DNA of 64,000 nt. Origin: a virus. The stretch spans positions 1 through 64,000 of IMG/VR virus record IMGVR_UViG_3300042938_001476; one strand, written 5' to 3'. The first letter of the stretch is position 1; every line of letters begins with the position of its first letter. Under the pieces are notes generated by a model that was not told the origin of the DNA, did not search any database, and was given only the letters and a program-made list of their open reading frames with translations. This document shows positions 1 to 64,000 of this stretch, one piece after another. A program made the translations under genes and the position numbers.

Positions 1-47
1 TATTTTAGGTTTTCCGTCAATCCCAAAACGTGGAATGTGTGTTTCAT
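1..47 (-). CDS. 5' fragment of an unidentified gene cut by the window edge
   Basis: A minus-strand ATG at 47-45 opens a frame that runs off the window after 15 codons (begins MKHTFHVLG). A promoter-like pair lies just upstream at 59-86. The fragment is too short to assign a family, and another frame over the same bases is also open. It is reported because a promoter and an ATG are correctly spaced. Confidence 0.3.
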   Translation of the reverse strand, partial: MKHTFHVLGLTENLK

Positions 48-58
48 AGTTCGTTATA

Positions 59-86
59 ATTGTATCATGGTTTCTATATCCGACAA
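59..86 (-). promoter_or_regulatory. Sigma70-like promoter reading leftward
   Basis: On the minus strand TTGTCG (86-81) is followed after 16 nt by TACAAT (64-59). This would start transcription near 52, a few bases before the ATG at 47. Assigned from the match to the consensus only. Confidence 0.4.
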
Positions 87-168
87 GGTATATCTTAATT
101 AGATATGGTAGCTATGGGTTTGATTGGGTATAGCACATATGCTTCTTTGGTGGTGAGATCGGAGCATA

Positions 169-472
169 GCAGTTCCTATGAAAGAAACTGCCAAACACAT
201 TGCTTCCTCGTATGGAGCCATCGTATGCATTTTTAGAATCACTCGCCCAGAGGTCGTCCTTAACCGAGGCTTACTTTAGTTTACACCTTTCGGTGAGAGC
301 CAGCTTGATTCGCAGTCTCCTTCCTTTCGGAAGAAGCATATTAAGTTGGTAGTCTGTTAGCCCTCCCAACTCCTCTCCTTCACACGGGAGTCCTTTACAG
401 GTCTGTTCCATAGTCAGGGAATAGAACCCTGCCGTGCTACGCTCATCTTACAGGCTCTTTTGAGGGAACTGC
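169..472 (-). ncRNA. Candidate structured non-coding RNA
   Basis: No frame is open across this tract on either strand. Read on the minus strand it opens and closes with an 8-bp perfect long-range pairing (GCAGUUCC at 472-465 with GGAACUGC at 176-169). Inside are two hairpins capped by GAAA tetraloops: CUUCC-GAAA-GGAAG (333-320) and CACC-GAAA-GGUG (295-284). Two identical GNRA loops plus a long-range closing stem suggest a folded RNA. I could not match it to tmRNA, RNase P RNA, or group I or II intron cores; an AGACUA similar to a P7 strand is present but lacks its partner. Confidence 0.35.
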
Positions 473-485
473 CGTTAGGCTTCAT

Positions 486-585
486 ACTAAAAGAAAAACC
501 CGCCTTGATAGTCACAATATCAAGACGGGTTATTGACCAAGGGAAAATTTTTCGCCATGAGCTTTGTGACAACTCAAGTAAGATG
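486..585 (-). ncRNA. Candidate ~100-nt small RNA
   Basis: The interval lies between a near-consensus minus-strand promoter and a strong intrinsic terminator. The distance of about 100 nt is typical of a phage or bacterial small RNA, and no start codon with a sensible frame lies inside it. It could instead be the attenuated leader of the folded tract further left. Confidence 0.35.
497..531 (-). terminator. Intrinsic terminator for leftward transcripts
   Basis: A 14-bp inverted repeat (AACCCGCCTTGATA at 497-510 with TATCAAGACGGGTT at 518-531, one G-U pair in the RNA) has a 7-nt loop. On the minus strand it is followed by TTTTTCTTTT. The U-rich tail lies only on that side, so it should stop RNA made from the promoter at 592-619. 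Confidence 0.7.
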
Positions 586-591
586 TGGAAA

Positions 592-619
592 ATATTATGC
601 AGTTCTTTCAACAAGTCAA
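592..619 (-). promoter_or_regulatory. Near-consensus sigma70 promoter, leftward
   Basis: TTGACT (619-614) and TAATAT (597-592) are separated by 16 nt on the minus strand. It points away from the gene at 679 and towards the terminator at 497-531. Confidence 0.5.
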
Positions 620-658
620 ATTCTTTTTGAAAGAAAAAGTAACTTGAATTTCTTTCAG

Positions 659-673
659 TATCGTTTAACAATA
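659..673. promoter_or_regulatory. Palindromic element TATCGTTTAACAATA
   Basis: One mismatch to the recurring palindrome TATTGTTNAACAATA. It ends 5 nt before the ATG at 679, the same spacing as the copy before the gene at 8829. No Shine-Dalgarno sequence is present here, so the element may act in promotion or translation of the downstream gene. Confidence 0.5.
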
Positions 674-678
674 GAAGC

Positions 679-1542
679 ATGAACGCATTTCATTCCGGTT
701 GCATCGGAGATATTATTTATTCAATCCCTACGTTGCAGGCGCTGGACATCAAAACACTTTACATAGGTGATAGAAGCTGGACAAAGCCAATTGTAAATAG
801 AATTGGGTTATTCTCGCGCTTGGTAGAAGCGCAGGGAATAGCTGTGAAGAAACACGAAGGTGAGAATATTGATGTTGACCTATCCACATACCGGAATGGT
901 GGGATGGTCTATGGTGACAATATTGCCAATCGAGTAGCAAGGTGGGTTGGAACTAAAATTGATTTGAGTAAGCCATGGATCAAGTCCGGTAAGAACAACT
1001 ATACGGCAGGCAAGATCATTGTTAGTAGGGGGGCAAGATGGCATGGCGAATTCTTCCCTTGGCGTGAGATTGTGGATATGCTCTCGGAAGACATAATGTT
1101 CGTTGGACATACAGATGAGTATGAAGACTTCTGTAATAAATTCGGAAAGGTTGAACGGCTGCACACAATTGACCTCTACGATGTCGCAGAGGCTATATCT
1201 GGGGCATCCCTATTCATTGGGAATCAAAGCTCGCCTAACGCCATTGCAAACGCACTACACGTCCCAAGCATAGTAGAAACATGCTTATATGCGTTTGATT
1301 GCATATATGATCGGGGAAATGTGACATACTGCCATGATGGAAATCTAAAGTTTGTTTTGTCAGAAAAACGTATACAAATTTCCGACAAAAAATTATTGTC
1401 TGGATACATGATCAAAATAGAAGGAAAAACACTTTGCGCTAAAGATAAGCATATTTGCATTGCGTTAGCCAGGGCAGATTGCTATTTACGAAAACTAAAG
1501 TATAGCGTAGATCAACTTACTCAAATGACAGAAAGGTATTAA
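679..1542 (+). CDS. GT9/heptosyltransferase-like glycosyltransferase
   Basis: A 287-residue protein with a GT-B-like layout: an N-terminal GDI(I/V) nucleotide-fold start (residues 10-14), a central FVGHTDEYEDF segment, and a late FIGNQSSPNAIANAL segment resembling the sugar-nucleotide site of ADP-heptose transferases. It is paralogous to the gene at 22032: both carry SKPW or SEPW, a GKIIV strand, LFVGH-like and FIGNQSS motifs, and CIY-R-N-T-CDG near the end. The likely role is sugar transfer onto a virion or host-surface acceptor. The donor and acceptor are unknown. A palindromic element lies immediately upstream and the stop codon overlaps the next start. Confidence 0.6.
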   Translation: MNAFHSGCIGDIIYSIPTLQALDIKTLYIGDRSWTKPIVNRIGLFSRLVEAQGIAVKKHEGENIDVDLSTYRNGGMVYGDNIANRVARWVGTKIDLSKPWIKSGKNNYTAGKIIVSRGARWHGEFFPWREIVDMLSEDIMFVGHTDEYEDFCNKFGKVERLHTIDLYDVAEAISGASLFIGNQSSPNAIANALHVPSIVETCLYAFDCIYDRGNVTYCHDGNLKFVLSEKRIQISDKKLLSGYMIKIEGKTLCAKDKHICIALARADCYLRKLKYSVDQLTQMTERY

Positions 1543-2006
1543 TGGCTACAATTAAGTTACGGAATGGCAAGGTTATTACAAAAGAGGGGAAGGTAAGCTG
1601 CGAGTGTTGCGACTGCACAGACTTCCAACAATTTTCAGAAAGTCATGGATATGATGAATGCCCAGATGTGTTAGGAGAACCATGCTTCCCCCCAGGTTCA
1701 GGATCATGCGCTGGATTAAAAATAACGGGCACATTAACTTCAAGAGATTTTCCGAATTCTTGTAGGCAAGGTAAAACACCTAAAGCTGATGTTAATGCTT
1801 TTTTTGATGACTTTGGATATATGGGTTCATTATCATGTGACGATACTGCAAATTGTAATTCATGTGGAGTTCAGGGGACAATTGATCCAGATGTTGAAGA
1901 TGTCGGAACAACTCATTTTAAATTAAAAATTCCATTTCAAGCAACAAATGCATATTGGGGTGGGCCATATAGTATCAATTGTTCTGCAAGTTTTTATTTT
2001 ATATGA
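1542..2006 (+). CDS. Cys-rich small protein of unknown function
   Basis: 154 residues, starting at an ATG that shares one base with the preceding stop (TAATG). The N-terminal part has the cluster CECCDC (residues 20-25) and further Cys residues throughout, about a dozen in all, suggesting metal binding or disulfides. The C-terminal third is beta-prone. It sits between a glycosyltransferase and a CxxC protein, so a virion-associated or modified-surface role is possible. The family was not recognised. Confidence 0.6.
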   Translation: MATIKLRNGKVITKEGKVSCECCDCTDFQQFSESHGYDECPDVLGEPCFPPGSGSCAGLKITGTLTSRDFPNSCRQGKTPKADVNAFFDDFGYMGSLSCDDTANCNSCGVQGTIDPDVEDVGTTHFKLKIPFQATNAYWGGPYSINCSASFYFI

Positions 2007-2269
2007 TTGAAAGTATTGTTTTTACAAGACCAGCAAAGGCTGCAATATCATTTAACAATTGGGCCATGTCTGGATTTAAACTGGCATCAAAAGATACAAT
2101 TGAACTAAGAAAAAAAATATGCAAATCATGCGAATTTTGGGACAACAGATCATTCAATAATACAGGTAAATGCAATAAATGCGGATGTTCAACGTGGGCT
2201 AAATTGCGTTTAAATACCGAGAAATGTCCAATTGGAAAATGGGGAGTTATTGAAAAAACACTTGAATAA
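2003..2269 (+). CDS. Small zinc-knuckle-type protein
   Basis: 88 residues from the ATG at 2003, which overlaps the previous stop as ATGA; an upstream in-frame ATG at 1979 is less likely. The C-terminal half has the pattern C-x2-C, then C-x2-C-x-C and a final CPIGKW, as in short phage zinc-finger proteins. The related pattern CADCP / CGAC / CLVCSC occurs in the gene at 21403, so the two are probably distant paralogues placed beside the two GT9-like genes. Confidence 0.6.
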   Translation: MIESIVFTRPAKAAISFNNWAMSGFKLASKDTIELRKKICKSCEFWDNRSFNNTGKCNKCGCSTWAKLRLNTEKCPIGKWGVIEKTLE

Positions 2270-2299
2270 CATAATTGTTAGCAATATATTTAATACTTT

Positions 2300-4258
2300 A
2301 TGCAGCCAATCAAAACAACTAACGCAATGAATCCAGCCCCAGCAAAGGGGATTCAATCATTACCAACTCCAGTAATTGACGATGTTATTATTACTGAAGT
2401 AGTGAATGCGTGGAAAGGAGACTACCAAAAGCTGGAGTATGGAACGATGTGGGATAGCGTGTCTCACGGATCGCAGCAAGGTAGCTTCCCAGGACATAGG
2501 TTGGTATTTCAGCAGGTATCAAGCGAAGACGGGCAGTGGGTCAAACGAATCTGGGTAAATGACAGGGTTGATCAAGACAGTTATAACTATACAATCAAAT
2601 ACATAGAAGGATCAAGAGAACACCCATCATTTGTCAGAACTTACATTGTACCAAGAGATACATATGTAGGATTAGAAGATGGTTCTCCAGACCCAGCTTT
2701 TCCTGGTGCAGTTTTGACGGAAGAAGTTGTTGAGAGAGTTGAGGGTGAACTTGACTCTCAATATATCAAGGTTGTTAGGGTATATGATACATTGGATGGC
2801 CCCGTTGTTAATGCGAGGGCTTTAGTTCAAACTCCGCTTGGTTTAACTCCAGCAACAGTATCCAGACAAGATATAGTAAACTTTCCGCTTGCTAACATTG
2901 AAGGCTCTCTTACAACGGTAGAAGACACGATTAAGGCGCAAGATTCCTTTAAGGCTCAAAGAGATAAGGTTGTTGTCGATCAGTGGCCTACAACAATGGG
3001 TGTTGATTATGACGAACAGCTTGGACTTAGTGTTTTTTATAATCAAACAATTGTTTCGCCATCTAAATATAATACAAAGAGTGATCTTGATAATGTAGAA
3101 TATCAGCCAATTGACCAATGGAAAAGCCTTGAGAAATCTTATGATATTTCAAAAATAACAGCAACACTAAATAGGACATATTATAAATTTTCAACCGGAG
3201 TTCAAGTAACATTACCTGACAAGCTTCTTAGTATTAAAACATATTACGGTCAAAGTTATGGGGCTGGGAAAAATGCTGATTTTGGGGGTTCTACTTTAAG
3301 TGGTAATGTAAGTTTAAGTAATTCTGCATCATCTAAAAGTTCATGGTCTATAAATGGCGATATTTATTTTGAAATTGAAAAAGGATTTAGTGGTGCTGCC
3401 CAAGGAGAAAAGCACATATTTTTTCTTTCGATTCCAAATGGTGGAATTACTAACGATAGTATTTTAGACAGACTTAATAGTTTAAGCCTTTATGGAAATT
3501 CTCAAGGTATTGGAACACAGACAAGTAATGCATCTCCTCGAATTACTTCAATTAAAGTAGTAAATAAAACATTATTTATTTTTTTAAATGCAAATGTTAA
3601 CGGTTATAAAGGAGGTGATATTGATGTATATTTTACAGCGAGTGGCATTGGCGCTGTTAGCCTTACCGTTAAAGGAAGCAATTGTGGATTTAATGGTAAT
3701 TCTATTGCAATTTATAATACACAATTTCCAAATCAAAATATAACCCCTGTTTCTACAGGGTTTGCACTTATTCCAATTACACGATTCTTAAATGAAATTG
3801 TAATACCAGGGCAAAAATATCAAAACTGGCCTTATTTAAAACTTAAAACAGAAAATCTCATTGTTGTTTCTGGTAGTAGATCACTCTCAGAGTCAACCTC
3901 CCGAAGTCAAGCCATTGGAATAAATGGACAAGCATTAAATACTGGGACTGGTTCATCATTTGATGTAAATGTAAATGTAAATTCAATAAATATACCAGAG
4001 TCCTTACATGACTCAATTACAATACAAGAGGAATTTATTGGTTCATATCCAGATGACAGTGTAGGAGTTGGGCAACCTACATACGGAGTTAGGCCGCAAA
4101 CAATTTCAGCAACAAAAGCTGACCTTAATGGAAAGGAAGAAATTGTAAAAAAATTTCCAGAGGGCAAATATTTACTCGATACAGATATTCAGTTGTATAA
4201 GTGGGGCTTTGCTAAAATTACAGCAACAACAGTTAACATTACAGCAGACTATACATAA
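2300..4258 (+). CDS. Large virion structural protein, probably tail or fibre
   Basis: 652 residues, with no enzymatic motif. The first ~230 residues are mixed alpha/beta; the rest is rich in Ser, Thr, Asn and Gly with alternating hydrophobics, typical of beta-rich tail proteins. It lies just ahead of the connector and collagen-like fibre genes. A degenerate palindrome (ATTGTTAGCAAT, 2274-2285) precedes the start. Assignment rests on composition and position only. Confidence 0.5.
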   Translation: MQPIKTTNAMNPAPAKGIQSLPTPVIDDVIITEVVNAWKGDYQKLEYGTMWDSVSHGSQQGSFPGHRLVFQQVSSEDGQWVKRIWVNDRVDQDSYNYTIKYIEGSREHPSFVRTYIVPRDTYVGLEDGSPDPAFPGAVLTEEVVERVEGELDSQYIKVVRVYDTLDGPVVNARALVQTPLGLTPATVSRQDIVNFPLANIEGSLTTVEDTIKAQDSFKAQRDKVVVDQWPTTMGVDYDEQLGLSVFYNQTIVSPSKYNTKSDLDNVEYQPIDQWKSLEKSYDISKITATLNRTYYKFSTGVQVTLPDKLLSIKTYYGQSYGAGKNADFGGSTLSGNVSLSNSASSKSSWSINGDIYFEIEKGFSGAAQGEKHIFFLSIPNGGITNDSILDRLNSLSLYGNSQGIGTQTSNASPRITSIKVVNKTLFIFLNANVNGYKGGDIDVYFTASGIGAVSLTVKGSNCGFNGNSIAIYNTQFPNQNITPVSTGFALIPITRFLNEIVIPGQKYQNWPYLKLKTENLIVVSGSRSLSESTSRSQAIGINGQALNTGTGSSFDVNVNVNSINIPESLHDSITIQEEFIGSYPDDSVGVGQPTYGVRPQTISATKADLNGKEEIVKKFPEGKYLLDTDIQLYKWGFAKITATTVNITADYT

Positions 4259-4485
4259 TGAATGAATTAATTACATCAGCAGAATCCGCAAATATGCCCG
4301 TAAGAATTTCGGCGTTTGCCCCATCTACAGATTATGTTCCTATTGGACAAAGCGTAGGATTAAATGGACAAAACATATCCGCGATTAATAACTTTATTCC
4401 AGCGCCAGGTGGTGATGGGCCTTTTTTCCTTGCCTCAATTAGAGGTAGACTTACTTGGATAGGCTCAACCGACTGTGAAGAGTAA
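4258..4485 (+). CDS. Small hypothetical protein
   Basis: 75 residues, ATG overlapping the previous stop (TAATG). Contains a PAPGGDGPFF turn and ends LTWIGSTDCEE, reminiscent of the LKSIDGVITWV end of the fibre at 38095. Probably a small virion or fibre-end protein expressed with its upstream neighbour. Confidence 0.5.
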   Translation: MNELITSAESANMPVRISAFAPSTDYVPIGQSVGLNGQNISAINNFIPAPGGDGPFFLASIRGRLTWIGSTDCEE

Positions 4486-4533
4486 ATAATTATTTTATTG
4501 CAATTTTTTACTGTTACTATTTATACATAAAAC

Positions 4534-4932
4534 ATGAATCAATTTAATCCTTATAAAATAAAGAGCTTGTTAAATTCAAAAAGCAAACCTGTGGTTCCGT
4601 CTACAAACCCACTTGGGAGGGCATTAAATGTACCCTATCCAAGTGCATTACCAAGAGAATCAGAGTCAGTTCAGAATAACTTTGGAAAACCCTTTGAGAG
4701 TAGGGCCGAGGCACTGGCTATGAGGGAAACCAGGGCGGAACCAGAAACAATAACTTCCTCTTACGAAAAAATGCTTAGACCCTTATCCTTCAAACAAAGA
4801 AGTGATCTTAATGAAAGAAGGGCAACAAGATTAAGCGACCTTCAAATGGAGGGTGATATTGATGAGCTTCTTAAACAAAAAACCCGTGACGAAGAAAGAG
4901 CAAGAGGCCTCGCTCGATATGGATTAAAATGA
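4534..4932 (+). CDS. Hypothetical charged protein
   Basis: 132 residues, rich in Arg, Glu, Ser and Pro, with a helical C-terminal half (residues 80-132) dominated by Glu/Arg pairs. It overlaps the next gene by 4 nt (ATGA). Its place in the connector region suggests a small structural or assembly role; the family was not recognised. Confidence 0.5.
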   Translation: MNQFNPYKIKSLLNSKSKPVVPSTNPLGRALNVPYPSALPRESESVQNNFGKPFESRAEALAMRETRAEPETITSSYEKMLRPLSFKQRSDLNERRATRLSDLQMEGDIDELLKQKTRDEERARGLARYGLK

Positions 4933-5906
4933 GAATAACACTTGGAGAAGCACGGCAGCAACTCTACTCTGCCATTGTTCCATCACTTGACAATCAGTCA
5001 AATGTAGATCGCTTTAATTCTTATTTAAACCTTGCACAAGAAAGGTTGATTAACAGCGGGAAGTGGAATGGAACAATCCTTCCGGTTCGATTTTATTCCC
5101 CAAGCGGAATGATTACGCTTCCAAGGCGATTCACTTCTGCTCTTGCTGCGAAGTGGAATAAAGATACCGGAACAGGAAATATTGCTTCTGGGCCTATTAA
5201 GATTCGCAATGGTTGGTTTACATACCTCACCCCAATTTCAGACCTGTGGACAGCTTCGTATTGGCCGAGATATGGCTATAACGAAACATTCTTTGATGAC
5301 CTTGGTGATGGTTTTGCTACATTTGCAAACCCAACATATGAGACATTTACACTCAGAATTGAGATTGAGAATGCAAGCGATGCGTTAAAGCAAGTTGTTA
5401 TTAAAGGCAAGGATCAAAATAACAATGATGTAACAATGAATGTTACCCTTGTAAGCCCAGACATTACAGTAAATCAAGTTTTTTCAAGCATTACATTTTT
5501 CCAAAAGCCAATTACAAGTGGGGCCATAAACCTTTATGCAGTCAACGGACTAAACGAAGAGAAGATTGGCGCATACGAATCCACTGAAACAACAGCAAGT
5601 TATCACCGTTATGCAGTCCCTAACAATGACACAATTGACTATCTTGATGTTCTTTGCAAAATTAGATTTGTTCCATGTATATACGACACAGATGAAGTTA
5701 TTGTCTCTAACCTTGGTGCATTAAAGAATATGCTTACATCACTAAAGTTTGAAGATGAAGCTGACCTTGAAAGGTCTGAAATGTTTTTCATGAAAGCATT
5801 ACAATTACTAAACGGAGAAAGCAGAGAGGTTAGGGGCGGATCGCAATGGAGATTGAATATTGACAAATCTTCAATGCAGTTTGATAATCTTTGGCCAGGA
5901 AGATAA
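4929..5906 (+). CDS. Putative head-to-tail connector / tail tubular protein
   Basis: 325 residues. The N-terminus (LGEARQQLYSAI, then a helix with FNSYLNLAQERLINSGKW) resembles the start of gp11- or tail-tubular-A-like adaptors of podoviruses, where early helices precede a beta domain. The C-terminal helix (residues 270-300) is acidic and helical, also as in such adaptors. It precedes a fibre gene with a 3-nt gap. A different structural role is possible. Confidence 0.45.
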   Translation: MRITLGEARQQLYSAIVPSLDNQSNVDRFNSYLNLAQERLINSGKWNGTILPVRFYSPSGMITLPRRFTSALAAKWNKDTGTGNIASGPIKIRNGWFTYLTPISDLWTASYWPRYGYNETFFDDLGDGFATFANPTYETFTLRIEIENASDALKQVVIKGKDQNNNDVTMNVTLVSPDITVNQVFSSITFFQKPITSGAINLYAVNGLNEEKIGAYESTETTASYHRYAVPNNDTIDYLDVLCKIRFVPCIYDTDEVIVSNLGALKNMLTSLKFEDEADLERSEMFFMKALQLLNGESREVRGGSQWRLNIDKSSMQFDNLWPGR

Positions 5907-5909
5907 AAT

Positions 5910-7805
5910 ATGTATACATTTTCACAAACACCAGGAGAACTTAATATTGAAGCCGTATTAGGCACGGACTTTGGAATAGCATTAAATTTTGGTGGAGACA
6001 TCTCTTCATATACATTTGATGCTGGTATTATTTTAAACGAATATCCATCCGAAACAATTTATGGAATAACCTCAAGCATAGCAGGAACAAACATTGTTCA
6101 GCTAACATTGACTGATGCTCAAACAACAAGCATTGGGGTTATCTCCAATAAAAAATGGTTTTTAAATAGAAGCAAGGATGGAATCAGCCAAATGGTTCTT
6201 TCTGGGAGGTTTGAAATATCAAGCACTCCGGTTGGTCAAAACCTTGGAGAGATAAGTTATATCATAATTAACGATATCACGGTTTCTTCTTTAAATTCAA
6301 TTGGGCCAACGGGTGCGACTGGATTAACTGGAGCAACCGGAAGCGGGTCAACTGGCGCAACTGGAATTGGCTCTACAGGAACAACAGGCGCAACTGGGCC
6401 AGTAGGCTCAACTGGAGCTACTGGTGGCGCTGGTATTGCTGGGCCAACAGGAGCTACAGGATTGGGAGCAACGGGATTTAATGGGCCAACTGGAACTACT
6501 GGGGCGACTGGTGTTACTGGGGCTACGGGTTCTGGGGCTACAGGCGCAACTGGGCCTCAAGGAGAACCTGGCCCCGCAGCTACAATTGGTTCAACTGGAG
6601 CTACGGGCCTTGGGGCAACTGGAATAACTGGGGCAACTGGATCGACTGGAGTTACTGGGCAAACTACAGCATTTTATAGATATAGTGCGGAGGCAACTCA
6701 AACATCAGGTTTCCCAGTTGATGGGTTTTTATATTGGAATAATGGAACTCAAATCAATTCAACATTAGTTTCTGTTTCTCATATCACTTCTCTTTCGGAA
6801 GACATTGACATACTTATATCTTTGATCGGGGTTGGAAATCAGTTTGTAATTCAAGATAAGTTAAATTCAAATAGTTTTCAGAAATGGCAAGTATCTTCTG
6901 CACCTATAATTATTCCTAATAGTTATACTGAAATTCCTGTAACTCTTGTTAGCAGTGCTGGTGGAGGACAATCTAACTTTGCACAAGGAACAAATCTAAT
7001 ATTTGTTATAACACAGCAAGGACTTCAAGGGGCAAGTGGGATTAATACTATATACGATGATTCAAATCCAATTCCGCCATTAGCTCCAGTTGAGGGTCAG
7101 AGATGGGTTGACACGGGAACTCTTATTGAATATCAGTGGTATGACGATGTATGGGTTGAAGTTAATGCCCCAATGCTTGGTCTTACTGGCGCAACGGGAG
7201 CTGGTGCTACTGGTGCAACTGGAATTGGTGCAACTGGTGCTACTGGATTAACTGGCGCAACAGGTGTTGGTTCTACAGGCGCAACAGGTTCAATAGGATT
7301 AACAGGAACCACGGGAGCAACAGGAGCCACTGGTGTGACTGGTGCAACTGGATTAACTGGAGGGGCTGGATCAACTGGAGCTACTGGTTTTGGAGCTACC
7401 GGAGCAACGGGAGCAACTGGAGTAATCCCATCAACAATAGCTACACTTGCAATTACGGGAGAAGCATCATTTGGACTTCCGGTAGAAACTAAAGAAACCC
7501 CAGTAATATCGGGAGGAACGCTTACGCTTAATCTTGCATCGGCTACATTCTTTTATGTGACCCTAAATGCAATAACATCGGTAGTATTTTCAAGTCCACC
7601 AGTATCTCCTAAAGTATTTTCATTTACCCTTCAGTTTGTTGCCAATGGATCGAGTTATGCGGTTACTTGGCCTGCTTCTGTTAGGTGGGGGGGGGCAGGA
7701 CAGCCAACATTAACAACAACCAACAACAAAGTTGATACATTTACATTTTTTACACATGATGGTGGGGTTAATTGGTTTGGATTTATTAGTGGTCAGAATT
7801 TTTAA
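5910..7805 (+). CDS. Collagen-like tail fibre
   Basis: 631 residues. An N-terminal beta domain (1-130) precedes two collagen-like blocks of Gly-x-Thr/Ala triplets (GATGATG-type, roughly 131-250 and 425-510), separated by a globular domain that ends in an [20 protein letters not shown] strand pair. A short beta C-terminal domain (residues ~515-631) closes the chain. The triplets should form a trimeric stalk, and the C-terminal domain is likely the trimerisation or binding tip. The repeats make the DNA prone to slippage. Confidence 0.75.
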
Positions 7806-7809
7806 TGTT

Positions 7810-8763
7810 ATGAGTTTTTTAGGCAGAAAATTAATGCTTGGGAATATTAGTGATGGATTGACATGGGCTTTTACTTTAATGCCTGGAAATATTAATAGTT
7901 GGAGTTCAGTTACATACGGAGGAGGTAGATTTGTTGCTGTTAGTAACGGTTCAGAGAAAGTAGCATATAGTGATGATGGAGTGACATGGCTTTTTACTAC
8001 AATACCACTTCCAACCAGCGTTTATAATTGGACATCAGTTACATACGGAGGAGGCAGATTTGTTGCTGTTAGTTCTTTAACAGGTTCTTCGTATGGCTCA
8101 CAATGGGCAGCATATAGTGATGATGGAGTGACATGGTTTACTACTGTATTTCCATTTTATACAGATTGGAGTTCAGTTACATACGGAGGAGGTAGATTTG
8201 TTGCTGTTAGTAGCGACTCAAGTGGCTCAGGCGCAGCAGCATATAGTGATGATGGAGTGACATGGTTTGCTACTACAATGCCAAGTTATACAAATTGGGG
8301 TCCAGTTACATACGGAGGAGGTAGATTTGTTGCTGTTAGTTATCCCAACTCAAACGTGGCAGCATATAGTGATGATGGAGTGACATGGTTTGCTACTACA
8401 ATGCCGATTTCTACCGGCTGGAGATCAGTTACATACGGAGGAGGTAGATTTGTTGCTGTTAATATACTCTTAAACGCATCAGCATATAGTGATGATGGAG
8501 TGACATGGGTTAATACCATATTTTTATTTCCATTTTCTATCGGTTATAATTGGAAACCAATTACATACGGAGGAGGTAGATTTGTTGTTGTTGGTACTTT
8601 AAATGGTTTTGTGGCTGGATCAAACGTGGCAGTATATAGTGATGCTGGAGTGTCATGGCTTTCTACTACAATGCCAAATTATAACTGGACATCAGCTACA
8701 TACGGAGAAGGTAGATTTGTTGCTGTTAGTTCCTCCTCCAACGCGGTAGCATATACAATATAA
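7810..8763 (+). CDS. Seven-bladed beta-propeller receptor-binding candidate
   Basis: 317 residues from the ATG at 7810 (an upstream ATG at 7732 would overlap the previous gene). It holds seven repeats of TYGGGRFVAVS followed by AYSDDGVTW. The first DGLTW strand lies at the N-terminus and the last blade ends AYTI, so the ends can close one blade as in propeller proteins. The repeat DNA is almost identical between blades (TACGGAGGAGG core), while the connecting loops differ, as expected for a recent expansion with diversified loops. The gene directly follows a fibre gene, so sugar or receptor binding is likely. Confidence 0.7.
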   Translation: MSFLGRKLMLGNISDGLTWAFTLMPGNINSWSSVTYGGGRFVAVSNGSEKVAYSDDGVTWLFTTIPLPTSVYNWTSVTYGGGRFVAVSSLTGSSYGSQWAAYSDDGVTWFTTVFPFYTDWSSVTYGGGRFVAVSSDSSGSGAAAYSDDGVTWFATTMPSYTNWGPVTYGGGRFVAVSYPNSNVAAYSDDGVTWFATTMPISTGWRSVTYGGGRFVAVNILLNASAYSDDGVTWVNTIFLFPFSIGYNWKPITYGGGRFVVVGTLNGFVAGSNVAVYSDAGVSWLSTTMPNYNWTSATYGEGRFVAVSSSSNAVAYTI

Positions 8764-8808
8764 TTTTTAAATAGCAATCCATCTAAATAGTGCTATACAT
8801 CAATCAAT

Positions 8809-8823
8809 AATCGTTTAACAATA
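8809..8823. promoter_or_regulatory. Palindromic element AATCGTTTAACAATA
   Basis: Two mismatches to TATTGTTNAACAATA. It ends 5 nt before the ATG at 8829, identical in spacing to the copy before the gene at 679. It starts a new run of virion genes after a ~65-bp gap. Confidence 0.5.
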
Positions 8824-8828
8824 AATCT

Positions 8829-9362
8829 ATGGCTAAATCAGTAGAAAAACCACCCAAGTTCCAACCACTAAAAGACAACTATGAACGCTTCATGGATGTG
8901 CTGAAACGCAATAAGGACAAGCGTCTGCCAGCGGTTGATGAAACACTTCGAGATAGAGTTAAAAAACTTAAAGACCAAAGGTTTCTTGATGAAGGTGACG
9001 AGTCAGAACCACCGGAGCCAGAACCTACTTTAGCAAATAGAGATTTGAACTCGGAATACTATGGCGGGGTTGATAATGTTCCAGTCCGTAAGGCTATAGC
9101 TGTTAAACCCCGTGAGGAGGGTGTTAAGCGCATGCAGCGCAGAATGCGTGAATCTCTCGGAGAGAAAGACAAGACCCCTACAATCACGATTGCAAAGGAA
9201 GCTAAAGAGCCAGAGAAAAAAGGAAAGGTTATTCCTGGATTTGAGAAAGCCGGAAGACCATCAACAATTCGCGTTGGTGGAAGCAAGCCTAAATCAACTC
9301 CAGAGCAGATTGAGTCCCGCAAGAAGATGCTTCGTAGGAATACAATATTTGGAAGGAGATAA
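8829..9362 (+). CDS. Basic, low-complexity hypothetical protein
   Basis: 177 residues, rich in Lys, Arg, Glu and Pro, with no hydrophobic core segments. The acidic PPEPEP stretch lies near residues 60-66 and the tail is basic (KKMLRRNTIFGRR). It is probably an internal or assembly protein ahead of the large internal protein. The family was not recognised. Confidence 0.5.
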   Translation: MAKSVEKPPKFQPLKDNYERFMDVLKRNKDKRLPAVDETLRDRVKKLKDQRFLDEGDESEPPEPEPTLANRDLNSEYYGGVDNVPVRKAIAVKPREEGVKRMQRRMRESLGEKDKTPTITIAKEAKEPEKKGKVIPGFEKAGRPSTIRVGGSKPKSTPEQIESRKKMLRRNTIFGRR

Positions 9363-9364
9363 TT

Positions 9365-10504
9365 ATGGCTGAAACGCAATCAACTGGAGCCAATATAGCT
9401 GGGCTTAGAATAAGACAAGCTCTTTCTGATGCATTTGATAAATATGGAATTTCAAAAACAGCTAAAAATTATAAAGAAGGTTTAATTAATCCAATTTTAA
9501 ACCTTTATCCAAATGCCGTAAATCTTAGCGCGGCAGCACTTGAATCTGGCGCTGGATTACTTGGCGCTCAATATAATGCTGGCAGAATGCCATTGTATGA
9601 GACTGGGCCGCTTATTTCTCCATTAATAACTGGAGATAGCCAAAACCAAGATACTCAAATTGATCCAGAGCCACCAGAACCAAAACCAACTCCATCTAAT
9701 ACAGAGGTGTCGCAAGAAGAAGCCCCAACCATTTCAGTTCGTAAGCCTAATGAGTCTGGTTTTTTATATAGAGTAATGTATGCAGGTAAGGGGGGAAAAG
9801 AATCTCAAGTATTTGAAACACAAAAAGAGGCTGATAACGCATTAAAAAATTCTGGCGGAAAAGGTGCTGTTGCAAGAATTGCTCTTGGATATAAACCCAG
9901 CGAAAAAAAAGAAAAGGTATTTAACGATAAGTATATGATAGGTAAGCTTGGAGAGCCTCTTCCCGCCGAAGAACAGGCGGCAAAAAAGAAAGCGTATCTT
10001 GACACATTTTATAAGGTTAAAGCGGATAAAACAATGGGTGATATTCGTGATGCTCAATTGAAACAAAATTTAAAAAAAATCAAATCCCCAGAGTATAAGG
10101 CAGCAGTTCAAGAAAGAATCAAGCTGGCTAACGAAGCAAAACGAGCAGAGGATAAAAAGGCTGGTGCTGGATTTGAATCATGGCGCTCTAATGTAAAAGC
10201 AGGACGGGTAGCTGAAGAAGACTTTAATACATACAATCAACAGCTTGGTATTTTAAAACAAGCATATACACAGGCAAAGCGTTCCGGTAATTTAAAAGCG
10301 GCATATGATATTTCAATGGACATTGAAGACTTTCAAGCTGGCATTCCAAAAGAAATGGGCGCTCGGAAAAAAGAAATAACAAGAAGGACATTAGCTACAA
10401 GAAACGCTATGCTTGAAGAGCAAGAAAAAAACGCAAGAACACAGGCAGCAAATCCAGACTATATTAATTCTTTTAATAAACCAATTGCAATGAGGTATCA
10501 ATAA
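9365..10504 (+). CDS. Hypothetical internal virion protein
   Basis: 379 residues, starting 2 nt after the previous stop with GGAGA upstream. An early small helical hydrophobic segment (residues ~45-70) precedes a Pro-rich linker (residues 98-115) and a long, Lys-rich helical C-terminal half with coiled-coil character. Position between fibre genes and the giant protein suggests an ejected internal protein, by analogy with podoviruses. Confidence 0.5.
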   Translation: MAETQSTGANIAGLRIRQALSDAFDKYGISKTAKNYKEGLINPILNLYPNAVNLSAAALESGAGLLGAQYNAGRMPLYETGPLISPLITGDSQNQDTQIDPEPPEPKPTPSNTEVSQEEAPTISVRKPNESGFLYRVMYAGKGGKESQVFETQKEADNALKNSGGKGAVARIALGYKPSEKKEKVFNDKYMIGKLGEPLPAEEQAAKKKAYLDTFYKVKADKTMGDIRDAQLKQNLKKIKSPEYKAAVQERIKLANEAKRAEDKKAGAGFESWRSNVKAGRVAEEDFNTYNQQLGILKQAYTQAKRSGNLKAAYDISMDIEDFQAGIPKEMGARKKEITRRTLATRNAMLEEQEKNARTQAANPDYINSFNKPIAMRYQ

Positions 10505-10505
10505 A

Positions 10506-11300
10506 ATGGCTGACAGAAGATACAGGAATGAATCAAGCGGTTTTAATGTTTTAAGGGGTGGAATAACGCCACTTGAAAGAATATCGCAAGCAAACCTTGC
10601 AAGAACACCGGATGCGTTTAGTTATGCTGAACTTGATAAAAAATACCCTACCCGCCAGGTAAGGCCAATGGTTCCCACATACATTCAGCAGGAGCTTGAC
10701 GAGGACTTGCTTGAGCAAAAAGAACAACTTGCAATGCAGAAGGCAAGAGAAGCACAGGCGAGTATTTATGAGTCCCAATTGAATGAAAGAATTTTATCGG
10801 CAGAGCAAGTTCCATTGGCAAGGGCTGCATTTTCGCAACTAAATCCTCAAGACCCAAACTATCCTCAGAAGCGTGATGAAATTCTAATGAGTTATCCATA
10901 CGCTGAAAATGATGTTTCTTTTATGAGAAGTATCGTTGCAAGAAATGATAGAACATACGACAATTACTCTAAGAAAAACATTGGCACTAACATGACTCTT
11001 GATGATTACGGCAACGCTGTAAAAGAAATTGTAGATATGGAAAGAGCGGCAACAGCACTTGGTGAAGAGTTGTCTCCTGCACAGAAAAAATATAGGGGAC
11101 TTAGAGCCTCACAGATTAAGCAATTTGAAAGTCAGCAGGGAGCAGGGGAGCTTGTTAGTCCTAAACAACAACCAAAAGCAGAGGCATCAATTGAAGATGA
11201 AGAGGTATCTGTAGCGCGAAGAATTATTGCAAGAAACCCACAAAGGAAAGATGAGATAAATAGAAGATTGATTTCAGCAGGAAAATCCCCTATTGAATAG
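10506..11300 (+). CDS. Hypothetical internal virion protein
   Basis: 264 residues, mostly helical and rich in Gln, Arg and Glu, one base after the previous gene. Residues 65-110 form a probable coiled coil. No enzymatic motif is visible. It lies directly before the giant internal protein and is likely co-translated with it. Confidence 0.5.
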   Translation: MADRRYRNESSGFNVLRGGITPLERISQANLARTPDAFSYAELDKKYPTRQVRPMVPTYIQQELDEDLLEQKEQLAMQKAREAQASIYESQLNERILSAEQVPLARAAFSQLNPQDPNYPQKRDEILMSYPYAENDVSFMRSIVARNDRTYDNYSKKNIGTNMTLDDYGNAVKEIVDMERAATALGEELSPAQKKYRGLRASQIKQFESQQGAGELVSPKQQPKAEASIEDEEVSVARRIIARNPQRKDEINRRLISAGKSPIE

Positions 11301-11302
11301 CT

Positions 11303-14300
11303 ATGGGACTTTTTGATGATATTCTTGAAGAGGAGGGAATGGTTGAGCCGCCCCCTCAAAAACAAAGCGCAATCCGCAAGGGGGGATTATTTGATGACAT
11401 TCTTGAAGAAGAAGGAATGCTTGCAGAAGATCAATCGCAATTTGATGCAGATTACTTTACTCCAAAACCACTAAAGACGGAGAAGAAAGAATTACCAGAA
11501 GGACAAAGCGTATTTCGCCAGGTAGCAGATGTTCCGCTTGGCGTTGCCCGTGGTGGCGTTATTGGCATCAAGATGATGACTGATATTTTGGGTGCTGATA
11601 ATCCAGTGTCAAAATCATTGGCCGGAGTTGAGGGATACATGGCTGATTTGATGTCCGCTCAAGCCAAGGAAGACCAACAAGAGATCGCTCGCATTATGAA
11701 GGATGCCGAGGATAAAGGATTTGGAGAGCAAGTTAAAGCTGGCATTAAAGCATTCAGCATCGCTCCAGTTGACATTATGTCTCAAGCGTTGGGAACAATG
11801 GCTCCGGTTCTTGCTACTGGTCTTGCTGGAGGTGCTGCTAAACTTGGAGCATTGGGTATTAGGGGGCTTCAACTTGGTGTTGGTGCTGGAATGGGTGCTG
11901 GCATGATTAAAGGTGAGATTTACAATGAGGTTAAAAACGAACTCATTAACTCTGGAACTCCAGAGGAAGTTGCAGAAAAAGCTGCTGTTGATGCTCAAGC
12001 ATACGGAGGAAAAAACCTGGATCAGATTCTACTTGGAGCAGGACTTGGCGCAGCATCTACTTTGGGGGCTGAAGGAATTATTACCAGAATCTTGACCAAG
12101 CAAGGCAAGGCTTCTACCGCAGGACTTATATCTCGCACATTGAAGGGTGGCATTACAGAAGCTATTCCAGAAGGTTTTCAAGCTGCACAAGAACAACTTG
12201 CTAAAAATGTCGCGTTGCAGAGGGAGGGTTTTGATGTTGATCCATCCCGTGGTGTTGTTGCTGCCGCTACAATGGAAGCTATAGCTGGTGCGCCATTAGG
12301 AGGAATTGCTGGTGCTGTTGAACGACCAGCTAAAGTTAAGACCCTTGAAGAGGAAAAATTTGAGCAGACCAATGAGATTGCAAGAAAGGTTGCTGAAAGC
12401 GGTGCGCCACTTACTGCATCCGCGCTTCAAGACAAAGCTGCCGCTAATCTAAATCAAGATGAGCTTGCAAGAAAACTTGACGAAGAACTTTCCCTTACTG
12501 CCGTAAAGCCAACCGCAGCATCTCCAACGGCAATCCCTACAAAGGATGATTATGTTGCAAGGTATTCTGCTATTGCACAGGCAGCGCCAGAAGAGATTAC
12601 AAGAGCAGAACAATCATTCACAAACGAACTTGCCACTGCTGATACAGAAGAGAAGCGTATCAACGCACAGAACGCATTGGACGCAATCAAAGAAGTAAAG
12701 GCAGTTGGGATTACTCCTGCTGCACAACCCGTAACTCCGGTTACACAACAACCAACAATAGATGCCGCTCAAGAAATCATCCAGCAACAAGGCGTTCGTC
12801 AAGAACCTCAAGACGGAACTCAAGTCGGGGCGACCCCAGAAGCAAGCGTTAGCGATAGCGTACTCGGTGCAGAAGGAATCCAAGAAGAAGGGCAAGTAGA
12901 TTCTACAATATTTGATTTGCAGTCTGTCGCGAATAACACGGCAACTCGCGAACAGATTTCGTCTCTGTCGCTTTCTGGACTTGTAGACATCCGTAAGGGG
13001 CAAGCCATCATCAATGAGGACGGAGAGGGCATCCTGGCGCAAGCACAAGCCCCATTGCCAAAGCTCACGCCAGAAGAAAGAGCCGCTGAAGTTGAGGCTG
13101 CTCCAGCCACTCCGATTCCATCAGAACCTATCATTGGAGAAATTCCGCAAACTTCTCCGATAGTAGGCGAGGCTATTACAGAGACTACTCCAGTAGAACA
13201 AGTTGCGCCGCAAAAAACAATAACAGTATTTCATGCAACAGACACGCAACCTAAATCTGGTCAAAAATCTGGATACTATCCAGGCACATATACCGGAATA
13301 GATGAGGGTTTTGTTAAAGATTTTGGTAAGAACCTATTTTCAACTCAAGTTGATATAGATAAAATATACAAAGTAAGCAATGAAAGTGACTCGCAACAAC
13401 TTAAAAAGGATGCGCGAAACGCTGGATTTGATGTTCGTAATGCAAACGGAAATGGAGAAACACAATATCTTATATCAAATGGATATGAGGCAATACAGAG
13501 AGGGAAGGAAATAATTTTATTGTCTCCAGAAAAGTATAATTTTAGTAAAATCCAGAAACAACCAGCAGAACCTATCATCTTGGAAAAACCACAAACTTCC
13601 GAGATAGTAGGCGCTGAAACTCCTGCCATTGTTGAACAAGAACAAGTTGTGCCAGTAGAAAGAGCAATAGATGTAGCGAGAAAAACAAACTTTGCCGCAG
13701 CCACAACGAGGGAAGAAGCTGGAGATATAGGAAGAAATCTTGCGAGCCAAGACCCTAATTTACCTCCATTACCTCCACAGCAATTTGAAGTTCTTGAAAG
13801 TATATCAAATTTCCAAAACAGAAAGGGTTACAATCCAGATGTATTAACTGAAGAGTTGATTAATGAGGCTCGAAATAACGGATTTATTACTGGAAAGCAA
13901 CTTGGCAAAATTAAATTTACTGAAACCGGAAGAAATCAATTAAGGGAATGGTCTGATCAAGCAAGAGAGAGAAGCCTTGCACAAAGCGCATTGAGCGACG
14001 AGATTAGCGATATTGCCGTATCTCAATGGGATGCAGCAAATGATCCAACTTCAGCGGCAGCAATGGCGGCACAAACCGCTACACCTCCCGCACCAGTCAC
14101 CGAGCAAGCTGCACCAGCAGAAGCTCCCGCGCCAGAGGTTGCGCCTATCCAGCGTGATGTCACGAAGCCAGAGCAGATGACTCCAGGGGAGCGTGGAATT
14201 CAAGGTCACAAATTAGTTATTGAACAAGCAAGGCAAGACCTTGAGTTAGCAAAAACAGGTCAAACATTTGGATTTAGCGGAGGTCAAACTTACAAATCAA

Positions 14301-17300
14301 AAGCTGCTGCTATTAAAGATACTAAAAATACTTTTGAACGGGTGTCTCAACCCACTGAGGCGGACATTAAAAGAGGTGCATCAGATCACTACGGGGAAAT
14401 AAATAGGGCTGTTTCAGACAGCAGGCCAGTCTCTATAGATGCCGTTGAAGTTTACGGAGTTACTCTTCCAGAAGGATATGCCAAGCAAGGAGACCTATAT
14501 GTTTACCAACCCACCCCCGCAGTATCGGAAACAATAACAGAGCCAGCACAAGCCGCCGCTCCAGCACAACCTACAGAGTTTGGATTTGTTAAAGACATTG
14601 ATAGCACAAGAGAAAATATTAAGAAAAACCTAATTCGTTTTGCATCCGGCATGAGTGGATTGAGTGATATGCGTCGAGGATCATACGCTCGCGCTGGACA
14701 TAGGAATTATGGCGTTGGTGCTGTTGCTGGTCTTCTTTCAAAGAATACAACAAATGAACTTGCAGACCGAATTATTAATTTAGATGTCCATACATTTATT
14801 GATTCTGGAGCATTTGGTCATTTCATAAAAGAACAAAAATTAAAACTTGAAGGCAAAACACTTCCTCCATTAAATTTTGATAAAATACTTGCTAAATATG
14901 ATTTAATTATTGATGAAATAAATAATGCAAATTCCGTTGAAAGAGATGATTATCCTCGTCCATTAATTGTCACTCCTGACAAATTGGGAGATCAAAATGA
15001 ATCACTTAATTTAACTGAAAAATACAAAAATTGGATTGCTGCAAGAATTGAATTCAATGATGCAATACCAATTATTCCAATTCCACTTGGTAAATTAACT
15101 TTGCCGCAAGCGTATAACAGAATAGTTGAAATACTTAAAACAAATACCATTGGAGCAGAAATTAATCCTAATAAGTTTATAGTTGGTATCCCATCAAATG
15201 CAACCGCTGTAAGTAAGGAAGACCTTGCTAATTTTTTACAAGAAACAAAACATCCTCGTATTCATTTTCTTGGAGCGGCAGCAGATAGTAAAATCGCTCC
15301 ACTTATTGATGTTGTGGCTAAAGTTTCTCCAGACACATTAGTAACCGCTGATGCAAGTCCAGTTAGGTCAAAAATTGCTAATGCTAAAAAGGAAGGGAAA
15401 ACCAGAGATGCAGCAACTTTTGATGCACTATATCAAGAAGATGATCCTAATGTCATATTGGATTCAATAGGTAAAAATCCAGAGCAATTAACTCCAACAG
15501 AGCCGGAAATTATTGCTCCAACAACTCAACCGGAAAGCATCGCAGTAGGCAACCGCATCAAGTTTGACAATAGTCCACAGACCTACACCATCGAAGAAGT
15601 AATCCCGCAGACGGCAAAAGATCAAGAGTTGGAAGAGAAATACTACTCTGTGAAGAACGAGCGAACAGGCGAGGTTCAGGTAGTAGAGGAAAGAGATTTG
15701 AAGAAAGTTGGCGGGAAAAAAGTGCGGAAGATGGCGGTTGCAACAAAACTTTCTGATTCTTTAGATTCTGGTGAATTCAATTCCGCACAAGCATTAGTTG
15801 ATCAAGGAACAACAATGGATCGCGAAACATTTATTCGTTCCATTACTCCATCCGCAACACAACGAGCGACCACAATTCATACAAGACTTGAAAAAGATGG
15901 TGTAATTTCAAAAGAAGAGTTTACTGATGGAATGGGACTTGTCTATGGAGACGGACGAGGGGCAGCATCGTCATATCTTGGAGGTCAGTCTTATGAGCCA
16001 TTCCCGCCTGCTGGTTTTACTCCAGACTACACTGGTGATCGTGTAGAGGGAAAGGGAGATGCGATTGATGGCAAGTTTAGCACAATTCTTAATACATTTG
16101 TTCTTAATGTAGTTGATCCACAAACTCGCGCATTCATTGTAAAAGACATAGCAAACCTGCTTCAAAATGGAGGAAGGGCTGTATTTGTTACCCGTGGATC
16201 AGATGTTGCAAACTCAAAAGCCTTGGTATCATTTGCTCCGCTTGAGCGCATTCAAAGATCAGAAGGTAAGCTAACTTATCAAAAAGGATTCACTCAATCA
16301 GAACTGATCAAGTATCTTAAAGAAACGCTTGGTGATGGATTTTCTGTTAAAGGTTTGCGCGGAGGAACCGCAAGCGATATTCGTGTGGAGGTAATTAAGA
16401 ATACTGATGCGGAATTGAATAATCCTCCAATAACTCAAGACATTCGGCTGCAAGCGGTAGAACTTAAAAACGAAGAGATAGTAACGCCAATCCCAGAAGC
16501 TAATCGCTACACATACGAAGAAGCTGTAAGGCTGGTTGACTCATACTTCGACAAAGAAGGAATACCGGAAGGCGTAGTTATTGTAAACAATACTACCGAT
16601 AAAGACCTTGAGATGAAGGCAGGGTATTTCGTGAATCGTGGGCAGATCGTTATCAACCTCGCATATATCGCTAAAGGTGAGAACCTATCTGACATTATCT
16701 CTCACGAACTTGGTCACTACATTTTTGGTGATCCCCAGTTCCAAGCTGACTTTAAATCATTCTGGGAAGCAATGACACCAGAAGAGCAGGCTGAAGCTGA
16801 TAGGCTAATAAACCAATTTTACAACAAAGAGACTGGTGCGGTGCAGATGGAAGAGAAGCAAGTCCGTGCATTCTTGCAGTTGATCCAGGATAGCAATGCT
16901 CAACCGAAGTGGAGGCAACTTCTGGACAGCATTAAGCGTTGGATTAACGAGAAACTTGGAACTAACTTCCAAGTAACTGACGGAGGCGCATTGGCAGTCC
17001 TTGCTGCCGCGCACAAGCGATTCAAGAGTGGTGAGCGCATCATCCGTGAGATTGATTCTGGTGTGCTTAAAATGGCAGCAGAGCCTCGCCGTGAGCAAGT
17101 AGCAGGCAAACCGCGTGGAGACATTATCACAACTCCAGAAGGTATCATCGAGCAAACCAACGAAGTATTGCGTAACAAGTTCTTCGACGGATCGGTAGTC
17201 TCTGACGAGAACACAAGTGCTGCATGGGACTACATAGAGCAATTACTGGATATTAAGTCCGGTGCAGCTTATGATCTTGCGGGACAGATTAACAATGTTG

Positions 17301-20300
17301 TAGATCAAGAAACGAATTCTAAAACAAGAATGGGAGCGGGATTGTTTTCTGTATCATTGACTAACTACGCTGCAAAACTGTCGGCTCAAGGTGATAACGC
17401 AATGATCTCCTATCTTGTTCGTAGAAATAATAGGATGCCAACCGATAATCGCGGAGGCACTGCAACAGATGCCGGAAGGGTCTTGAGAGGCAAACGGGAA
17501 TACGACATTGATGGATATCACACCATAATGACTGAACATGAGTCTAAAGTTGAGAGAACAGCGGCTACACTATTTGGAACAGGTAAGCCAAGCAAACAAC
17601 AAGTTGCTGCCGTTGATGCTGCTATTGAAGCATCAGAAGACACATCTATTGGAAATCCAGAGGATGTTGCTGGCGAAGTTGAAAAGGTAGAGAAGAGAAC
17701 TGGTCGAAAAGTCATCAAGAAAATTGAAGACAAGATCAAAGAATCAACTGAACCAAAGAAAGAAGAGCTTCTTATCTCATTTGAGAATTTAGATGCAGAT
17801 AGAAAAATCAAAGGAATTACGCTTAAATACAATCCACAGAAGGTAAATGTAGCAAAAAACATTAAAGATTTTATTATCGGCAAGATGGTTGACTATAGGA
17901 AAACGCTTATTAACCAAGGCGCAAGCGGACTTGAATCTACATTCTGGCAGACGATGAGTGACAATGAGAATAAGCCTGGCCCACTTGGGGAAATTGATCA
18001 GGCGCAAAACAACGAACTTGCAAAGATTGTTCAGAAGACGCTGATTGATCTTGGACTCAAAGGTGAACCCCCTAATACCAAGATGACAGACATTGAGAAG
18101 GTTGCATCTATTTTGAACAAGCAGAAGTTGAGTGATGAGAAAAGACTTGAAGCTGATAGCAGGATTGTTGAGGAAATTGAACGCAGAAGAGAAAGTGATC
18201 TTGCGTCTGGTTATACGCCGGAAGTTGTAAACGCAAAGTATGACATTATTCTTGATGCGTGGAATCAATCAATGAGCAGACAGCTTAATATGCCTGTTAG
18301 CGACAATATGCTTCAGCGTCTTATTAGTTCCGAACTAAAAGAGCAAAACATAAATATTAGCAATTTAATTGAAGAGGTTGACGGAAAAGTAGTAGTAAAA
18401 ACAAAACAAGGAATTGTTGATTCTATTATTCGCAAAATTTACAAGGTTTCTAAAGAGTCTGAAACTGGAATTGAGATGGACGAAAACTACGATGGTCTTA
18501 AAGGCTATCTTGAGCAAACGCTGGATAATATGTATGCGCGGCAAATTGAAAAGAAGAATGCCGCATATGCAAAGCGCCAGGCTAAAATATCATTGCGTAA
18601 CAATGTTGAAGGGCAGGCTCAGTCAATCATCGATCAACTTGCCGATCAACTGTCCGATACTCCAGCATTCCCAGAAAAACAAGAAAATCAAGTAAAGGCT
18701 ATTGTTCAACAAGACCTAAGGCAGAGGCCGGACATGAAGCGCAAGCAACCATGGACGAGTCAACTCACAGCTAAACTCATGCAGGCAGGCGTAAGTGAAG
18801 TACAGGCTCAAACAATCTCTGATCTTGTCTGGAGACAGCATGAGATCAAGACAATGGATCGTGAGCTTAAAGAGCTTGAGACGGCAGCAGAGAAGGGTTC
18901 TCTTGCAGTCATTATCCAACGCATTAAAGATACACCGCTTGAGGATCAACAGAAGCCGGAATGGATGCAGGGCGTAATTCGTGAATACCTGATTGAAGCA
19001 GGGTTATCAAGCCAAGCCGCAGATACCGCTGCAAGGCTATATGAGAGCGTTATTGCTGAAAGGTTCGCAGAAGCCAAGCAGAAGGCATTTGAAGACACTC
19101 TGGCTAAGTCTGCGCCATGGAATAACTATCTTTCCAGAAACGCTCAACTTGGTAAGAATGCGCTGAAGAAAATTCAAGATGCAATCAGAACCGGAGTCCT
19201 TGATCCAACCCAAACCACAGAAGGTATTATTGCAAAAGAAAATGGGTGGTCTGGATTCAGTAAGGAACAACTTACGCGCATTGTTCAGTTGGATGGAATT
19301 CTTTATGATAAGAATTCGGATCAAGTTACTAAAGCGGAAGCGATGTCTGAACTTAACAAGATTATCGTTAAGGCAAAGATGCCAGTTAGGTTTAAGGATG
19401 CAATCTCTGCTTTTTATGTCGGTCAAGCATTGATGGGTATTCCAACATTCACCGTTAACATTGCTTCACCTACATTTTTTGCAATCCGCAACTTTTCTAT
19501 AGATATTGCTAAATATGCTGTTACCGATCCCAAAATGATTCCGGTTGCGTTTCAGAGTTTTATTAACTCATTTAAGAGTCTATATGACAACACTATGTAT
19601 GCATTTAAAAATCAGATTTATATGTCTGGTGAAATTGAATACATGCAAGGTCAAAATATCCTTAGTGAGTTATTTGACAAGGGTAAGGCTCAGTGGGCTA
19701 AAGGTGACTATGCCAACGGAATGGGGAATATGCTTGTTGGAACAAGCCAAATTACTGGCAGAATCCTTTCATCCCTTGACCAGGGCGCAATTGAAATGAT
19801 GCAAAGTCAAAACATTACAAGATATGTAATTGAGGCAATGTCTGGTAACAAAAAAATCTCAAAAGATAAACGCAGTGAAATCGTTAATATTGCAATTAGT
19901 GGGCGCAGGAAAATTAAACAAGACCTAATAGCATCTGGAATGGCTCCTGATAGGGCTGGAGTTCTTGCTGAATTAAAGGTTAGAGATGAACTAATGGCAT
20001 CACTTTCTGAATTTGGAATTAAAGGAACTGATGTCCTCAATGCCTCTATAAACGATGCGCTTCAATCCGTTGGACGCAATCGCGCCATTACGATAAATTC
20101 ACTTACTAAAGAACAAAACAATTTGAGGGATGCGGGAATTCTGTCTGGTATTCCAATTGGATTCCTTGAGGGTGTTGCTCAATGGGCAAATAAAGGAAAT
20201 CAATCTCAACAGGTTTTTGCTAAAATGATTTATGGATTTGCACTTGTTCCAGCCCGTGTATTTTCAACCGCATTATGGTTTAGCCCCATTGGATTTGTTA

Positions 20301-21406
20301 GGCTTGGAGTTGATGCAGCAATAAAAAGGGGAGGTGGCGAGTCCCGTTATGCCTTATCACTTGCAACAGAATTTCAACAAAAGCAAAGACTTATTGAAGC
20401 TATAGCCGGAACTGCTCTTTTAGTTGGGTTAAGTTCTTTGCTTTCAAGTTCAACTGATGACGATGAAGAAAAGCCATTTAAAATTGTAGTTACAGGAAAT
20501 GGCCCAGATTACAATACAGACAGGCAATACCATGATTCTTGGCACAAGAAATATAAACCACACACAACTCACATTATTATAGGTGGACTAAACATCCCAA
20601 TTAATATTGGACGAGGTGGAGAGGCTATATCAATTCCCCTTATATTTTTGGGCGCTCAAGATGATGCAAGAATTAAGGAGAAGCTGAATCAAGCAAGGAA
20701 ATCTCCGGCAGATTTAGAAATGGCAGCGGAAGTTTTAGGTTCAGCATTTTACTCTTTCTCTAATAGAGGCCCGTTTGCTGCATTTACAAAGCCTTTGTTT
20801 GATGCAAAGAAGCCAGACAAAGTTGTTCCTAATTTGGTTAGCCAAATAGGATACTTTGGAAAAACATTTATTCCAATTGTTGGAACTTCTCTTGCAAGAA
20901 ATATATCTGATTTTATTAATGACCCAATTGATAAGTCCTCCATTCAAGGTGCTATTTATTCTAATATGCCAATTGTTGGGCCTATGATTGGAACGAAGGC
21001 ACTTAATGCTTTTGGGCAACCAATCAGAGCAGACGATTGGGGCGATAGATTATTTAAACTTGGCGCTCCTGTTGTAATGTCGTTTCCTAAAAACACACCT
21101 GAAAATGAGCTTAATGAATTAGTTCTTAAAAAAGGCGATGGCCCACCAATTCCAACCAGAATAAATGCTCAAAAGAAATTTGAGGAGCCGCTAACGGATA
21201 AAGAGTTTGAGATATATGTCCGTGAGTATGGGAGGGTTGTATCTGACAAGATGTTTAAAAATCGAAAGAGGCTTGAAGATATGCAGGCAAAGAACTATAC
21301 TAAAGAGCTTGATAAATATGTTAACGGATATTCAATTGATGGAGTTGAAATTCCAGGGGCTTCCGATATGGCTGCTCGCGCAGTAAAAAGATCAAGGAAC
21401 GAATGA
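11303..21406 (+). CDS. Giant polyvalent internal virion protein
   Basis: 3,367 residues, the largest gene in the window. Order seen: a duplicated GLFDDILEEEGM motif (2-13 and 28-39); a Gly/Ala-rich, membrane-active-looking segment (~110-300); Pro/Ala linkers; an ADP-ribosyltransferase-like start with VFHATD (~640); a TIM-barrel-like region with FIDSGAF (~1165-1171) resembling tRNA-guanine or DNA transglycosylases; a methyltransferase-like domain with VYGDGRGAASSYLG (1547-1560) and FVLNVV (~1597); a zincin HELGH (1801-1805); long helical regions; and hydrophobic segments near 2702-2732 and 3030-3050. This matches the polyvalent proteins that phages inject with their DNA. Domain calls after the zincin are uncertain; the zincin and methyltransferase are the firmest. 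Confidence 0.75.
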   Translation: MGLFDDILEEEGMVEPPPQKQSAIRKGGLFDDILEEEGMLAEDQSQFDADYFTPKPLKTEKKELPEGQSVFRQVADVPLGVARGGVIGIKMMTDILGADNPVSKSLAGVEGYMADLMSAQAKEDQQEIARIMKDAEDKGFGEQVKAGIKAFSIAPVDIMSQALGTMAPVLATGLAGGAAKLGALGIRGLQLGVGAGMGAGMIKGEIYNEVKNELINSGTPEEVAEKAAVDAQAYGGKNLDQILLGAGLGAASTLGAEGIITRILTKQGKASTAGLISRTLKGGITEAIPEGFQAAQEQLAKNVALQREGFDVDPSRGVVAAATMEAIAGAPLGGIAGAVERPAKVKTLEEEKFEQTNEIARKVAESGAPLTASALQDKAAANLNQDELARKLDEELSLTAVKPTAASPTAIPTKDDYVARYSAIAQAAPEEITRAEQSFTNELATADTEEKRINAQNALDAIKEVKAVGITPAAQPVTPVTQQPTIDAAQEIIQQQGVRQEPQDGTQVGATPEASVSDSVLGAEGIQEEGQVDSTIFDLQSVANNTATREQISSLSLSGLVDIRKGQAIINEDGEGILAQAQAPLPKLTPEERAAEVEAAPATPIPSEPIIGEIPQTSPIVGEAITETTPVEQVAPQKTITVFHATDTQPKSGQKSGYYPGTYTGIDEGFVKDFGKNLFSTQVDIDKIYKVSNESDSQQLKKDARNAGFDVRNANGNGETQYLISNGYEAIQRGKEIILLSPEKYNFSKIQKQPAEPIILEKPQTSEIVGAETPAIVEQEQVVPVERAIDVARKTNFAAATTREEAGDIGRNLASQDPNLPPLPPQQFEVLESISNFQNRKGYNPDVLTEELINEARNNGFITGKQLGKIKFTETGRNQLREWSDQARERSLAQSALSDEISDIAVSQWDAANDPTSAAAMAAQTATPPAPVTEQAAPAEAPAPEVAPIQRDVTKPEQMTPGERGIQGHKLVIEQARQDLELAKTGQTFGFSGGQTYKSKAAAIKDTKNTFERVSQPTEADIKRGASDHYGEINRAVSDSRPVSIDAVEVYGVTLPEGYAKQGDLYVYQPTPAVSETITEPAQAAAPAQPTEFGFVKDIDSTRENIKKNLIRFASGMSGLSDMRRGSYARAGHRNYGVGAVAGLLSKNTTNELADRIINLDVHTFIDSGAFGHFIKEQKLKLEGKTLPPLNFDKILAKYDLIIDEINNANSVERDDYPRPLIVTPDKLGDQNESLNLTEKYKNWIAARIEFNDAIPIIPIPLGKLTLPQAYNRIVEILKTNTIGAEINPNKFIVGIPSNATAVSKEDLANFLQETKHPRIHFLGAAADSKIAPLIDVVAKVSPDTLVTADASPVRSKIANAKKEGKTRDAATFDALYQEDDPNVILDSIGKNPEQLTPTEPEIIAPTTQPESIAVGNRIKFDNSPQTYTIEEVIPQTAKDQELEEKYYSVKNERTGEVQVVEERDLKKVGGKKVRKMAVATKLSDSLDSGEFNSAQALVDQGTTMDRETFIRSITPSATQRATTIHTRLEKDGVISKEEFTDGMGLVYGDGRGAASSYLGGQSYEPFPPAGFTPDYTGDRVEGKGDAIDGKFSTILNTFVLNVVDPQTRAFIVKDIANLLQNGGRAVFVTRGSDVANSKALVSFAPLERIQRSEGKLTYQKGFTQSELIKYLKETLGDGFSVKGLRGGTASDIRVEVIKNTDAELNNPPITQDIRLQAVELKNEEIVTPIPEANRYTYEEAVRLVDSYFDKEGIPEGVVIVNNTTDKDLEMKAGYFVNRGQIVINLAYIAKGENLSDIISHELGHYIFGDPQFQADFKSFWEAMTPEEQAEADRLINQFYNKETGAVQMEEKQVRAFLQLIQDSNAQPKWRQLLDSIKRWINEKLGTNFQVTDGGALAVLAAAHKRFKSGERIIREIDSGVLKMAAEPRREQVAGKPRGDIITTPEGIIEQTNEVLRNKFFDGSVVSDENTSAAWDYIEQLLDIKSGAAYDLAGQINNVVDQETNSKTRMGAGLFSVSLTNYAAKLSAQGDNAMISYLVRRNNRMPTDNRGGTATDAGRVLRGKREYDIDGYHTIMTEHESKVERTAATLFGTGKPSKQQVAAVDAAIEASEDTSIGNPEDVAGEVEKVEKRTGRKVIKKIEDKIKESTEPKKEELLISFENLDADRKIKGITLKYNPQKVNVAKNIKDFIIGKMVDYRKTLINQGASGLESTFWQTMSDNENKPGPLGEIDQAQNNELAKIVQKTLIDLGLKGEPPNTKMTDIEKVASILNKQKLSDEKRLEADSRIVEEIERRRESDLASGYTPEVVNAKYDIILDAWNQSMSRQLNMPVSDNMLQRLISSELKEQNINISNLIEEVDGKVVVKTKQGIVDSIIRKIYKVSKESETGIEMDENYDGLKGYLEQTLDNMYARQIEKKNAAYAKRQAKISLRNNVEGQAQSIIDQLADQLSDTPAFPEKQENQVKAIVQQDLRQRPDMKRKQPWTSQLTAKLMQAGVSEVQAQTISDLVWRQHEIKTMDRELKELETAAEKGSLAVIIQRIKDTPLEDQQKPEWMQGVIREYLIEAGLSSQAADTAARLYESVIAERFAEAKQKAFEDTLAKSAPWNNYLSRNAQLGKNALKKIQDAIRTGVLDPTQTTEGIIAKENGWSGFSKEQLTRIVQLDGILYDKNSDQVTKAEAMSELNKIIVKAKMPVRFKDAISAFYVGQALMGIPTFTVNIASPTFFAIRNFSIDIAKYAVTDPKMIPVAFQSFINSFKSLYDNTMYAFKNQIYMSGEIEYMQGQNILSELFDKGKAQWAKGDYANGMGNMLVGTSQITGRILSSLDQGAIEMMQSQNITRYVIEAMSGNKKISKDKRSEIVNIAISGRRKIKQDLIASGMAPDRAGVLAELKVRDELMASLSEFGIKGTDVLNASINDALQSVGRNRAITINSLTKEQNNLRDAGILSGIPIGFLEGVAQWANKGNQSQQVFAKMIYGFALVPARVFSTALWFSPIGFVRLGVDAAIKRGGGESRYALSLATEFQQKQRLIEAIAGTALLVGLSSLLSSSTDDDEEKPFKIVVTGNGPDYNTDRQYHDSWHKKYKPHTTHIIIGGLNIPINIGRGGEAISIPLIFLGAQDDARIKEKLNQARKSPADLEMAAEVLGSAFYSFSNRGPFAAFTKPLFDAKKPDKVVPNLVSQIGYFGKTFIPIVGTSLARNISDFINDPIDKSSIQGAIYSNMPIVGPMIGTKALNAFGQPIRADDWGDRLFKLGAPVVMSFPKNTPENELNELVLKKGDGPPIPTRINAQKKFEEPLTDKEFEIYVREYGRVVSDKMFKNRKRLEDMQAKNYTKELDKYVNGYSIDGVEIPGASDMAARAVKRSRNE

Positions 21407-22035
21407 TTGAATACGAATATATTGATAAATCCACATCACCTCCTGGCAACTGGAATATAAAGGTTCCTCAAACCGGAGTTGTTTTTAATCATTACGATTA
21501 TAGGTCTATTTGTAACTTATACAAAAACCATTGTGCGGCTAATGGAATATTCCTTACGCCAACATGGGAGGATGAGTTTATCTCTGAAATGTGTAAGCAA
21601 AACACAAAGTGGGGGAGGTTATGCGGAAGGATTAGTATGAAGAAAATACACAGAAGGAGGCTTTCACTTACATCAGTTTTGTCATTCTTGAATATGATGA
21701 AGGCATGGGCGCAATCTACCTTGTCCGGTAAAAGTGCATTTGTAACGCAGGCCGAAGCTGAAAGAAGGGCTTCTGTGTGTGCTGACTGCCCAATGAATGT
21801 TACCCTTCAGTTTTCATGTGGTGCGTGTATGGGAGCGGTTATAACGCTAATGAGTTCCATTATTGGCAACAGGAAGACAGAGCGAGATAATGATCTTGGA
21901 GCGTGTCTTGTATGTAGTTGTTCACTCAAGGCTGCTGTTCATGTCCCTGTTGATATTCAGCGGGAAGGATTAACTGAAGAAATTAAAGAAGACTTTGATA
22001 AAATAACGCATTGCTGGAAAAGAATAGAAACATGA
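21403..22035 (+). CDS. Cys-rich zinc-binding-type protein
   Basis: 210 residues, overlapping the giant gene by 4 nt (ATGA). The second half has four Cys pairs (CADC, CGAC, CLVC and SC) and a final HCW, consistent with one or two zinc sites. The first half is basic with a hydrophobic helix. It resembles the shorter zinc-knuckle protein at 2003, also located next to a GT9-like gene. The function is unknown; the linkage suggests a shared pathway. Confidence 0.6.
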   Translation: MIEYEYIDKSTSPPGNWNIKVPQTGVVFNHYDYRSICNLYKNHCAANGIFLTPTWEDEFISEMCKQNTKWGRLCGRISMKKIHRRRLSLTSVLSFLNMMKAWAQSTLSGKSAFVTQAEAERRASVCADCPMNVTLQFSCGACMGAVITLMSSIIGNRKTERDNDLGACLVCSCSLKAAVHVPVDIQREGLTEEIKEDFDKITHCWKRIET

Positions 22036-22979
22036 ACTTCTTACATGAACGAGACTTCGGTGATATTGTATTGAGCCTATCTGCTGTTAAAGCTGCTGGT
22101 GGTGGCAATTACTATATTCAAAACAATCCTAAAGCCGTTAAGGTAGTTGGGCCTCTCATTGAATTTCAACCATATATCAAAAAATTCGGTAAGGCTGGCA
22201 AAGAATCAATTGACAAGTCGTTCGTTGATTTCCGTAAACAAGGATTAGATTGGGGCGTTCAACTTGCATTGCTTCATGCCAAATGGATAAAGCAAGATGT
22301 TGACTTTTCTGAGCCATGGCTAACTGCCTGCCAAGATAGTCAATATAACGGAAAGATTATTGTTAACAAGACCGAGAGATACGCAAACTCGTTATTTCCA
22401 TGGGTTCAACTTGTTAAGCTTCTCGGAAGCAAGATGCTTTTCGTTGGACATGATCACGAATACGAGTTGTTCTGCCGCAGATTCGGAAATGTTGATAGAC
22501 TGATCATCCGCGACTATCTGCATTTAGCTACAGCCATCAATAGTTCTGATTGCTTTATCGGAAATCAAAGTTCCGCTAACTGCGTTGCAGAAGGACTAAA
22601 GCACAAAAGCATTCAAGAGGTTTGCTTGTGGCAACCGGATTGTATCTATAAACGAGACAATGCTACATTTTGCTATGATGGCACTATTGATACTGAAATA
22701 GCTGGAGTTAAGGTTAAGATAGAAAGGCCGAAGCCTGTAATGAATAAGCAAGAGTCACCGCAAGGTGGGTGGAAGCTAACAATTGATGGAAAGCTATTCA
22801 GCAGCTATGCACTCGATGTTGTTGTTAACCATGCAAGGAACAATGGAGTGTCTGGAAGTAAAAAAGATATTGAAGACAAAATTGTTGATGAAACAATTAC
22901 AACCAACCAACTAACCGCTATTCCAGACAGGTTCGCGCATGATGTTAAACGTGTTAAAGAATTGCTTGAAAAGCTATGA
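22032..22979 (+). CDS. GT9/heptosyltransferase-like glycosyltransferase, paralogue
   Basis: 315 residues from the ATG at 22032, which overlaps the previous stop as ATGA. It shares with the gene at 679 the FGDIVLS start, SEPW, GKIIV, a LFVGHDHEYELFCRRFG block, FIGNQSSANCVAEGL and the CIYKRDN-TFCYDG end. These match the GT-B fold of GT9 enzymes, whose family transfers sugars from nucleotide donors. It starts a four-gene cassette with a methyltransferase and a GT-A-like protein. Confidence 0.6.
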   Translation: MNFLHERDFGDIVLSLSAVKAAGGGNYYIQNNPKAVKVVGPLIEFQPYIKKFGKAGKESIDKSFVDFRKQGLDWGVQLALLHAKWIKQDVDFSEPWLTACQDSQYNGKIIVNKTERYANSLFPWVQLVKLLGSKMLFVGHDHEYELFCRRFGNVDRLIIRDYLHLATAINSSDCFIGNQSSANCVAEGLKHKSIQEVCLWQPDCIYKRDNATFCYDGTIDTEIAGVKVKIERPKPVMNKQESPQGGWKLTIDGKLFSSYALDVVVNHARNNGVSGSKKDIEDKIVDETITTNQLTAIPDRFAHDVKRVKELLEKL

Positions 22980-23554
22980 ATGAAACAAGCAAAGCCATGA
23001 GGCGCAGAATGGTTGAGGATGAACTTGGTATTTTCAACTGGAGCCAGATTATTACTGGTAAGGGAATAGATGTAGGCTGTGGGCCTGACAAGGTATGGGA
23101 TGATAAGTGCATTGCGTTTGACCAAGAGCAGGGTGATGCTAATAAGATATCGGAATACTTCACGCACAAGTTTGACTACCTACATGCATCTCAATGCTTG
23201 GAGCATATGCATGACCCATATGCTGCAATGGTAGAGTGGCTGGATATTGTTAAAACAGGTGGACACGCAATCATATCAATACCTGATTGGACTTTGTATG
23301 AAGGAAGGGTGTGGCCATCTCGATATAACCCAGATCATAAAAGCACATGGAGTTTTACATTTGATAGTAGCCCATCAAAACATCATATAAATATATACAA
23401 GTTTCTGACAAAACTATCACACATTTGTTACGCTAAAAGGGTAATGCTTATTGATAGTAACTATAACTATAGCGTGTCTCCAAACACAGACCAAACATTT
23501 GAGGAATCGAATGGTGTAGAGGCATTTATTGAAATGGTTCTATGCAAGCTGTAA
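22976..23554 (+). CDS. Class I SAM-dependent methyltransferase
   Basis: 192 residues, 4-nt overlap with the gene before. Motif I is IDVGCGP (31-37), an acidic Asp follows the next strand (AFDQ), and a post-motif FDYLHASQCLEHMHDP block matches the Methyltransf_11/23 group often linked to polysaccharide synthesis. The acceptor is unknown. Flanked by sugar transferases, it may methylate a glycan. Confidence 0.7.
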   Translation: MNETSKAMRRRMVEDELGIFNWSQIITGKGIDVGCGPDKVWDDKCIAFDQEQGDANKISEYFTHKFDYLHASQCLEHMHDPYAAMVEWLDIVKTGGHAIISIPDWTLYEGRVWPSRYNPDHKSTWSFTFDSSPSKHHINIYKFLTKLSHICYAKRVMLIDSNYNYSVSPNTDQTFEESNGVEAFIEMVLCKL

Positions 23555-24105
23555 TTGTTAAAGCAAAATCTCAAATAGCAGAAGTAGATAAACTTGTTCA
23601 ATACTGCAAGCAGTTAGATGGAACTGTCATCAAAATTATCCAGAATGACGAGAAGGTTACAAGCTATCCAGAGCGTAACAATCATGCGTTGCAACAAGCG
23701 TTTAATGCAATGGGTGATGAATCTTTCATTTGGCTTGAACCTGACAGCATCCCACTGAAAGTAGGATGGATTGCCGCGCTTGAGGAAGAGTATAATAAAC
23801 TTGGCAAACACATTATGCTATCAAGCGATTCTAATCCACCACACGATATTGTTGGTGGAATCGGAGTGTATGGAGGTTTAGCAAGAAAACTAATTCCCGC
23901 TGGTATTAAACACGATGGATGGGACGGGTGGACAATAAAACACATTAAGCCACTGGTTGCCTTTACTCCGCTGATCCAGCACACATATGGCAAATACGAG
24001 AAAGGAAGATGCAGCGAACATATCTTTCAAAGAGACAACCACATTATCCGAGAAGATGCTGTGATCTTCCACCGAGATAAACAGCAGGGTTTAATTAATA
24101 GATAG
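23542..24105 (+). CDS. GT-A-like glycosyltransferase
   Basis: 187 residues, starting inside the end of the previous gene. A FIWLEPDSIPLKVGW segment gives a DxD-like acidic site after a hydrophobic strand, as in GT-A enzymes. The same layout (FMWFELDTTIIKSNW) occurs in the larger protein at 26326, so they are paralogues lying either side of the large terminase. Its 3' end overlaps the convergent terminase gene by 11 bp. Confidence 0.55.
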   Translation: MQAVIVKAKSQIAEVDKLVQYCKQLDGTVIKIIQNDEKVTSYPERNNHALQQAFNAMGDESFIWLEPDSIPLKVGWIAALEEEYNKLGKHIMLSSDSNPPHDIVGGIGVYGGLARKLIPAGIKHDGWDGWTIKHIKPLVAFTPLIQHTYGKYEKGRCSEHIFQRDNHIIREDAVIFHRDKQQGLINR

Positions 24106-25891
24106 ACCGGAACTTACTGAACGCTTGTTTCCATCCGCCACTCGTTATCTTATTGTTCGTATTTAACGCCTTTGTTGCTTGAGAGCTATCAAGGTTCAAT
24201 CTTTCCCTTGCGAGAGCCAGTAGGCCCATTCCAGCGTCAGCAATGTCAGGTGAGATACCAAACCTTGATTTCATTTCAGATTTTGGCAGAACCTTAATGC
24301 GAAGTGCTAAATTTTTCTCACCATTTGGATCAAGTTTCCTCATGCACATTTCACGCAGTAACTCATCTCCGATTCCCTTAACTTGCCCAGTCCTCATATA
24401 TTCTTTTGCTGAATACCAAATTTCCGATACGGAGTTAACATACCTTTCGTGAGATGGCGTTGGATCATAGGCTGAAACTGGATTATCAGATGCTCGTCCA
24501 CCAAATTGCAGACCATATACATCTTTTGACCATGCTACCGAGATAAAATCTCCCAATGGCCCACCAGCACCTGACTTATCATATCCAGCATTTTTTGGTT
24601 GAACCCCCCGTGACACACATTCATTTCTGAACCATTGCACTACTTGCTGTGATCTTGTAAGTGATTTGTCTGTAACATCCTCACTGAACACAAGAAATTC
24701 GTCATACTGAAGACCTCGATATCCATGGGGTTCTGCCAGCTTACCAACAGTTCCAAAGTATAAAACAGTTCGATCTCCTCCATTCGTAAACGAAGGATCA
24801 AGAAATGCTACTTTTGTTTTGTCATTATCCAGCCATATTGCTTTTTCGGTGGCCTTTGAATTTAAGATTTCTACTTCGGAGTAAATTTGATCTGTAATCC
24901 CTGCTGGACACCAGAAACCTCGATACATCCTCCAGAATGAAGAAGTATTTTTAGCGTCCTCTGGAATCTTTTCAAAGTCTGCTGGCCCTTCCATCCATGA
25001 GTAAATTTTCTTTCTTGCAACCATGTTAGGATTCTTCAATCCATCAAAGTGCAAACATACTCCACGATCCGTTTTCCACTCTTCATCGTCTACATCAATT
25101 GAATCCCATCCTTCTTTTGGTTTAGCAAACTTGCCAAAAGCATCAACATACGAGGCTGGATTTGAAATACCTATGAACTGGAAGTGTTCGCAACCCTTAG
25201 ACAAGTTGAAGAACGCAACTTCAGTAATAGCCTCGGATAACTCTGACAACTCATCAGCCACAAAGATTACATTCTTATTGTGGATGCCCTGCATCTTACC
25301 AGTAGCATCACGCTCTTTTTTCTTCTCGCCAGGGATCAGCACAATACCGGAAAGGTCTGATCGCTTTCCATCTCGACCTACATAACTGATTTTGTTTTCA
25401 GAATCAACCAGATGCCCTGGCAGTCCAAGTTGTTCACACACCCCCCAGTACCGAGTAATCTTACCCCAAATACGCTGCTTAGATGCTTTAATTGTAGTTG
25501 ATGTTGCGAGGACTGTGGTGTTCTCTGGATCGGCAAGGTAGTTAACAATAGCCCATATTGCGTATGCTTCTGATTTACCGCAACCACCGGAACCAGCTAT
25601 TGCGAGATACTCATGTTCACAAGCTGCACGAATCATTTGCTCTGCCCAAGGATGCCAAATAAAATGCACTGTAGCTTTAGTATCCCGCTCTGGCCAAAAG
25701 GCTCTGGCTATTCTTTGAAAGTGGTGAAATGTATCAACGCCACCAATATCTTTTGGAATCCTTTTCGTTATCTTCTCTCGGAACATAGCTAACTCAATAG
25801 CTATTTGGTGTGTGTTTTTTCGCCAGTTAAACCCATATTGGTGCAGGTAGCCTTCCATGGGATCGCCAAAAATCGGAACAGAATTCATCAA
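24095..25891 (-). CDS. terL: Terminase large subunit
   Basis: 598 residues. The ATPase domain has Walker A GSGGCGKS (100-107) and Walker B VIFVADE (208-214). The nuclease domain follows, with AFLDPSF (Asp365) and GYDKSGAGG (Asp438) as likely catalytic acids. It cuts and translocates DNA into the procapsid. It is the only gene on the minus strand within the structural block, and is convergent with 23542 and divergent from 25968. The small subunit is ~28 kb away at 53296. Start at either of two adjacent Met codons. Confidence 0.9.
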   Translation of the reverse strand: MMNSVPIFGDPMEGYLHQYGFNWRKNTHQIAIELAMFREKITKRIPKDIGGVDTFHHFQRIARAFWPERDTKATVHFIWHPWAEQMIRAACEHEYLAIAGSGGCGKSEAYAIWAIVNYLADPENTTVLATSTTIKASKQRIWGKITRYWGVCEQLGLPGHLVDSENKISYVGRDGKRSDLSGIVLIPGEKKKERDATGKMQGIHNKNVIFVADELSELSEAITEVAFFNLSKGCEHFQFIGISNPASYVDAFGKFAKPKEGWDSIDVDDEEWKTDRGVCLHFDGLKNPNMVARKKIYSWMEGPADFEKIPEDAKNTSSFWRMYRGFWCPAGITDQIYSEVEILNSKATEKAIWLDNDKTKVAFLDPSFTNGGDRTVLYFGTVGKLAEPHGYRGLQYDEFLVFSEDVTDKSLTRSQQVVQWFRNECVSRGVQPKNAGYDKSGAGGPLGDFISVAWSKDVYGLQFGGRASDNPVSAYDPTPSHERYVNSVSEIWYSAKEYMRTGQVKGIGDELLREMCMRKLDPNGEKNLALRIKVLPKSEMKSRFGISPDIADAGMGLLALARERLNLDSSQATKALNTNNKITSGGWKQAFSKFRSIY

Positions 25892-25927
25892 AAAAAGATT
25901 ACAATAAATTTGAATTATCGCAAATAG

Positions 25928-25939
25928 TTATTGCAATAA
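25928..25939. promoter_or_regulatory. Palindrome TTATTGCAATAA in divergent promoter region
   Basis: A perfect 12-bp palindrome within the 76-bp AT-rich gap between the divergent terminase and the gene at 25968. It resembles a shortened form of the recurring TATTGTTNAACAATA element. Confidence 0.35.
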
Positions 25940-25967
25940 AGTTGGTGTCTGTTAATTTTGCTGGGAC

Positions 25968-26324
25968 ATGACATTCTTACAAGAGTTAGGGTTTCAAAAA
26001 ACAAAGTCAGAGATTTTCATTGACGAGAAGCGACCAGACATTGACTTTAATATTATTGTAACACCAGAAGATTATGCTAATGGAACTAAACACAATCCTA
26101 CTAAATCTCCGCTTGCTATTGCTACATCAAGGGCAATTGAGGGAAGTGGATTCGTGTTGGATCGGGCAGGCTTTAAGGTTATCATTATTTCTCGCGGCAT
26201 TTATGAGTATGGTTTCTTTATGCCTCGGAGGGTGTGGCGGAAGGTAAATTGCCAAGAGTTTGTGGATGAGTGTTCGCCAATGCACTCAATAAAATTTAAG
26301 GCAACATTCACAATGCTATTTTAA
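25968..26324 (+). CDS. Hypothetical protein
   Basis: 118 residues, mixed alpha/beta, ending in a beta-rich tail. Opposed to the terminase and followed 1 nt later by a GT-A-like gene. No motif recognised. Confidence 0.5.
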   Translation: MTFLQELGFQKTKSEIFIDEKRPDIDFNIIVTPEDYANGTKHNPTKSPLAIATSRAIEGSGFVLDRAGFKVIIISRGIYEYGFFMPRRVWRKVNCQEFVDECSPMHSIKFKATFTMLF

Positions 26325-26325
26325 T

Positions 26326-27276
26326 ATGAAGCTAACAATACCAGTATCAAGGCATGATCGTCACTTGATCCCAAACCTCGTTAAGTCCATTGAATCCTTT
26401 AAGCCTGGCACAGACCATGAGCTTATTATCTTTGGATCACGCGAAGTTGAGCAAGATGTTTTGGAACTTGAAAAGAAAATCAAGCATCTGTTTGTTTCTT
26501 CTGAAACACTGATTATTAATGACACGATGTTGGGATGGCCAATGTCATGCAACTTTTACTTCCAGCAGTTATGCAGACATATCTCCGGTAAGAAAGACAC
26601 TGATGCATTTATGTGGTTTGAGCTTGATACCACAATTATTAAGTCTAATTGGTTAGATGTAATTGCTGATGAATACTATGCGGACACAACGAAAGCAATT
26701 AAGGAAAAGCGTCTACCATCTATTTACCTTGGTGCAAGAGAGCGTGTTTATGAAGGAAAGAATGGCGAGCTACTACCGGAATCGCTTGCCGGACAACGTA
26801 TGGCTCCGATTGGAGTGTATTCCAAGGAAATATGCCTTTCTCCTGTATTGAATTCTTTGTCTCTTACAAACAGACATTGGACGCATGTTATCCAATGGTA
26901 TGTTGTTAAAAGATTAAAGAACTCTCAATTAATTCAAAACAACTGGCGTACAAAAAACTATCGCCATGAACAAAATAACATTGTATGTGATTCAGATGCC
27001 AATTTAGCTTGGGACATTCATTGGAATAATCTATTGAATGATAACGCTGTTCTTGTACACGGGTGTAAGGATAGTTCACTCTTCAAGTTATTGTTGGACA
27101 ATAATAATAACGATATGAAAATGATAAAGAACTTGTCGGTTGAAGATGCGGAAGACATTGTGGATGATATTGAAGATGTTTCGGACTTGGACGCAGAGAA
27201 ACAAACGAAGATATATAAGCAACGCGCATCTAACCTAAAGTTCCTCAAGAAAAACAAAAAGGAAACTGAAGAATGA
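26326..27276 (+). CDS. GT-A-like glycosyltransferase
   Basis: 316 residues. An opening LTIPVSRHDRHLIPNLVKSI is typical of the first strand and helix of GT-A enzymes. An acidic FMWFELD segment (~residues 100-106) could bind the metal-sugar nucleotide. The last ~50 residues are acidic and helical. It is paralogous to 23542 and overlaps the portal gene by 4 nt. The acceptor is unknown; virion decoration is plausible. Confidence 0.55.
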   Translation: MKLTIPVSRHDRHLIPNLVKSIESFKPGTDHELIIFGSREVEQDVLELEKKIKHLFVSSETLIINDTMLGWPMSCNFYFQQLCRHISGKKDTDAFMWFELDTTIIKSNWLDVIADEYYADTTKAIKEKRLPSIYLGARERVYEGKNGELLPESLAGQRMAPIGVYSKEICLSPVLNSLSLTNRHWTHVIQWYVVKRLKNSQLIQNNWRTKNYRHEQNNIVCDSDANLAWDIHWNNLLNDNAVLVHGCKDSSLFKLLLDNNNNDMKMIKNLSVEDAEDIVDDIEDVSDLDAEKQTKIYKQRASNLKFLKKNKKETEE

Positions 27277-29579
27277 GCGATGCATTAGAAACACTTTCAA
27301 AAGAAGGAACACCTCCAACGTCGAGGATAAAAGACGCAAGGTCAGCTTATGAGATTTGGGAGACACTACGACGAGCGGATGCCGTTTCGTCTTTTGACCG
27401 CAGTAAGATTGATGCTGCGTATGATAACGAAAGACCATACGACGAAAGAGCGTTGATCAATGCAGGGCAGTCATACAGGGTGAATGTATCTTGGGGGTTT
27501 GCAAAGCAAGTCCTTGACACTGCAATGGCGGGATATACCGACATTATCAATGCACCACAAACATTTTTTTCATGCCCTACACTTTACGGGACACAGACAG
27601 AAAATGATGAGTTGTCTCAGGTTGTAGCTCAAGAGGTAACTGCCGCTATCCGGTCTTGGCGTAACTTCTTTCCAACATACCTTAAGCTTTGCAATAGCTT
27701 TATTAAGCATGGCGTTGGAGTTGTAATGTTCAACGATGAGTGGGATTGGCGCTGGAAGTCTACAGATATGTCGGACTTCAAGATTCCTCGCAAGACAGAG
27801 ATTGGGCAGGACAATATCGATGTGGCTGCTTGCCTACGTTTCTATAGCCCTACACAACTCTATCAACTTATTAAAGACGAGGAGACAGCAAAAATCCACG
27901 GGTTCAATATTGAGGCTTGTCGCAGGTCAATTATCCAATCTGTAAACAATAACAACAATTACTCAAACTTCAGACAATATGATTGGGAGAAGCTTGAGAT
28001 GGAACTAAGGAACAATGACCTGTTCTTTACTACACAGGCTGCAAACCAACAGTCAATTCGCGTAGTTCATTTGTGGGTAACTGAATTTGATAATCGTGTA
28101 TCGCATTACATGATTAACGACGATAACTCCGTGCAGGATTTCCTATTCAAGAAGGTAGGCAGGTTTGAAAATAGTTATCAGGCATACACCGTATTCACCT
28201 ATGGCGTTGGAACAAACGGCTACTATCATGGCGTAAGAGGTCAAGGATATGATGTCTTTGCAATCAATGGTGCTTTGAATCGCGCATACTGCTCATTGCT
28301 TGAGATTGCATCGTTTGGTTCTGCGCCAACATTCCAACCTAAAGATGAGACTGCATTGCAAGAGATGCAGTTTATCCCAAATGGAATTTATAATTTGCTT
28401 TCGCCAGGAATTGAGGTCATTAAGGATACTATAATTCCTAATGTTTCCAGCGGAACCTTGCCAATTGTGAGTGCATTCACTCAACTCTTCCGTGAAAGAA
28501 CGGCAAGTTATAATACGGAATCCTTGGTAAACACATCGGTTGAGAAGTCCGCTACACAAGTACGCGCTGAACTTAGCAATATTGCTAAAATGAGCGTGTC
28601 AAGTTTGAACCTTTTCTTTGATCCATGGGAATCATTGATGCGAGAGATGGTGCGTAGACTAAAACGCAAAGACTATGATGCCCGTGAACCTGGAGGCAAG
28701 CAAGTGATTGAACTTCATAAGCGTCTTCTCCGTAGGGGTTCTGAATCGTTTGGTGCAAAGGATAGATATCTCCAAGCCTTCTTTGATCTTGATGTGGATA
28801 GGCTGCGTATTACAAAGCCAGTAGGAGCCGGATCAGAGGCGGCTCGTATGGTTTCCTTTGATCGACTCATGGGAATCTTTGGTAGCCTTCCAGACTTTGG
28901 TAAACAAAACCTTATTTGGGATATTGCTTCTGAAACCGCAGGGTATGAGAATGCTGCTCGTTATGCCATTCAGCCAGGTGACTCTGAGCGTCCTACTATT
29001 GATGCATCCATCGCGCAAATTGAGAACAATCAACTAATTGCAGGCAGCAATATACAAGTTCTTGATGGTCAGAACAACCTTGTTCACGCCAAGATTCATG
29101 TTGAGGCACTTAATCCTTTGGTTACTCAAGCGCAAGAATTGCTTGAACTTGATCCAATGCAGTTAGCCCCAATGCTTGGTGGTATTAATGCGCTTAATGC
29201 TCATGTTGCCCAGCATGTGGAACTACTATCTCAAGACCCGCAAATGCGTAGCGAGTCGGCAATGTTCCGTCAGGTTCTTCAGAATGCAGACGAGATTCTT
29301 CACAATGGCACTCTGAAGGTTCAGAAGCTTATGGCTCAACAACAGCAGCAAACTATGATGCAAGGTGGAGCAGAGCAAGAGCAGGCTCAACCTCAAATTG
29401 ATCCTGCGGTCTTGGCAAAGATTGATTCCGAAAGATCAATCCGGCAAGCAAAGCTTGAGATGGATATGCAGACACACCAACAAAAAATGATAATGCGTCA
29501 ACAAGAAGCATCGCAAAAATTAGCATTGAGAGATGCCGAAGTTGCAAGTAAAATTCAAACACAAGGAATCAGGGCATGA
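27273..29579 (+). CDS. Portal protein
   Basis: 768 residues, close in length and layout to podovirus-type portals. An N-terminal helical part is followed by a region that reads NVSWGFAKQVLDTAMAGY. The C-terminus is a long Gln-rich, helical barrel-like segment (QQQQTMMQGG then QTHQQKMIMRQQ, residues ~690-760). It forms the dodecameric channel at the capsid vertex and docks the terminase. It lies directly before the scaffold and capsid genes, the conserved order. Confidence 0.8.
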   Translation: MSDALETLSKEGTPPTSRIKDARSAYEIWETLRRADAVSSFDRSKIDAAYDNERPYDERALINAGQSYRVNVSWGFAKQVLDTAMAGYTDIINAPQTFFSCPTLYGTQTENDELSQVVAQEVTAAIRSWRNFFPTYLKLCNSFIKHGVGVVMFNDEWDWRWKSTDMSDFKIPRKTEIGQDNIDVAACLRFYSPTQLYQLIKDEETAKIHGFNIEACRRSIIQSVNNNNNYSNFRQYDWEKLEMELRNNDLFFTTQAANQQSIRVVHLWVTEFDNRVSHYMINDDNSVQDFLFKKVGRFENSYQAYTVFTYGVGTNGYYHGVRGQGYDVFAINGALNRAYCSLLEIASFGSAPTFQPKDETALQEMQFIPNGIYNLLSPGIEVIKDTIIPNVSSGTLPIVSAFTQLFRERTASYNTESLVNTSVEKSATQVRAELSNIAKMSVSSLNLFFDPWESLMREMVRRLKRKDYDAREPGGKQVIELHKRLLRRGSESFGAKDRYLQAFFDLDVDRLRITKPVGAGSEAARMVSFDRLMGIFGSLPDFGKQNLIWDIASETAGYENAARYAIQPGDSERPTIDASIAQIENNQLIAGSNIQVLDGQNNLVHAKIHVEALNPLVTQAQELLELDPMQLAPMLGGINALNAHVAQHVELLSQDPQMRSESAMFRQVLQNADEILHNGTLKVQKLMAQQQQQTMMQGGAEQEQAQPQIDPAVLAKIDSERSIRQAKLEMDMQTHQQKMIMRQQEASQKLALRDAEVASKIQTQGIRA

Positions 29580-29914
29580 CACAAAGACAACTATTTCAAC
29601 TAAATTCAGACAAGGTATCAACGCTTGAATCATTATTGGAAATGCCAATATTTAAAGAGGCAGTTACCATAGTAAGGCAAGAATGTTCACCTAAAGCACC
29701 AACAGACATCGAGGCAGCTAAGTCAATCGGGGCTGAAGATTTCATTAATAAGTTGACTCTTTTAACAAGAGTGAACCAAAAGAAGTTGAATGATTTGGAC
29801 AAAGAGTATATTGTTCAAGCGCGAAGAAAGCTTTTGTCTACTGGGCTATATACAGAAGACGAAATATTGGAGGCTGAACGGCTTTCAATGGGAGTAAACA
29901 ATCAACAAGAATAA
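29576..29914 (+). CDS. Hypothetical small virion-operon protein
   Basis: 112 residues, helical, 4-nt overlap with the portal gene (ATGA). Position between portal and scaffold suggests a role in assembly, but no motif was recognised. Confidence 0.6.
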   Translation: MTQRQLFQLNSDKVSTLESLLEMPIFKEAVTIVRQECSPKAPTDIEAAKSIGAEDFINKLTLLTRVNQKKLNDLDKEYIVQARRKLLSTGLYTEDEILEAERLSMGVNNQQE

Positions 29915-29918
29915 CATT

Positions 29919-30032
29919 ATGAAAAACAAAGAAACAGTAGTTAAAGCACCAGCAACTTCCAGCAAGAAAACGAGCGTTGGAACCAAGAACAAATCTTGGG
30001 GCGACCGTCATCGTGCGGGAATCAAGAAATAA
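29919..30032 (+). CDS. Small basic protein
   Basis: 37 residues, rich in Lys, Ser and Thr, ending RHRAGIKK. Located between the portal and scaffold genes with short gaps on both sides. A small basic protein could bind packaged DNA or act in assembly; no family known. Confidence 0.5.
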   Translation: MKNKETVVKAPATSSKKTSVGTKNKSWGDRHRAGIKK

Positions 30033-30037
30033 GTAAT

Positions 30038-31198
30038 ATGTCAGAACAAACACAAGAAGCACCAACAACAACAGACTCGGCAATCTCTAATTTAAAGAGT
30101 GCGCTGACATCCATTGCTAACAATGACCTCGCTGTCCAGCCACCGAAGGAGAGTAAGCCTATTGAGCCTACTCAACCTTCACCAGCAACAGAAGCAAAAC
30201 AAGAAACGCAGGCCGAATCTGCTGGAGGAAATGAGGAAAATAAAGTTGAAGCTACTACTAAAGATGTTCAGTCCGAAGTAGAGCCAACTGAAGACAAGGC
30301 TAAGATTCGCTGGAAGGAATTGAAGCAAGCAGAGACTGAACTTAAAACCGCACAGCGAGAACTTGCAGAACTTAAAGCCAAAGGGGAAGAATATGAGCAA
30401 GCCGCAAGTGAAGTATCTGAACTTAAAGAACAACTTGAAGCTATTCAGCAAGAGCGTGAAGCACTTGATGGTGAGCTTTATCTAACAAGGGTTCAGTCAA
30501 CAAGGGAGTGGAAGCAATACATTGCAGAACCTCTAAGCCAAATTATTCAAGACGCAGAGTTTTATTCCCAAAGAAATAAGACTGATGCTGGAGAGCTTAT
30601 CAATGCACTTCAAGCTGATAGCAATGGTGATCCAGCACAACTTGAAAACCTAATCTCCGATTGGTCTGAACGGGATAAAACAAAAGTTTGGGCATTGGCA
30701 GATAACTTGCTTCAGATCGAAAAGCGTAAGGGGGAACTTGAAACAAATTCAAAGGCTGCATACGAGGCTTCTATGGAGCGGCAAGGCAAGGAACAGCAGG
30801 ATCAATACAAGCAATATATTGCTCAAAGAGAAACTGCTGTGAGTGAAGTTTTGCCAAAGATCAGCGAAAAGGTATTTAGTCTTTTGCCGGAAGATAAGAG
30901 GCCGGACATGAACAAGCTCCAACAAGAAGTAATGGGTTACGATGAGTGGCCAGAAAACCTCAAGGTTTACGGAATTCTTGGCGCAACTGTCCTTCCTGAC
31001 TTGGTTGATCAGATTACTTCACTACAGAAAGAGTTGAGTGATGCCAAGGAAAACAATGTGAAGCTCCGTGGTGGCGCTCCTGCTGCTGCTGGTGGCAATT
31101 CACCAAGGACTCCAAATGAAACATCAAAGTCAGTTGACTACACTAAAGTAGATACTGATGATTTTGTTAAGAGTCTTGTAAGTCGGATTTCTGGTTAA
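30038..31198 (+). CDS. Scaffolding-like protein
   Basis: 386 residues from the ATG at 30038. Residues ~1-85 are Pro/Glu/Thr-rich and disordered. Residues ~90-160 form a coiled coil (ELKAKGEEYEQAASEVSEL), followed by a long helical part and a Gly/Ala-rich tail. This composition and the place before the major capsid gene fit a scaffold. It ends just before a strong terminator. Confidence 0.65.
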   Translation: MSEQTQEAPTTTDSAISNLKSALTSIANNDLAVQPPKESKPIEPTQPSPATEAKQETQAESAGGNEENKVEATTKDVQSEVEPTEDKAKIRWKELKQAETELKTAQRELAELKAKGEEYEQAASEVSELKEQLEAIQQEREALDGELYLTRVQSTREWKQYIAEPLSQIIQDAEFYSQRNKTDAGELINALQADSNGDPAQLENLISDWSERDKTKVWALADNLLQIEKRKGELETNSKAAYEASMERQGKEQQDQYKQYIAQRETAVSEVLPKISEKVFSLLPEDKRPDMNKLQQEVMGYDEWPENLKVYGILGATVLPDLVDQITSLQKELSDAKENNVKLRGGAPAAAGGNSPRTPNETSKSVDYTKVDTDDFVKSLVSRISG

Positions 31199-31225
31199 CA
31201 TTTGCGTCTGGTGTAGATGCTAAGT

Positions 31226-31258
31226 AGAGCGGGATTAAAAACCCCGCTCTATTTTTTT
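31226..31258 (+). terminator. Intrinsic terminator after scaffold
   Basis: AGAGCGGG (31226-31233) pairs with CCCGCTCT (31243-31250), loop of 9 nt, followed by ATTTTTTT. Confidence 0.85.
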
Positions 31259-31294
31259 GTTGATTCCAAGTTGTATTTTGTTTAATTAAATTTT

Positions 31295-32155
31295 ATGAAA
31301 GAAGAACTAAAAAAATCTCTTAAAGAGCTTTATAAAAAGAATCCATTTGCTGAAAAATTATCAGACAAGGAAGCATATTATCGCGCAGTAAACAAAGAGG
31401 CTTTTGAAGATTACCTAAAAAACAAGGTTGTTAGGGGTAATCCGAAGGGTAGTGAAAAGGGAGCATTTATGTTTGGCGGCAAATTAATGAAAAGGGGAAC
31501 CCCATTTCCCGCCTTTCAAAAGGGAAAAATTCTTGAGCAATATTTACCAAAATCTGGCGAGGGATATATTTTTGAATCAAAAAGGCCAATGGTAGCAAGG
31601 GGCGAAATAAACCCAGTTAGGGGTGGAACGCAATTAGGCGGGGGTCACTTTGCACATAGACCATACGATCCATTTACTGGAAGCACGGTTAAAGAATTAA
31701 ATGCAGCAGAAGTTCGTGCGTTTGAAGGTAAGCCTAATCCAATTATGGGATACAAAGAAGTTGGCAAGGGTTATCCTGCTGTTCAAGCAGCCAAACAATC
31801 TTTGGCAAGAACGGCAAGAGGTGTTGCAAAAGGCGTTGGCTCCGCTGCATTGGCTGGAGCCGCATCCGCTGCCGTAGAGCCTATTGCTGAAGCGGCAATG
31901 CAAAAATATGAAGAGACAATGGGATATGAAACTCCAGACCCTAAATCTACAGCCGGAAGATTACGCGCATTAACTATAGGGGGTGGGCCTCTTGCTGCCC
32001 CGTATGAGGTTGGAAAAGCAGCAACTGAACTTGTTACTGATATTATTCCGTCAGCAACACAACTTGCTTACGAAAAATTTATTGAATCTCCTGCAAGGGA
32101 GAAAAGAATAAAAGAGCGTACGCAGCAAAAAAAATCAGATAAAAAGAAATCTTAA
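31295..32155 (+). CDS. Hypothetical virion protein
   Basis: 286 residues. The N-terminal ~110 residues carry aromatic and basic positions (AYYRAVNKEAFEDYL, then VRGN and AFMFGG) that could be an enzyme fold, possibly ADP-ribosyltransferase-like. I cannot confirm this. An Ala/Gly-rich helical segment (~residues 165-205) follows, and the tail is strongly basic. It lies between two strong transcription features and may be an independently transcribed minor virion protein. Confidence 0.5.
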   Translation: MKEELKKSLKELYKKNPFAEKLSDKEAYYRAVNKEAFEDYLKNKVVRGNPKGSEKGAFMFGGKLMKRGTPFPAFQKGKILEQYLPKSGEGYIFESKRPMVARGEINPVRGGTQLGGGHFAHRPYDPFTGSTVKELNAAEVRAFEGKPNPIMGYKEVGKGYPAVQAAKQSLARTARGVAKGVGSAALAGAASAAVEPIAEAAMQKYEETMGYETPDPKSTAGRLRALTIGGGPLAAPYEVGKAATELVTDIIPSATQLAYEKFIESPAREKRIKERTQQKKSDKKKS

Positions 32156-32398
32156 TTATTGTTAAAAATAATGCTTGCTTATTTTAACAGCGTAACCTAT
32201 TTGTCGAAATGCAAGTTGTAAGACTTGTTTAAAAATCTTACATGGATCGCTGATTCCTTAACATCAGTAAATAAATTGAGCTTATAAATCCGAAAGGTCT
32301 TTGAGGTGGCTCACCAAAGAAAAATAACACAATTACATTTGGCAACTTAAAAGCTCTTGTAATTCACAACCAAACTTAAAATAGAAAGATAAAAAAAT
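32156..32398 (+). promoter_or_regulatory. Structured untranslated leader of the capsid gene
   Basis: 243 bp without a gene. Its RNA can form at least three hairpins: one with arms TGTAAGA/TCTTACA, one with CTGAT/ATCAG, and a long one at 32298-32320 (TCTTTG plus GGTG pairing CACC plus AAAGA). A degenerate palindrome lies at 32157-32171. Likely a promoter and stabilising leader for the highly expressed capsid protein. Promoter boxes could not be fixed. Confidence 0.4.
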
Positions 32399-33586
32399 AT
32401 GTCTCAGTATAATCTCGCTGATGTAAATAATCAGCTTCAACAGGAAGCCGGACGAATCGGTGAAATGATTTCGTCCAAACTCATCGCAACTGACCCTTGG
32501 AATCGTCTTATCAAACAAGACAACTTCCCTGCTGGAATGGGCGAATCCATTCAGACTCTTATCCAAGAGCGCACAACTGTTCCTAACGCATCCTCGACTG
32601 CGTGGGAAGATGTTGGAACTAATGATGGCACTGGCAATACTTGTAACCCAACACCACAGGTTGTTGAGTTTGCTCGTACTCTCAAGAGCTACAACCTGCA
32701 ACAGTCCGCTATCCGTTCCCCTGGCTTCTGTGTGAATGATCTTCGCACCGCTTGGAAGGCTGAAGAGCAGCTTGCTGGTGAAGTTAAGGTTCTTAAAGAA
32801 AACTCCCAGTGGTTCTGGAGCAATCGTTATCGTGATGAATTTTCTCGTCTCGCTGGCAACAAGGTTGTTACTGATGTTAACGACTCGTTGGCAATGTCCA
32901 CAAGCGGATCGAACCAAGCGTTCCCTGCTGCGGCTCCTGCTTATGCGCTCGACCAAGGTATCCTCGATCAGTTCTATCTTGATCTCTCCCGTGATGCGGC
33001 TGAAGGTCATTATGCAATGGTTGATGGTGAACCTCAGTACGGTCTCATCTGCTCGCCAGAAACAAGCAACTACCTCAAGAAACAGAATGCCGATATCCGT
33101 CAGGACTTGCGCTTCTCTTCACAGGTTGATGAGCTTATCAAGCCATTCGGCGCTGCATTCAGCTACAGTGGCTTTGTCCACTTGGTTGATCGTCAGGCTC
33201 CTCGCTACGACTTCGTTGATGGCGCGTTCGTTCGTGTGCCGTTCTTCAGCACTGCCCCTGCCAACACTGGCAACAAGGCTGTTGTGAACCCAGCATACCG
33301 CACTGCCCCATATGAAGTTAGCTTCATCTACAACCCCCATGTTTATACTTCGCGTGTTGCACAGGTTATTACAAGCCCAGGTTCCGGCCTAAAGTTTGAT
33401 CCCGTTAACTATCGTGGTGAGTTCATGTGGATCAACAACAAGGATAATGCGAACAACATCCTTGGTGTGAATGGTTACTTCTACGCTCTGTTCATGCAGG
33501 GTTCACAGCCAAAGCGCACTGAGTGGGGTTATGCTATCATGCATCTCCGTTGCTCACCAGCTACGCTGTATCAATCCTGCTCCTAA
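32399..33586 (+). CDS. Major capsid protein
   Basis: 395 residues, following the scaffold gene and its terminator, preceded by a long leader and followed by another strong terminator. The N-terminal part (residues 1-60) is helical, followed by a mixed alpha/beta body consistent with a capsid subunit. Codon use is more C-rich (for example CTC and ATC) than in flanking genes, consistent with high expression. The exact fold family was not determined. Confidence 0.75.
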   Translation: MSQYNLADVNNQLQQEAGRIGEMISSKLIATDPWNRLIKQDNFPAGMGESIQTLIQERTTVPNASSTAWEDVGTNDGTGNTCNPTPQVVEFARTLKSYNLQQSAIRSPGFCVNDLRTAWKAEEQLAGEVKVLKENSQWFWSNRYRDEFSRLAGNKVVTDVNDSLAMSTSGSNQAFPAAAPAYALDQGILDQFYLDLSRDAAEGHYAMVDGEPQYGLICSPETSNYLKKQNADIRQDLRFSSQVDELIKPFGAAFSYSGFVHLVDRQAPRYDFVDGAFVRVPFFSTAPANTGNKAVVNPAYRTAPYEVSFIYNPHVYTSRVAQVITSPGSGLKFDPVNYRGEFMWINNKDNANNILGVNGYFYALFMQGSQPKRTEWGYAIMHLRCSPATLYQSCS

Positions 33587-33600
33587 GAGCTAACAGATCA

Positions 33601-33643
33601 AGCGCGGGGAGGTATTGAGCTTCCCCGCGCTAATCTCTTTTTG
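33601..33643 (+). terminator. Intrinsic terminator after capsid gene
   Basis: AGCGCGGGGA (33601-33610) pairs with TCCCCGCGCT (33622-33631), 11-nt loop, then AATCTCTTTTTG. Confidence 0.85.
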
Positions 33644-33664
33644 TAACTTTAACGAAAGACAACT

Positions 33665-33976
33665 ATGGACGAAAATAAAAAAGGCGGTCTTGCGGTTATG
33701 ATTGGTATGGGTGCAGCTTCTAATGAAGTGGTTTTTACAGCACCGGAAGGAATGGATGTTTCAGAAATGAAAGAAGGCGAGGAGAAAGAAATCCTTGCTA
33801 TGGTTCGCTATGATGGCGATGGACAATTTACGTTGGTTTCTGTTGATGGTTACCCACTCGCTGAATCTGGACAAGAAGAAATGCCAGAAGGATATGAAGA
33901 GGGTGAAGAAAACGAAATGGAAGAAGAAGAAGAATCTTATCCACAACGACTTCAATCCCGCGCAGGATTGGCATAA
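33665..33976 (+). CDS. Acidic small protein
   Basis: 103 residues. The N-terminal half is beta-prone and the second half is very acidic (MPEGYEEGEENEMEEEEE, residues 72-89). Located just after the capsid gene. It might be a head decoration or assembly protein; no motif is recognised. Confidence 0.55.
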   Translation: MDENKKGGLAVMIGMGAASNEVVFTAPEGMDVSEMKEGEEKEILAMVRYDGDGQFTLVSVDGYPLAESGQEEMPEGYEEGEENEMEEEEESYPQRLQSRAGLA

Positions 33977-33977
33977 T

Positions 33978-34130
33978 ATGGCGCAAACTCCAGAACACGG
34001 AGACTCTGAATACAATCTTCTGCTAAAGATAGCAGAAAACTTTGGCGTTATTGTTGAGCATGGAGATTCAAAAGAAGTTTTGCTTTACAAGATTGCTGAA
34101 AAAACTTATGAATCAGCAAATCAAACTTAA
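33978..34130 (+). CDS. Small HGD-repeat protein
   Basis: 50 residues from the ATG at 33978, with two copies of HGDS-x3-LL-KIAE. The same motif opens the next gene (34146). A short amphipathic helix repeated in tandem, shared with a fibre N-terminus, suggests an adaptor or attachment peptide. Confidence 0.6.
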   Translation: MAQTPEHGDSEYNLLLKIAENFGVIVEHGDSKEVLLYKIAEKTYESANQT

Positions 34131-34145
34131 TTAGAATTTAAACAT

Positions 34146-36119
34146 ATGGCTCAACAACCCAAACACGGAGACGGAAGTTTCAACCTGCTTTATAAAATTG
34201 CAGATAATACCTATGATATGTCGCAGGGTGGCGGGGGGGAAACCGGAGCTACAGGTGCTACTGGTGAAGTTGGAGCTACAGGGAATGTAGGATCAACTGG
34301 GGCTACTGGGCCTGCCGCTGACACATCTACATTTGTTCAGAAATCAGGTGATACAATGACAGGTAAGCTAAATCTTCCTGTATCAACGACATTATCAGCA
34401 CCAGTTAATATTGGAACTGGTTCCGCTCCTACCTCTCCAATTAATGGTGATGTTTGGCTTACAGGATCAAATTTAACATGGAAAGGAACTTCTGCGGATA
34501 TTCAAGAAGCTGCTACCTTAAAAAAAGCAAACATTTTTACACGGGCACAAGCCGTTCAACTTGGCACAACTGACACAGGAATTGGATTAAAAATCACAAA
34601 TTTAGGGTCTGGCGAATCTTTGAGAATTGAAGATGAATCTCCAGAATCAACGCCATTTGTTGTTTCTGCGGCAGGCAAAGTTGGTATTGGTGTTATTCCT
34701 GACGCTACAGTCTCACTTTCACTCGATACAACAGGAGTTAAATTTGGTGATGGAACCATTCAAACTACAGCTACTATTGCAGGGGCAACAGGAGCTACGG
34801 GTGCAACAGGAGTAGGTTCCGTTGGGGCAACAGGAGCGACAGGCCCAGCAGCAGACACTTCAACATTTGTTCAAAAATCTGGCGACACGATGACTGGTAA
34901 GTTAACCTTGCCAGCATCAACAACTGTATCGGCTCCAATAAATATCCCGCATGGGGTTGATCCTGCATCTCCTTCTAATGGCGATTTGTGGTTGACTGGG
35001 ACGCTTAAATATAGAGATCAAGCTGGAACAACTCGATTTGTCGCAGACACAAATCGACCCAATAGTTTTACCCAAAGACAAACCATATCTGCTGATGTAT
35101 TTACTACTTTGCCTGCGTTGCGAATAACTCAAGAAGGAACTGGAGAAGCATTCCGAGTAGAGGATGGCCCCACTCCAGACGCAACTGCTTTTGTCATTAG
35201 TAATGCGGGCAGAGTAGGCGTTGGAGTTACACCAGACGCAAGCGTTGCACTTTCTGTTGATACAACAGGCATCAAATTCGGTGACGGCACTATTCAGACT
35301 ACCGCATCTATTTCGGGAGCTACAGGAGCAACAGGAGCAAGCGTGACAGGTGCTACAGGTGCTACTGGAACCGCTGGAGTAGACGGAGCGACTGGAGCAA
35401 CAGGTATTACTGGAGGGGCTGGATCAACTGGAGCTACAGGTATTACTGGCGATGTCGGAGCGACTGGCGCGACAGGAGTTATTGGCGCGAGCGGTGCAGA
35501 TGGAACAGGGACAGCATATTACGGACAAGTTTCCCGAATCACAAACGGCACAATATCAATCGCTACTGCTGGGACATATCAATCAACCGGATTAACCGCT
35601 ACGCTCGATTCTGAAAACTTTGGAGTGAGCCTTGGGACAACAGATAGCTTTGCTGTAAAGAATACATCTGGTTCCGCGCAACTTTTCAAAATCTACGGAT
35701 CGGCAGATATTGATGCAGGAAACAATACGATTCTTGGAATTAAATTGGCACTTAATGGAACTCCGATTGACAATACAGAGTGCAATGCGTCAACGGGACA
35801 AGGCACTACTTTTGCAAAACTTGTTACAAATTGGATGATAGAATTGCAACCGAATGATGAGGTTGCCTTGTTCGTTACAAACAAAACTACCGCTGGAAAT
35901 GTTACCTTGTTGCGCGGCAGGTTGGTTGCATCAACTGTTGGACGGCAAGGAGAAGAGGGTGCTACAGGTGCAACTGGCTCAACTCCTGCAAACATTATTT
36001 TATCTGATACGACTGGACTTACAGGAGCAACTCAACTTGCAAATATAGTGCAAATTACACAAGCTGGGTATAACGCTACAACACCATTGTCTAACACACT
36101 TTACATTATCGTAGGATGA
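34146..36119 (+). CDS. Modular collagen-like tail fibre
   Basis: 657 residues. N-terminal [17 protein letters not shown] motif as in the small gene upstream. Three Gly-x-Thr/Ala collagen-like blocks alternate with two copies of a ~150-residue module that starts [15 protein letters not shown] and ends DGTIQTTA; the same module occurs once in the gene at 38095. The [11 protein letters not shown] motif is found in tail-fibre repeats of many phages. The last ~180 residues are a beta-rich end domain. Overlaps the next gene by 4 nt. Confidence 0.7.
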
Positions 36120-37699
36120 TTTTAACCGATTCCAGTGCAGCAAATGTTGGGGCAACTGCTGTAACAGCAATTGCATCTGCGACAGGTGCATTTCGTCAGT
36201 TCATGTGCTATGCCGACACAACCATTTCCTTGGTTATTTCTGGCACAATCGGTCTTATTAAAAACGGAGCAGGAATTCTGACTCTCACTGAAAACAACAC
36301 CTATTCTGGTGGCACAATGATCAATGATGGTTATGTTGTTGCAGAAAACCAAAACGCTCTTGGGACAGGACAGGTCACATTGAATTCAACTAATGCAGGA
36401 TTGATACTGTCGAACGGAACATACATAAACAATTTATTAGTAACGGACAATCTTAATTCAAAATTTTTAGGTGTATTTTTTGATGGGATTAACACTTATG
36501 CCCCAATTTGGTCTGGCACTATTCTCATCAATGAAACTTCTGCTTTAGGATTTATAATTTCGTCAGCTTCAGGAGACTCTATAACAATTTCTGGAAATAT
36601 AAGTGGCGCAGGAAGTATAACCAAACAAAACCCCGGATTCCTTTTTTTAAGTGGTAATAACAGTTTTACAGGAGGAATCACTATTAGTTCAAACGGGGGA
36701 ATTGTTGTTGTAAATAATAACAACGCTTTAGGGACAGGAAGTGCAACATTGGCAGGGTCAAATGCAAAAATTTATATTGGCAATGGAGTTACAATTTCAA
36801 ATACAATAATTGTTTCTGATACTGGAGGTCAAAAAACCATACTGGTTGAAACAGGAGAGTCTGCTGTTATTTCTAATGTTACTAACAATGAGACAGGTTT
36901 TGGAAATTTTAGATTTGATACCGAGAGCGCAGCATTATTAAATGTTGCAGGAGTTATCAGCGGAGTTGGATCAATTACAAAAATAGGAACAGGACTTTTG
37001 ACTCTCTCTGGCACTTGCAACTACACGGGGCAAACGCAAATCAACTCTGGAACGCTTGAAGTTACAGGAGCATCAACGCTCAACGGAGTTATTAGCGGAT
37101 CAGGAACATTAAGAAAAACTGGAACGGCAGTTTTAACAATAGGTGGGAACAATACTTACTCTGGAGGAACATCGTATGTTGCCGCAGGAACAAGTGCTTA
37201 TATATTATGCACATCAAGCAATGCTTTTGGAACGGGACTTCTTACTGTGTCCAACGCTGTAGGACGCATCGACACAGGGAGTAATGTAACCCTACCTAAT
37301 AATTTTCAATTAACTACTGCCCTGCAGATTCGCACTCTTGGAGCAAACACGATAACAGTTTCAGGTAATATTGCAGGAGGCGGAAGCTTGACTAAATCGG
37401 GCAACGGAACCCTTATTCTGTCTGGAACATTAACCTACACAGGGCAAACAATTATTACTGGACTCTTGCGAGCGTTCCAAACAACTGGAGCATCAACCGC
37501 GACCGCAACATTTAACTCGGCTGGCTCATTCATTGCTGTTTCGTTCAATGTTTCACCTCCGTCTGGTGTTACAACTTTCCGATTTTTCCAAGGCTCGACA
37601 GCAAGCACTTGGGGCTTAGGAACTTTGACAGGCGTCCCTGCTGGAACAACGGCGACCTATAATTCAACAAACTCAACCCTTTCAGTTACAGTCCCATGA
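36116..37699 (+). CDS. Fibre or adhesin with autotransporter-type beta-strand repeats
   Basis: 527 residues with about five copies of a GxGxLTLxGxNTYSGGTxI-type repeat (positions near 48-65, 175-193, 280-300, 335-355, 425-450). This repeat is known from passenger domains of autotransporter-like surface proteins, where it builds a beta-helix. In a phage it may be a beta-helical fibre or a mimic of host surface proteins. Its abundance in some Gram-negative phyla, such as Verrucomicrobia, is a host hint. Overlaps both neighbours by 4 nt. Confidence 0.65.
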
Positions 37700-37911
37700 T
37701 CATTACTCCAAGTGCAAATGGCTGGTCATACGACGATTCTGTTGGAATGTGGAAATTGGCATATGAAGAGAAAACCATTATTTTCTACCAACAAACAAAC
37801 CAATCAATTGCGACTCCTCAAACATTATTTGTAGGCACTGAACAAGAGTGCGAAGATCAGATTAAATTACTCGACCTTAAATACCCAGAACAAACAGAAG
37901 AAACAGAATAA
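37696..37911 (+). CDS. Small hypothetical protein
   Basis: 71 residues, beginning in the ATGA overlap with the previous fibre gene. Trp- and Tyr-rich beta start and an acidic tail ending EQTEETE. Position after a fibre suggests a chaperone or tip protein; no family recognised. Confidence 0.5.
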   Translation: MIITPSANGWSYDDSVGMWKLAYEEKTIIFYQQTNQSIATPQTLFVGTEQECEDQIKLLDLKYPEQTEETE

Positions 37912-38093
37912 TGGACACGAACTCATTTAACGCAGGAGCCGCAGGGATGATAGCAACCGCAACAAGCATTGGGATTTCTATGCTTCCAGCAATAGAACAA
38001 TGGCTCCGCATGGGTTCTCTTTGCATTGGTATTGTAGTTGGCATAGCATCACTTGCTGTTATCATCAGAAACTGGAACAAGAATAAAAACTAA
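37911..38093 (+). CDS. Small membrane protein, holin candidate
   Basis: 60 residues. A predicted hydrophobic helix (residues 11-25) and a second one (residues 34-52, LCIGIVVGIASLAVI) end in a basic tail NWNKNKN. This two-helix, basic-tail layout is typical of small holins. It lies about 2 kb upstream of the endolysin, with one fibre gene in between. Confidence 0.5.
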   Translation: MDTNSFNAGAAGMIATATSIGISMLPAIEQWLRMGSLCIGIVVGIASLAVIIRNWNKNKN

Positions 38094-38094
38094 T

Positions 38095-39363
38095 ATGCCT
38101 ATCACATTTCCAACACCAACAACTATTGGGGAGCAATTTTCATCTGGCGGGAAAACATGGCAATGGAACGGATATGCGTGGGATTCCATAGCTAATGCCT
38201 CCGCTCTTGGAGCTACTGGGGCGACTGGAGTTGGGCAAATCGGAGCAACGGGAACAACAGGCGCAACTGGGCCTGCTGGAACAACAGCTCCACTTTACCA
38301 AGCAACATATTATAAAAGTGCAAATCAAAACTTAGTTAATCCAAATACCGATATTACATTTGACCAAGATGCCTCTTGGAACAACGACAATGGATTAATT
38401 ACACATACGGCTGGATCAACAGATTTTGTAGTAGTTCAAGCTGGACTTTATCAACTTGAGTTTAATCTTTCTGTAAATGCAAACGGTGCAACTTGGAATA
38501 CAAGCACGAATAAAACAGTTTCAATAGACATCATTCGCTCCCCTGGTGCGGAGCAAGTTGTCATTGGTCAAACTGCCGTTGCGGCATCAACTCAAAATTT
38601 TACTCAAAACGTTGTTTCTACCTTCAACCTTGAAGCTGGCGATATAATTAATCTTCGTCATTTTGGAAACTTTGCAACAGCAACTCCATTTGCTCAAGGA
38701 GTCCTAAATACCATTGACCTTAATACATGGTTTTCTTGGAGGCTTCTTGCTTCTGGAACTCAAGGTTTAACTGGAGCAAGCGGAGCTACAGGTGCAAGCG
38801 GAATTGGTTCTGTTGGAGCAACCGGAGCAACTGGGCCAAGTGCCAACCTCTCTAACTATGTTCTTAAGGCTGGCGACACGATGACTGGGAAGTTAAATCT
38901 TCCTGCATCCACAACAACGGAAGCTGGATTAAATATCGGTAACGGAGTTACTTCTACCACACCCCAGCAGGGTGACATATGGATGAGTGGAAATATCTTG
39001 CGATATTTTGGAGTAGCAGTAAGAGATGTTGCTGTCACAAATTCGACAAATGTGTTTCTCTCTGGTCAAAGTATCAATGGTTCTACATCTACCCCTGCAC
39101 TTCGCATTACGCAAACAGGAGCGGGAGAGGCGTTACGAGTTGAAGATGAAACAACTCCAGACGCAACTGCTTTTGTTATTTCCAACACAGGCAGGGTTGG
39201 TATTGGAGTTACGCCAGATGCAAGTGTATCTTTGTCATTAGATTCGACGGGAGTTAAATTTAACGATGGAACAATTCAAACTACGGCAATGATAAACCCA
39301 AATCCAAGTGGAACATTTACATTAAAATCAATCGATGGAGTTATTACTTGGGTATCTGGATAA
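38095..39363 (+). CDS. Modular collagen-like tail fibre
   Basis: 422 residues, starting at 38095 (the upstream in-frame ATG at 38053 lies inside the previous gene). A W-rich N-terminal motif (GKTWQWNGYAWDS, ~residues 20-32), two short Gly-x-Thr/Ala blocks, a central beta domain and one copy of the GDTMTGKL module shared with the fibre at 34146. The end LKSIDGVITWVSG resembles that of the small protein at 4258. Confidence 0.65.
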   Translation: MPITFPTPTTIGEQFSSGGKTWQWNGYAWDSIANASALGATGATGVGQIGATGTTGATGPAGTTAPLYQATYYKSANQNLVNPNTDITFDQDASWNNDNGLITHTAGSTDFVVVQAGLYQLEFNLSVNANGATWNTSTNKTVSIDIIRSPGAEQVVIGQTAVAASTQNFTQNVVSTFNLEAGDIINLRHFGNFATATPFAQGVLNTIDLNTWFSWRLLASGTQGLTGASGATGASGIGSVGATGATGPSANLSNYVLKAGDTMTGKLNLPASTTTEAGLNIGNGVTSTTPQQGDIWMSGNILRYFGVAVRDVAVTNSTNVFLSGQSINGSTSTPALRITQTGAGEALRVEDETTPDATAFVISNTGRVGIGVTPDASVSLSLDSTGVKFNDGTIQTTAMINPNPSGTFTLKSIDGVITWVSG

Positions 39364-39371
39364 TTTAAAAT

Positions 39372-39662
39372 ATGAAAACACTATTACTAAAAACACTATC
39401 ATTTCTTACTGGAGCATCTAAATCTGTATTGGAATTTATTATTCCAATCTTAAAAGATAGCACTGCGAATATCTTAAAGGCACTGCTTCCAATTGCTGTT
39501 GAGGTTGTATCTTCCTTGGTAGACTCTTCTGCAAGTGGAGATGAAAAACGCAAAATTGCTGGAGAGAGAATCAAGCAGGCCGCGCTTAAAGAGGGTATGG
39601 ATGCCTCTACAAGGGCAGTAAACCTTGCAATTGAACTGGCTCTTTCCCGTATCGGAAAATGA
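39372..39662 (+). CDS. Small helical protein in the lysis region
   Basis: 96 residues. Residues 1-55 are hydrophobic or amphipathic helices (SVLEFIIPILKDSTANIL, then ALLPIAVEVVSSLV); the remainder is Lys/Arg/Glu helical. It overlaps the next gene by 4 nt and could be a holin-like or membrane-associated lysis factor. Confidence 0.5.
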   Translation: MKTLLLKTLSFLTGASKSVLEFIIPILKDSTANILKALLPIAVEVVSSLVDSSASGDEKRKIAGERIKQAALKEGMDASTRAVNLAIELALSRIGK

Positions 39663-40120
39663 ACGGAGACAAGCCATGGTGGCAGAGTAGGACGATCATT
39701 GGAATCGTTGTTATGCTGCTCGCTCAAGCTTTAAAGTGGTTCAATGTAGATATCATAAACGAAGAGCTTACGGACATTGTTACTATTGCTATGGAGACGG
39801 TAGGTGCAGGACTTGCTGTTTACGGGCGCGTGAAGGCTCGTAAGACGCTTCGCAGGACAAGACCAGGGGGATCATTCAATCCGAGTGCAGAAGTGCGTAA
39901 AGCAAAGCCTGCGAGAAATAAGATATTCGGTTTGCTTTTGGTAATGACTGCATGCTCGTATGGTCAGATGTATCCGTCTAATGTTTGGTATGAAAACCCT
40001 ATCAAGTTTACCGAAATTGTAGATCAACGCTCATTCCTTGTTAGGCTTATTGATAGCCTTAAGTGCAGCGTTGTATTGTTCCCGCTAAAGGGAGAGATCA
40101 AGGGTTCTGCTGACTTTTAA
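39659..40120 (+). CDS. Holin-like protein with C-terminal lipoprotein segment
   Basis: 153 residues. N-terminal part: KPWWQSRTIIGIVVMLLAQAL, a hydrophobic helix of the kind that starts phage holins, with a second helix at residues 43-57. A second, unusual segment begins near residue 79: a basic n-region, FGLLLVM and TAC, which reads as a lipoprotein signal peptide with its lipobox Cys. An in-frame GTG at 39893-39895 could give a separate 75-residue lipoprotein, such as an outer-membrane spanin. Followed 2 nt later by the endolysin. Confidence 0.55.
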   Translation: MNGDKPWWQSRTIIGIVVMLLAQALKWFNVDIINEELTDIVTIAMETVGAGLAVYGRVKARKTLRRTRPGGSFNPSAEVRKAKPARNKIFGLLLVMTACSYGQMYPSNVWYENPIKFTEIVDQRSFLVRLIDSLKCSVVLFPLKGEIKGSADF

Positions 40121-40122
40121 TT

Positions 40123-40677
40123 ATGCTTAAAAAAATCGACATGGCTGGATTCATCTTGGATTCAGAAGCCCGTAGGGACAAGCAAGGAAACCTCAAGGTC
40201 TATGATCTACCTGCCGCTGATGGTGGTGGATCGTATGAGGTTGCCGGAATCAATGATCGCTATCATCCAGAAGCTGCGAGGAAGTTGAAGAACCTTATTC
40301 AAGAGGGTAAGCATTTTGAAGCAGAAGAATATGCAAAGGCATATCTAATGGACTACACAAATGTAGTTAGCAACTGGACTCGCAACCCTGCTGTTGAGGC
40401 ATTCCTTCGTGACACAGCCTTTAATCGAGGGCCGAAAGGTGCATTGCGTATTTTGCAGATTGCTCTTGGAGTTCCGCACGATGGCAAGTGGGGGGCGATT
40501 ACTGAATCGGCTATGGGTAAGTATACACCTTCTGAACTATTGGAGAGGCTACGCAAGGCAAGGGAGACATATGAGCTTCGTATAGCACCTCCGGTTGGAG
40601 CGAGAAAGCAGTTCTGGGCAGGTCTTCAAAACAGGTGGGACAATGCGCTAAAGTTTAGTAAGGGATTTATTGTTTAA
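40123..40677 (+). CDS. Endolysin, glycoside hydrolase family 108 type
   Basis: 184 residues. The N-terminal domain has the GH108 lysozyme length and layout, and the C-terminal part (FNRGPKGALRILQIALGV, then HDGKWGAITESAM) matches the PG_binding_3 domain found behind it in phage muramidases. It should cleave the peptidoglycan glycan strand after holin-mediated release. The expected catalytic Glu may be in DSEARRD near residue 15. The 3' end overlaps a palindromic element. Confidence 0.8.
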   Translation: MLKKIDMAGFILDSEARRDKQGNLKVYDLPAADGGGSYEVAGINDRYHPEAARKLKNLIQEGKHFEAEEYAKAYLMDYTNVVSNWTRNPAVEAFLRDTAFNRGPKGALRILQIALGVPHDGKWGAITESAMGKYTPSELLERLRKARETYELRIAPPVGARKQFWAGLQNRWDNALKFSKGFIV

Positions 40678-40682
40678 CAATT
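40668..40682. promoter_or_regulatory. Palindromic element TATTGTTTAACAATT
   Basis: One mismatch to TATTGTTNAACAATA. It includes the stop codon of the endolysin and ends exactly before the ATG at 40683. Confidence 0.45.
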
Positions 40683-40820
40683 ATGGAACAAAAAGATAGT
40701 CAGACCAAAGAGTTGGAAAAAGAAAACGCAAAACTTAAAGGAATTCTAAGGCAATGTCTCAAGGCAAGGCAGATTGCCCATGTAAAACAAATCATTAGAG
40801 AGGTATTTACAAATGAGTGA
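40683..40820 (+). CDS. 45-residue coiled-coil microprotein
   Basis: Starts directly after the palindrome and overlaps the next start by 8 nt. KELEKENAKLKGILRQCL-type heptads suggest a short coiled coil. The function is unknown. Confidence 0.5.
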   Translation: MEQKDSQTKELEKENAKLKGILRQCLKARQIAHVKQIIREVFTNE

Positions 40821-41757
40821 TAAAAAAAGCTGGAAAGATAGGGCTATGGAAATGATAGGCGTTGAGAGCGAACCTCCAAGGCAACGCAAAACATTCTCTA
40901 CTGAAAAGAAAACGCTTCAAGCATCTGGAGATGAAAACATTCCTAAAGAGGTTTTAAGTAGGTATGATGAGCTTTATAAATCTGGAGTTAAAAACATTTC
41001 ACTTGAAGACTTGATTACTGATTACTACGGAGGATCAGAGAATCTTCAAGCGGAAATATCAAAGGCAAAGGAAACCAGGTCAACGCGAAATCCTAAATCA
41101 TACGAGGATAAATCAATGGAGATGTATTATGATAGAATTGCTGAAAAAATTCCAGTTCGTTCAAGTAAAACATTAGCTCCTCATTATACTCCAGATGACA
41201 AAGAGGCCGTTGTATCAGACCCAGAATCATACATTAAGTTCCTCGCGCAAGTTGCAGAAAAGGGATTAAGCGGATCGAAAAAAGATCAAGAAGAGTTTAA
41301 TAAATTTCTTGAAAAAAACAAATACACACGCAGCGACTATGCTGAAATGATGGGCAATCCATTAAGCCAATACATGGGAGCGGTTGAGCATGAGGTTGGG
41401 CATCACGCGACAGGGCCAAGAGAAGGTAATCTTGGAATGACATTTACACATATGTCAGATAAGGGCGAGCTTTCCAATCAACTTGGCAGAATCCAGCGAG
41501 AAGCATATCAGTTGTATGGAGAAAGATTTACACCTGATACCCTTGAAGATTTTATGGTTCAACAAGAAAATGTTCCAGAAAAAGAACGATTTAAGAATTT
41601 TTCTCCAGATACAAGGCGCGGGCTTCGTGAATTGTATGACGCATACAAAGGTGAGAATCCAATGCTTAAAGAGAATCAAAGAATTTGGCCTGCTGCAAAG
41701 GCAAGGATTCCAGAGTTTGTTAAAAATAAACAATCTGAAAAAAATAAAACCGTATGA
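40813..41757 (+). CDS. Zincin-like metallopeptidase-type protein
   Basis: 314 residues, charged and largely helical. The motif HEVGHH is at residues 193-198, which fits the HExxH zinc-binding helix of zincin peptidases; a third zinc ligand was not located with certainty. It begins inside the preceding microprotein gene and overlaps the next by 4 nt. It may process a virion protein or host target. Confidence 0.55.
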   Translation: MSDKKSWKDRAMEMIGVESEPPRQRKTFSTEKKTLQASGDENIPKEVLSRYDELYKSGVKNISLEDLITDYYGGSENLQAEISKAKETRSTRNPKSYEDKSMEMYYDRIAEKIPVRSSKTLAPHYTPDDKEAVVSDPESYIKFLAQVAEKGLSGSKKDQEEFNKFLEKNKYTRSDYAEMMGNPLSQYMGAVEHEVGHHATGPREGNLGMTFTHMSDKGELSNQLGRIQREAYQLYGERFTPDTLEDFMVQQENVPEKERFKNFSPDTRRGLRELYDAYKGENPMLKENQRIWPAAKARIPEFVKNKQSEKNKTV

Positions 41758-42041
41758 GTGATGCAATCAAATCAGCGATGAAACGGCTTGGTGTGTCCGG
41801 TGTGAATAAACCAAAACGGACACCAGGTCATCCAACGAAAAGCCATGTTGTGCTTGCTAAAGAAGGGTCAAAAGTTAAGACAATTCGATTTGGACAACAG
41901 AATGTATCCGGTTCACCAAAGCGTGAAGGAGAATCTGAGGCTGATCGTAAGCGTAGGGCATCATTCAAAGCTCGGCATGCAAAGGGAATTGCAACAGGAA
42001 AGATGTCTGGAAGTTATTGGGCTTCGAGAACTAAATGGTGA
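41754..42041 (+). CDS. Conserved phage protein of SFKARH type
   Basis: 95 residues, strongly basic. Contains IRFGQQNVSGSP followed by RRASFKARHAKGIATGKMS and ends in SYWASRTKW. This order is shared by a widespread small phage protein family I recognise but cannot assign a function. Overlaps the previous gene by 4 nt. Confidence 0.6.
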   Translation: MSDAIKSAMKRLGVSGVNKPKRTPGHPTKSHVVLAKEGSKVKTIRFGQQNVSGSPKREGESEADRKRRASFKARHAKGIATGKMSGSYWASRTKW

Positions 42042-42115
42042 CAAACCAATAGTTTACGCAAGCGTATTAAAATTCTTTTTGACTTGTTCACATTTATTGT
42101 TAGTATCCCAACAAC

Positions 42116-42400
42116 ATGAAACACATCTTCATTAAAATTGATGGAGTGAAATGGAAGATTCTTTTTAAGAAACCAACGCCAAACGATTACATTGGAGTTG
42201 AAGAAGATGACATTGGCCTTTGTGTATCTGAAGACAAAAAGATATTTGTCACGCCAGACCCAGACATGGTTCTTGGCACTGCAATGCACGAAGTCCTTCA
42301 TGCCGCATTCCCTCAACTAAACGAGGATGCTATTATTGTTGGAGAGAAAGCCCTTGTTGAACTTCTGGACAAATTCCCTAAAGAACTATTACAAAAATGA
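42116..42400 (+). CDS. Small HExxH zincin-like protein
   Basis: 95 residues with TAMHEVLHAAFP, giving HEVLH at 58-62. The layout resembles short SprT-like or ImmA-type zinc-binding proteins found in phages. A half-copy of the palindrome (TATTGTTAG) lies upstream. No partner substrate known. Overlaps the next gene by 4 nt. Confidence 0.55.
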   Translation: MKHIFIKIDGVKWKILFKKPTPNDYIGVEEDDIGLCVSEDKKIFVTPDPDMVLGTAMHEVLHAAFPQLNEDAIIVGEKALVELLDKFPKELLQK

Positions 42401-42627
42401 GCCTGCGTTATGAACAACTAAGTTCCCTTGTTAAAACACAGAAGTTCCTGCGTGATCTTTTGTATACAGACACTCGACCTAAAAAAGTATCTGAACTGAA
42501 AGAACGGGCATACAGATGCCTTCGTCACTTCCCTCATCTAAAGGAAAATGGAGAGCCAATGTGGAGTCAGGATGACTTCCCGTGTCCTAAAATTCAACTC
42601 ACAGAAGAAAATGGCAACAATAAATAA
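42397..42627 (+). CDS. Small hypothetical protein
   Basis: 76 residues, mixed helical with aromatic residues (MWSQDDFPCP). Begins in the ATGA overlap with the previous gene. No motif recognised. Confidence 0.5.
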   Translation: MSLRYEQLSSLVKTQKFLRDLLYTDTRPKKVSELKERAYRCLRHFPHLKENGEPMWSQDDFPCPKIQLTEENGNNK

Positions 42628-43345
42628 ACAATGGAAGAAATGGATGGCTGTTAGCTGTTCTCATGGAGATCACCTTGACCCAGAAGCCAGAGACGCTGTG
42701 CTTCGATTTAAGGAGCAGTTTCGCCCTAATACCACCATTCACCTTGGAGACTTTATTGACGCAGCAGCGGCCCGTTCTGGAGCAATGAATGACCCAAATG
42801 CAGCGGATCGTGCAGCGTCAGTAGCGGAAGACCTTTCTGCGGGTGTAGATTTTTTGCAGGAGCTTCGTCCAAATCATATTTTATACGGAAACCATGAGGA
42901 TAGATTGTTCAGGCTTGCCAATTCGCCTAATGCGTTAGCGGCTCATGCTGCAACATTAGTTATTCAAGAGATCGAGAAGACTGCAAAGAACCTCAAAGCC
43001 AGAACATATCCATACGATATGCAGTCACATCCTATAATTGGAGGCACAAAGTTTATCCACGGTTTCATGTATAACGTAGCCAGTATTAGGGATCATGCGG
43101 AGACATTTGGAAATTGCGTCATGGGGCATGTGCATCGCACTGGCATAGAACAAGCAAGGACGCTAAATGGAGCTACAGGATATTCAGTTGGTATGCTGAT
43201 GCGCTTTGGTGCTGACTATTCCAAAACAAAACGCCAAACGCTTGCTTGGACGCAAGGATTTGGTTACGGATTTTACACAGACACACAAATAACAGTAAAT
43301 ATATGCGAACGAAAAAGGGGAAACCCGTGGATGTTGCCGCTATAA
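42611..43345 (+). CDS. Calcineurin-like metallophosphoesterase
   Basis: 244 residues from the ATG at 42611, which overlaps the previous gene by 17 nt. Metal-site motifs appear in order: CSHGDH, HLGDFID, YGNHEDR, then IHGF and MGHVHR. These match the metallophosphatase fold that hydrolyses phosphomono- or diesters, or acts on nucleic acids. The first metal ligand motif is SHGDH rather than the usual D-x-H. The substrate is unknown. Confidence 0.75.
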   Translation: MATINKQWKKWMAVSCSHGDHLDPEARDAVLRFKEQFRPNTTIHLGDFIDAAAARSGAMNDPNAADRAASVAEDLSAGVDFLQELRPNHILYGNHEDRLFRLANSPNALAAHAATLVIQEIEKTAKNLKARTYPYDMQSHPIIGGTKFIHGFMYNVASIRDHAETFGNCVMGHVHRTGIEQARTLNGATGYSVGMLMRFGADYSKTKRQTLAWTQGFGYGFYTDTQITVNICERKRGNPWMLPL

Positions 43346-43566
43346 ACTCTGCTTGGCAGGGTTTGTTTGACCAAAACAAAACTAATTCTATTGAAGAGCT
43401 TAAAAAGGATGGGTGGATTTCCATCTATGAAGCCTCCAAGAAAATGAATAGAACAAGAGCAGCTACAAAAGCAGCCCTTGAAAAGATAGGGGCCGAATAC
43501 CAACTGTTTCCAATTCTCGTTGGTGGAATTGCAAGAAGAACTGGGTTCTTTAGGCTTAAATGCTGA
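43303..43566 (+). CDS. Small helix-turn-helix-like protein
   Basis: 87 residues from the ATG at 43303. The central WISIYEASKKMNRTRAATK segment looks like a winged or MerR/excisionase-type DNA-binding start. It ends just before a strong hairpin. It may be a regulator; no family confirmed. Confidence 0.45.
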   Translation: MRTKKGKPVDVAAINSAWQGLFDQNKTNSIEELKKDGWISIYEASKKMNRTRAATKAALEKIGAEYQLFPILVGGIARRTGFFRLKC

Positions 43567-43567
43567 A

Positions 43568-43595
43568 GGGGGAGAGGATTTTAACCCCCTCCCCC
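43568..43595. terminator. Strong hairpin between convergent operons
   Basis: GGGGGAGAGG pairs with CCCCCTCCCCC around ATTTTAA. There is no U-run after it on the plus strand, so it is a possible rather than classic terminator for the convergent pair 43303 and 43646. Confidence 0.5.
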
Positions 43596-43645
43596 ACCAT
43601 GAACACACAAGCCTGGACACACACACGCACCCAGCTATGTGTAAT

Positions 43646-44050
43646 CTATTTTATTACTTCCCAATAGTCAACTGGATAATTAATTTCTATTTCTGTTTTT
43701 TCTTGATCGAAGGATTTGACTTTTTCTTGCTCGACTTGGAGGCGGATTGTCCATGGGTTGTCTTCAGGTAGGATTCCAGAGTGTCGCAAGCCATCGAGTA
43801 GATTCTTTGTGGACGCTGCGGCGTTGTCAGGATCAAGACATCGGACTCTGAACAGAGTGAAGCGGACTTCAATGCGTCCAACAGCAAGTCCCAAGCCAGC
43901 TTTTTTTCTTTGTACTGGACTGCCCAGTGCTGGCGCATGGTTTTGTTTAACGAAGGGGTTCTGTATAGTACTGTTAGTTTTAGTTGCATTGGCTTGTAAA
44001 AATGATTGTGAGGCGTTTGGGAAGGCAAGCATTAGTTCTTTTTGGGTCAT
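43646..44050 (-). CDS. rusA: RusA-type Holliday junction resolvase
   Basis: 134 residues. The core reads CLDPDNAAASTKNLLDGL with Asp73, Asp75, Lys82 and Asp86, followed by DNPW, matching the metal-binding acids of RusA resolvases. RusA cuts four-way DNA junctions, here probably during recombination-dependent replication or packaging with the ERF protein. The start overlaps the HNH stop by 4 nt. It lies at the 3' end of a minus-strand operon. Confidence 0.8.
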   Translation of the reverse strand: MTQKELMLAFPNASQSFLQANATKTNSTIQNPFVKQNHAPALGSPVQRKKAGLGLAVGRIEVRFTLFRVRCLDPDNAAASTKNLLDGLRHSGILPEDNPWTIRLQVEQEKVKSFDQEKTEIEINYPVDYWEVIK

Positions 44051-44289
44051 AGTGTGTATCCATTTTCTTTAGCCCAAGCTGGATTGTCATGGCATTTAGT
44101 ATGGCAAAATCTACAGGTTGATAAGAAGGTGTCTTTATTACACAGGTTCTTTCCCCTCTTAGCCATGTGGTGAATGTCTGTAGCATCGCATCCACAAATC
44201 TCGCAATATGGATTTAATGCGAAGTGTTCTTTCCTTGCCTGAGAATACTTGACGAGTTCTTTAGAGTGTCTTGCTGACACCTTGTTCAT
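44047..44289 (-). CDS. HNH endonuclease
   Basis: 80 residues from the ATG at 44289. The HNH core has CEICGCDATDIHH followed by CRFCHTKCH and NPAWAKENGY, as in the small phage HNH proteins. It could act in packaging or homing. An earlier ATG at 44313 is also possible. Operon with RusA. Confidence 0.75.
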   Translation of the reverse strand: MNKVSARHSKELVKYSQARKEHFALNPYCEICGCDATDIHHMAKRGKNLCNKDTFLSTCRFCHTKCHDNPAWAKENGYTL

Positions 44290-44290
44290 C

Positions 44291-44491
44291 CTACTTCTTC
44301 TTAACAGGGGCATAATAGCGTTCCATACTTTTTAGAGTTTCAAGGCATTCGCTATTCTCGATTGGCGAATGAACACACTTTGGAAATTCCTTTCCTCTCA
44401 TGTGCATATCACCTAATTTGTTCAGCTTGAATGGAGAGACGAATATTCTCATCTCCCCATTCTCAAGGCCAATGAATGGAATCAAATCCAT
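44291..44491 (-). CDS. Small hypothetical protein
   Basis: 66 residues, rich in Lys and Met. Start follows the previous stop (TAG G ATG) closely. No motif recognised. Confidence 0.5.
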   Translation of the reverse strand: MDLIPFIGLENGEMRIFVSPFKLNKLGDMHMRGKEFPKCVHSPIENSECLETLKSMERYYAPVKKK

Positions 44492-44492
44492 C

Positions 44493-44747
44493 CTACGAGT
44501 CCAGCTTTGACATTATGCTTTTTAACCATTGGTTTTTCTTTTTGGGTTTTGTTTTTTTAGAAGCAGGCTTACGAATTCTTTTCATTCTGTAAATGTCCGG
44601 TATTGGACTATCTTCAACATAGACTTCGTGTGTGATTGCTTGCTTGCAACAATACCTAATACGCCGGACAAAACAAACATTGTCTTTGGTTGTCAGAACG
44701 CGAGTGTCCTTAACCTCGGTATCCTTGCCGCATTCCTTACACTTCAT
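44493..44747 (-). CDS. NrdR-like zinc-ribbon protein
   Basis: 84 residues. MKCKECG, then RVLTTKDNVCFVRRIRYCC resembles the N-terminal zinc ribbon of the repressor NrdR, where two CxxC pairs flank an Arg-rich strand. The second pair is altered here (YCC), so function may differ. The rest is a basic helical tail. Not a full NrdR; the nucleotide-binding cone is missing. Confidence 0.5.
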   Translation of the reverse strand: MKCKECGKDTEVKDTRVLTTKDNVCFVRRIRYCCKQAITHEVYVEDSPIPDIYRMKRIRKPASKKTKPKKKNQWLKSIMSKLDS

Positions 44748-45189
44748 TTATGAATTTCTTTGCATCTGCCATTAGATTCAATCTCCCAACAACATCGTCT
44801 ACTGAATATGCGGGATGCTCAATTTGAAGAACAAGTAGTTTAACTAATAGCTTTGCCTCTTGCTGTAGTTCATCCTTATCTTTTACTGCTTTTAAGAATT
44901 TAGATAGAAGTGTTTTGCCTCCCTTACCATAAGACAATGCCTTCTCCAGTTCGTCTATACGATCAGAATCCTCTCTTGCGTTCTTGCGTAGAGACTTGAT
45001 TACTCCAATGAGTTCATTGCGCTCACGCTCCAGTTCGCGGGTGTGTTGAAGCATAACTTCCAGATAAATATAGTTACCTGGGTTTTCTGCCAATAGGGAA
45101 TTGTAAAGCTCATCCGTATCTGGTGTGCTGGATGAGAAAAAAAACTGCGTTACAGGGGTATCGCCACCTTTAACTATTTCAATTTTCAT
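44737..45189 (-). CDS. Coiled-coil protein
   Basis: 150 residues from the ATG at 45189, immediately after a GGCGCG junction that carries an AAGGAGG-like ribosome site. The middle reads ELERERNELIGVIKSLRK, a heptad-rich coiled coil. It overlaps the following zinc-ribbon gene by 11 nt. Related in design to the coiled-coil genes near 59.2-60.8 kb. Confidence 0.6.
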   Translation of the reverse strand: MKIEIVKGGDTPVTQFFFSSSTPDTDELYNSLLAENPGNYIYLEVMLQHTRELERERNELIGVIKSLRKNAREDSDRIDELEKALSYGKGGKTLLSKFLKAVKDKDELQQEAKLLVKLLVLQIEHPAYSVDDVVGRLNLMADAKKFINEV

Positions 45190-45410
45190 TTCGCGCCCTC
45201 CTTGAGTTGCTCCCATGCGTTTCGGTAAAAGAGAACATCCGCCATGAGTACTTGGTTGGACTCCGACATCTGCTGCGCCAAATCCCTCGCCTCGTCGCGT
45301 TCACGCTCCAACTTGCGGGCAAAGCTGGCTGTAACAACCTGCAATGGGATTGGGTTTGTTCTGAGCAGCCCTTCATGTTGTGCAGCATCTGTTTCTGGTG
45401 TCTCACTCAT
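45186..45410 (-). CDS. TPETD-type coiled-coil protein
   Basis: 74 residues. Starts SETPETDAAQ and continues ARKLERERDEARDLAQQM, the same opening as the genes at 59514-60152 and 60415-60762. Ends LKEGAK, whose codons contain the AAGGAGG site for the next gene. The function is unknown. Confidence 0.6.
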   Translation of the reverse strand: MSETPETDAAQHEGLLRTNPIPLQVVTASFARKLERERDEARDLAQQMSESNQVLMADVLFYRNAWEQLKEGAK

Positions 45411-45802
45411 TTCGCGCCCTCCCTATGGATCATTTTGATAATCTCTGCAATCGCTTCCTCTCGGTTGAATGACAGGGAGCAAATGCCCACATCCCTCCAG
45501 TGTCCGCAATAGAAGACTTGGTAGGTAAACCTCCGGCAATCATCTTCGGACTCGTCAAGATACCGGAATGGGAAGCCAAGGAACTTTGAGTATCCATTGG
45601 GATTCTCAACCATATCTCGCAACCTTGCAACCTCCCCCTGTGAAAGAGAGAGGTTATATACCAAAGACCGTATTTCAGCCCTGAGTGAGTCCATTTCGCA
45701 TTGTGCGAGGAGGCTGTGATTTACTTCCAGCGGGACATCTTCTGGGCGAGGAATACTACGAAAGGTGAAATCTCCCACATATTCTGGCATCGTGTCTTCC
45801 AT
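45407..45802 (-). CDS. Hypothetical protein
   Basis: 131 residues from the ATG at 45802. Contains FTFRSIPRPEDVPLEVN and a Cys/Trp-bearing FYCGHWRDVG segment. C-terminal IHREGAK again encodes an SD-like site for the next gene. The family was not recognised. Confidence 0.5.
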   Translation of the reverse strand: MEDTMPEYVGDFTFRSIPRPEDVPLEVNHSLLAQCEMDSLRAEIRSLVYNLSLSQGEVARLRDMVENPNGYSKFLGFPFRYLDESEDDCRRFTYQVFYCGHWRDVGICSLSFNREEAIAEIIKMIHREGAK

Positions 45803-45803
45803 A

Positions 45804-46202
45804 TTAGTCCTTTTTAAGTAGTTCATCGATGATCTTTTCGGTTATTTCCTGGAGTGATGGGTAGCAAAGCATATTGAATGACTCACCGTGTTTCTTGATG
45901 AATGCCTGCCAGTCCTTGTGTTCTTCCTTGGTGAGTTTGATCTCCCGTGGTCTTGCTTCTCCGGCCTTGCGGACGATTTCCATCAGCTTGTCCTGCTTGT
46001 TATGCGCGGCAGCTTGGATTTCAGCCTTGTCTGGATAAACACATTGCCGAATGCTGGTGCAGCCTGGTGCTACCTTAACGAGCCAGTAACCCTCCTGTAG
46101 CCCAAAGTATGAGTTATCGTCCGTGACTTGGATATATCGCTTCCCTTGTTTGCGGTAGAGTATCTTTGACTCTACTTGTTTTATTCGTTGTTGTGCGTTC
46201 AT
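45804..46202 (-). CDS. Hypothetical basic protein
   Basis: 132 residues from the ATG at 46202. The first half is beta-like (KILYRKQGKRYIQVTDDNSYFGLQ), the second half is helical and charged. First gene of the minus operon and divergent from the methyltransferase, with ~103 bp between, where a perfect palindromic element lies. Confidence 0.5.
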   Translation of the reverse strand: MNAQQRIKQVESKILYRKQGKRYIQVTDDNSYFGLQEGYWLVKVAPGCTSIRQCVYPDKAEIQAAAHNKQDKLMEIVRKAGEARPREIKLTKEEHKDWQAFIKKHGESFNMLCYPSLQEITEKIIDELLKKD

Positions 46203-46274
46203 GCGAAATATATCTTGCACTAAATGTAGTGGCGTGTCAATATCTGTTTTCCATGAAACACACATCACCCTCTC

Positions 46275-46289
46275 TATTGTTAAACAATA
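46275..46289. promoter_or_regulatory. Palindromic element TATTGTTAAACAATA (perfect)
   Basis: Perfect inverted repeat with a central A, in the divergent promoter region between the genes starting at 46202 (-) and 46308 (+). It is the most likely operator site of the recurrent element. Confidence 0.6.
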
Positions 46290-46305
46290 AACCAGAAAAA
46301 CACTA

Positions 46306-47421
46306 ATGTGGATACTACCCAAAAACCTAACCTCTCACACATTTCCCTCTGCTTCGGATACGGAGGTATCGACCTCGGACTGCACAACATTTTTGGAGAC
46401 AGACTACGACTCGCTGCTGTTTGCGAGATCGAAGCCTTTGCTCTGGAAAATGCTTTGTCGAAAATGGAAGCAGGACTCATTCCTGCGGCTCCGATCTGGA
46501 ATGATTTACGGACATTCCCTTGGGAAGAGTTTCAAAATGTCAGCTTGGTATCGGGAGGTTTTCCCTGCCAACCCTTCTCTGCTGCTGGAAAGCGAGATGG
46601 AGATCAAGACCCAAGACACCTCTTCCCATTCATCATTGATGGAATCAAACGATGCAGACCAGGACTTGTTTTCTTGGAAAATGTCGAAGGAATCCTTTCA
46701 AGCAAACTTACTGGAGAAGGTTGGGCAGACCCAGCCGGAACGCCAGTTTTGCTCCATGTCCTTAGAGAGTTGGAACGGGTGGGTTACAAAGCAACGGCAG
46801 GAATATTCAGTGCGAGTGAAGTCGGCGCTCCCCACCAGCGCAAGCGGGTCTTCATCTTGGCCCACAACAAGTGTGAGGGATCACAAGGGAGGATATTCGG
46901 GAGGGAGGATACGCAACGGGAAGCTCTCAATGGACACCTTGGATGTGGCGGTTCAAGCTGTGGAGTCTGGCCTTCACGCCCAGGTCAATCCCAATACGCG
47001 TGGGAACCACCAAGAACAACAAAGACAATGGCGAACTCCATCCGTAGCGGAGGAGAAAAACCAAAACACCTCGACGCAAATCTACCTACAGAACCAAGTG
47101 GGGGCGACACCGAAAGCGTGGGCAACGCCTCAAGCGAGCGACTATATCGAGGGAGCGAGGACGGAGCTAACCAGCAATCAGAAATGCTTGGGGAGGGACA
47201 TGAAGCAGTGGGCGACTCCGAGTGCAGCGAAACTGAATGCTCGCTGGGTGGAGATGCTTATGAACCTTCCATTGGGGTGGGTATCTCCGAGTTGTCCGGT
47301 CTCAGTGATTCAGAACTGGCTGAAATTCGTGAGTGGATGGTTAAAACTGACAACAGAACCGACGAACTCCGACTACTTGGAAACGGAGTCGTCCCGGCAA
47401 CAGCAACCAGAGCTTTTCTGA
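46306..47421 (+). CDS. Nested overlapping reading frame within the methyltransferase gene
   Basis: 371 codons, open from ATG 46306, which shares its last base with the GTG start of the methyltransferase. The product has a repeated W-x-T-(P/T) motif (residues 185, 242, 272, 302) and ends near LNARWVEMLMNLPLGW (310-325). I recognise this as the WPTP / LNPxWVEWLMGxPxGW group seen in phage ORFs. It overlaps the methyltransferase by 99% in another frame. It may be translated separately or may be a by-product of the methyltransferase coding. Confidence 0.45.
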   Translation: MWILPKNLTSHTFPSASDTEVSTSDCTTFLETDYDSLLFARSKPLLWKMLCRKWKQDSFLRLRSGMIYGHSLGKSFKMSAWYREVFPANPSLLLESEMEIKTQDTSSHSSLMESNDADQDLFSWKMSKESFQANLLEKVGQTQPERQFCSMSLESWNGWVTKQRQEYSVRVKSALPTSASGSSSWPTTSVRDHKGGYSGGRIRNGKLSMDTLDVAVQAVESGLHAQVNPNTRGNHQEQQRQWRTPSVAEEKNQNTSTQIYLQNQVGATPKAWATPQASDYIEGARTELTSNQKCLGRDMKQWATPSAAKLNARWVEMLMNLPLGWVSPSCPVSVIQNWLKFVSGWLKLTTEPTNSDYLETESSRQQQPELF

Positions 47422-47447
47422 CTCTATTGGAGAAACTAAACGGGTGA
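46308..47447 (+). CDS. DNA cytosine-C5 methyltransferase (Dcm-type)
   Basis: 379 residues starting at GTG 46308; there is no ATG in this frame before motif I. Motif I FGYGGIDLGL (16-25), motif IV GGFPCQPFS (83-91) with catalytic Cys87, ENV (124-126), motif VIII QRKRVF (177-182), and motif X LLGNGVVPA near the end. The region between VIII and X, the target-recognition region, is low in complexity in this frame (for example GNASSERLYRG). It adds methyl groups to cytosines in phage DNA, protecting it from restriction. Another long frame runs through the same DNA. Confidence 0.85.
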   Translation: MDTTQKPNLSHISLCFGYGGIDLGLHNIFGDRLRLAAVCEIEAFALENALSKMEAGLIPAAPIWNDLRTFPWEEFQNVSLVSGGFPCQPFSAAGKRDGDQDPRHLFPFIIDGIKRCRPGLVFLENVEGILSSKLTGEGWADPAGTPVLLHVLRELERVGYKATAGIFSASEVGAPHQRKRVFILAHNKCEGSQGRIFGREDTQREALNGHLGCGGSSCGVWPSRPGQSQYAWEPPRTTKTMANSIRSGGEKPKHLDANLPTEPSGGDTESVGNASSERLYRGSEDGANQQSEMLGEGHEAVGDSECSETECSLGGDAYEPSIGVGISELSGLSDSELAEIREWMVKTDNRTDELRLLGNGVVPATATRAFLTLLEKLNG

Positions 47448-47620
47448 AAAAGAATATTCCATGCTGGGAACCCTGCGATTCCTGTGAAGATTACATATGC
47501 AACATACACAAAGAGCATGTGCATGATTGCGAGTGTGAGCCAATAGACTGGTGGGAAGAGCATGGAATGTATCCATACCAAACAACAGTAAAAGAATACT
47601 TCCTAAAAATAACCAAATGA
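47444..47620 (+). CDS. Cys/His-rich small protein
   Basis: 58 residues from a GTG that overlaps the methyltransferase stop. Pattern PCWEPCDSCEDYICNIH followed by H-x-H-x-C-x-C: several Cys and His, likely zinc binding. Small phage proteins with this pattern are known to me, without a function. Overlaps the next gene by 4 nt (ATGA). Confidence 0.65.
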   Translation: MKKNIPCWEPCDSCEDYICNIHKEHVHDCECEPIDWWEEHGMYPYQTTVKEYFLKITK

Positions 47621-47799
47621 CAAACGAACAAAAAATATGGCTTGCACTTCAGTCTGCAAAGACCGATATTATCCTCGCAATTGCCGACTACAAGAAGCCG
47701 AACCACACAGCTTGCATGGACTGGGTAGACCAAGCCACAACGAGATTGATGGAAGCTTATGGTCTTCTTGAAGAAGACAAGGGTGGATACGAACTTTAG
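47617..47799 (+). CDS. Small helical protein
   Basis: 60 residues from the ATG at 47617, which overlaps the previous stop. Helical, with an acidic tail. The function is unknown. Ends just before the folded leader of the replication initiator. Confidence 0.55.
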   Translation: MTNEQKIWLALQSAKTDIILAIADYKKPNHTACMDWVDQATTRLMEAYGLLEEDKGGYEL

Positions 47800-47909
47800 A
47801 ATTTGAGATGCAATAACGTGGTATTGTGGCGGATTGAAACCCTTGGCAGGGCTTGATCTGGTTAGGAATAACGCCATCCTCGCAATCACATAAAACGAGG
47901 ACTCTCAAT

Positions 47910-47924
47910 TATTGTTAAACAATA
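47910..47924. promoter_or_regulatory. Palindromic element TATTGTTAAACAATA (perfect)
   Basis: Perfect copy inside the structured leader, flanked by CAAT and AGTTG that extend the pairing. It could be an operator within the leader DNA or a hairpin in its RNA. Confidence 0.55.
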
Positions 47925-48079
47925 GTTGACTCTGCACTCAGGCAGTGTAGTGTTCAATCCGCTGTAGGAATACAGCCATTCGCGTGAGAACGAATGCAAC
48001 ACAAGATTAAATTGAAACAATAAATATATCGATACCCTTCCGTAGATCATTCTCACCCGTCATTTCAACGGTCTTGTGC

Positions 48080-48102
48080 TACGGGAGGGGTCGTCCCTCG
48101 TA
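48080..48102 (+). promoter_or_regulatory. Hairpin masking the initiator ribosome site
   Basis: TACG (48080-48083) and AGGG pair with CCCT and CGTA (to 48102), with a two-base bulge; the SD-like GGGAGGGG lies within it. The ATG follows 2 nt later. This would hold translation low unless the stem is opened. Confidence 0.45.
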
Positions 48103-48104
48103 AT

Positions 48105-48971
48105 ATGAATGAGTCAAAAAAAGAATTTCGTGGAGTTTGGATTCGCGCAAGCCTTTGGAGGAGGAAAGACCTTACTTGGTTTGAAAAGTGTCTTATCGCA
48201 GAGATTGATTGTTTCGCTAACAATTGTTTTGCGAGCAATGCGTATCTTGCGGAAATGATGAATACAACAGAATCCAGGTTATCAAATGCATTGAGTAAGC
48301 TTCGCAGTATGGGGCTAATTATTGATGCTGGTTTCAATGGAAGGGTTCGTCAGATTTTGGTTGCTGATAATGTATCTTCAGACCCAAAAATCCATAATCC
48401 AACAGAGAAAATAATAAACAAAGACTTCACACAGGTGTTAACTCAGCCTTCACCTATATGTGAAGGCAGGATTCACACAGAGGTGAACATAGATACTAAT
48501 AGAGAACAAAGCATAGAAAATACCCCTATAATCCCCTCAAAGGGGATAGTGTCTGAATTTGAAACTTTCTACTCAACCTACCCTCGCAAGGTTTCCAAAA
48601 CCAATGCCGAGAAGGCATGGAAGAAACAGAGGTGTGTTCTCTCCGAAGTCATGCCATCCCTTCAAAAGCAAATGAAGCTCTGGACTGATCCTCAGTTTAT
48701 TCCCCACCCTGCGACATGGCTAAACGGAAGGCGCTGGGAAGACGAAACACCTAAATCAATACCATCACACCAGAACACATATAAAACACACTCTAACGCC
48801 AACCTCGCGCAAAAGAAGCGCAACTGGTATGACATCTGTGAAGAGCGTGGAGAGCGTGAAGCATTCAAAACTTGGGTCACAACGAACAGACCGGAGGAAT
48901 GGTGTGATTACCTTCCATCAATGGACACTCGTTGGTGGATCGAATTTTCTGATAGACCTGTAGAGTTTTAG
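48105..48971 (+). CDS. Replication initiator / helicase-loading type protein
   Basis: 288 residues. N-terminal winged-helix region (residues ~15-85) with SNAYLAEMMNTTESRLSNALSKL as the helix-turn-helix. A disordered linker (90-145) precedes the C-terminal part FETFYSTYPRKVSKTNAEKAWKK and PATWLNGRRWEDE, found at the end of phage replication initiators. It should bind the origin and help load the DnaB-type helicase encoded at 61969. Its expression is probably controlled by the folded leader. Confidence 0.7.
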   Translation: MNESKKEFRGVWIRASLWRRKDLTWFEKCLIAEIDCFANNCFASNAYLAEMMNTTESRLSNALSKLRSMGLIIDAGFNGRVRQILVADNVSSDPKIHNPTEKIINKDFTQVLTQPSPICEGRIHTEVNIDTNREQSIENTPIIPSKGIVSEFETFYSTYPRKVSKTNAEKAWKKQRCVLSEVMPSLQKQMKLWTDPQFIPHPATWLNGRRWEDETPKSIPSHQNTYKTHSNANLAQKKRNWYDICEERGEREAFKTWVTTNRPEEWCDYLPSMDTRWWIEFSDRPVEF

Positions 48972-48989
48972 TGCTACAATACCGAACCC

Positions 48990-49097
48990 ATGTATCACCT
49001 AAAGCTCGCTTGGCTTTACATCAAACGCGAATATTATGTCGCTCAATATGTCTGGAATGAACTGAAGATTTCAATCCTAACTTTATTTCTAAAATGA
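48990..49097 (+). CDS. 35-residue microprotein
   Basis: Aromatic-rich short peptide (YHLKLAWLYIKREYYVAQYVW), followed by a hydrophobic tail. Stop overlaps the next ATG (ATGA). Could be a membrane-associated peptide. Confidence 0.4.
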   Translation: MYHLKLAWLYIKREYYVAQYVWNELKISILTLFLK

Positions 49098-49216
49098 GAG
49101 AGTTTCTTATAATGATATTAATCGCATTCGCATTCGGATGCACAATTTCCGCTTGGCAACGGGCATCCAAGCCGGACTTCACAATCTGCCCGCTCTGCAA
49201 TCAACACACAAAATAA
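49094..49216 (+). CDS. 40-residue membrane-anchored Cys peptide
   Basis: A hydrophobic N-terminus (FLIMILIAFAFGC) is followed by CPLC near the end. The first segment may be a membrane anchor or a lipoprotein signal. Overlaps the previous gene by 4 nt and lies 7 nt before the exonuclease. Confidence 0.45.
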   Translation: MREFLIMILIAFAFGCTISAWQRASKPDFTICPLCNQHTK

Positions 49217-49223
49217 CACACAC

Positions 49224-49988
49224 ATGAAAGAATCAGGTCACTACTACGATAGAAACGGGAATGCGGTATTCCAAGTTCCAAACAAATCAAAAGGCGGAAT
49301 GCGATATACAACGCTCAAGGATTGTAAATCTTTGAACCTGTACCCAAGTGTAACCACTATATTTAAGGTTCTCGCCGCACCGGAGCTTGATCGATGGAAA
49401 CAACAGCAGGTTCTGATGGCAAGCATGACACTGCCTCGCAATCCAGGCGAGGACGATGAATCATATTGTTCGCGCATTATGGAAGATGCCTTCAAGCAAG
49501 TTTCGGATGCCGCTGATCTTGGAACAAACATCCACAAGGCACTGGAGAATCACTTCCAAGGACTGCCATACGATCCAATCATGGAGGAATATGTTGCTCC
49601 CGTAAAAAAATGGGTGGATCACAATCGAGTTAAGTTCCTCCAGCATGAGTTGCGCTTGGTCAATGCAGAGGTTGGCTATGCCGGAACCACAGACGCACTC
49701 ATTGAGAAAGATGGAGTGCTGTATGTTTTGGACTACAAGAGCCGCAAAACAAAACCGGAATACGAAGTCAAGCCATGGAGCAAAGAGCCAATGCAGATTG
49801 CAGCCTACGCTCATGTCACAGAAGCAAAGCGTGGAGTCAATCTCTACATCAGCACTACAGAACCTGGGCGTATCGGTGAGGCATGGTATGACGAGAAGAC
49901 TCTTGCAGATAATTACAATGCGTTTACACATGTCTGTAAGTATTGGCAGTTTGCTAATGGATATGTTCCTCCGAGTGGAAAGGTCTAA
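49224..49988 (+). CDS. PD-(D/E)XK exonuclease, RecB/Cas4-like
   Basis: 254 residues. Motifs in order: NIHKALENHF (His), GYAGTTDALI (first Asp), VLDYKSRK (catalytic D-x-K), QIAAYA (Gln motif). These define the RecB-like nuclease fold. It should resect double-stranded ends for the ERF annealing protein encoded 56 nt further on. The pair makes a Red-like recombination module. Start preceded by an A/C-rich leader rather than an SD. Confidence 0.8.
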   Translation: MKESGHYYDRNGNAVFQVPNKSKGGMRYTTLKDCKSLNLYPSVTTIFKVLAAPELDRWKQQQVLMASMTLPRNPGEDDESYCSRIMEDAFKQVSDAADLGTNIHKALENHFQGLPYDPIMEEYVAPVKKWVDHNRVKFLQHELRLVNAEVGYAGTTDALIEKDGVLYVLDYKSRKTKPEYEVKPWSKEPMQIAAYAHVTEAKRGVNLYISTTEPGRIGEAWYDEKTLADNYNAFTHVCKYWQFANGYVPPSGKV

Positions 49989-50044
49989 AAAAAAAGAAAA
50001 CTTTTTATTGACCACAGATCAAAGATCACTATAATAAAGTTCGC

Positions 50045-50767
50045 ATGAACACACAATCAGACAACATCGGTGAACTTGCCACCGCATTAGCAAAAGCGCA
50101 AGGAGAGGTAGGAACAGTTACGAAGGATTCAGCTAATCCTTTTTTCAAATCAAACTACGCATCGTTGGCAGCAGTATGGGAAGCAACTCGTCCCATTCTG
50201 TCAAAGCATCAACTAAGCGTAGTCCAGATGCCAAGCTCTGATGAGCGTGGATACTATGTCGAAACCCAGTTGATGCACTCATCGGGTCAGTGGATTCGTA
50301 GCCGGACATACATGAAACCAGTCAAGGATGACCCGCAAGGCATCGGTTCGCTGATCAGCTATGCTCGTCGCTACGCACTCCAAGCAGTCACCATGATTTG
50401 CCCAGATGACGATGATGGGGAAGTTGCAATGGGTCGTACTGCTCCACAGAAGCCCGTGGAAGCACCGAAACCCGTAGTGAAGGTGGAGACACCCAAGGTA
50501 AAGGTAGCCAAGCCTGCGGAACCAGCAAAGGAAGCTGAAGAGAAGTCCAAGTTCAATGGTTCTTCTCACCAAGAACTCTTCCAAAAACTAATGGAAGCTG
50601 GCATCACACAAAATGATTTTATGGCGGCACTTCGTCACGCTGGAACAATCCCAGTAAACGCCACGGATTTCTTTCTTATGAAAGAAGCAACCGCTCAAAA
50701 ATTCTTGAGCGAACTAACCACAACGATGGGAGTTGTCCGTGAATGGGTAGCTCTCGTCAAACCCTAA
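50045..50767 (+). CDS. erf: ERF-family single-strand annealing protein
   Basis: 240 residues. The N-terminal ~130 residues (ANPFFKSNYASLAAVWEA, GIGSLISYARRYAL, DDDDGE) are the ERF-domain pattern. A Lys/Pro linker follows, then a small helical C-terminal domain (residues ~175-240). It anneals complementary single strands and should work with the upstream exonuclease in replication or repair. Confidence 0.85.
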   Translation: MNTQSDNIGELATALAKAQGEVGTVTKDSANPFFKSNYASLAAVWEATRPILSKHQLSVVQMPSSDERGYYVETQLMHSSGQWIRSRTYMKPVKDDPQGIGSLISYARRYALQAVTMICPDDDDGEVAMGRTAPQKPVEAPKPVVKVETPKVKVAKPAEPAKEAEEKSKFNGSSHQELFQKLMEAGITQNDFMAALRHAGTIPVNATDFFLMKEATAQKFLSELTTTMGVVREWVALVKP

Positions 50768-50773
50768 TAATAT

Positions 50774-50998
50774 ATGCCGGAATACGATAACACAAACTCA
50801 GGCGCTCTCTTCACTAACGTAAAGAAGAGCGAAAAACAACCAGACTTCAAAGGCAAACTCAATGTCGATGGAAAAGACTGGGAGATCGCAGCATGGAACC
50901 GCACCAGTCAGGCTGGAAAGCAATTCCTTTCGCTCAAGGTGTCAGTGCCTTACGCGAAAGATACTTCAAAGGATACTGACATCAATCAGGACTTCTAA
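50774..50998 (+). CDS. Small DUF736-like protein
   Basis: 74 residues. The pattern FKGKLNVDGKDWEIAAWNR, then GKQFLSLKVS fits the DUF736-type small beta proteins often placed near ssDNA-handling genes. May bind ssDNA; this is inference from context. Confidence 0.6.
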   Translation: MPEYDNTNSGALFTNVKKSEKQPDFKGKLNVDGKDWEIAAWNRTSQAGKQFLSLKVSVPYAKDTSKDTDINQDF

Positions 50999-51008
50999 TT
51001 CGGTTGGT

Positions 51009-51047
51009 GGGGGCAGCGAGGTTCTATGGTTTGTCCTCGTTGCCCCC
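51009..51047 (+). terminator. Strong 13-bp hairpin between two genes
   Basis: GGGGGCAGCGAGG (51009-51021) pairs with CCTCGTTGCCCCC (51035-51047), one G-U, 13-nt loop, followed by TTAAACT. No U-run, so attenuator or processing site is as likely as a terminator. Confidence 0.5.
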
Positions 51048-51057
51048 TTAAACTACT

Positions 51058-51204
51058 ATGAAAAAATATCCAGTACTTGGGGTTATCCTTCCCGACAAGG
51101 TAAAAAAAGAACTTCGTAAACGCTCAACAAAAAACGGGCGCTCAATGTCAACTGAAGCTGCAAGAATCATCGCCAAAGAACTTGGCATGGAAGATGCTGA
51201 ATAG
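51058..51204 (+). CDS. Ribbon-helix-helix (Arc-type) DNA-binding protein
   Basis: 48 residues. GVILPDKVKKELRKRSTKNG followed by SMSTEAARIIAKEL matches the Arc/CopG fold: an N-terminal strand, two helices and a Ser-rich turn. It could be a transcriptional regulator and may bind one of the palindromes in this genome. It follows a strong hairpin with 10 nt to the ATG. Confidence 0.65.
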   Translation: MKKYPVLGVILPDKVKKELRKRSTKNGRSMSTEAARIIAKELGMEDAE

Positions 51205-51212
51205 GTAGAGCA

Positions 51213-52283
51213 ATGAACACACCAACACTAAAGGGACAATTCAATACACCCAAAGGAATCATAACACGCGAGCAACTTTCGGAAATGCTTGCAGGTAAAT
51301 ACAAGGTAGATATTAAAACCGCATCAAAGCTCATCTCAATCTGTGAGCGAGATGATGAGTTGCACGAAGATGCTCCAAACAATCACTTTGCGCTCTTGGA
51401 AGAGGCTTGTGCTATCATTCAGTTTGATCGTGGAGATATTGACGCTAAAGAACTTAAAATGACTATTGTTAAACAAGAATTTGCAGAAGGAACTGAAGAA
51501 TCAATCCTTGAGGCTGCGCTGAATACTCGCCTTGATAATGGATACAGCAAGCTATCGGAACGCTATGATTTCGGTGAGTTTATGACTCAGTTCAAGCCAA
51601 AGGATGGCGTTGTTCCCACACCAGAAGACTATGCTGCAGCTATCGGCCTCGGTGTTGATATGTCAAGCAAAGGAATGTGGCTCGCTGGAGACGGCATCCG
51701 TTATCTGTATGCAACTGGGCATGAGAATGTTCTGACGCAGATCGCATCGAGTTTGAAAATGTCCTACAGCCATGTAAGCAACTGGCATCGCGCTGCATCT
51801 CGCATTCCAGCGCATCTACGCAATGAAATTAGTCCCACTGTAGCCGTTGAGATCGCTACTGCTAAGTTCTCAGATGATGAACAAGAGAACAATCGCAAAG
51901 TTGTGCAACTCGTTGAGCAAGCGAGGAAAGAGAAGTGGTCATGCCAAGAGGCTCGTTCTCATGTTCGCGCAGAGAAGGGTGGGGCAGCAGAGAAGCCAGT
52001 AAAACTATCGTGGGTTCAAGAGTTTGGTGGACAAGAAGAACTACTTGTAATTGCTTGCCAATGGTCAATCGGTGGCGGCGCAGGAGACTTGGACATGTAT
52101 CATTTTGTTACAAAGTTGGTGAAAATTTTCCATCGTCTGTCTGAAACTGCACAGAGTGCAATCAGGTTGGTTATCAATGACCGCATCAAGCAACATGGTT
52201 CTCTGGAGAAATCCGGCAAAGCAGGGTTGTTTGATGACGATACCCTACAAGAGTTGCTCAAAATTGCGATGAATGCCAAATGA
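51213..52283 (+). CDS. Hypothetical protein with HTH-like centre
   Basis: 356 residues. The central part ENVLTQIASSLKMSYSHVSNWHRAA looks like a helix-turn-helix. The N-terminal part is helical (residues 15-100) and acidic. The C-terminus is helical with a Gly-rich turn. Possibly a DNA-binding replication or partition-like factor; no family confirmed. Confidence 0.5.
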   Translation: MNTPTLKGQFNTPKGIITREQLSEMLAGKYKVDIKTASKLISICERDDELHEDAPNNHFALLEEACAIIQFDRGDIDAKELKMTIVKQEFAEGTEESILEAALNTRLDNGYSKLSERYDFGEFMTQFKPKDGVVPTPEDYAAAIGLGVDMSSKGMWLAGDGIRYLYATGHENVLTQIASSLKMSYSHVSNWHRAASRIPAHLRNEISPTVAVEIATAKFSDDEQENNRKVVQLVEQARKEKWSCQEARSHVRAEKGGAAEKPVKLSWVQEFGGQEELLVIACQWSIGGGAGDLDMYHFVTKLVKIFHRLSETAQSAIRLVINDRIKQHGSLEKSGKAGLFDDDTLQELLKIAMNAK

Positions 52284-52525
52284 AAAAGCTTTATCCGAGA
52301 TGCTACCAGATTGGAGTTAGTGTTATCGAGAGTCCGATCCACCATGTTAACAGGGATGAATTAAACAAGTGTTTGGTAAAGGCAAACTTGAATCCTGATA
52401 CTTATGTGGAACTTTTTGGTGTGCAAACACAAATTCTGCAAGGCCCATACGCATGGGATGTTGAGGCTGTCCTTGAACGAATGATGAGCGGAAAGCTCAC
52501 CGGAACTCAGTTATTCATGGACTAA
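52280..52525 (+). CDS. Small hypothetical protein
   Basis: 81 residues, mixed alpha/beta, 4-nt overlap with the gene before. No motif recognised. Confidence 0.55.
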   Translation: MKKLYPRCYQIGVSVIESPIHHVNRDELNKCLVKANLNPDTYVELFGVQTQILQGPYAWDVEAVLERMMSGKLTGTQLFMD

Positions 52526-52526
52526 T

Positions 52527-53141
52527 ATGCATTACGCACTAAACGCACCAGTACCCCAACACATCTACGGATATGTTGAGAAGCGAATCCTATTCGGCCT
52601 TGAGGATGTTAAAGGATATGAGCCATGTGTTATAACAGGTGTTACATCAATACCTGGGCGAGCGATTCACTTCTCCATCCTCTGCGAGAGTGGAGCGCAA
52701 TGGGCAAGGATTCCGATTCATTGTGTGTTCCATGAGTTGCCGTGCGGCGATCAGAAGCCCGCCTACGAGCTTTTTGATCTTCAGGTGTGGGATTGTATGG
52801 GATTAGAATTTAGCGTTGTCCAATACACCTATTTCCGAGAGGTGGCATGCACTTTCCTAAACAGGGATGGCGAGAGTGTTGACGCGCAATACTGGTTCAC
52901 CCTGGATCACACTGACAATGGTTTCAGCCTATCACCGACACAGCACAAATGTTTTCACCTTTTGAAATGTACTGATGGGTCAGGACAGATTGCAGCTATG
53001 CCCAACAACCGGATTTTGTGGCATGATCCCTCATTCGTTAAGCGTGAAGAGCCTCCCCAATACAAAGTGATGGCGAATGTTACTTGGCATGCAGAGCAGC
53101 AATACATTGACAATCCGCACGATACAGCATTTACTGAATAA
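52527..53141 (+). CDS. Hypothetical protein
   Basis: 204 residues, mostly beta by composition, with several Cys and His residues. It resembles other phage proteins of unknown function in the order RILFGLEDVKGYEPCVITGV, but no role is known. Lies one base after the previous gene. Confidence 0.55.
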   Translation: MHYALNAPVPQHIYGYVEKRILFGLEDVKGYEPCVITGVTSIPGRAIHFSILCESGAQWARIPIHCVFHELPCGDQKPAYELFDLQVWDCMGLEFSVVQYTYFREVACTFLNRDGESVDAQYWFTLDHTDNGFSLSPTQHKCFHLLKCTDGSGQIAAMPNNRILWHDPSFVKREEPPQYKVMANVTWHAEQQYIDNPHDTAFTE

Positions 53142-53146
53142 AAATT

Positions 53147-53296
53147 ATGGCAAAAAAAGACTACTACGATGATCCAGAAGAATACTGGAGAGACAAACAG
53201 GATCAAAAAGAACGCGATGGCCGAGAGCGCATGCAACGATGGGAAAGGCAGAATCCCAATCATGTTTATGGGCATCCAACCCCAAAAGAAGAGTAA
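53147..53296 (+). CDS. Small charged protein
   Basis: 49 residues, rich in Asp, Glu, Arg and Lys (DDPEEYWRDKQDQKERDGRE). The last base of its stop is the first of the next ATG (TAATG). Probably co-translated with the small terminase. Confidence 0.55.
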   Translation: MAKKDYYDDPEEYWRDKQDQKERDGRERMQRWERQNPNHVYGHPTPKEE

Positions 53297-53793
53297 TGGG
53301 AAGAGTTAAAGGCCAAGATTTAACTCCAAAGGAGCGTGAGTTTTGCAGGTTCCTTGTCTCTGGCGTTCCCGTTTATCGCGCTTTTTTCCAAGCTGGATAC
53401 AAAGCAACGAACAACAAGTATGCGAGCATGAAGGGGTCTGCAATCAGCGCAAGGCCGAATTGCGCCAAGTATATTGCGGAACTTAAGGAATCTCAGTGGC
53501 TCTCAAGTGTTATGTCTATTGCTGAAAAGCGAGCGTTGATGGCAGAGATCGCCAGGTCAAAGCCACAGGACATAACGGAGGAATCTTCTTTTGCGTCTCT
53601 CAGCATTGATGGTGACGGCAAGAGATCGCTCCAAGGGCCGAAGGTTTCCGACAAACTGAAAGCAATTGAGCTTGATGCAAAGATTTCCGGTGAGTTGTCG
53701 CAAGAGAACGACTCCAGAACACAAATTGCAATCCAGCTAATCAATGACCGGCTTGAGATTCCAGTAAAGGAGGTGAAAGAACTTGAAGAGTAA
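53296..53793 (+). CDS. terS: Terminase small subunit
   Basis: 165 residues from the ATG at 53296 (an upstream in-frame ATG at 53239 lies inside the previous gene). The N-terminal LTPKEREFCRFLVSGVPVYRAFFQAGYK segment is the Terminase_2 helix-turn-helix for pac/cos recognition; the second half is helical and oligomerising. It should dock with the large subunit encoded ~28 kb away, which is unusual because they are normally adjacent. Confidence 0.75.
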   Translation: MGRVKGQDLTPKEREFCRFLVSGVPVYRAFFQAGYKATNNKYASMKGSAISARPNCAKYIAELKESQWLSSVMSIAEKRALMAEIARSKPQDITEESSFASLSIDGDGKRSLQGPKVSDKLKAIELDAKISGELSQENDSRTQIAIQLINDRLEIPVKEVKELEE

Positions 53794-53932
53794 AACAGGA
53801 CTTTATTCAAACATCGCCGCTAAAAAAGCCCGCATTGCAGCAGGCAGCGGTGAAAAGATGCGGAAAGCGGGAGCAAAAGGCGCTCCAACAGCAAAAGCAT
53901 TCCGCGAATCCGCAAAGACTGCGAAGAAGTAA
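53783..53932 (+). CDS. Small basic protein of GLYSNIAAKKARI type
   Basis: 49 residues from a TTG start at 53783, which overlaps the small-terminase end. A perfect AAAGGAGGTG lies 8 nt upstream, the strongest ribosome site in the window. Sequence is Lys/Ala-rich and matches a widespread phage small-protein family (GLY-x-N, then RIAAGSGEKMRKAG). Function unknown; a DNA-binding role is plausible. Confidence 0.7.
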   Translation: MKSKTGLYSNIAAKKARIAAGSGEKMRKAGAKGAPTAKAFRESAKTAKK

Positions 53933-53940
53933 AAGCAAAA

Positions 53941-53970
53941 GGCCACTCCCGTTAAAGAGTGGCCATTTTG
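53941..53970. terminator. Bidirectional intrinsic terminator
   Basis: GGCCACTC (53941-53948) pairs with GAGTGGCC (53957-53964), 8-nt loop. Plus side: ATTTTGTT. Minus side: TTTTGCTTTT. It separates the convergent gene groups ending at 53932 and 53986. Confidence 0.85.
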
Positions 53971-53985
53971 TTGAGTGTTTTATTG

Positions 53986-54198
53986 TTAACAAGTCCTTTG
54001 ACTTAATGGGGTATCGCAAACATCTGCATGCTTGGTGATGCGCGTGAAGTATTCCTGGTCTTTTCGTCTGAAAGATAGGATGCTGCCGGAGGTTCCGAGG
54101 ATGCAACAGTTTTGTTTAATGTTCTCCCGTGCGTAAATCTCAGCTTCTGCGAGAGAGTCGAACTGATAATTATGTGAGGCAGTGGACAAGGTGATCAC
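53986..54198 (-). CDS. Small hypothetical protein
   Basis: 70 residues from a GTG at 54198, chosen because AGGAGG lies 10 nt upstream; an earlier GTG at 54219 is possible. Contains SLAEAEIYARENIK and Cys pairs. The function is unknown. Confidence 0.5.
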   Translation of the reverse strand: MITLSTASHNYQFDSLAEAEIYARENIKQNCCILGTSGSILSFRRKDQEYFTRITKHADVCDTPLSQRTC

Positions 54199-54199
54199 T

Positions 54200-54388
54200 T
54201 TAGCGGTTCCTCCTCGCACGATCCAAAGCTGAACGGCATTGCATCATGATAAGCGAATCTGAGCCTTCGTAGGCATCGAGGACAGCTTCCAGGGCTTCCA
54301 TCATTTCGCGTTTAACTGACTCCCTTGAGAGGTGAGTATCCTTGAATCTGAATAGTGGCTTTTGCTTGTGTAGTGTTGTGGTTCTCAT
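54200..54388 (-). CDS. Small helical protein
   Basis: 62 residues, helical, from the ATG at 54388 overlapping the previous stop (ATGA). An A/C-rich leader (ACACCCAAGAAAAA) precedes it. No motif recognised. Confidence 0.5.
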   Translation of the reverse strand: MRTTTLHKQKPLFRFKDTHLSRESVKREMMEALEAVLDAYEGSDSLIMMQCRSALDRARRNR

Positions 54389-54522
54389 TTTTTCTTGGGT
54401 GTATAGGTTGATTTGAATTTTGGTGGTTGCTGTGTGTTTGCCGAGGCATTCCAAAGCCGGATATAGGCCTCGATGGGAAGGCAGTGACTGCCTTGTGTGG
54501 TTTTGCTGGGTGTTGTTTTCAT
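54385..54522 (-). CDS. 45-residue microprotein
   Basis: Both ends overlap neighbours by the ATGA pattern. Ends TYTPKKK; contains PIEAYIRLWNASAN. The function is unknown. Confidence 0.5.
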   Translation of the reverse strand: MKTTPSKTTQGSHCLPIEAYIRLWNASANTQQPPKFKSTYTPKKK

Positions 54523-54683
54523 AGTTTTCTGATGAACCGGAGTGCTGCGATTTTGTTTTTGAGAGCATCCCTCCAATATGAATCGTTGCGCCACTCCCAA
54601 TGTCTTGATATTGCGGCCATCAAGGTTATTTCAATCGTGTTTTGTATGTTGTGTGGTATCATTAGTGTGTTGGTTTCTGTCAT
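54519..54683 (-). CDS. 54-residue microprotein
   Basis: Starts MTETNTLMIP and has a helical, Trp-rich middle (RHWEWRNDSYWRDAL). Its stop overlaps the next ATG. It starts ~14 nt after a competing hairpin (54697-54712). Confidence 0.55.
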   Translation of the reverse strand: MTETNTLMIPHNIQNTIEITLMAAISRHWEWRNDSYWRDALKNKIAALRFIRKL

Positions 54684-54696
54684 TATCTGACAGTTT

Positions 54697-54748
54697 CTGG
54701 CATGATTGCCAGACTGCTACCCCCTCCGCAGAAGAGGTAGAGTGTCTG
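54697..54748 (-). promoter_or_regulatory. Structured RNA element, copy A (candidate switch)
   Basis: On the minus strand CAGAC and GTCTG flank a second stem CUACC/GGUAG and a loop around CUCUUCUGCGG. A competing hairpin CUGGCA-AUCA-UGCCAG (54712-54697) uses part of the GUCUG arm. The element begins one base after the stop of the upstream gene. Copy B at 57315-57365 has the same form with a different stem sequence (covariation). Confidence 0.5.
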
Positions 54749-54749
54749 A

Positions 54750-54968
54750 CTACTTCCAGAGCTTCCCAATGCGCTCCAAGTGTTGCCACATTGGCTTGTA
54801 ACGAGGAATTAAACAGACTCTTCCATCTTTGCGAATCCATTCACAGTCCGTCATCTTTCCATCCGAGTCATACCATGCGGAGCAATGACCCGTGAAGTTT
54901 CCGTGTATCTTGTGAAGGACGAATGAACCTGGATCGAATACCCCCCCGTCGAATGTTACTTTTTGCAT
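54750..54968 (-). CDS. Small hypothetical protein
   Basis: 72 residues from the ATG at 54968, overlapping the previous stop (TAATG) with GGGGGG upstream. Contains CEWIRKDGRVCLIPRYKPMW. The function is unknown. Confidence 0.55.
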   Translation of the reverse strand: MQKVTFDGGVFDPGSFVLHKIHGNFTGHCSAWYDSDGKMTDCEWIRKDGRVCLIPRYKPMWQHLERIGKLWK

Positions 54969-55237
54969 TATACCCCCCTCTTTGCTTTGCAGATTGCGTC
55001 GGATGCGTCGGAAATAAAATCCCATATTGGCCCGTCTGGATCATAGTGTTCAGCGTCTCTCACAGCTCGTTTCATGAGTCCTTCCAGTGCAGAGAGCAAA
55101 TCCGGTGCGGCGGCTATGAGGCGAGCGTTGGCAAGGCTTCCGCTGTGGAGTGCGCAAATCTCGCTTTTGCCGTGTTTAATCAATCCCCATGTTGCATCAT
55201 GTTTCCAAGGGGCGGGTGTGTGGAGTGTATTATTCAT
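54968..55237 (-). CDS. Small TPAPW-type phage protein
   Basis: 89 residues from the ATG at 55237. TPAPWKHDATW then ANARLIAAAPDLLSALEGL is a pattern I recognise from many phage and host small proteins. An upstream in-frame ATG at 55324 could add 29 residues that begin NTLENIY, similar to the neighbour at 55333-55689. Both ATGs follow a CTAAACA-type leader. Confidence 0.6.
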   Translation of the reverse strand: MNNTLHTPAPWKHDATWGLIKHGKSEICALHSGSLANARLIAAAPDLLSALEGLMKRAVRDAEHYDPDGPIWDFISDASDAICKAKRGV

Positions 55238-55332
55238 GTTTGTGTTTAGTTTTTTGGGGCATGTATTGAATGAATTTGAAGTGTTCACTCCATATTCATC
55301 ATAAATGTTTTCAAGTGTGTTCATTTTTATGT

Positions 55333-55689
55333 TTAGTTTTTTAAGTTTTTAGGAATGAGAGCCAGCGTGTTCCTGCCCTCTTCGATGACATTGCGAATCA
55401 TGCCGGAAAAATAAGAGCCAACGCCCTTGTGTTTTTTAATGCCAAAATGGTCACGGAAATCACGTGTATTTTCGTGAATACATTGTCCAAGATAATCTTC
55501 TGCAATTTCCATCCCGCGAAATGAAAGGGTTGCTTTTACCGCAAAGCAAAGCCAATACCCGTTTTCTATCATTCTTTGCGTTTCCCCCGTATCATCGAAG
55601 GAAAAATCATGGTAATTTTCCTCCATTGCGTCAACTGTGACGGTGAAGTTGCGAGTGTGGAATGTGTATATGTTTTCAAGTGTTTTCAT
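55333..55689 (-). CDS. Hypothetical protein
   Basis: 118 residues. Contains DFSFDDTGETQRMIENG and YWLCFAVKATLSFRG; a known phage-protein pattern without a function. A/C-only leader (CTAAACACAAAACACAAAA) before the ATG. Confidence 0.6.
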   Translation of the reverse strand: MKTLENIYTFHTRNFTVTVDAMEENYHDFSFDDTGETQRMIENGYWLCFAVKATLSFRGMEIAEDYLGQCIHENTRDFRDHFGIKKHKGVGSYFSGMIRNVIEEGRNTLALIPKNLKN

Positions 55690-55704
55690 TTTTGTGTTTT
55701 GTGT

Positions 55705-56103
55705 TTAGTTTCCAAGGTAGAAATAAATCTTTCCATCGTTGCTTTTGAATATGTTTGAAGGGGCTTGTCCTTCGCTTTGCATTTTCTCAGCTTCTTCCCA
55801 GTCTATTTCATCCAAAGAATCAGCGCCTAATTCGCGGACATCGCCGGAAACCCATTGCAAGAATAAAGCGTTCAATTCGTTATCACTCCATGCCGCAATC
55901 TCCTCTTTATTCCATCCGCCGCTTTCACGTGCAAAGTCACGCATAGCTTGCAACTTTTCGGGAGTGTTGAGTATTTGAGTGTTTTCAGCTTCCTTCTTTG
56001 AAGCGCTCCAGGTGTTTTGACCCGCATTTTCCCCGCCCTCCGCAATTGAGTGCGAGAGGGTGAAACAATTCATTTCTGCTAATGTTGTAATTTCAATTTC
56101 CAT
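55705..56103 (-). CDS. Hypothetical protein
   Basis: 132 residues. Contains KLQAMRDFARESGGWNKEEI and SDNELNALFLQWVSGDVREL, acidic second half. Conserved-looking phage family of unknown function. A/C-rich leader without SD. Confidence 0.6.
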   Translation of the reverse strand: MEIEITTLAEMNCFTLSHSIAEGGENAGQNTWSASKKEAENTQILNTPEKLQAMRDFARESGGWNKEEIAAWSDNELNALFLQWVSGDVRELGADSLDEIDWEEAEKMQSEGQAPSNIFKSNDGKIYFYLGN

Positions 56104-56133
56104 GGTTTTTATTTGTGTTTTGTGTTGAGTGTT

Positions 56134-56328
56134 TTATTGTGTAACGAGTTCGGAATTATTTCCTTGCCATTTGCGGAAAAAGTAAACCCCGCATTTTGTT
56201 ATCCCGCTATTCACTAAGCCGTTGGCATTTGCGGAAACAGCTTTCAGTTTTACCCCGTATATTGGCCATTGCTCGAAAGCAATATCTTTTAATGAGTTTA
56301 ACTTTTGTGTGATTTTTTTGTCATTCAT
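56134..56328 (-). CDS. Small hypothetical protein
   Basis: 64 residues, mixed, with VYFFRKWQGNN. Preceded by ACACACTTGAAACC and ATG. No family recognised. Confidence 0.5.
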   Translation of the reverse strand: MNDKKITQKLNSLKDIAFEQWPIYGVKLKAVSANANGLVNSGITKCGVYFFRKWQGNNSELVTQ

Positions 56329-56405
56329 GGTTTCAAGTGTGTTTGTTTGTTAGAGTGTTTACAACTCCATGCCGCGCACCTAATGAGATGCGCGGTGTTG
56401 GAATG

Positions 56406-56729
56406 TTAAACAATAGAATCCAGCGCCTTTTGGATATCTCTTGCCAGTGTTTTGCGTGTGTTCTCCGCCTGCTTCTCCGCATCGCGCATGATTTTATCAG
56501 CTTTCTCGGTTGCGGCTTTAAGCAGATATTCCGCCTGCTGCTTTGCGGTGTTGAGCATTCCATCATGAAGCTTGCGTGTTTCCGCCCAAGAGGGTGTTGG
56601 AATGATATCGCACCTCATGTCATGTTCAATGAACGGGATTTGACTTTCAAGCCATGGCCCACAGTATGAGTGAGAGCCTAATTTGTGCGCCAATTCCATG
56701 AGCGCCTGGATTTCATCGTGTTTTGTCAT
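56406..56729 (-). CDS. Helical coiled-coil protein
   Basis: 107 residues. The N-terminal part has Cys, Trp and His; the second half is a long amphipathic helix (KQQAEYLLKAATEKADKIM). Stop is contained in a palindrome-like TATTGTTTAAC. The function is unknown. Confidence 0.55.
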   Translation of the reverse strand: MTKHDEIQALMELAHKLGSHSYCGPWLESQIPFIEHDMRCDIIPTPSWAETRKLHDGMLNTAKQQAEYLLKAATEKADKIMRDAEKQAENTRKTLARDIQKALDSIV

Positions 56730-56991
56730 GTGTTGTGTGTTGTTTAGTGTTAACCTCGAAAGAATAGCCTCGCTTGTCGCAATAGTGTGTTTTGAGCGTG
56801 AAACGGGAAGGATCGTCCCATCCTTGTCTTGTCAAATGATGAGCAACCCACGCTAAAGCCGCTTTTTTGTGGACGGCCTCGCCTGATAATTCGTAAGGGT
56901 AGGGGATGGATTTAATCCGCCCCCCGAATGTTGCGCGGATTTTAGCGCCTGCGGTGTTGGTAGCTGGAATGTGTTTTGTTCGGATTAGCAT
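56713..56991 (-). CDS. LIRTKHIPATN-type hypothetical protein
   Basis: 92 residues starting MLIRTKHIPATNTAG, an opening I recognise from bacterial and phage small proteins without a known role. Later IPYPYELSGEAVHKKAALAW. Overlaps both neighbours by a few bases. Confidence 0.6.
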   Translation of the reverse strand: MLIRTKHIPATNTAGAKIRATFGGRIKSIPYPYELSGEAVHKKAALAWVAHHLTRQGWDDPSRFTLKTHYCDKRGYSFEVNTKQHTTHDKTR

Positions 56992-57095
56992 AAGATAAAA
57001 ATGAGTGTTGAGATTATGAGTGAGAGAGTCAGGAAGAGTTTAAAAAATCGATTCTTTGCCTTGCCGTGTTGTTTGTGAGAGTGAAGCCTGTTCAT
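56985..57095 (-). CDS. 36-residue membrane microprotein
   Basis: Basic N-terminus (MNRLHSHKQHGKAKNR) followed by one hydrophobic helix (FFKLFLTLSLIISTLIFI). Typical of a single-span small membrane protein. Overlaps the next gene by 7 nt. Confidence 0.5.
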   Translation of the reverse strand: MNRLHSHKQHGKAKNRFFKLFLTLSLIISTLIFILC

Positions 57096-57096
57096 G

Positions 57097-57285
57097 TTAT
57101 TTGAAGCGGGCCTTTTGCTCTTCGGTTCCGTGCTTTGCTACGGCTTCTTTAAGTTTGTCCAGTGCATAAATTTTCCGGTAAACCTTAGCTGGATAAAAGC
57201 CTCCGAACATATTCGGTGACCCCTCGAAAATGAGGGCCACTTGGTATTTTCCATCCCTGCGGGGGTTTGATATTTCAATTTTCAT
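57097..57285 (-). CDS. Small hypothetical protein
   Basis: 62 residues, basic, with PNMFGGFYPAKVYRKIY. Starts after a poly-A/C leader and below the second structured element. No family recognised. Confidence 0.5.
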   Translation of the reverse strand: MKIEISNPRRDGKYQVALIFEGSPNMFGGFYPAKVYRKIYALDKLKEAVAKHGTEEQKARFK

Positions 57286-57314
57286 GGGTTTTGGTTGTTT
57301 TTTTTGTTTTGAAT

Positions 57315-57365
57315 TCTGACATTTGGTCAGACTACGCCCCCCACAGAATAGAGGGCGCTTGTCTA
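57315..57365 (-). promoter_or_regulatory. Structured RNA element, copy B (candidate switch)
   Basis: Same plan as the element at 54697-54748. On the minus strand TAGAC pairs GTCTG, the inner stem is GCGCCC/GGGCGT and the loop reads CTATTCTGTGG. The competing hairpin TCTGAC-CAAAT-GTCAGA (57331-57315) overlaps the GTCTG arm. It begins one base after the stop of the Gp88-like gene. Confidence 0.5.
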
Positions 57366-57366
57366 A

Positions 57367-58041
57367 TCAGATGACAAAGCCGCTCGTGTCTTTTTTAGCT
57401 TTGCCTTTAGCCTTTAGGGCGATCACCGACCCTTTAGGGTCAAGAAAGCGCAAGTCAGATTGATCACCATCGAAGCATGGAGCGCCTTTCCATGTTTTCG
57501 GCATAGTTTTAAATACCGCCGCGACATTTCCCCCTCTTTCCATAATTTCCTCGCAAGCGCCTTCATTATCCTCTTTACGGGAAAATGTCAGGGAATAGTT
57601 TGAGGGTAGCTTGCCATCAAGGTAGTCCAACATCCTCGCCCTGTTTGGCGTATAGTCATAAAATGGGACTTCAGGGAATTTCTGCATGATATCCATGTTA
57701 TGCCATGGAATGTCGCTTGTGCCGTTTAGCCGCACACAGGGAAGCATTCCCTTTTTCTTTGCCTTTTTAATGAGGGCGGTAATGTCTTTTTTAATATCGG
57801 CAATAAAGGCGCTCTTATCCTTGAAAAAAGAAAGGGTCTTTTTTAGCCTCGCCGCCTGCACAGTTGAGAAAGCGCCTCGCCCGGCGCTATTCAAACAAGC
57901 TAATTCGCAGCCTGCGGATCGATGAGGACAAACCTGCTTTCCACTCATATTAGCGGGAGCTAAGTATAAGATGGCTGTGAGATAGCCTTTTTTTTGGCCT
58001 TTGATAGTTTTTGCGTTGGTGTCTACTGATAAGATTTTCAT
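57367..58041 (-). CDS. Gp88-like conserved phage protein
   Basis: 224 residues. A Cys-rich opening (CPHRSAGCELACLNSAGRG, ~residues 38-56) is followed by RLNGTSDIPW and FYDYTPN, then a C-terminal FLDPKGSVIAL segment. This order fits the mycobacteriophage gene-88 type family. The Cys pattern suggests a metal cluster. The function is not established. It sits at the start of the minus gene run that follows the origin-like gap. Confidence 0.6.
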   Translation of the reverse strand: MKILSVDTNAKTIKGQKKGYLTAILYLAPANMSGKQVCPHRSAGCELACLNSAGRGAFSTVQAARLKKTLSFFKDKSAFIADIKKDITALIKKAKKKGMLPCVRLNGTSDIPWHNMDIMQKFPEVPFYDYTPNRARMLDYLDGKLPSNYSLTFSRKEDNEGACEEIMERGGNVAAVFKTMPKTWKGAPCFDGDQSDLRFLDPKGSVIALKAKGKAKKDTSGFVI

Positions 58042-58328
58042 GATTTTTTAATGTGCCTTGATTGGCGATTCATGACATAGCGTAAAGCGTGCCAACTATC
58101 GGACAAGGGGGAAAGAGGGGAAAACTATGCACAGCATGATTCATGCCATGGCATTTATTGCCGCTTTTATAGGTAATTCTTGCCGCACCAGGCAGTTCTT
58201 GCCTAACGGAAAAGAGGGGTTTTTTGTAAGGCGAGTAATGCCAGGGGTTTGCGAAGAATCGCAGCAAGAAGCGTGCCAAGATTTGAGGACGGGTGAGAAA
58301 GGGAAGGGTGAAGAGATTGCATGGATGC

Positions 58329-58360
58329 ATCGCTATATCGCTATATCGCTATACAGCGAT
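58329..58360. repeat. Tandem ATCGCTAT units with hairpin
   Basis: Three consecutive ATCGCTAT copies followed by the hairpin ATCGCT-ATAC-AGCGAT. Confidence 0.7.
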
Positions 58361-58790
58361 ACTTGCCATATCGCGTATGGCATAGCTATAATTGCAAGTC
58401 TGCTTTTTGCATAGTGCCATTTCCTGTATATGGCGATACCCGATTTATTCCCGCGATGCATGCCATGCACAGCGCCCACAGCATGACAACGCCCCACAGC
58501 GCCCCGTATTTTCCAGCCATAGTATGACAGCGCCCATGCAATCAAAGCCCGTTACAAGCCATTCTCGAGAGATTCATTCCACTATCTATTCTTGATGTTA
58601 TCGGAAGTTATATTGATAGTCAACGAGTTACAATAGGTAGGTAGTATAATCATGCGCCTGGCAATCAACGGTGAGTATCGATGCGTATAGCATGGCGTAT
58701 GGCATAGAGCAACACAGGGCAGGCGGCGGACGGAGCAACACAGAGCGACACAGAGCAGGAGCAGGAGCAGCGGGGGGGGCGGAGCAGGCA

Positions 58791-58828
58791 CACAGCGAGG
58801 CACAGCGAGGCACAGCGGCACAGCGAGG
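58791..58828. repeat. Iteron-like CACAGCGAGG repeats
   Basis: Three full copies and one shortened copy (CACAGCGG) of CACAGCGAGG in a row. They lie immediately before the G-quadruplex motif. Confidence 0.65.
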
Positions 58829-58858
58829 GGGGCGGCAGGGGTGGCAGGGGACGGGGGG
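58827..58858 (+). other. G-quadruplex motif
   Basis: Four G-runs of 4-6 bases (58827-58832, 58838-58841, 58847-58850, 58853-58858) separated by short loops, on the plus strand. Fits the standard G4 pattern. Confidence 0.7.
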
Positions 58859-59214
58859 CGCAGCGTGGAGCGACACACGGGAAACAAGCCCCTACCTAAA
58901 AATATAAAAATAAAAATATAAAATATATCTTTACCTAAACCACTCTCCCTCAATCAGAAGGCAAATTCCCCTATGCTTTTTTGCCCTAAAAATGCCTATA
59001 TCCTGTTGAGATATGAGAGTGTAATGTTTGCGCTACACTAAGCTGTGGTAATGTCGCATATACGACGAGTTAAGTGCGTTATTCTTGCTTAATGCGTCAA
59101 ATAAGACACTTTACTCCCCTAACGATGATTTATATGTCATCACCATAAAAACGCATCTAACGCCACCCTGGAGCAACCGTGCTATATCCCAGTAGAGTAG
59201 CGTGGGTATATATT

Positions 59215-59517
59215 TTATGAGTTGGTATTGGTGGTATCTGATTTGCTCTTTCTGATAACATAAGTCATATCGATGCCCTGTCCCTGTAGAAAGCTGAGAA
59301 TTATTTCTTGGTCTGTTTCCAGTTCTTCGATTTTATCAATTAACCCCTCTGTGTCTTCCATGAGTTCTGCGTTCTGTTCTTTGAGGGATTGGATGACATC
59401 TGCTAAGAACTTTATTCCGGTTGTGATGGCTGCTGCTATTTTGACTGGATCACCCTTACCCTTGGCGAGGGACTTGATAGCTCTGTCTAATTCTGACATG
59501 ACTGGGTTGGGTGTCAT
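59215..59517 (-). CDS. Coiled-coil protein
   Basis: 100 residues. Starts at an ATG overlapping the previous stop (ATGA). Middle: a long helix (LKEQNAELMEDTEGLIDKIE). The function is unknown. Last gene of a five-gene overlapping run that begins at 60762. Confidence 0.6.
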   Translation of the reverse strand: MTPNPVMSELDRAIKSLAKGKGDPVKIAAAITTGIKFLADVIQSLKEQNAELMEDTEGLIDKIEELETDQEIILSFLQGQGIDMTYVIRKSKSDTTNTNS

Positions 59518-60152
59518 GGTTTATTTGCTTCAAGCCTCTTAATGACTTTCATGGCGAGGTCAACTTGGTCTTCCAAATTACTTACCTTATTCTCGGCTAT
59601 TGCTGCCATTTCTACTGCTGCCTTCCACTTGTTCTCCCACCCTGTTATTTGATTGAGTGCATCGTCGCGCTCGCGCTCCATTTTAGCTACACCTATCTGC
59701 CAATGGATTACTGCAAAACGATGTTTTTCAATTGCTTCGTCACGCTCATTGCACAGCTTATTCACTACCAGCATGTGCTCTGTTGCAAGGTTGTCGTATT
59801 TTTTTTGAATCTCGTCGCGGCCCATTTGCATATCTAAAATTTTGCACTGAGTATGAACTAATTCAGTATGAGTTCGATGATGCCACTTCTTTTCTTCATC
59901 AAATGCCTCCCGCGCATCGGTCAACAGCTTCCGCAACACAGGGACGCATCCGCAATGCTTCTCATCTGGATGGTCTGCCTCAACATGGAGTGCCGCATTC
60001 TCCCAATCAGACAGCTCCTGCCTCGCCTCGTCCCGCTCGCGCTCCAGTTTCTGCGCGTGATCCATCATTTCACTATACCGATCTGAAAGAACGCAAGGAT
60101 TATGTAGTTCGCAATCCAGCGCATCCGTCTCTGGTGTTGGTAGTTCGATCAT
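59514..60152 (-). CDS. Long TPETD-type coiled-coil protein
   Basis: 212 residues from the ATG at 60152 (ATGA overlap with the gene before). Begins IELPTPETDALDCELH, continues with KLERERDEARQELSDWE, and later repeats ERDEAIEKH and MERERDDALN. Predicted as one long coiled coil. Same family as 45186 and 60415; the function is unknown. Confidence 0.65.
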   Translation of the reverse strand: MIELPTPETDALDCELHNPCVLSDRYSEMMDHAQKLERERDEARQELSDWENAALHVEADHPDEKHCGCVPVLRKLLTDAREAFDEEKKWHHRTHTELVHTQCKILDMQMGRDEIQKKYDNLATEHMLVVNKLCNERDEAIEKHRFAVIHWQIGVAKMERERDDALNQITGWENKWKAAVEMAAIAENKVSNLEDQVDLAMKVIKRLEANKP

Positions 60153-60418
60153 TTTTCGCCCTCCTGTGAAACATCGTCGGCACACTCCCAACATTTTTGC
60201 TCTGGTGAGCAAACTGGACATCTCGCGCCCTCCTTTACAAAAGCCAATACATCCTCTGGATGCGTATCTGCAAATTGAGGGTGTGTTGAAAGTAACCCAA
60301 CCGCAATGCGTAGTTGCTGCCGCGCCTCGTCGCGCTCTTGCTCAAGTTTTTTATAGTCCTCTAATAAAACGCATTTTAGTCCATCAGCGAGTTCTATTAT
60401 TTGTGGGGTAAAGCTCAT
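60149..60418 (-). CDS. Hypothetical coiled-coil / Cys protein
   Basis: 89 residues. Has YKKLEQERDEARQQL as in the family above, then a Cys-rich end (CPVC, then CWEC). Overlaps both neighbours with ATGA. The 5' junction has GGGCGCGAAATGA. Confidence 0.6.
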   Translation of the reverse strand: MSFTPQIIELADGLKCVLLEDYKKLEQERDEARQQLRIAVGLLSTHPQFADTHPEDVLAFVKEGARCPVCSPEQKCWECADDVSQEGEK

Positions 60419-60762
60419 TTCGCGCCCCCCTTGAGTTGGTCAAGCTCGGCGCGGAGTTGTTTTACAGCTCCTGCATCTGCGTATTGCGGAGATACCCATC
60501 TTTGGCAAATAGTTTGCGCCCTCTCCGCGATGTAGCGCAGCTTGGAGTTCTTCTGCCTCGCCCTGTCGCGCTCTTGTTTCATCCTCTCAAGGTCAAGCAG
60601 GCGCAGGTCAACTTCTTGCAGTGCATCAGCCATTTCCTCCCTCGCCTCGTCGCGCTCGCGCTCAATTCTGCGGGCAAACTCTACTGACACACATTCACGG
60701 TCTGCGTTTTCTAAACCAACTGAGATTTCTTTATCTGTCTCCGGTGTTTGGCTACCAGTCAT
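60415..60762 (-). CDS. TPETD-type coiled-coil protein
   Basis: 115 residues from the ATG at 60762, with GAGGAG upstream. Opens TGSQTPETDKE and contains ARRIERERDEAREEMADAL, as in 45186. C-terminal QLKGGAK encodes the ribosome-site-like AAGG-GGGCGCG for the next gene. Confidence 0.65.
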   Translation of the reverse strand: MTGSQTPETDKEISVGLENADRECVSVEFARRIERERDEAREEMADALQEVDLRLLDLERMKQERDRARQKNSKLRYIAERAQTICQRWVSPQYADAGAVKQLRAELDQLKGGAK

Positions 60763-60955
60763 TTTTGTTCTCCTCATAATTTCTAACAGCGTCTCTCAAT
60801 GCGTTGATGAACCCAGCGGTTGGCTCAACATCTTTCCACGATGGTTGCTCCCACCGATCAATAAGTGCCTTTGCTTTCTCTACAATTTCAGCGCAGAGTT
60901 TAAGATGGTCAATAGCAACTTCAAGGGATAGCTCTTGTTTTTGTGTGTTTTTCAT
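60752..60955 (-). CDS. Small hypothetical protein
   Basis: 67 residues, helical. Leader is ACACACAA without SD. The gene overlaps the next by 11 nt. The function is unknown. Confidence 0.5.
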   Translation of the reverse strand: MKNTQKQELSLEVAIDHLKLCAEIVEKAKALIDRWEQPSWKDVEPTAGFINALRDAVRNYEENKNDW

Positions 60956-61152
60956 TTGTGTGTAATAACTTTAAGGATAAAAATGCATCCAAGTAATGAT
61001 ATCAGTATACCAAAATTAACCAACAATGGAGACAATACCAACCACCAACTCCAGTCAATGAACCCTGTCAGCTTGAGTGTGATGAATATAAGCGTTAGTA
61101 GATTTGAGAACGTCCCCCCCAATGATATCGTAGTTTTGTTTGCCATGATCAA
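60952..61152 (-). CDS. Small transmembrane protein (Fragile-X-F type)
   Basis: 66 residues. GGTFSNLLTLIFITLKLTGF then WSWWLVLSPLL and a final hydrophobic helix match the phage transmembrane Fragile-X-F-like family, predicted to sit in the membrane with two helices. The role is unknown. An internal Met start is also possible. Confidence 0.65.
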   Translation of the reverse strand: MIMANKTTISLGGTFSNLLTLIFITLKLTGFIDWSWWLVLSPLLVNFGILISLLGCIFILKVITHK

Positions 61153-61160
61153 GTGTGCCT

Positions 61161-61466
61161 TTACTTGCCTTTGATTTTATATTCTGACTTATTGAAACTC
61201 CAGTCAATTTCATCATAGTTGTCCCAGTATTTCTTTGTGATTGGCCTGGGTTTATCACCCTTACCAGCACCAACTGACTGTGATTTTAGTTCGTTGATTC
61301 GCGCTTTTCTATCGTCGTTGTTTTTTAGTTTCATGTTTTCGTTGAAAGTTTCGCAGGAACGGGTATGCATCCCCTTTTCAGACATCTGGTTCCCAAGGTT
61401 ATGAGCCTCCTTCGACTCCCAGACCTCGATGTGGTGTTCGACCGAGAAATCCCAGTCCATCAACAC
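61161..61466 (-). CDS. Phage protein with GKGDKPRPI motif
   Basis: 101 residues. SVGAGKGDKPRPITKKYWDNYDEI is a recurrent motif at the end of many small phage proteins whose function is unknown. Basic and polar overall. Confidence 0.6.
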   Translation of the reverse strand: MLMDWDFSVEHHIEVWESKEAHNLGNQMSEKGMHTRSCETFNENMKLKNNDDRKARINELKSQSVGAGKGDKPRPITKKYWDNYDEIDWSFNKSEYKIKGK

Positions 61467-61538
61467 TCATCCGTATATCATGTCTGCCTGCTAAATTAGT
61501 CTCCTCAACCATAGCGTCCTGTGGTTTCATCTGTTGAT

Positions 61539-61742
61539 TCAGATTCGGGCGATGCCAGCGATAAGACTGACAGAGCGGTAACCGGAAGTAGTTTTGATAC
61601 GGGTTGGGGCGTTAGTCCCAATCATGGTTTCAGTGACGGCCCCATGTAGTGCCGCTTGGCTTTTTGTGCCATTTAAGTGAATCGCTTCAAAGCTTGCGAC
61701 TGGCTGCATGACTCCATGCTTCCCGTAAATATCAAAGATCAT
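61539..61742 (-). CDS. Possible small protein or interrupted gene
   Basis: 67 residues from the ATG at 61742 (MIFDIYGKHGVMQPV). An in-frame extension upstream begins at an ATG near 61854, reads about 28 codons and then meets TGA. The tract may be a gene broken by a single stop, or non-coding. No family recognised. Confidence 0.3.
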   Translation of the reverse strand: MIFDIYGKHGVMQPVASFEAIHLNGTKSQAALHGAVTETMIGTNAPTRIKTTSGYRSVSLIAGIARI

Positions 61743-61848
61743 TACCACTGATTTGCATTGCTGGCTCAATGGTCAAGCCTCTGTAGGATTCCTGCCTCTG
61801 GCAGAGATCAAGGTTGTCGTTCGCCCACTTATGGAAATGTTGTCGTTA

Positions 61849-61871
61849 GTTAACATTTCTGTAATGTTAAC
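61849..61871. promoter_or_regulatory. Inverted repeat GTTAACATT / AATGTTAAC
   Basis: Perfect 9-bp arms separated by TCTGT. The GTTAAC core matches half of the recurrent palindrome. It lies between the helicase and the genes below it. Confidence 0.5.
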
Positions 61872-61968
61872 GATCAGCGACTCCAAGAAAATTGTTTGTT
61901 TGTCATATTTTTATTGGTTGGTGAAAGTTGATGTATTCAGTATAAATACCAATGCGTGAAAGTAAAGT

Positions 61969-63240
61969 TTATTGTTGAACAATAGCTTCTTCCAACCTTG
62001 CCATGTGTTTGATGAACTTAATGGGAATCATTGGCGTTGTCCCGTTTCGGTTGTGCGTTACAGAAAGAATGTATGCGTAGGGGTCATCCGATTCCTCTAC
62101 TGGCATGATCTTTGTCAGGCTATCGCAGTCCATCTCAAATGTCCGGCTCTCGCGGATTGTGTTGTCCTCATTGAGTTGAGCAAGGAGAACTACACATACC
62201 TTCAACTCTTTCGCTATGATCTTCGTCATACGACTAATTTCGGCAACCTGCCTCTCTCTATTTTCCTTTTGATTGCTTGGAGTTATGAGTTGCGCGTAGT
62301 CCAACATAATAATTTCGCACTTGTTCTCGACAACCAACCTTCTTGCCCTGGCTCGAAACTGGTTCACCGTCATTGATGCTTCGTCAACAATATGGATTGG
62401 AGCCTTCATCCCTTGGCCCATAAAGTTAGACACCTTGGCAAAGTCCGCTCTGTTTAGCTTGCCGTCACGAAGATCATTCATTCCAATCTGTGCATGGCAG
62501 GATGTGATCTTGTCTACAAGCTCATCTGCGCCCATCTCAAGCGAGATGATGCCAATCGGGACTCCCTTGTCTATAGCTGGCGTTGTGACCATCTGTAGGG
62601 CTGCTGTGGTCTTTCCTTGCTTGGCTCTGCCAGCGATGATGTGGACTGTCTGTGGTCTAAACCCTCTTGTTGCCATATTCCATCTTGGGAAACATGAATC
62701 GTGTCCTCGATTGATAGCTCCTCCGGTCTTAGCAGCCTCCTCCCAAGCTGTGATCCTGCGGTTGAGTACATCGCTAATGTGAACGGACTCAGACTTAGTA
62801 GTCATCATTCCGGTAATTTCGCGGCTTGCATCTTCCTTGATTTCCTCTGGGTCTTTGGATCGATCAAGTGCATCCGCTGCCATACGCTTTGCGGCAAAGT
62901 GTATCTTGCGGCGAAGGTAGCAATTTGAGATCGTCTTGAAATACTCATCCCAGTTGGCGGATGTGTAGACAACTGTGTATATGTGGGTGATGTAGTGTTC
63001 ACCACCGATTCCCTCAAGGAGGTTGGCTGCTCTCAATTCCGAGGTAATTGTTAACAAGTCTATAGGTTTCTTGTCAAAATACATCTTGAGGAGAGTTGTC
63101 CAAATGTCTTGGTGTGCTGGATATGTAAAGTGTTCCAGTGTAATAATATCAGCAATTTTGCCAATGATGCGTGTGTCTTGTATGCAGGAACAAAGCAATC
63201 CTTGTTCCGCCTCTGTGTCGGATGGTAGTGTGTTTTCCAT
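61969..63240 (-). CDS. dnaB: DnaB-type replicative helicase
   Basis: 423 residues. The N-terminal ~110 residues are the DnaB primase-interacting domain. The RecA core begins near 195, with Walker A AGRAKQGKTT (203-212), an ISLEM segment (~233) and Walker B IIMLDYAQL (311-318). It unwinds DNA ahead of the polymerase; no primase or polymerase was seen, so these are probably from the host. The stop codon lies in a palindromic element. Expected partner: the initiator at 48105. Confidence 0.85.
   Translation of the reverse strand: MENTLPSDTEAEQGLLCSCIQDTRIIGKIADIITLEHFTYPAHQDIWTTLLKMYFDKKPIDLLTITSELRAANLLEGIGGEHYITHIYTVVYTSANWDEYFKTISNCYLRRKIHFAAKRMAADALDRSKDPEEIKEDASREITGMMTTKSESVHISDVLNRRITAWEEAAKTGGAINRGHDSCFPRWNMATRGFRPQTVHIIAGRAKQGKTTAALQMVTTPAIDKGVPIGIISLEMGADELVDKITSCHAQIGMNDLRDGKLNRADFAKVSNFMGQGMKAPIHIVDEASMTVNQFRARARRLVVENKCEIIMLDYAQLITPSNQKENRERQVAEISRMTKIIAKELKVCVVLLAQLNEDNTIRESRTFEMDCDSLTKIMPVEESDDPYAYILSVTHNRNGTTPMIPIKFIKHMARLEEAIVQQ
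61970..61984. promoter_or_regulatory. Palindromic element TATTGTTGAACAATA (perfect arms)
   Basis: Perfect arms with central G. It overlaps the last codons and the stop of the helicase gene (ends IVQQ). Confidence 0.5.
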
Positions 63241-63275
63241 GGTCAGTGGAAATTATAGCGAGCAACCGGAGAATG

Positions 63276-63521
63276 TCAACGCATTCCGAAAAGATTTAAA
63301 AGGTCTTTTAGATTCTTTGAATCGCTATTCGATACTGGTTCTGGTTCAAATGCGTCAGAGTCCGACTCTTGATTGAATCCCTGCTTGTATGCCACATCGT
63401 ATGTCGTTTCAAAGAACTTCTTGAATCCCTTTGCAGACATTACAACTCGGCCATCAATAATTTGGTTAAGCAACGATGGATTTTTTACAAGGTAATATTC
63501 AAACAATTTTTCTTTACTCAT
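63276..63521 (-). CDS. Small hypothetical protein
   Basis: 81 residues, first gene of the minus operon that includes the helicase. Contains VVMSAKGFKKFFETTYDVAYK. Acidic middle. Divergent from the gene at 63552 across a 30-bp AT-rich gap. Confidence 0.55.
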   Translation of the reverse strand: MSKEKLFEYYLVKNPSLLNQIIDGRVVMSAKGFKKFFETTYDVAYKQGFNQESDSDAFEPEPVSNSDSKNLKDLLNLFGMR

Positions 63522-63551
63522 ATTTGTTATTGTATATTAATTTAATAAATT

Positions 63552-63839
63552 ATGCCAGCACTAAACCCATATCCATTTTCTCAAAACGCCCAAACCTCAA
63601 TGAGCCAATCCCAATCTATGATTGAAGAAGCGGCAAGACGCATGGGCATAACACCAGAAGCGTATGAAAATATGATGGCCCCATTATCTCCAGAAGACGC
63701 ATACGAAATGGGTGAACGAGACAGAAAATATCAGCAAGAACAAAAAATATCATCGGAACAACGTCGAAGGGGTCGTGACGGCGCTGGCCCATCCAAGATG
63801 GTAGCAGACTTAAGCTCAAACTATATAAAATATAGATAA
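63552..63839 (+). CDS. Hypothetical small protein
   Basis: 95 residues, rich in Gln, Ser and Arg. Helical RRMGITPEAYENMM. First gene of a new plus-strand block. The function is unknown; composition resembles the small internal proteins near 8.8 kb. Confidence 0.5.
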   Translation: MPALNPYPFSQNAQTSMSQSQSMIEEAARRMGITPEAYENMMAPLSPEDAYEMGERDRKYQQEQKISSEQRRRGRDGAGPSKMVADLSSNYIKYR

Positions 63840-63843
63840 TATT

Positions 63844-64000
63844 ATGAAAAATTCAATTTCAAACTCATATGCAAGAATGATTAATGATGAAGAGCAAAAG
63901 AAAAAAGATCGTGCGAGTGGAAGACTTATGAAAAAATCTGATCTTGAGGGGGTTATTGGGTATGGTGCGGCTGAACCAGGTGAGACATATGTTCCAACAG
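63844..64000 (+). CDS. Partial hypothetical protein at the right edge
   Basis: The first 52 codons are visible (MKNSISNSYARMIN and further); the gene is cut by the window edge. Charged and helical. No family recognised. Confidence 0.5.
   Translation, partial: MKNSISNSYARMINDEEQKKKDRASGRLMKKSDLEGVIGYGAAEPGETYVPT

Follow-up and report, generated by a model that had tools for sequence, protein, structure and literature searches.

What lies in the gap ahead of the replication initiator gene of a phage, and could it control the start of DNA copying as RNA? The DNA analysed here (hereafter the window, 64 kb) is a portion of a 68,965-base virus record, in which the initiator ORF precedes genes for an exonuclease and for an Erf-like annealing protein. 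A sequence-only reading of the gap had proposed a single folded leader, with a duplicated hairpin module, long-range pairings and a last hairpin hiding a ribosome-site-like run, and had suggested either translational control by an RNA switch or an origin structure.

I drew 13 IMG/VR loci with the initiator protein as query, among which six close loci keep the gap upstream of the initiator, and collected further relatives with DNA patterns built from conserved stretches. The relatives are uncultivated metagenome contigs throughout. Chance matches were set aside (L021, L051, L052, L054, L057, L058, L060, L061, L074-L076 and L081, among others), as was a supposed second leader copy at 32133-32170, in which a palindrome-like stretch alone matches and the RNA does not.

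Two structured RNAs in the gap

The gap does contain structured RNA, as had been proposed, but it holds two conserved elements rather than one, labeled M1 and M2 (Table 1), with an operator and a predicted promoter sitting between them, and several of the elements listed for the single leader are not conserved. In some relatives M1 is found away from M2, ahead of other genes, and in others M2 is found without M1 alongside; since each occurs without the other adjoining, they are treated as two elements. M1 is thus a second, independent leader-like RNA, which adjoins M2 by happenstance in this phage. Covariance models built for M1 and M2 (R1 and R2) matched 26 and 32 of 38 phage records, respectively, with a single copy of each per record in nearly all of them; M1 usually lies ahead of genes other than the replication operon. 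Of the 18 records chosen solely for M1 (G022-G039), 14 hold M2 too, an independent recovery of the latter.

This division accounts for the fate of three proposed features. The 10-bp stem 47829-47838/47953-47962 can form in the window, but is lost in most relatives; it is not a conserved part of either RNA, because it spans from M1 to M2 across the promoter, and its partner is absent where the two are apart. The duplicated two-hairpin module proved to be a chance-like match of 80%, whose copies belong to the unrelated M1 and M2. As for the GGAA loop that these copies were said to share, the M1 copy loses it in L002, L003 and L006, while the second is a genuine hairpin (hairpin A of M2) whose loop can be any GNRA.

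Table 1. Features of the gap and its flanks, with positions in the window and the evidence for each.
Feature	Position	Strand	Evidence
RNA element M1, ~105 nt, pseudoknotted	47803-47908	+	alignment A3, covariation, model R1
M1 helix P1	47803-47808/47903-47908	+	A3
M1 helix P2	47818-47822/47873-47877	+	A3
M1 pseudoknot, UGUGG with P4 loop	47825-47829/47886-47890	+	A3; double change in L067
M1 helix P3	47830-47835/47855-47860	+	A3
M1 helix P4	47878-47882/47896-47900	+	A3
Operator-like palindrome TTATTGTTAAACAATA (the window has about a dozen such sites)	47909-47924		same place before M2 promoter in relatives
Predicted sigma70-like promoter of replication operon (-35 TTGACT 47926-47931, 16-nt spacer, -10 TAGTGT 47948-47953)	47926-47953	+	predicted; constant spacing
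RNA element M2, predicted entire 5' UTR of replication operon	47959-48104	+	R2 matches in 32/38 records; covariation
M2 hairpin A, GNRA tetraloop (GGAA here)	47961-47976	+	GNRA in 40/41 leaders and in 61/62 of type B
M2 hairpin B, loop bears strand b (GTGAGAA, 47984-47990)	47977-47996	+	column-pair scan, covariation, type B alignment
M2 strand c, CACAAGA, pairs with c'	48000-48006	+	98.6% paired; two-sided changes in 4/6 pairs; swap test 0/2000
M2 strand d, CGATACCCTTCCGTAG, pairs with d'	48030-48045	+	two-sided changes in 8/8 pairs (d2) and 3/5 pairs (d1)
M2 strand b', TTCTCAC, pairs with b	48050-48056	+	100% paired, 23/23; two-sided changes in 5/7 pairs
M2 hairpin C, CCGTCATTTCAACGG	48057-48071	+	100% paired; U-A/A-U exchange
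M2 strand c', TCTTGTG	48072-48078	+	covariation in A2
M2 strand d', CTACGGGAGGGGTCG, includes GGGAGGGG run, closes domain right before start codon	48079-48093	+	covariation; AUG spacing
Replication initiator, 288 aa, heads operon	48105-48971	+	phrog_270 replication initiation protein, E 3e-33

At the gathering threshold, Rfam 15 returned 0 matches in the whole window and in six relatives, and at a relaxed threshold the best sub-threshold match had an E-value of 0.46, which leaves the gap with no Rfam match. A sensitive BLAST search of cultured phages and plasmids gave no credible match to M1 or M2, and two exact patterns found none in bacterial and archaeal genomes, although diverged prophage copies could escape such patterns. 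A search of one open-access collection found no earlier description of either RNA, though one may have been published elsewhere. M1 and M2 represent two structured RNA families absent from Rfam, spread across a large group of uncultivated phages.

The fold of M2

M2 combines two local hairpins, A and B, with three helices whose strands run in the order b-c-d-b'-c'-d', such that every helix crosses both others. On the 3' strand of the domain b', hairpin C, c' and d' are contiguous. To my knowledge, three mutually crossing helices in one fold are rare among natural RNAs. The hairpin A loop is GAAA in 26 of 41 leaders, GAGA in 8, GGAA in 5 and GCAA in 1.

Covariation in homologues, on which the sequence-only reading had staked its leader, is strong for M2. 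In an alignment of 23 sequences (A2, 36 pairs), 92.5% of cells are paired versus 77.7% after shuffling, two-sided changes are seen in 26 of the 36 pairs versus 17.5, and the covariation score is 0.521 versus 0.230 (0/500 shuffles). The shuffle control ignores the relatedness of the sequences, whereas sliding the partners by 1-3 columns preserves it, and the score then falls to 0.10-0.15. When every pair of columns was scanned without bias for stacks that are paired yet varying, exactly the helices b/b', c/c' and d/d' came out. All three are backed by swap tests (for helix d, 14.1 bp for cognate partners against 8.3, 0/2000), and they are 90.8-100% paired, with covariation. Compensatory changes are well illustrated by L004, where helix b changes from GUGAGAA/UUCUCAC to GUAGAAA/UUUCUAC, and helix c from CACAAGA/UCUUGUG to UAGAAGA/UCUUCUA. 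Helices b and c had both been noticed in the sequence-only reading and hold in all or nearly all of the 23 sequences, with many two-sided changes in each; the longest covarying helix, d, which takes in the GGGAGGGG run and crosses both b and c, was missing from it.

A divergent subtype, labeled type B, was recovered at 44-75 bits and differs at most positions. When type B leaders were aligned alone, hairpins A and B and helices b/b' and d all reappeared. A broader pattern scan yielded 79 contig stretches that include 62 distinct leaders of type B; in this set the swap tests of b/b' and c/c' were matched by 0 of 2000 shuffles. The unpaired core of M2 is conserved as UUAAAUYRAAC.

Within the M2 helices, G-U pairs are far commoner than A-C mismatches, and the RNA is therefore that of the + strand. 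The folding energy of the whole gap is similar on the two strands (z = -3.2 on +, z = -2.6 on -), and is by itself indecisive, making the relatives necessary.

The last hairpin of the sequence-only reading, in which the GGGAGGGG G-run would be hidden by pairing with CCCUC so as to block the start, fared less well. It can be drawn in the window and formed in many leaders, but it is absent in L113, L114, L117 and L119, and its swap test is not significant (cognate 11.06 versus shuffled 10.65, 441/5000). Moreover, the majority of genes in the window lack a Shine-Dalgarno sequence, which makes a role of GGGAGGGG as a ribosome site doubtful. These results bear on the possibility that M2 is a ligand-binding riboswitch, with the G-run alternating between d/d' and this hairpin: the conserved unpaired core and the many leaders able to form the alternative would suit it, but with the swap test as it is, and four leaders lacking the hairpin, I consider it quite improbable.

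Setting and possible role of M2

The -35 box of the predicted promoter lies 33-35 nt ahead of M2 in 38 of 41 leaders; in type B, measured to the GNRA loop, the distance is 41-43 nt in 61 of 61. A generic promoter scan of the window did not include the site among those listed. This constant spacing suggests that transcription should start at or beside hairpin A, and M2 would then make up the entire 5' UTR of this operon. At the other end, the fold is closed by a conserved GGCC/GCC, whose distance to the AUG is 8-10 nt in 33 of 41 leaders and likewise in 57 of the 62 type B leaders. In every relative the fold takes up the UTR between the predicted +1 and the AUG, with no conserved ORF inside.

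The gene that follows is not constant. Several types of initiator head the operon, or an ORF of 84-106 aa followed by the initiator, and in two loci the first gene is unlike an initiator (an HNH-like gene in L056, another ORF in L064). The M2 fold stays the same while the N-terminal domain of the initiator is swapped. Because even an unrelated ORF can come first, none of the gene products stands out as the regulator.

The reading that I favour, and hold to be somewhat probable, is that M2 is a cis-acting structured 5' UTR governing translation initiation of the replication operon, and that it thereby probably gates the timing of phage DNA copying. Transcription from the operator-flanked promoter would begin at or beside hairpin A, and the nascent RNA would fold into the GNRA-capped hairpin, the second hairpin with its downstream-pairing loop, and the three interleaved helices. 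The last of these would end within the ribosome footprint, and the fold would control ribosome entry at the first replication gene; the effect on translation is presumed, as is its direction, from pairings, a constant geometry and a gene context that are observed. Proximity to the AUG is by itself weak support, since phage genomes are compact. Translational control is favoured because the UTR is fully occupied, the distance to the AUG is constant, and conservation is independent of the gene. Translational control, as suggested in the sequence-only reading, is the best-supported explanation; a ligand-driven switch has much less support. The position of M2 makes a concrete claim on RNA-level gating of the start of phage DNA replication, and, being independent of the gene that follows, M2 looks like a portable control module.

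The same geometry bears on two other readings. M2 could be a 5' stability element, shielding the replication mRNA from exonucleases or host decay factors, and the capped hairpin at or beside the predicted start in nearly all leaders, together with the compact, multi-pseudoknotted fold, is consistent with this; any stable hairpin would serve, however, and the fixed AUG distance would be unexplained, making it a very unlikely explanation. Alternatively, M2 may be processed to a small RNA that acts in trans as a decoy or sponge for some protein of the host or the phage, with its gene position incidental. A single copy per genome in nearly all records and an exchangeable downstream gene would fit such a role, but M2 is always directly ahead of a start codon at near-constant spacing and no terminator is conserved at its 3' end, and I regard this too as very improbable.

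It is also conceivable that M2 acts on RNA polymerase, as an RNA of the put or EAR kind, located where an early operon begins, that modifies the elongating enzyme and so allows readthrough of downstream terminators. The HK022 put RNA consists of two small hairpins. M2 shares with it, and with the EAR/epsC RNA, its place as a structured RNA in or near an operon leader, and the promoter geometry would fit the start of an early transcript; unlike them, it stands at a fixed distance from an AUG and matches no Rfam family. EAR/epsC RNA, for which a pseudoknot is predicted, lies in potential 5' UTRs (PMC2864571). That M2 begins at or near the predicted +1 and persists when a different gene comes first is compatible with an action on polymerase, as are several terminator-like sites farther downstream in the window. 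These are, however, in no clear excess (15 versus 10.4 in shuffled sequence, sd 3.6), a constant distance of 8-10 nt to the AUG is not needed for antitermination, and the fold is far larger and more knotted than put RNAs. I consider this possibility unlikely.

Known pseudoknotted leaders offer a closer comparison for translational control. In the leaders of ColIb-P9 repZ and IncL/M repA, a loop pairs near the initiator start, translation of a leader peptide opens the structure, and an antisense RNA is directed to the loop. Like these, M2 has a hairpin loop that forms a pseudoknot with a segment shortly ahead of the initiator gene; unlike them, it possesses three interleaved helices, is found in phages rather than plasmids, has no conserved leader peptide and shows no sequence relation. 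No minus-strand promoter-like site for a ColIb-P9-type antisense RNA was found in the M2 leader, including near 47990. For ColIb-P9 (IncI-alpha), the leader pseudoknot is described as the switch for repZ translation (work cited in PMC10724649).

The triple pseudoknot of the dicistrovirus IGR IRES is reported to drive translation in E. coli through S1 (PMC9458429). M2 is likewise a compact domain of three mutually crossing helices directly before a start codon, but it is at the predicted 5' end rather than internal, uses AUG and has no homology to the IRES. Its helix order also differs from that of the IRES. By this analogy, M2 might be a phage counterpart of an IRES that recruits a ribosome, or sets it on a fixed AUG, with no need of a Shine-Dalgarno sequence, and it would then serve as a portable start module for any gene at the head of the replication operon; I consider this distinctly unlikely. 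In principle M2 resembles both the ColIb-P9 leader and the IGR IRES, but it belongs to neither. Another pseudoknotted RNA, the STAXI motif, lies close to genes of DNA-handling proteins (PMC2864571) and consists of a pseudoknot in two or three repeats. M2 is also pseudoknotted and near such genes, but occurs in single copy as one triply interleaved fold, with no Rfam match.

The palindrome ahead of the M2 promoter is TATTGTTNAACAATA in the window and TTATCGNNNNCGATAA in other phages. It is dispersed through the window (658, 8808, 13627, 18699, 27088, 40667, 41552, 46274, 47909, 51463 and 61969), with 23 strand matches versus 1.45 expected, and in G012, G021, G027 and G030 each strand matches TTATCGTTNNCGATAA 10-21 times. 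The pattern resembles a stoperator-type repressor system, with putative specificities that differ among phages and one site usually just upstream of the M2 promoter. The palindrome at 47909-47924, the AT-rich linker 48007-48034 and the adjoining initiator gene could together suggest that the region is a replication origin, or an RNA-primer structure working as DNA or an R-loop. However, the palindrome is scattered over whole genomes, helices that cross one another and contain + strand G-U pairs are a signature of RNA, and the fold is unchanged though the N-terminal domain of the initiator is replaced; the origin structure offered by the sequence-only reading is thus extremely unlikely. A near-perfect sigma70 promoter (TTGACC-16-TATAAT, 50008-50035, + strand) is found right before the Erf-like gene.

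The M1 element

M1 forms a closed domain of four helices plus a pseudoknot, as seen in an alignment of 30 sequences (A3). Its covariation score is 0.225 versus 0.116 after shuffling (0/500), which is weaker evidence than for M2 because the M1 sequence is more conserved. The key support for the pseudoknot is a double change to UGCGG/CCGCA in L067. Helix P1 scores low in A3 (71.7% paired), owing to a one-column shift between two sequence types, both of which are able to form it.

The distance from M1 to the next ORF ranges from 8 to ~200 nt, unlike the near-constant spacing between M2 and its AUG. In many relatives M1 lies 8-29 nt ahead of a start codon, most often that of a phrog_3704 protein gene. 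In L086, L089 and L099 the operator follows M1, and in L086 and L089 so do repeats such as ACATAAGACATTAGCATAAGACATTAG, with no nearby ORF. The 67,805-base record G005 (locus L044) has a 71-aa ORF with CxxC-like motifs between M1 and the operator and M2 promoter, which is absent in the window; the adjacency of M1 and M2 in the window may reflect the loss of such an intervening ORF.

Rearrangements are also seen on the other side of M1. In G005, an HNH-like insertion splits the methyltransferase gene upstream of M1, and the opposite contig end bears a second copy of the gene end and of the beginning of M1 (contig positions 66250-67805 and 1-400). In L002, ~1.2 kb of extra genes (1473-2701), one of them QueD-like by eye, are inserted at the 5' edge of M1. 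Elsewhere in the window, positions 11303-21406 form a single ORF of 3367 aa.
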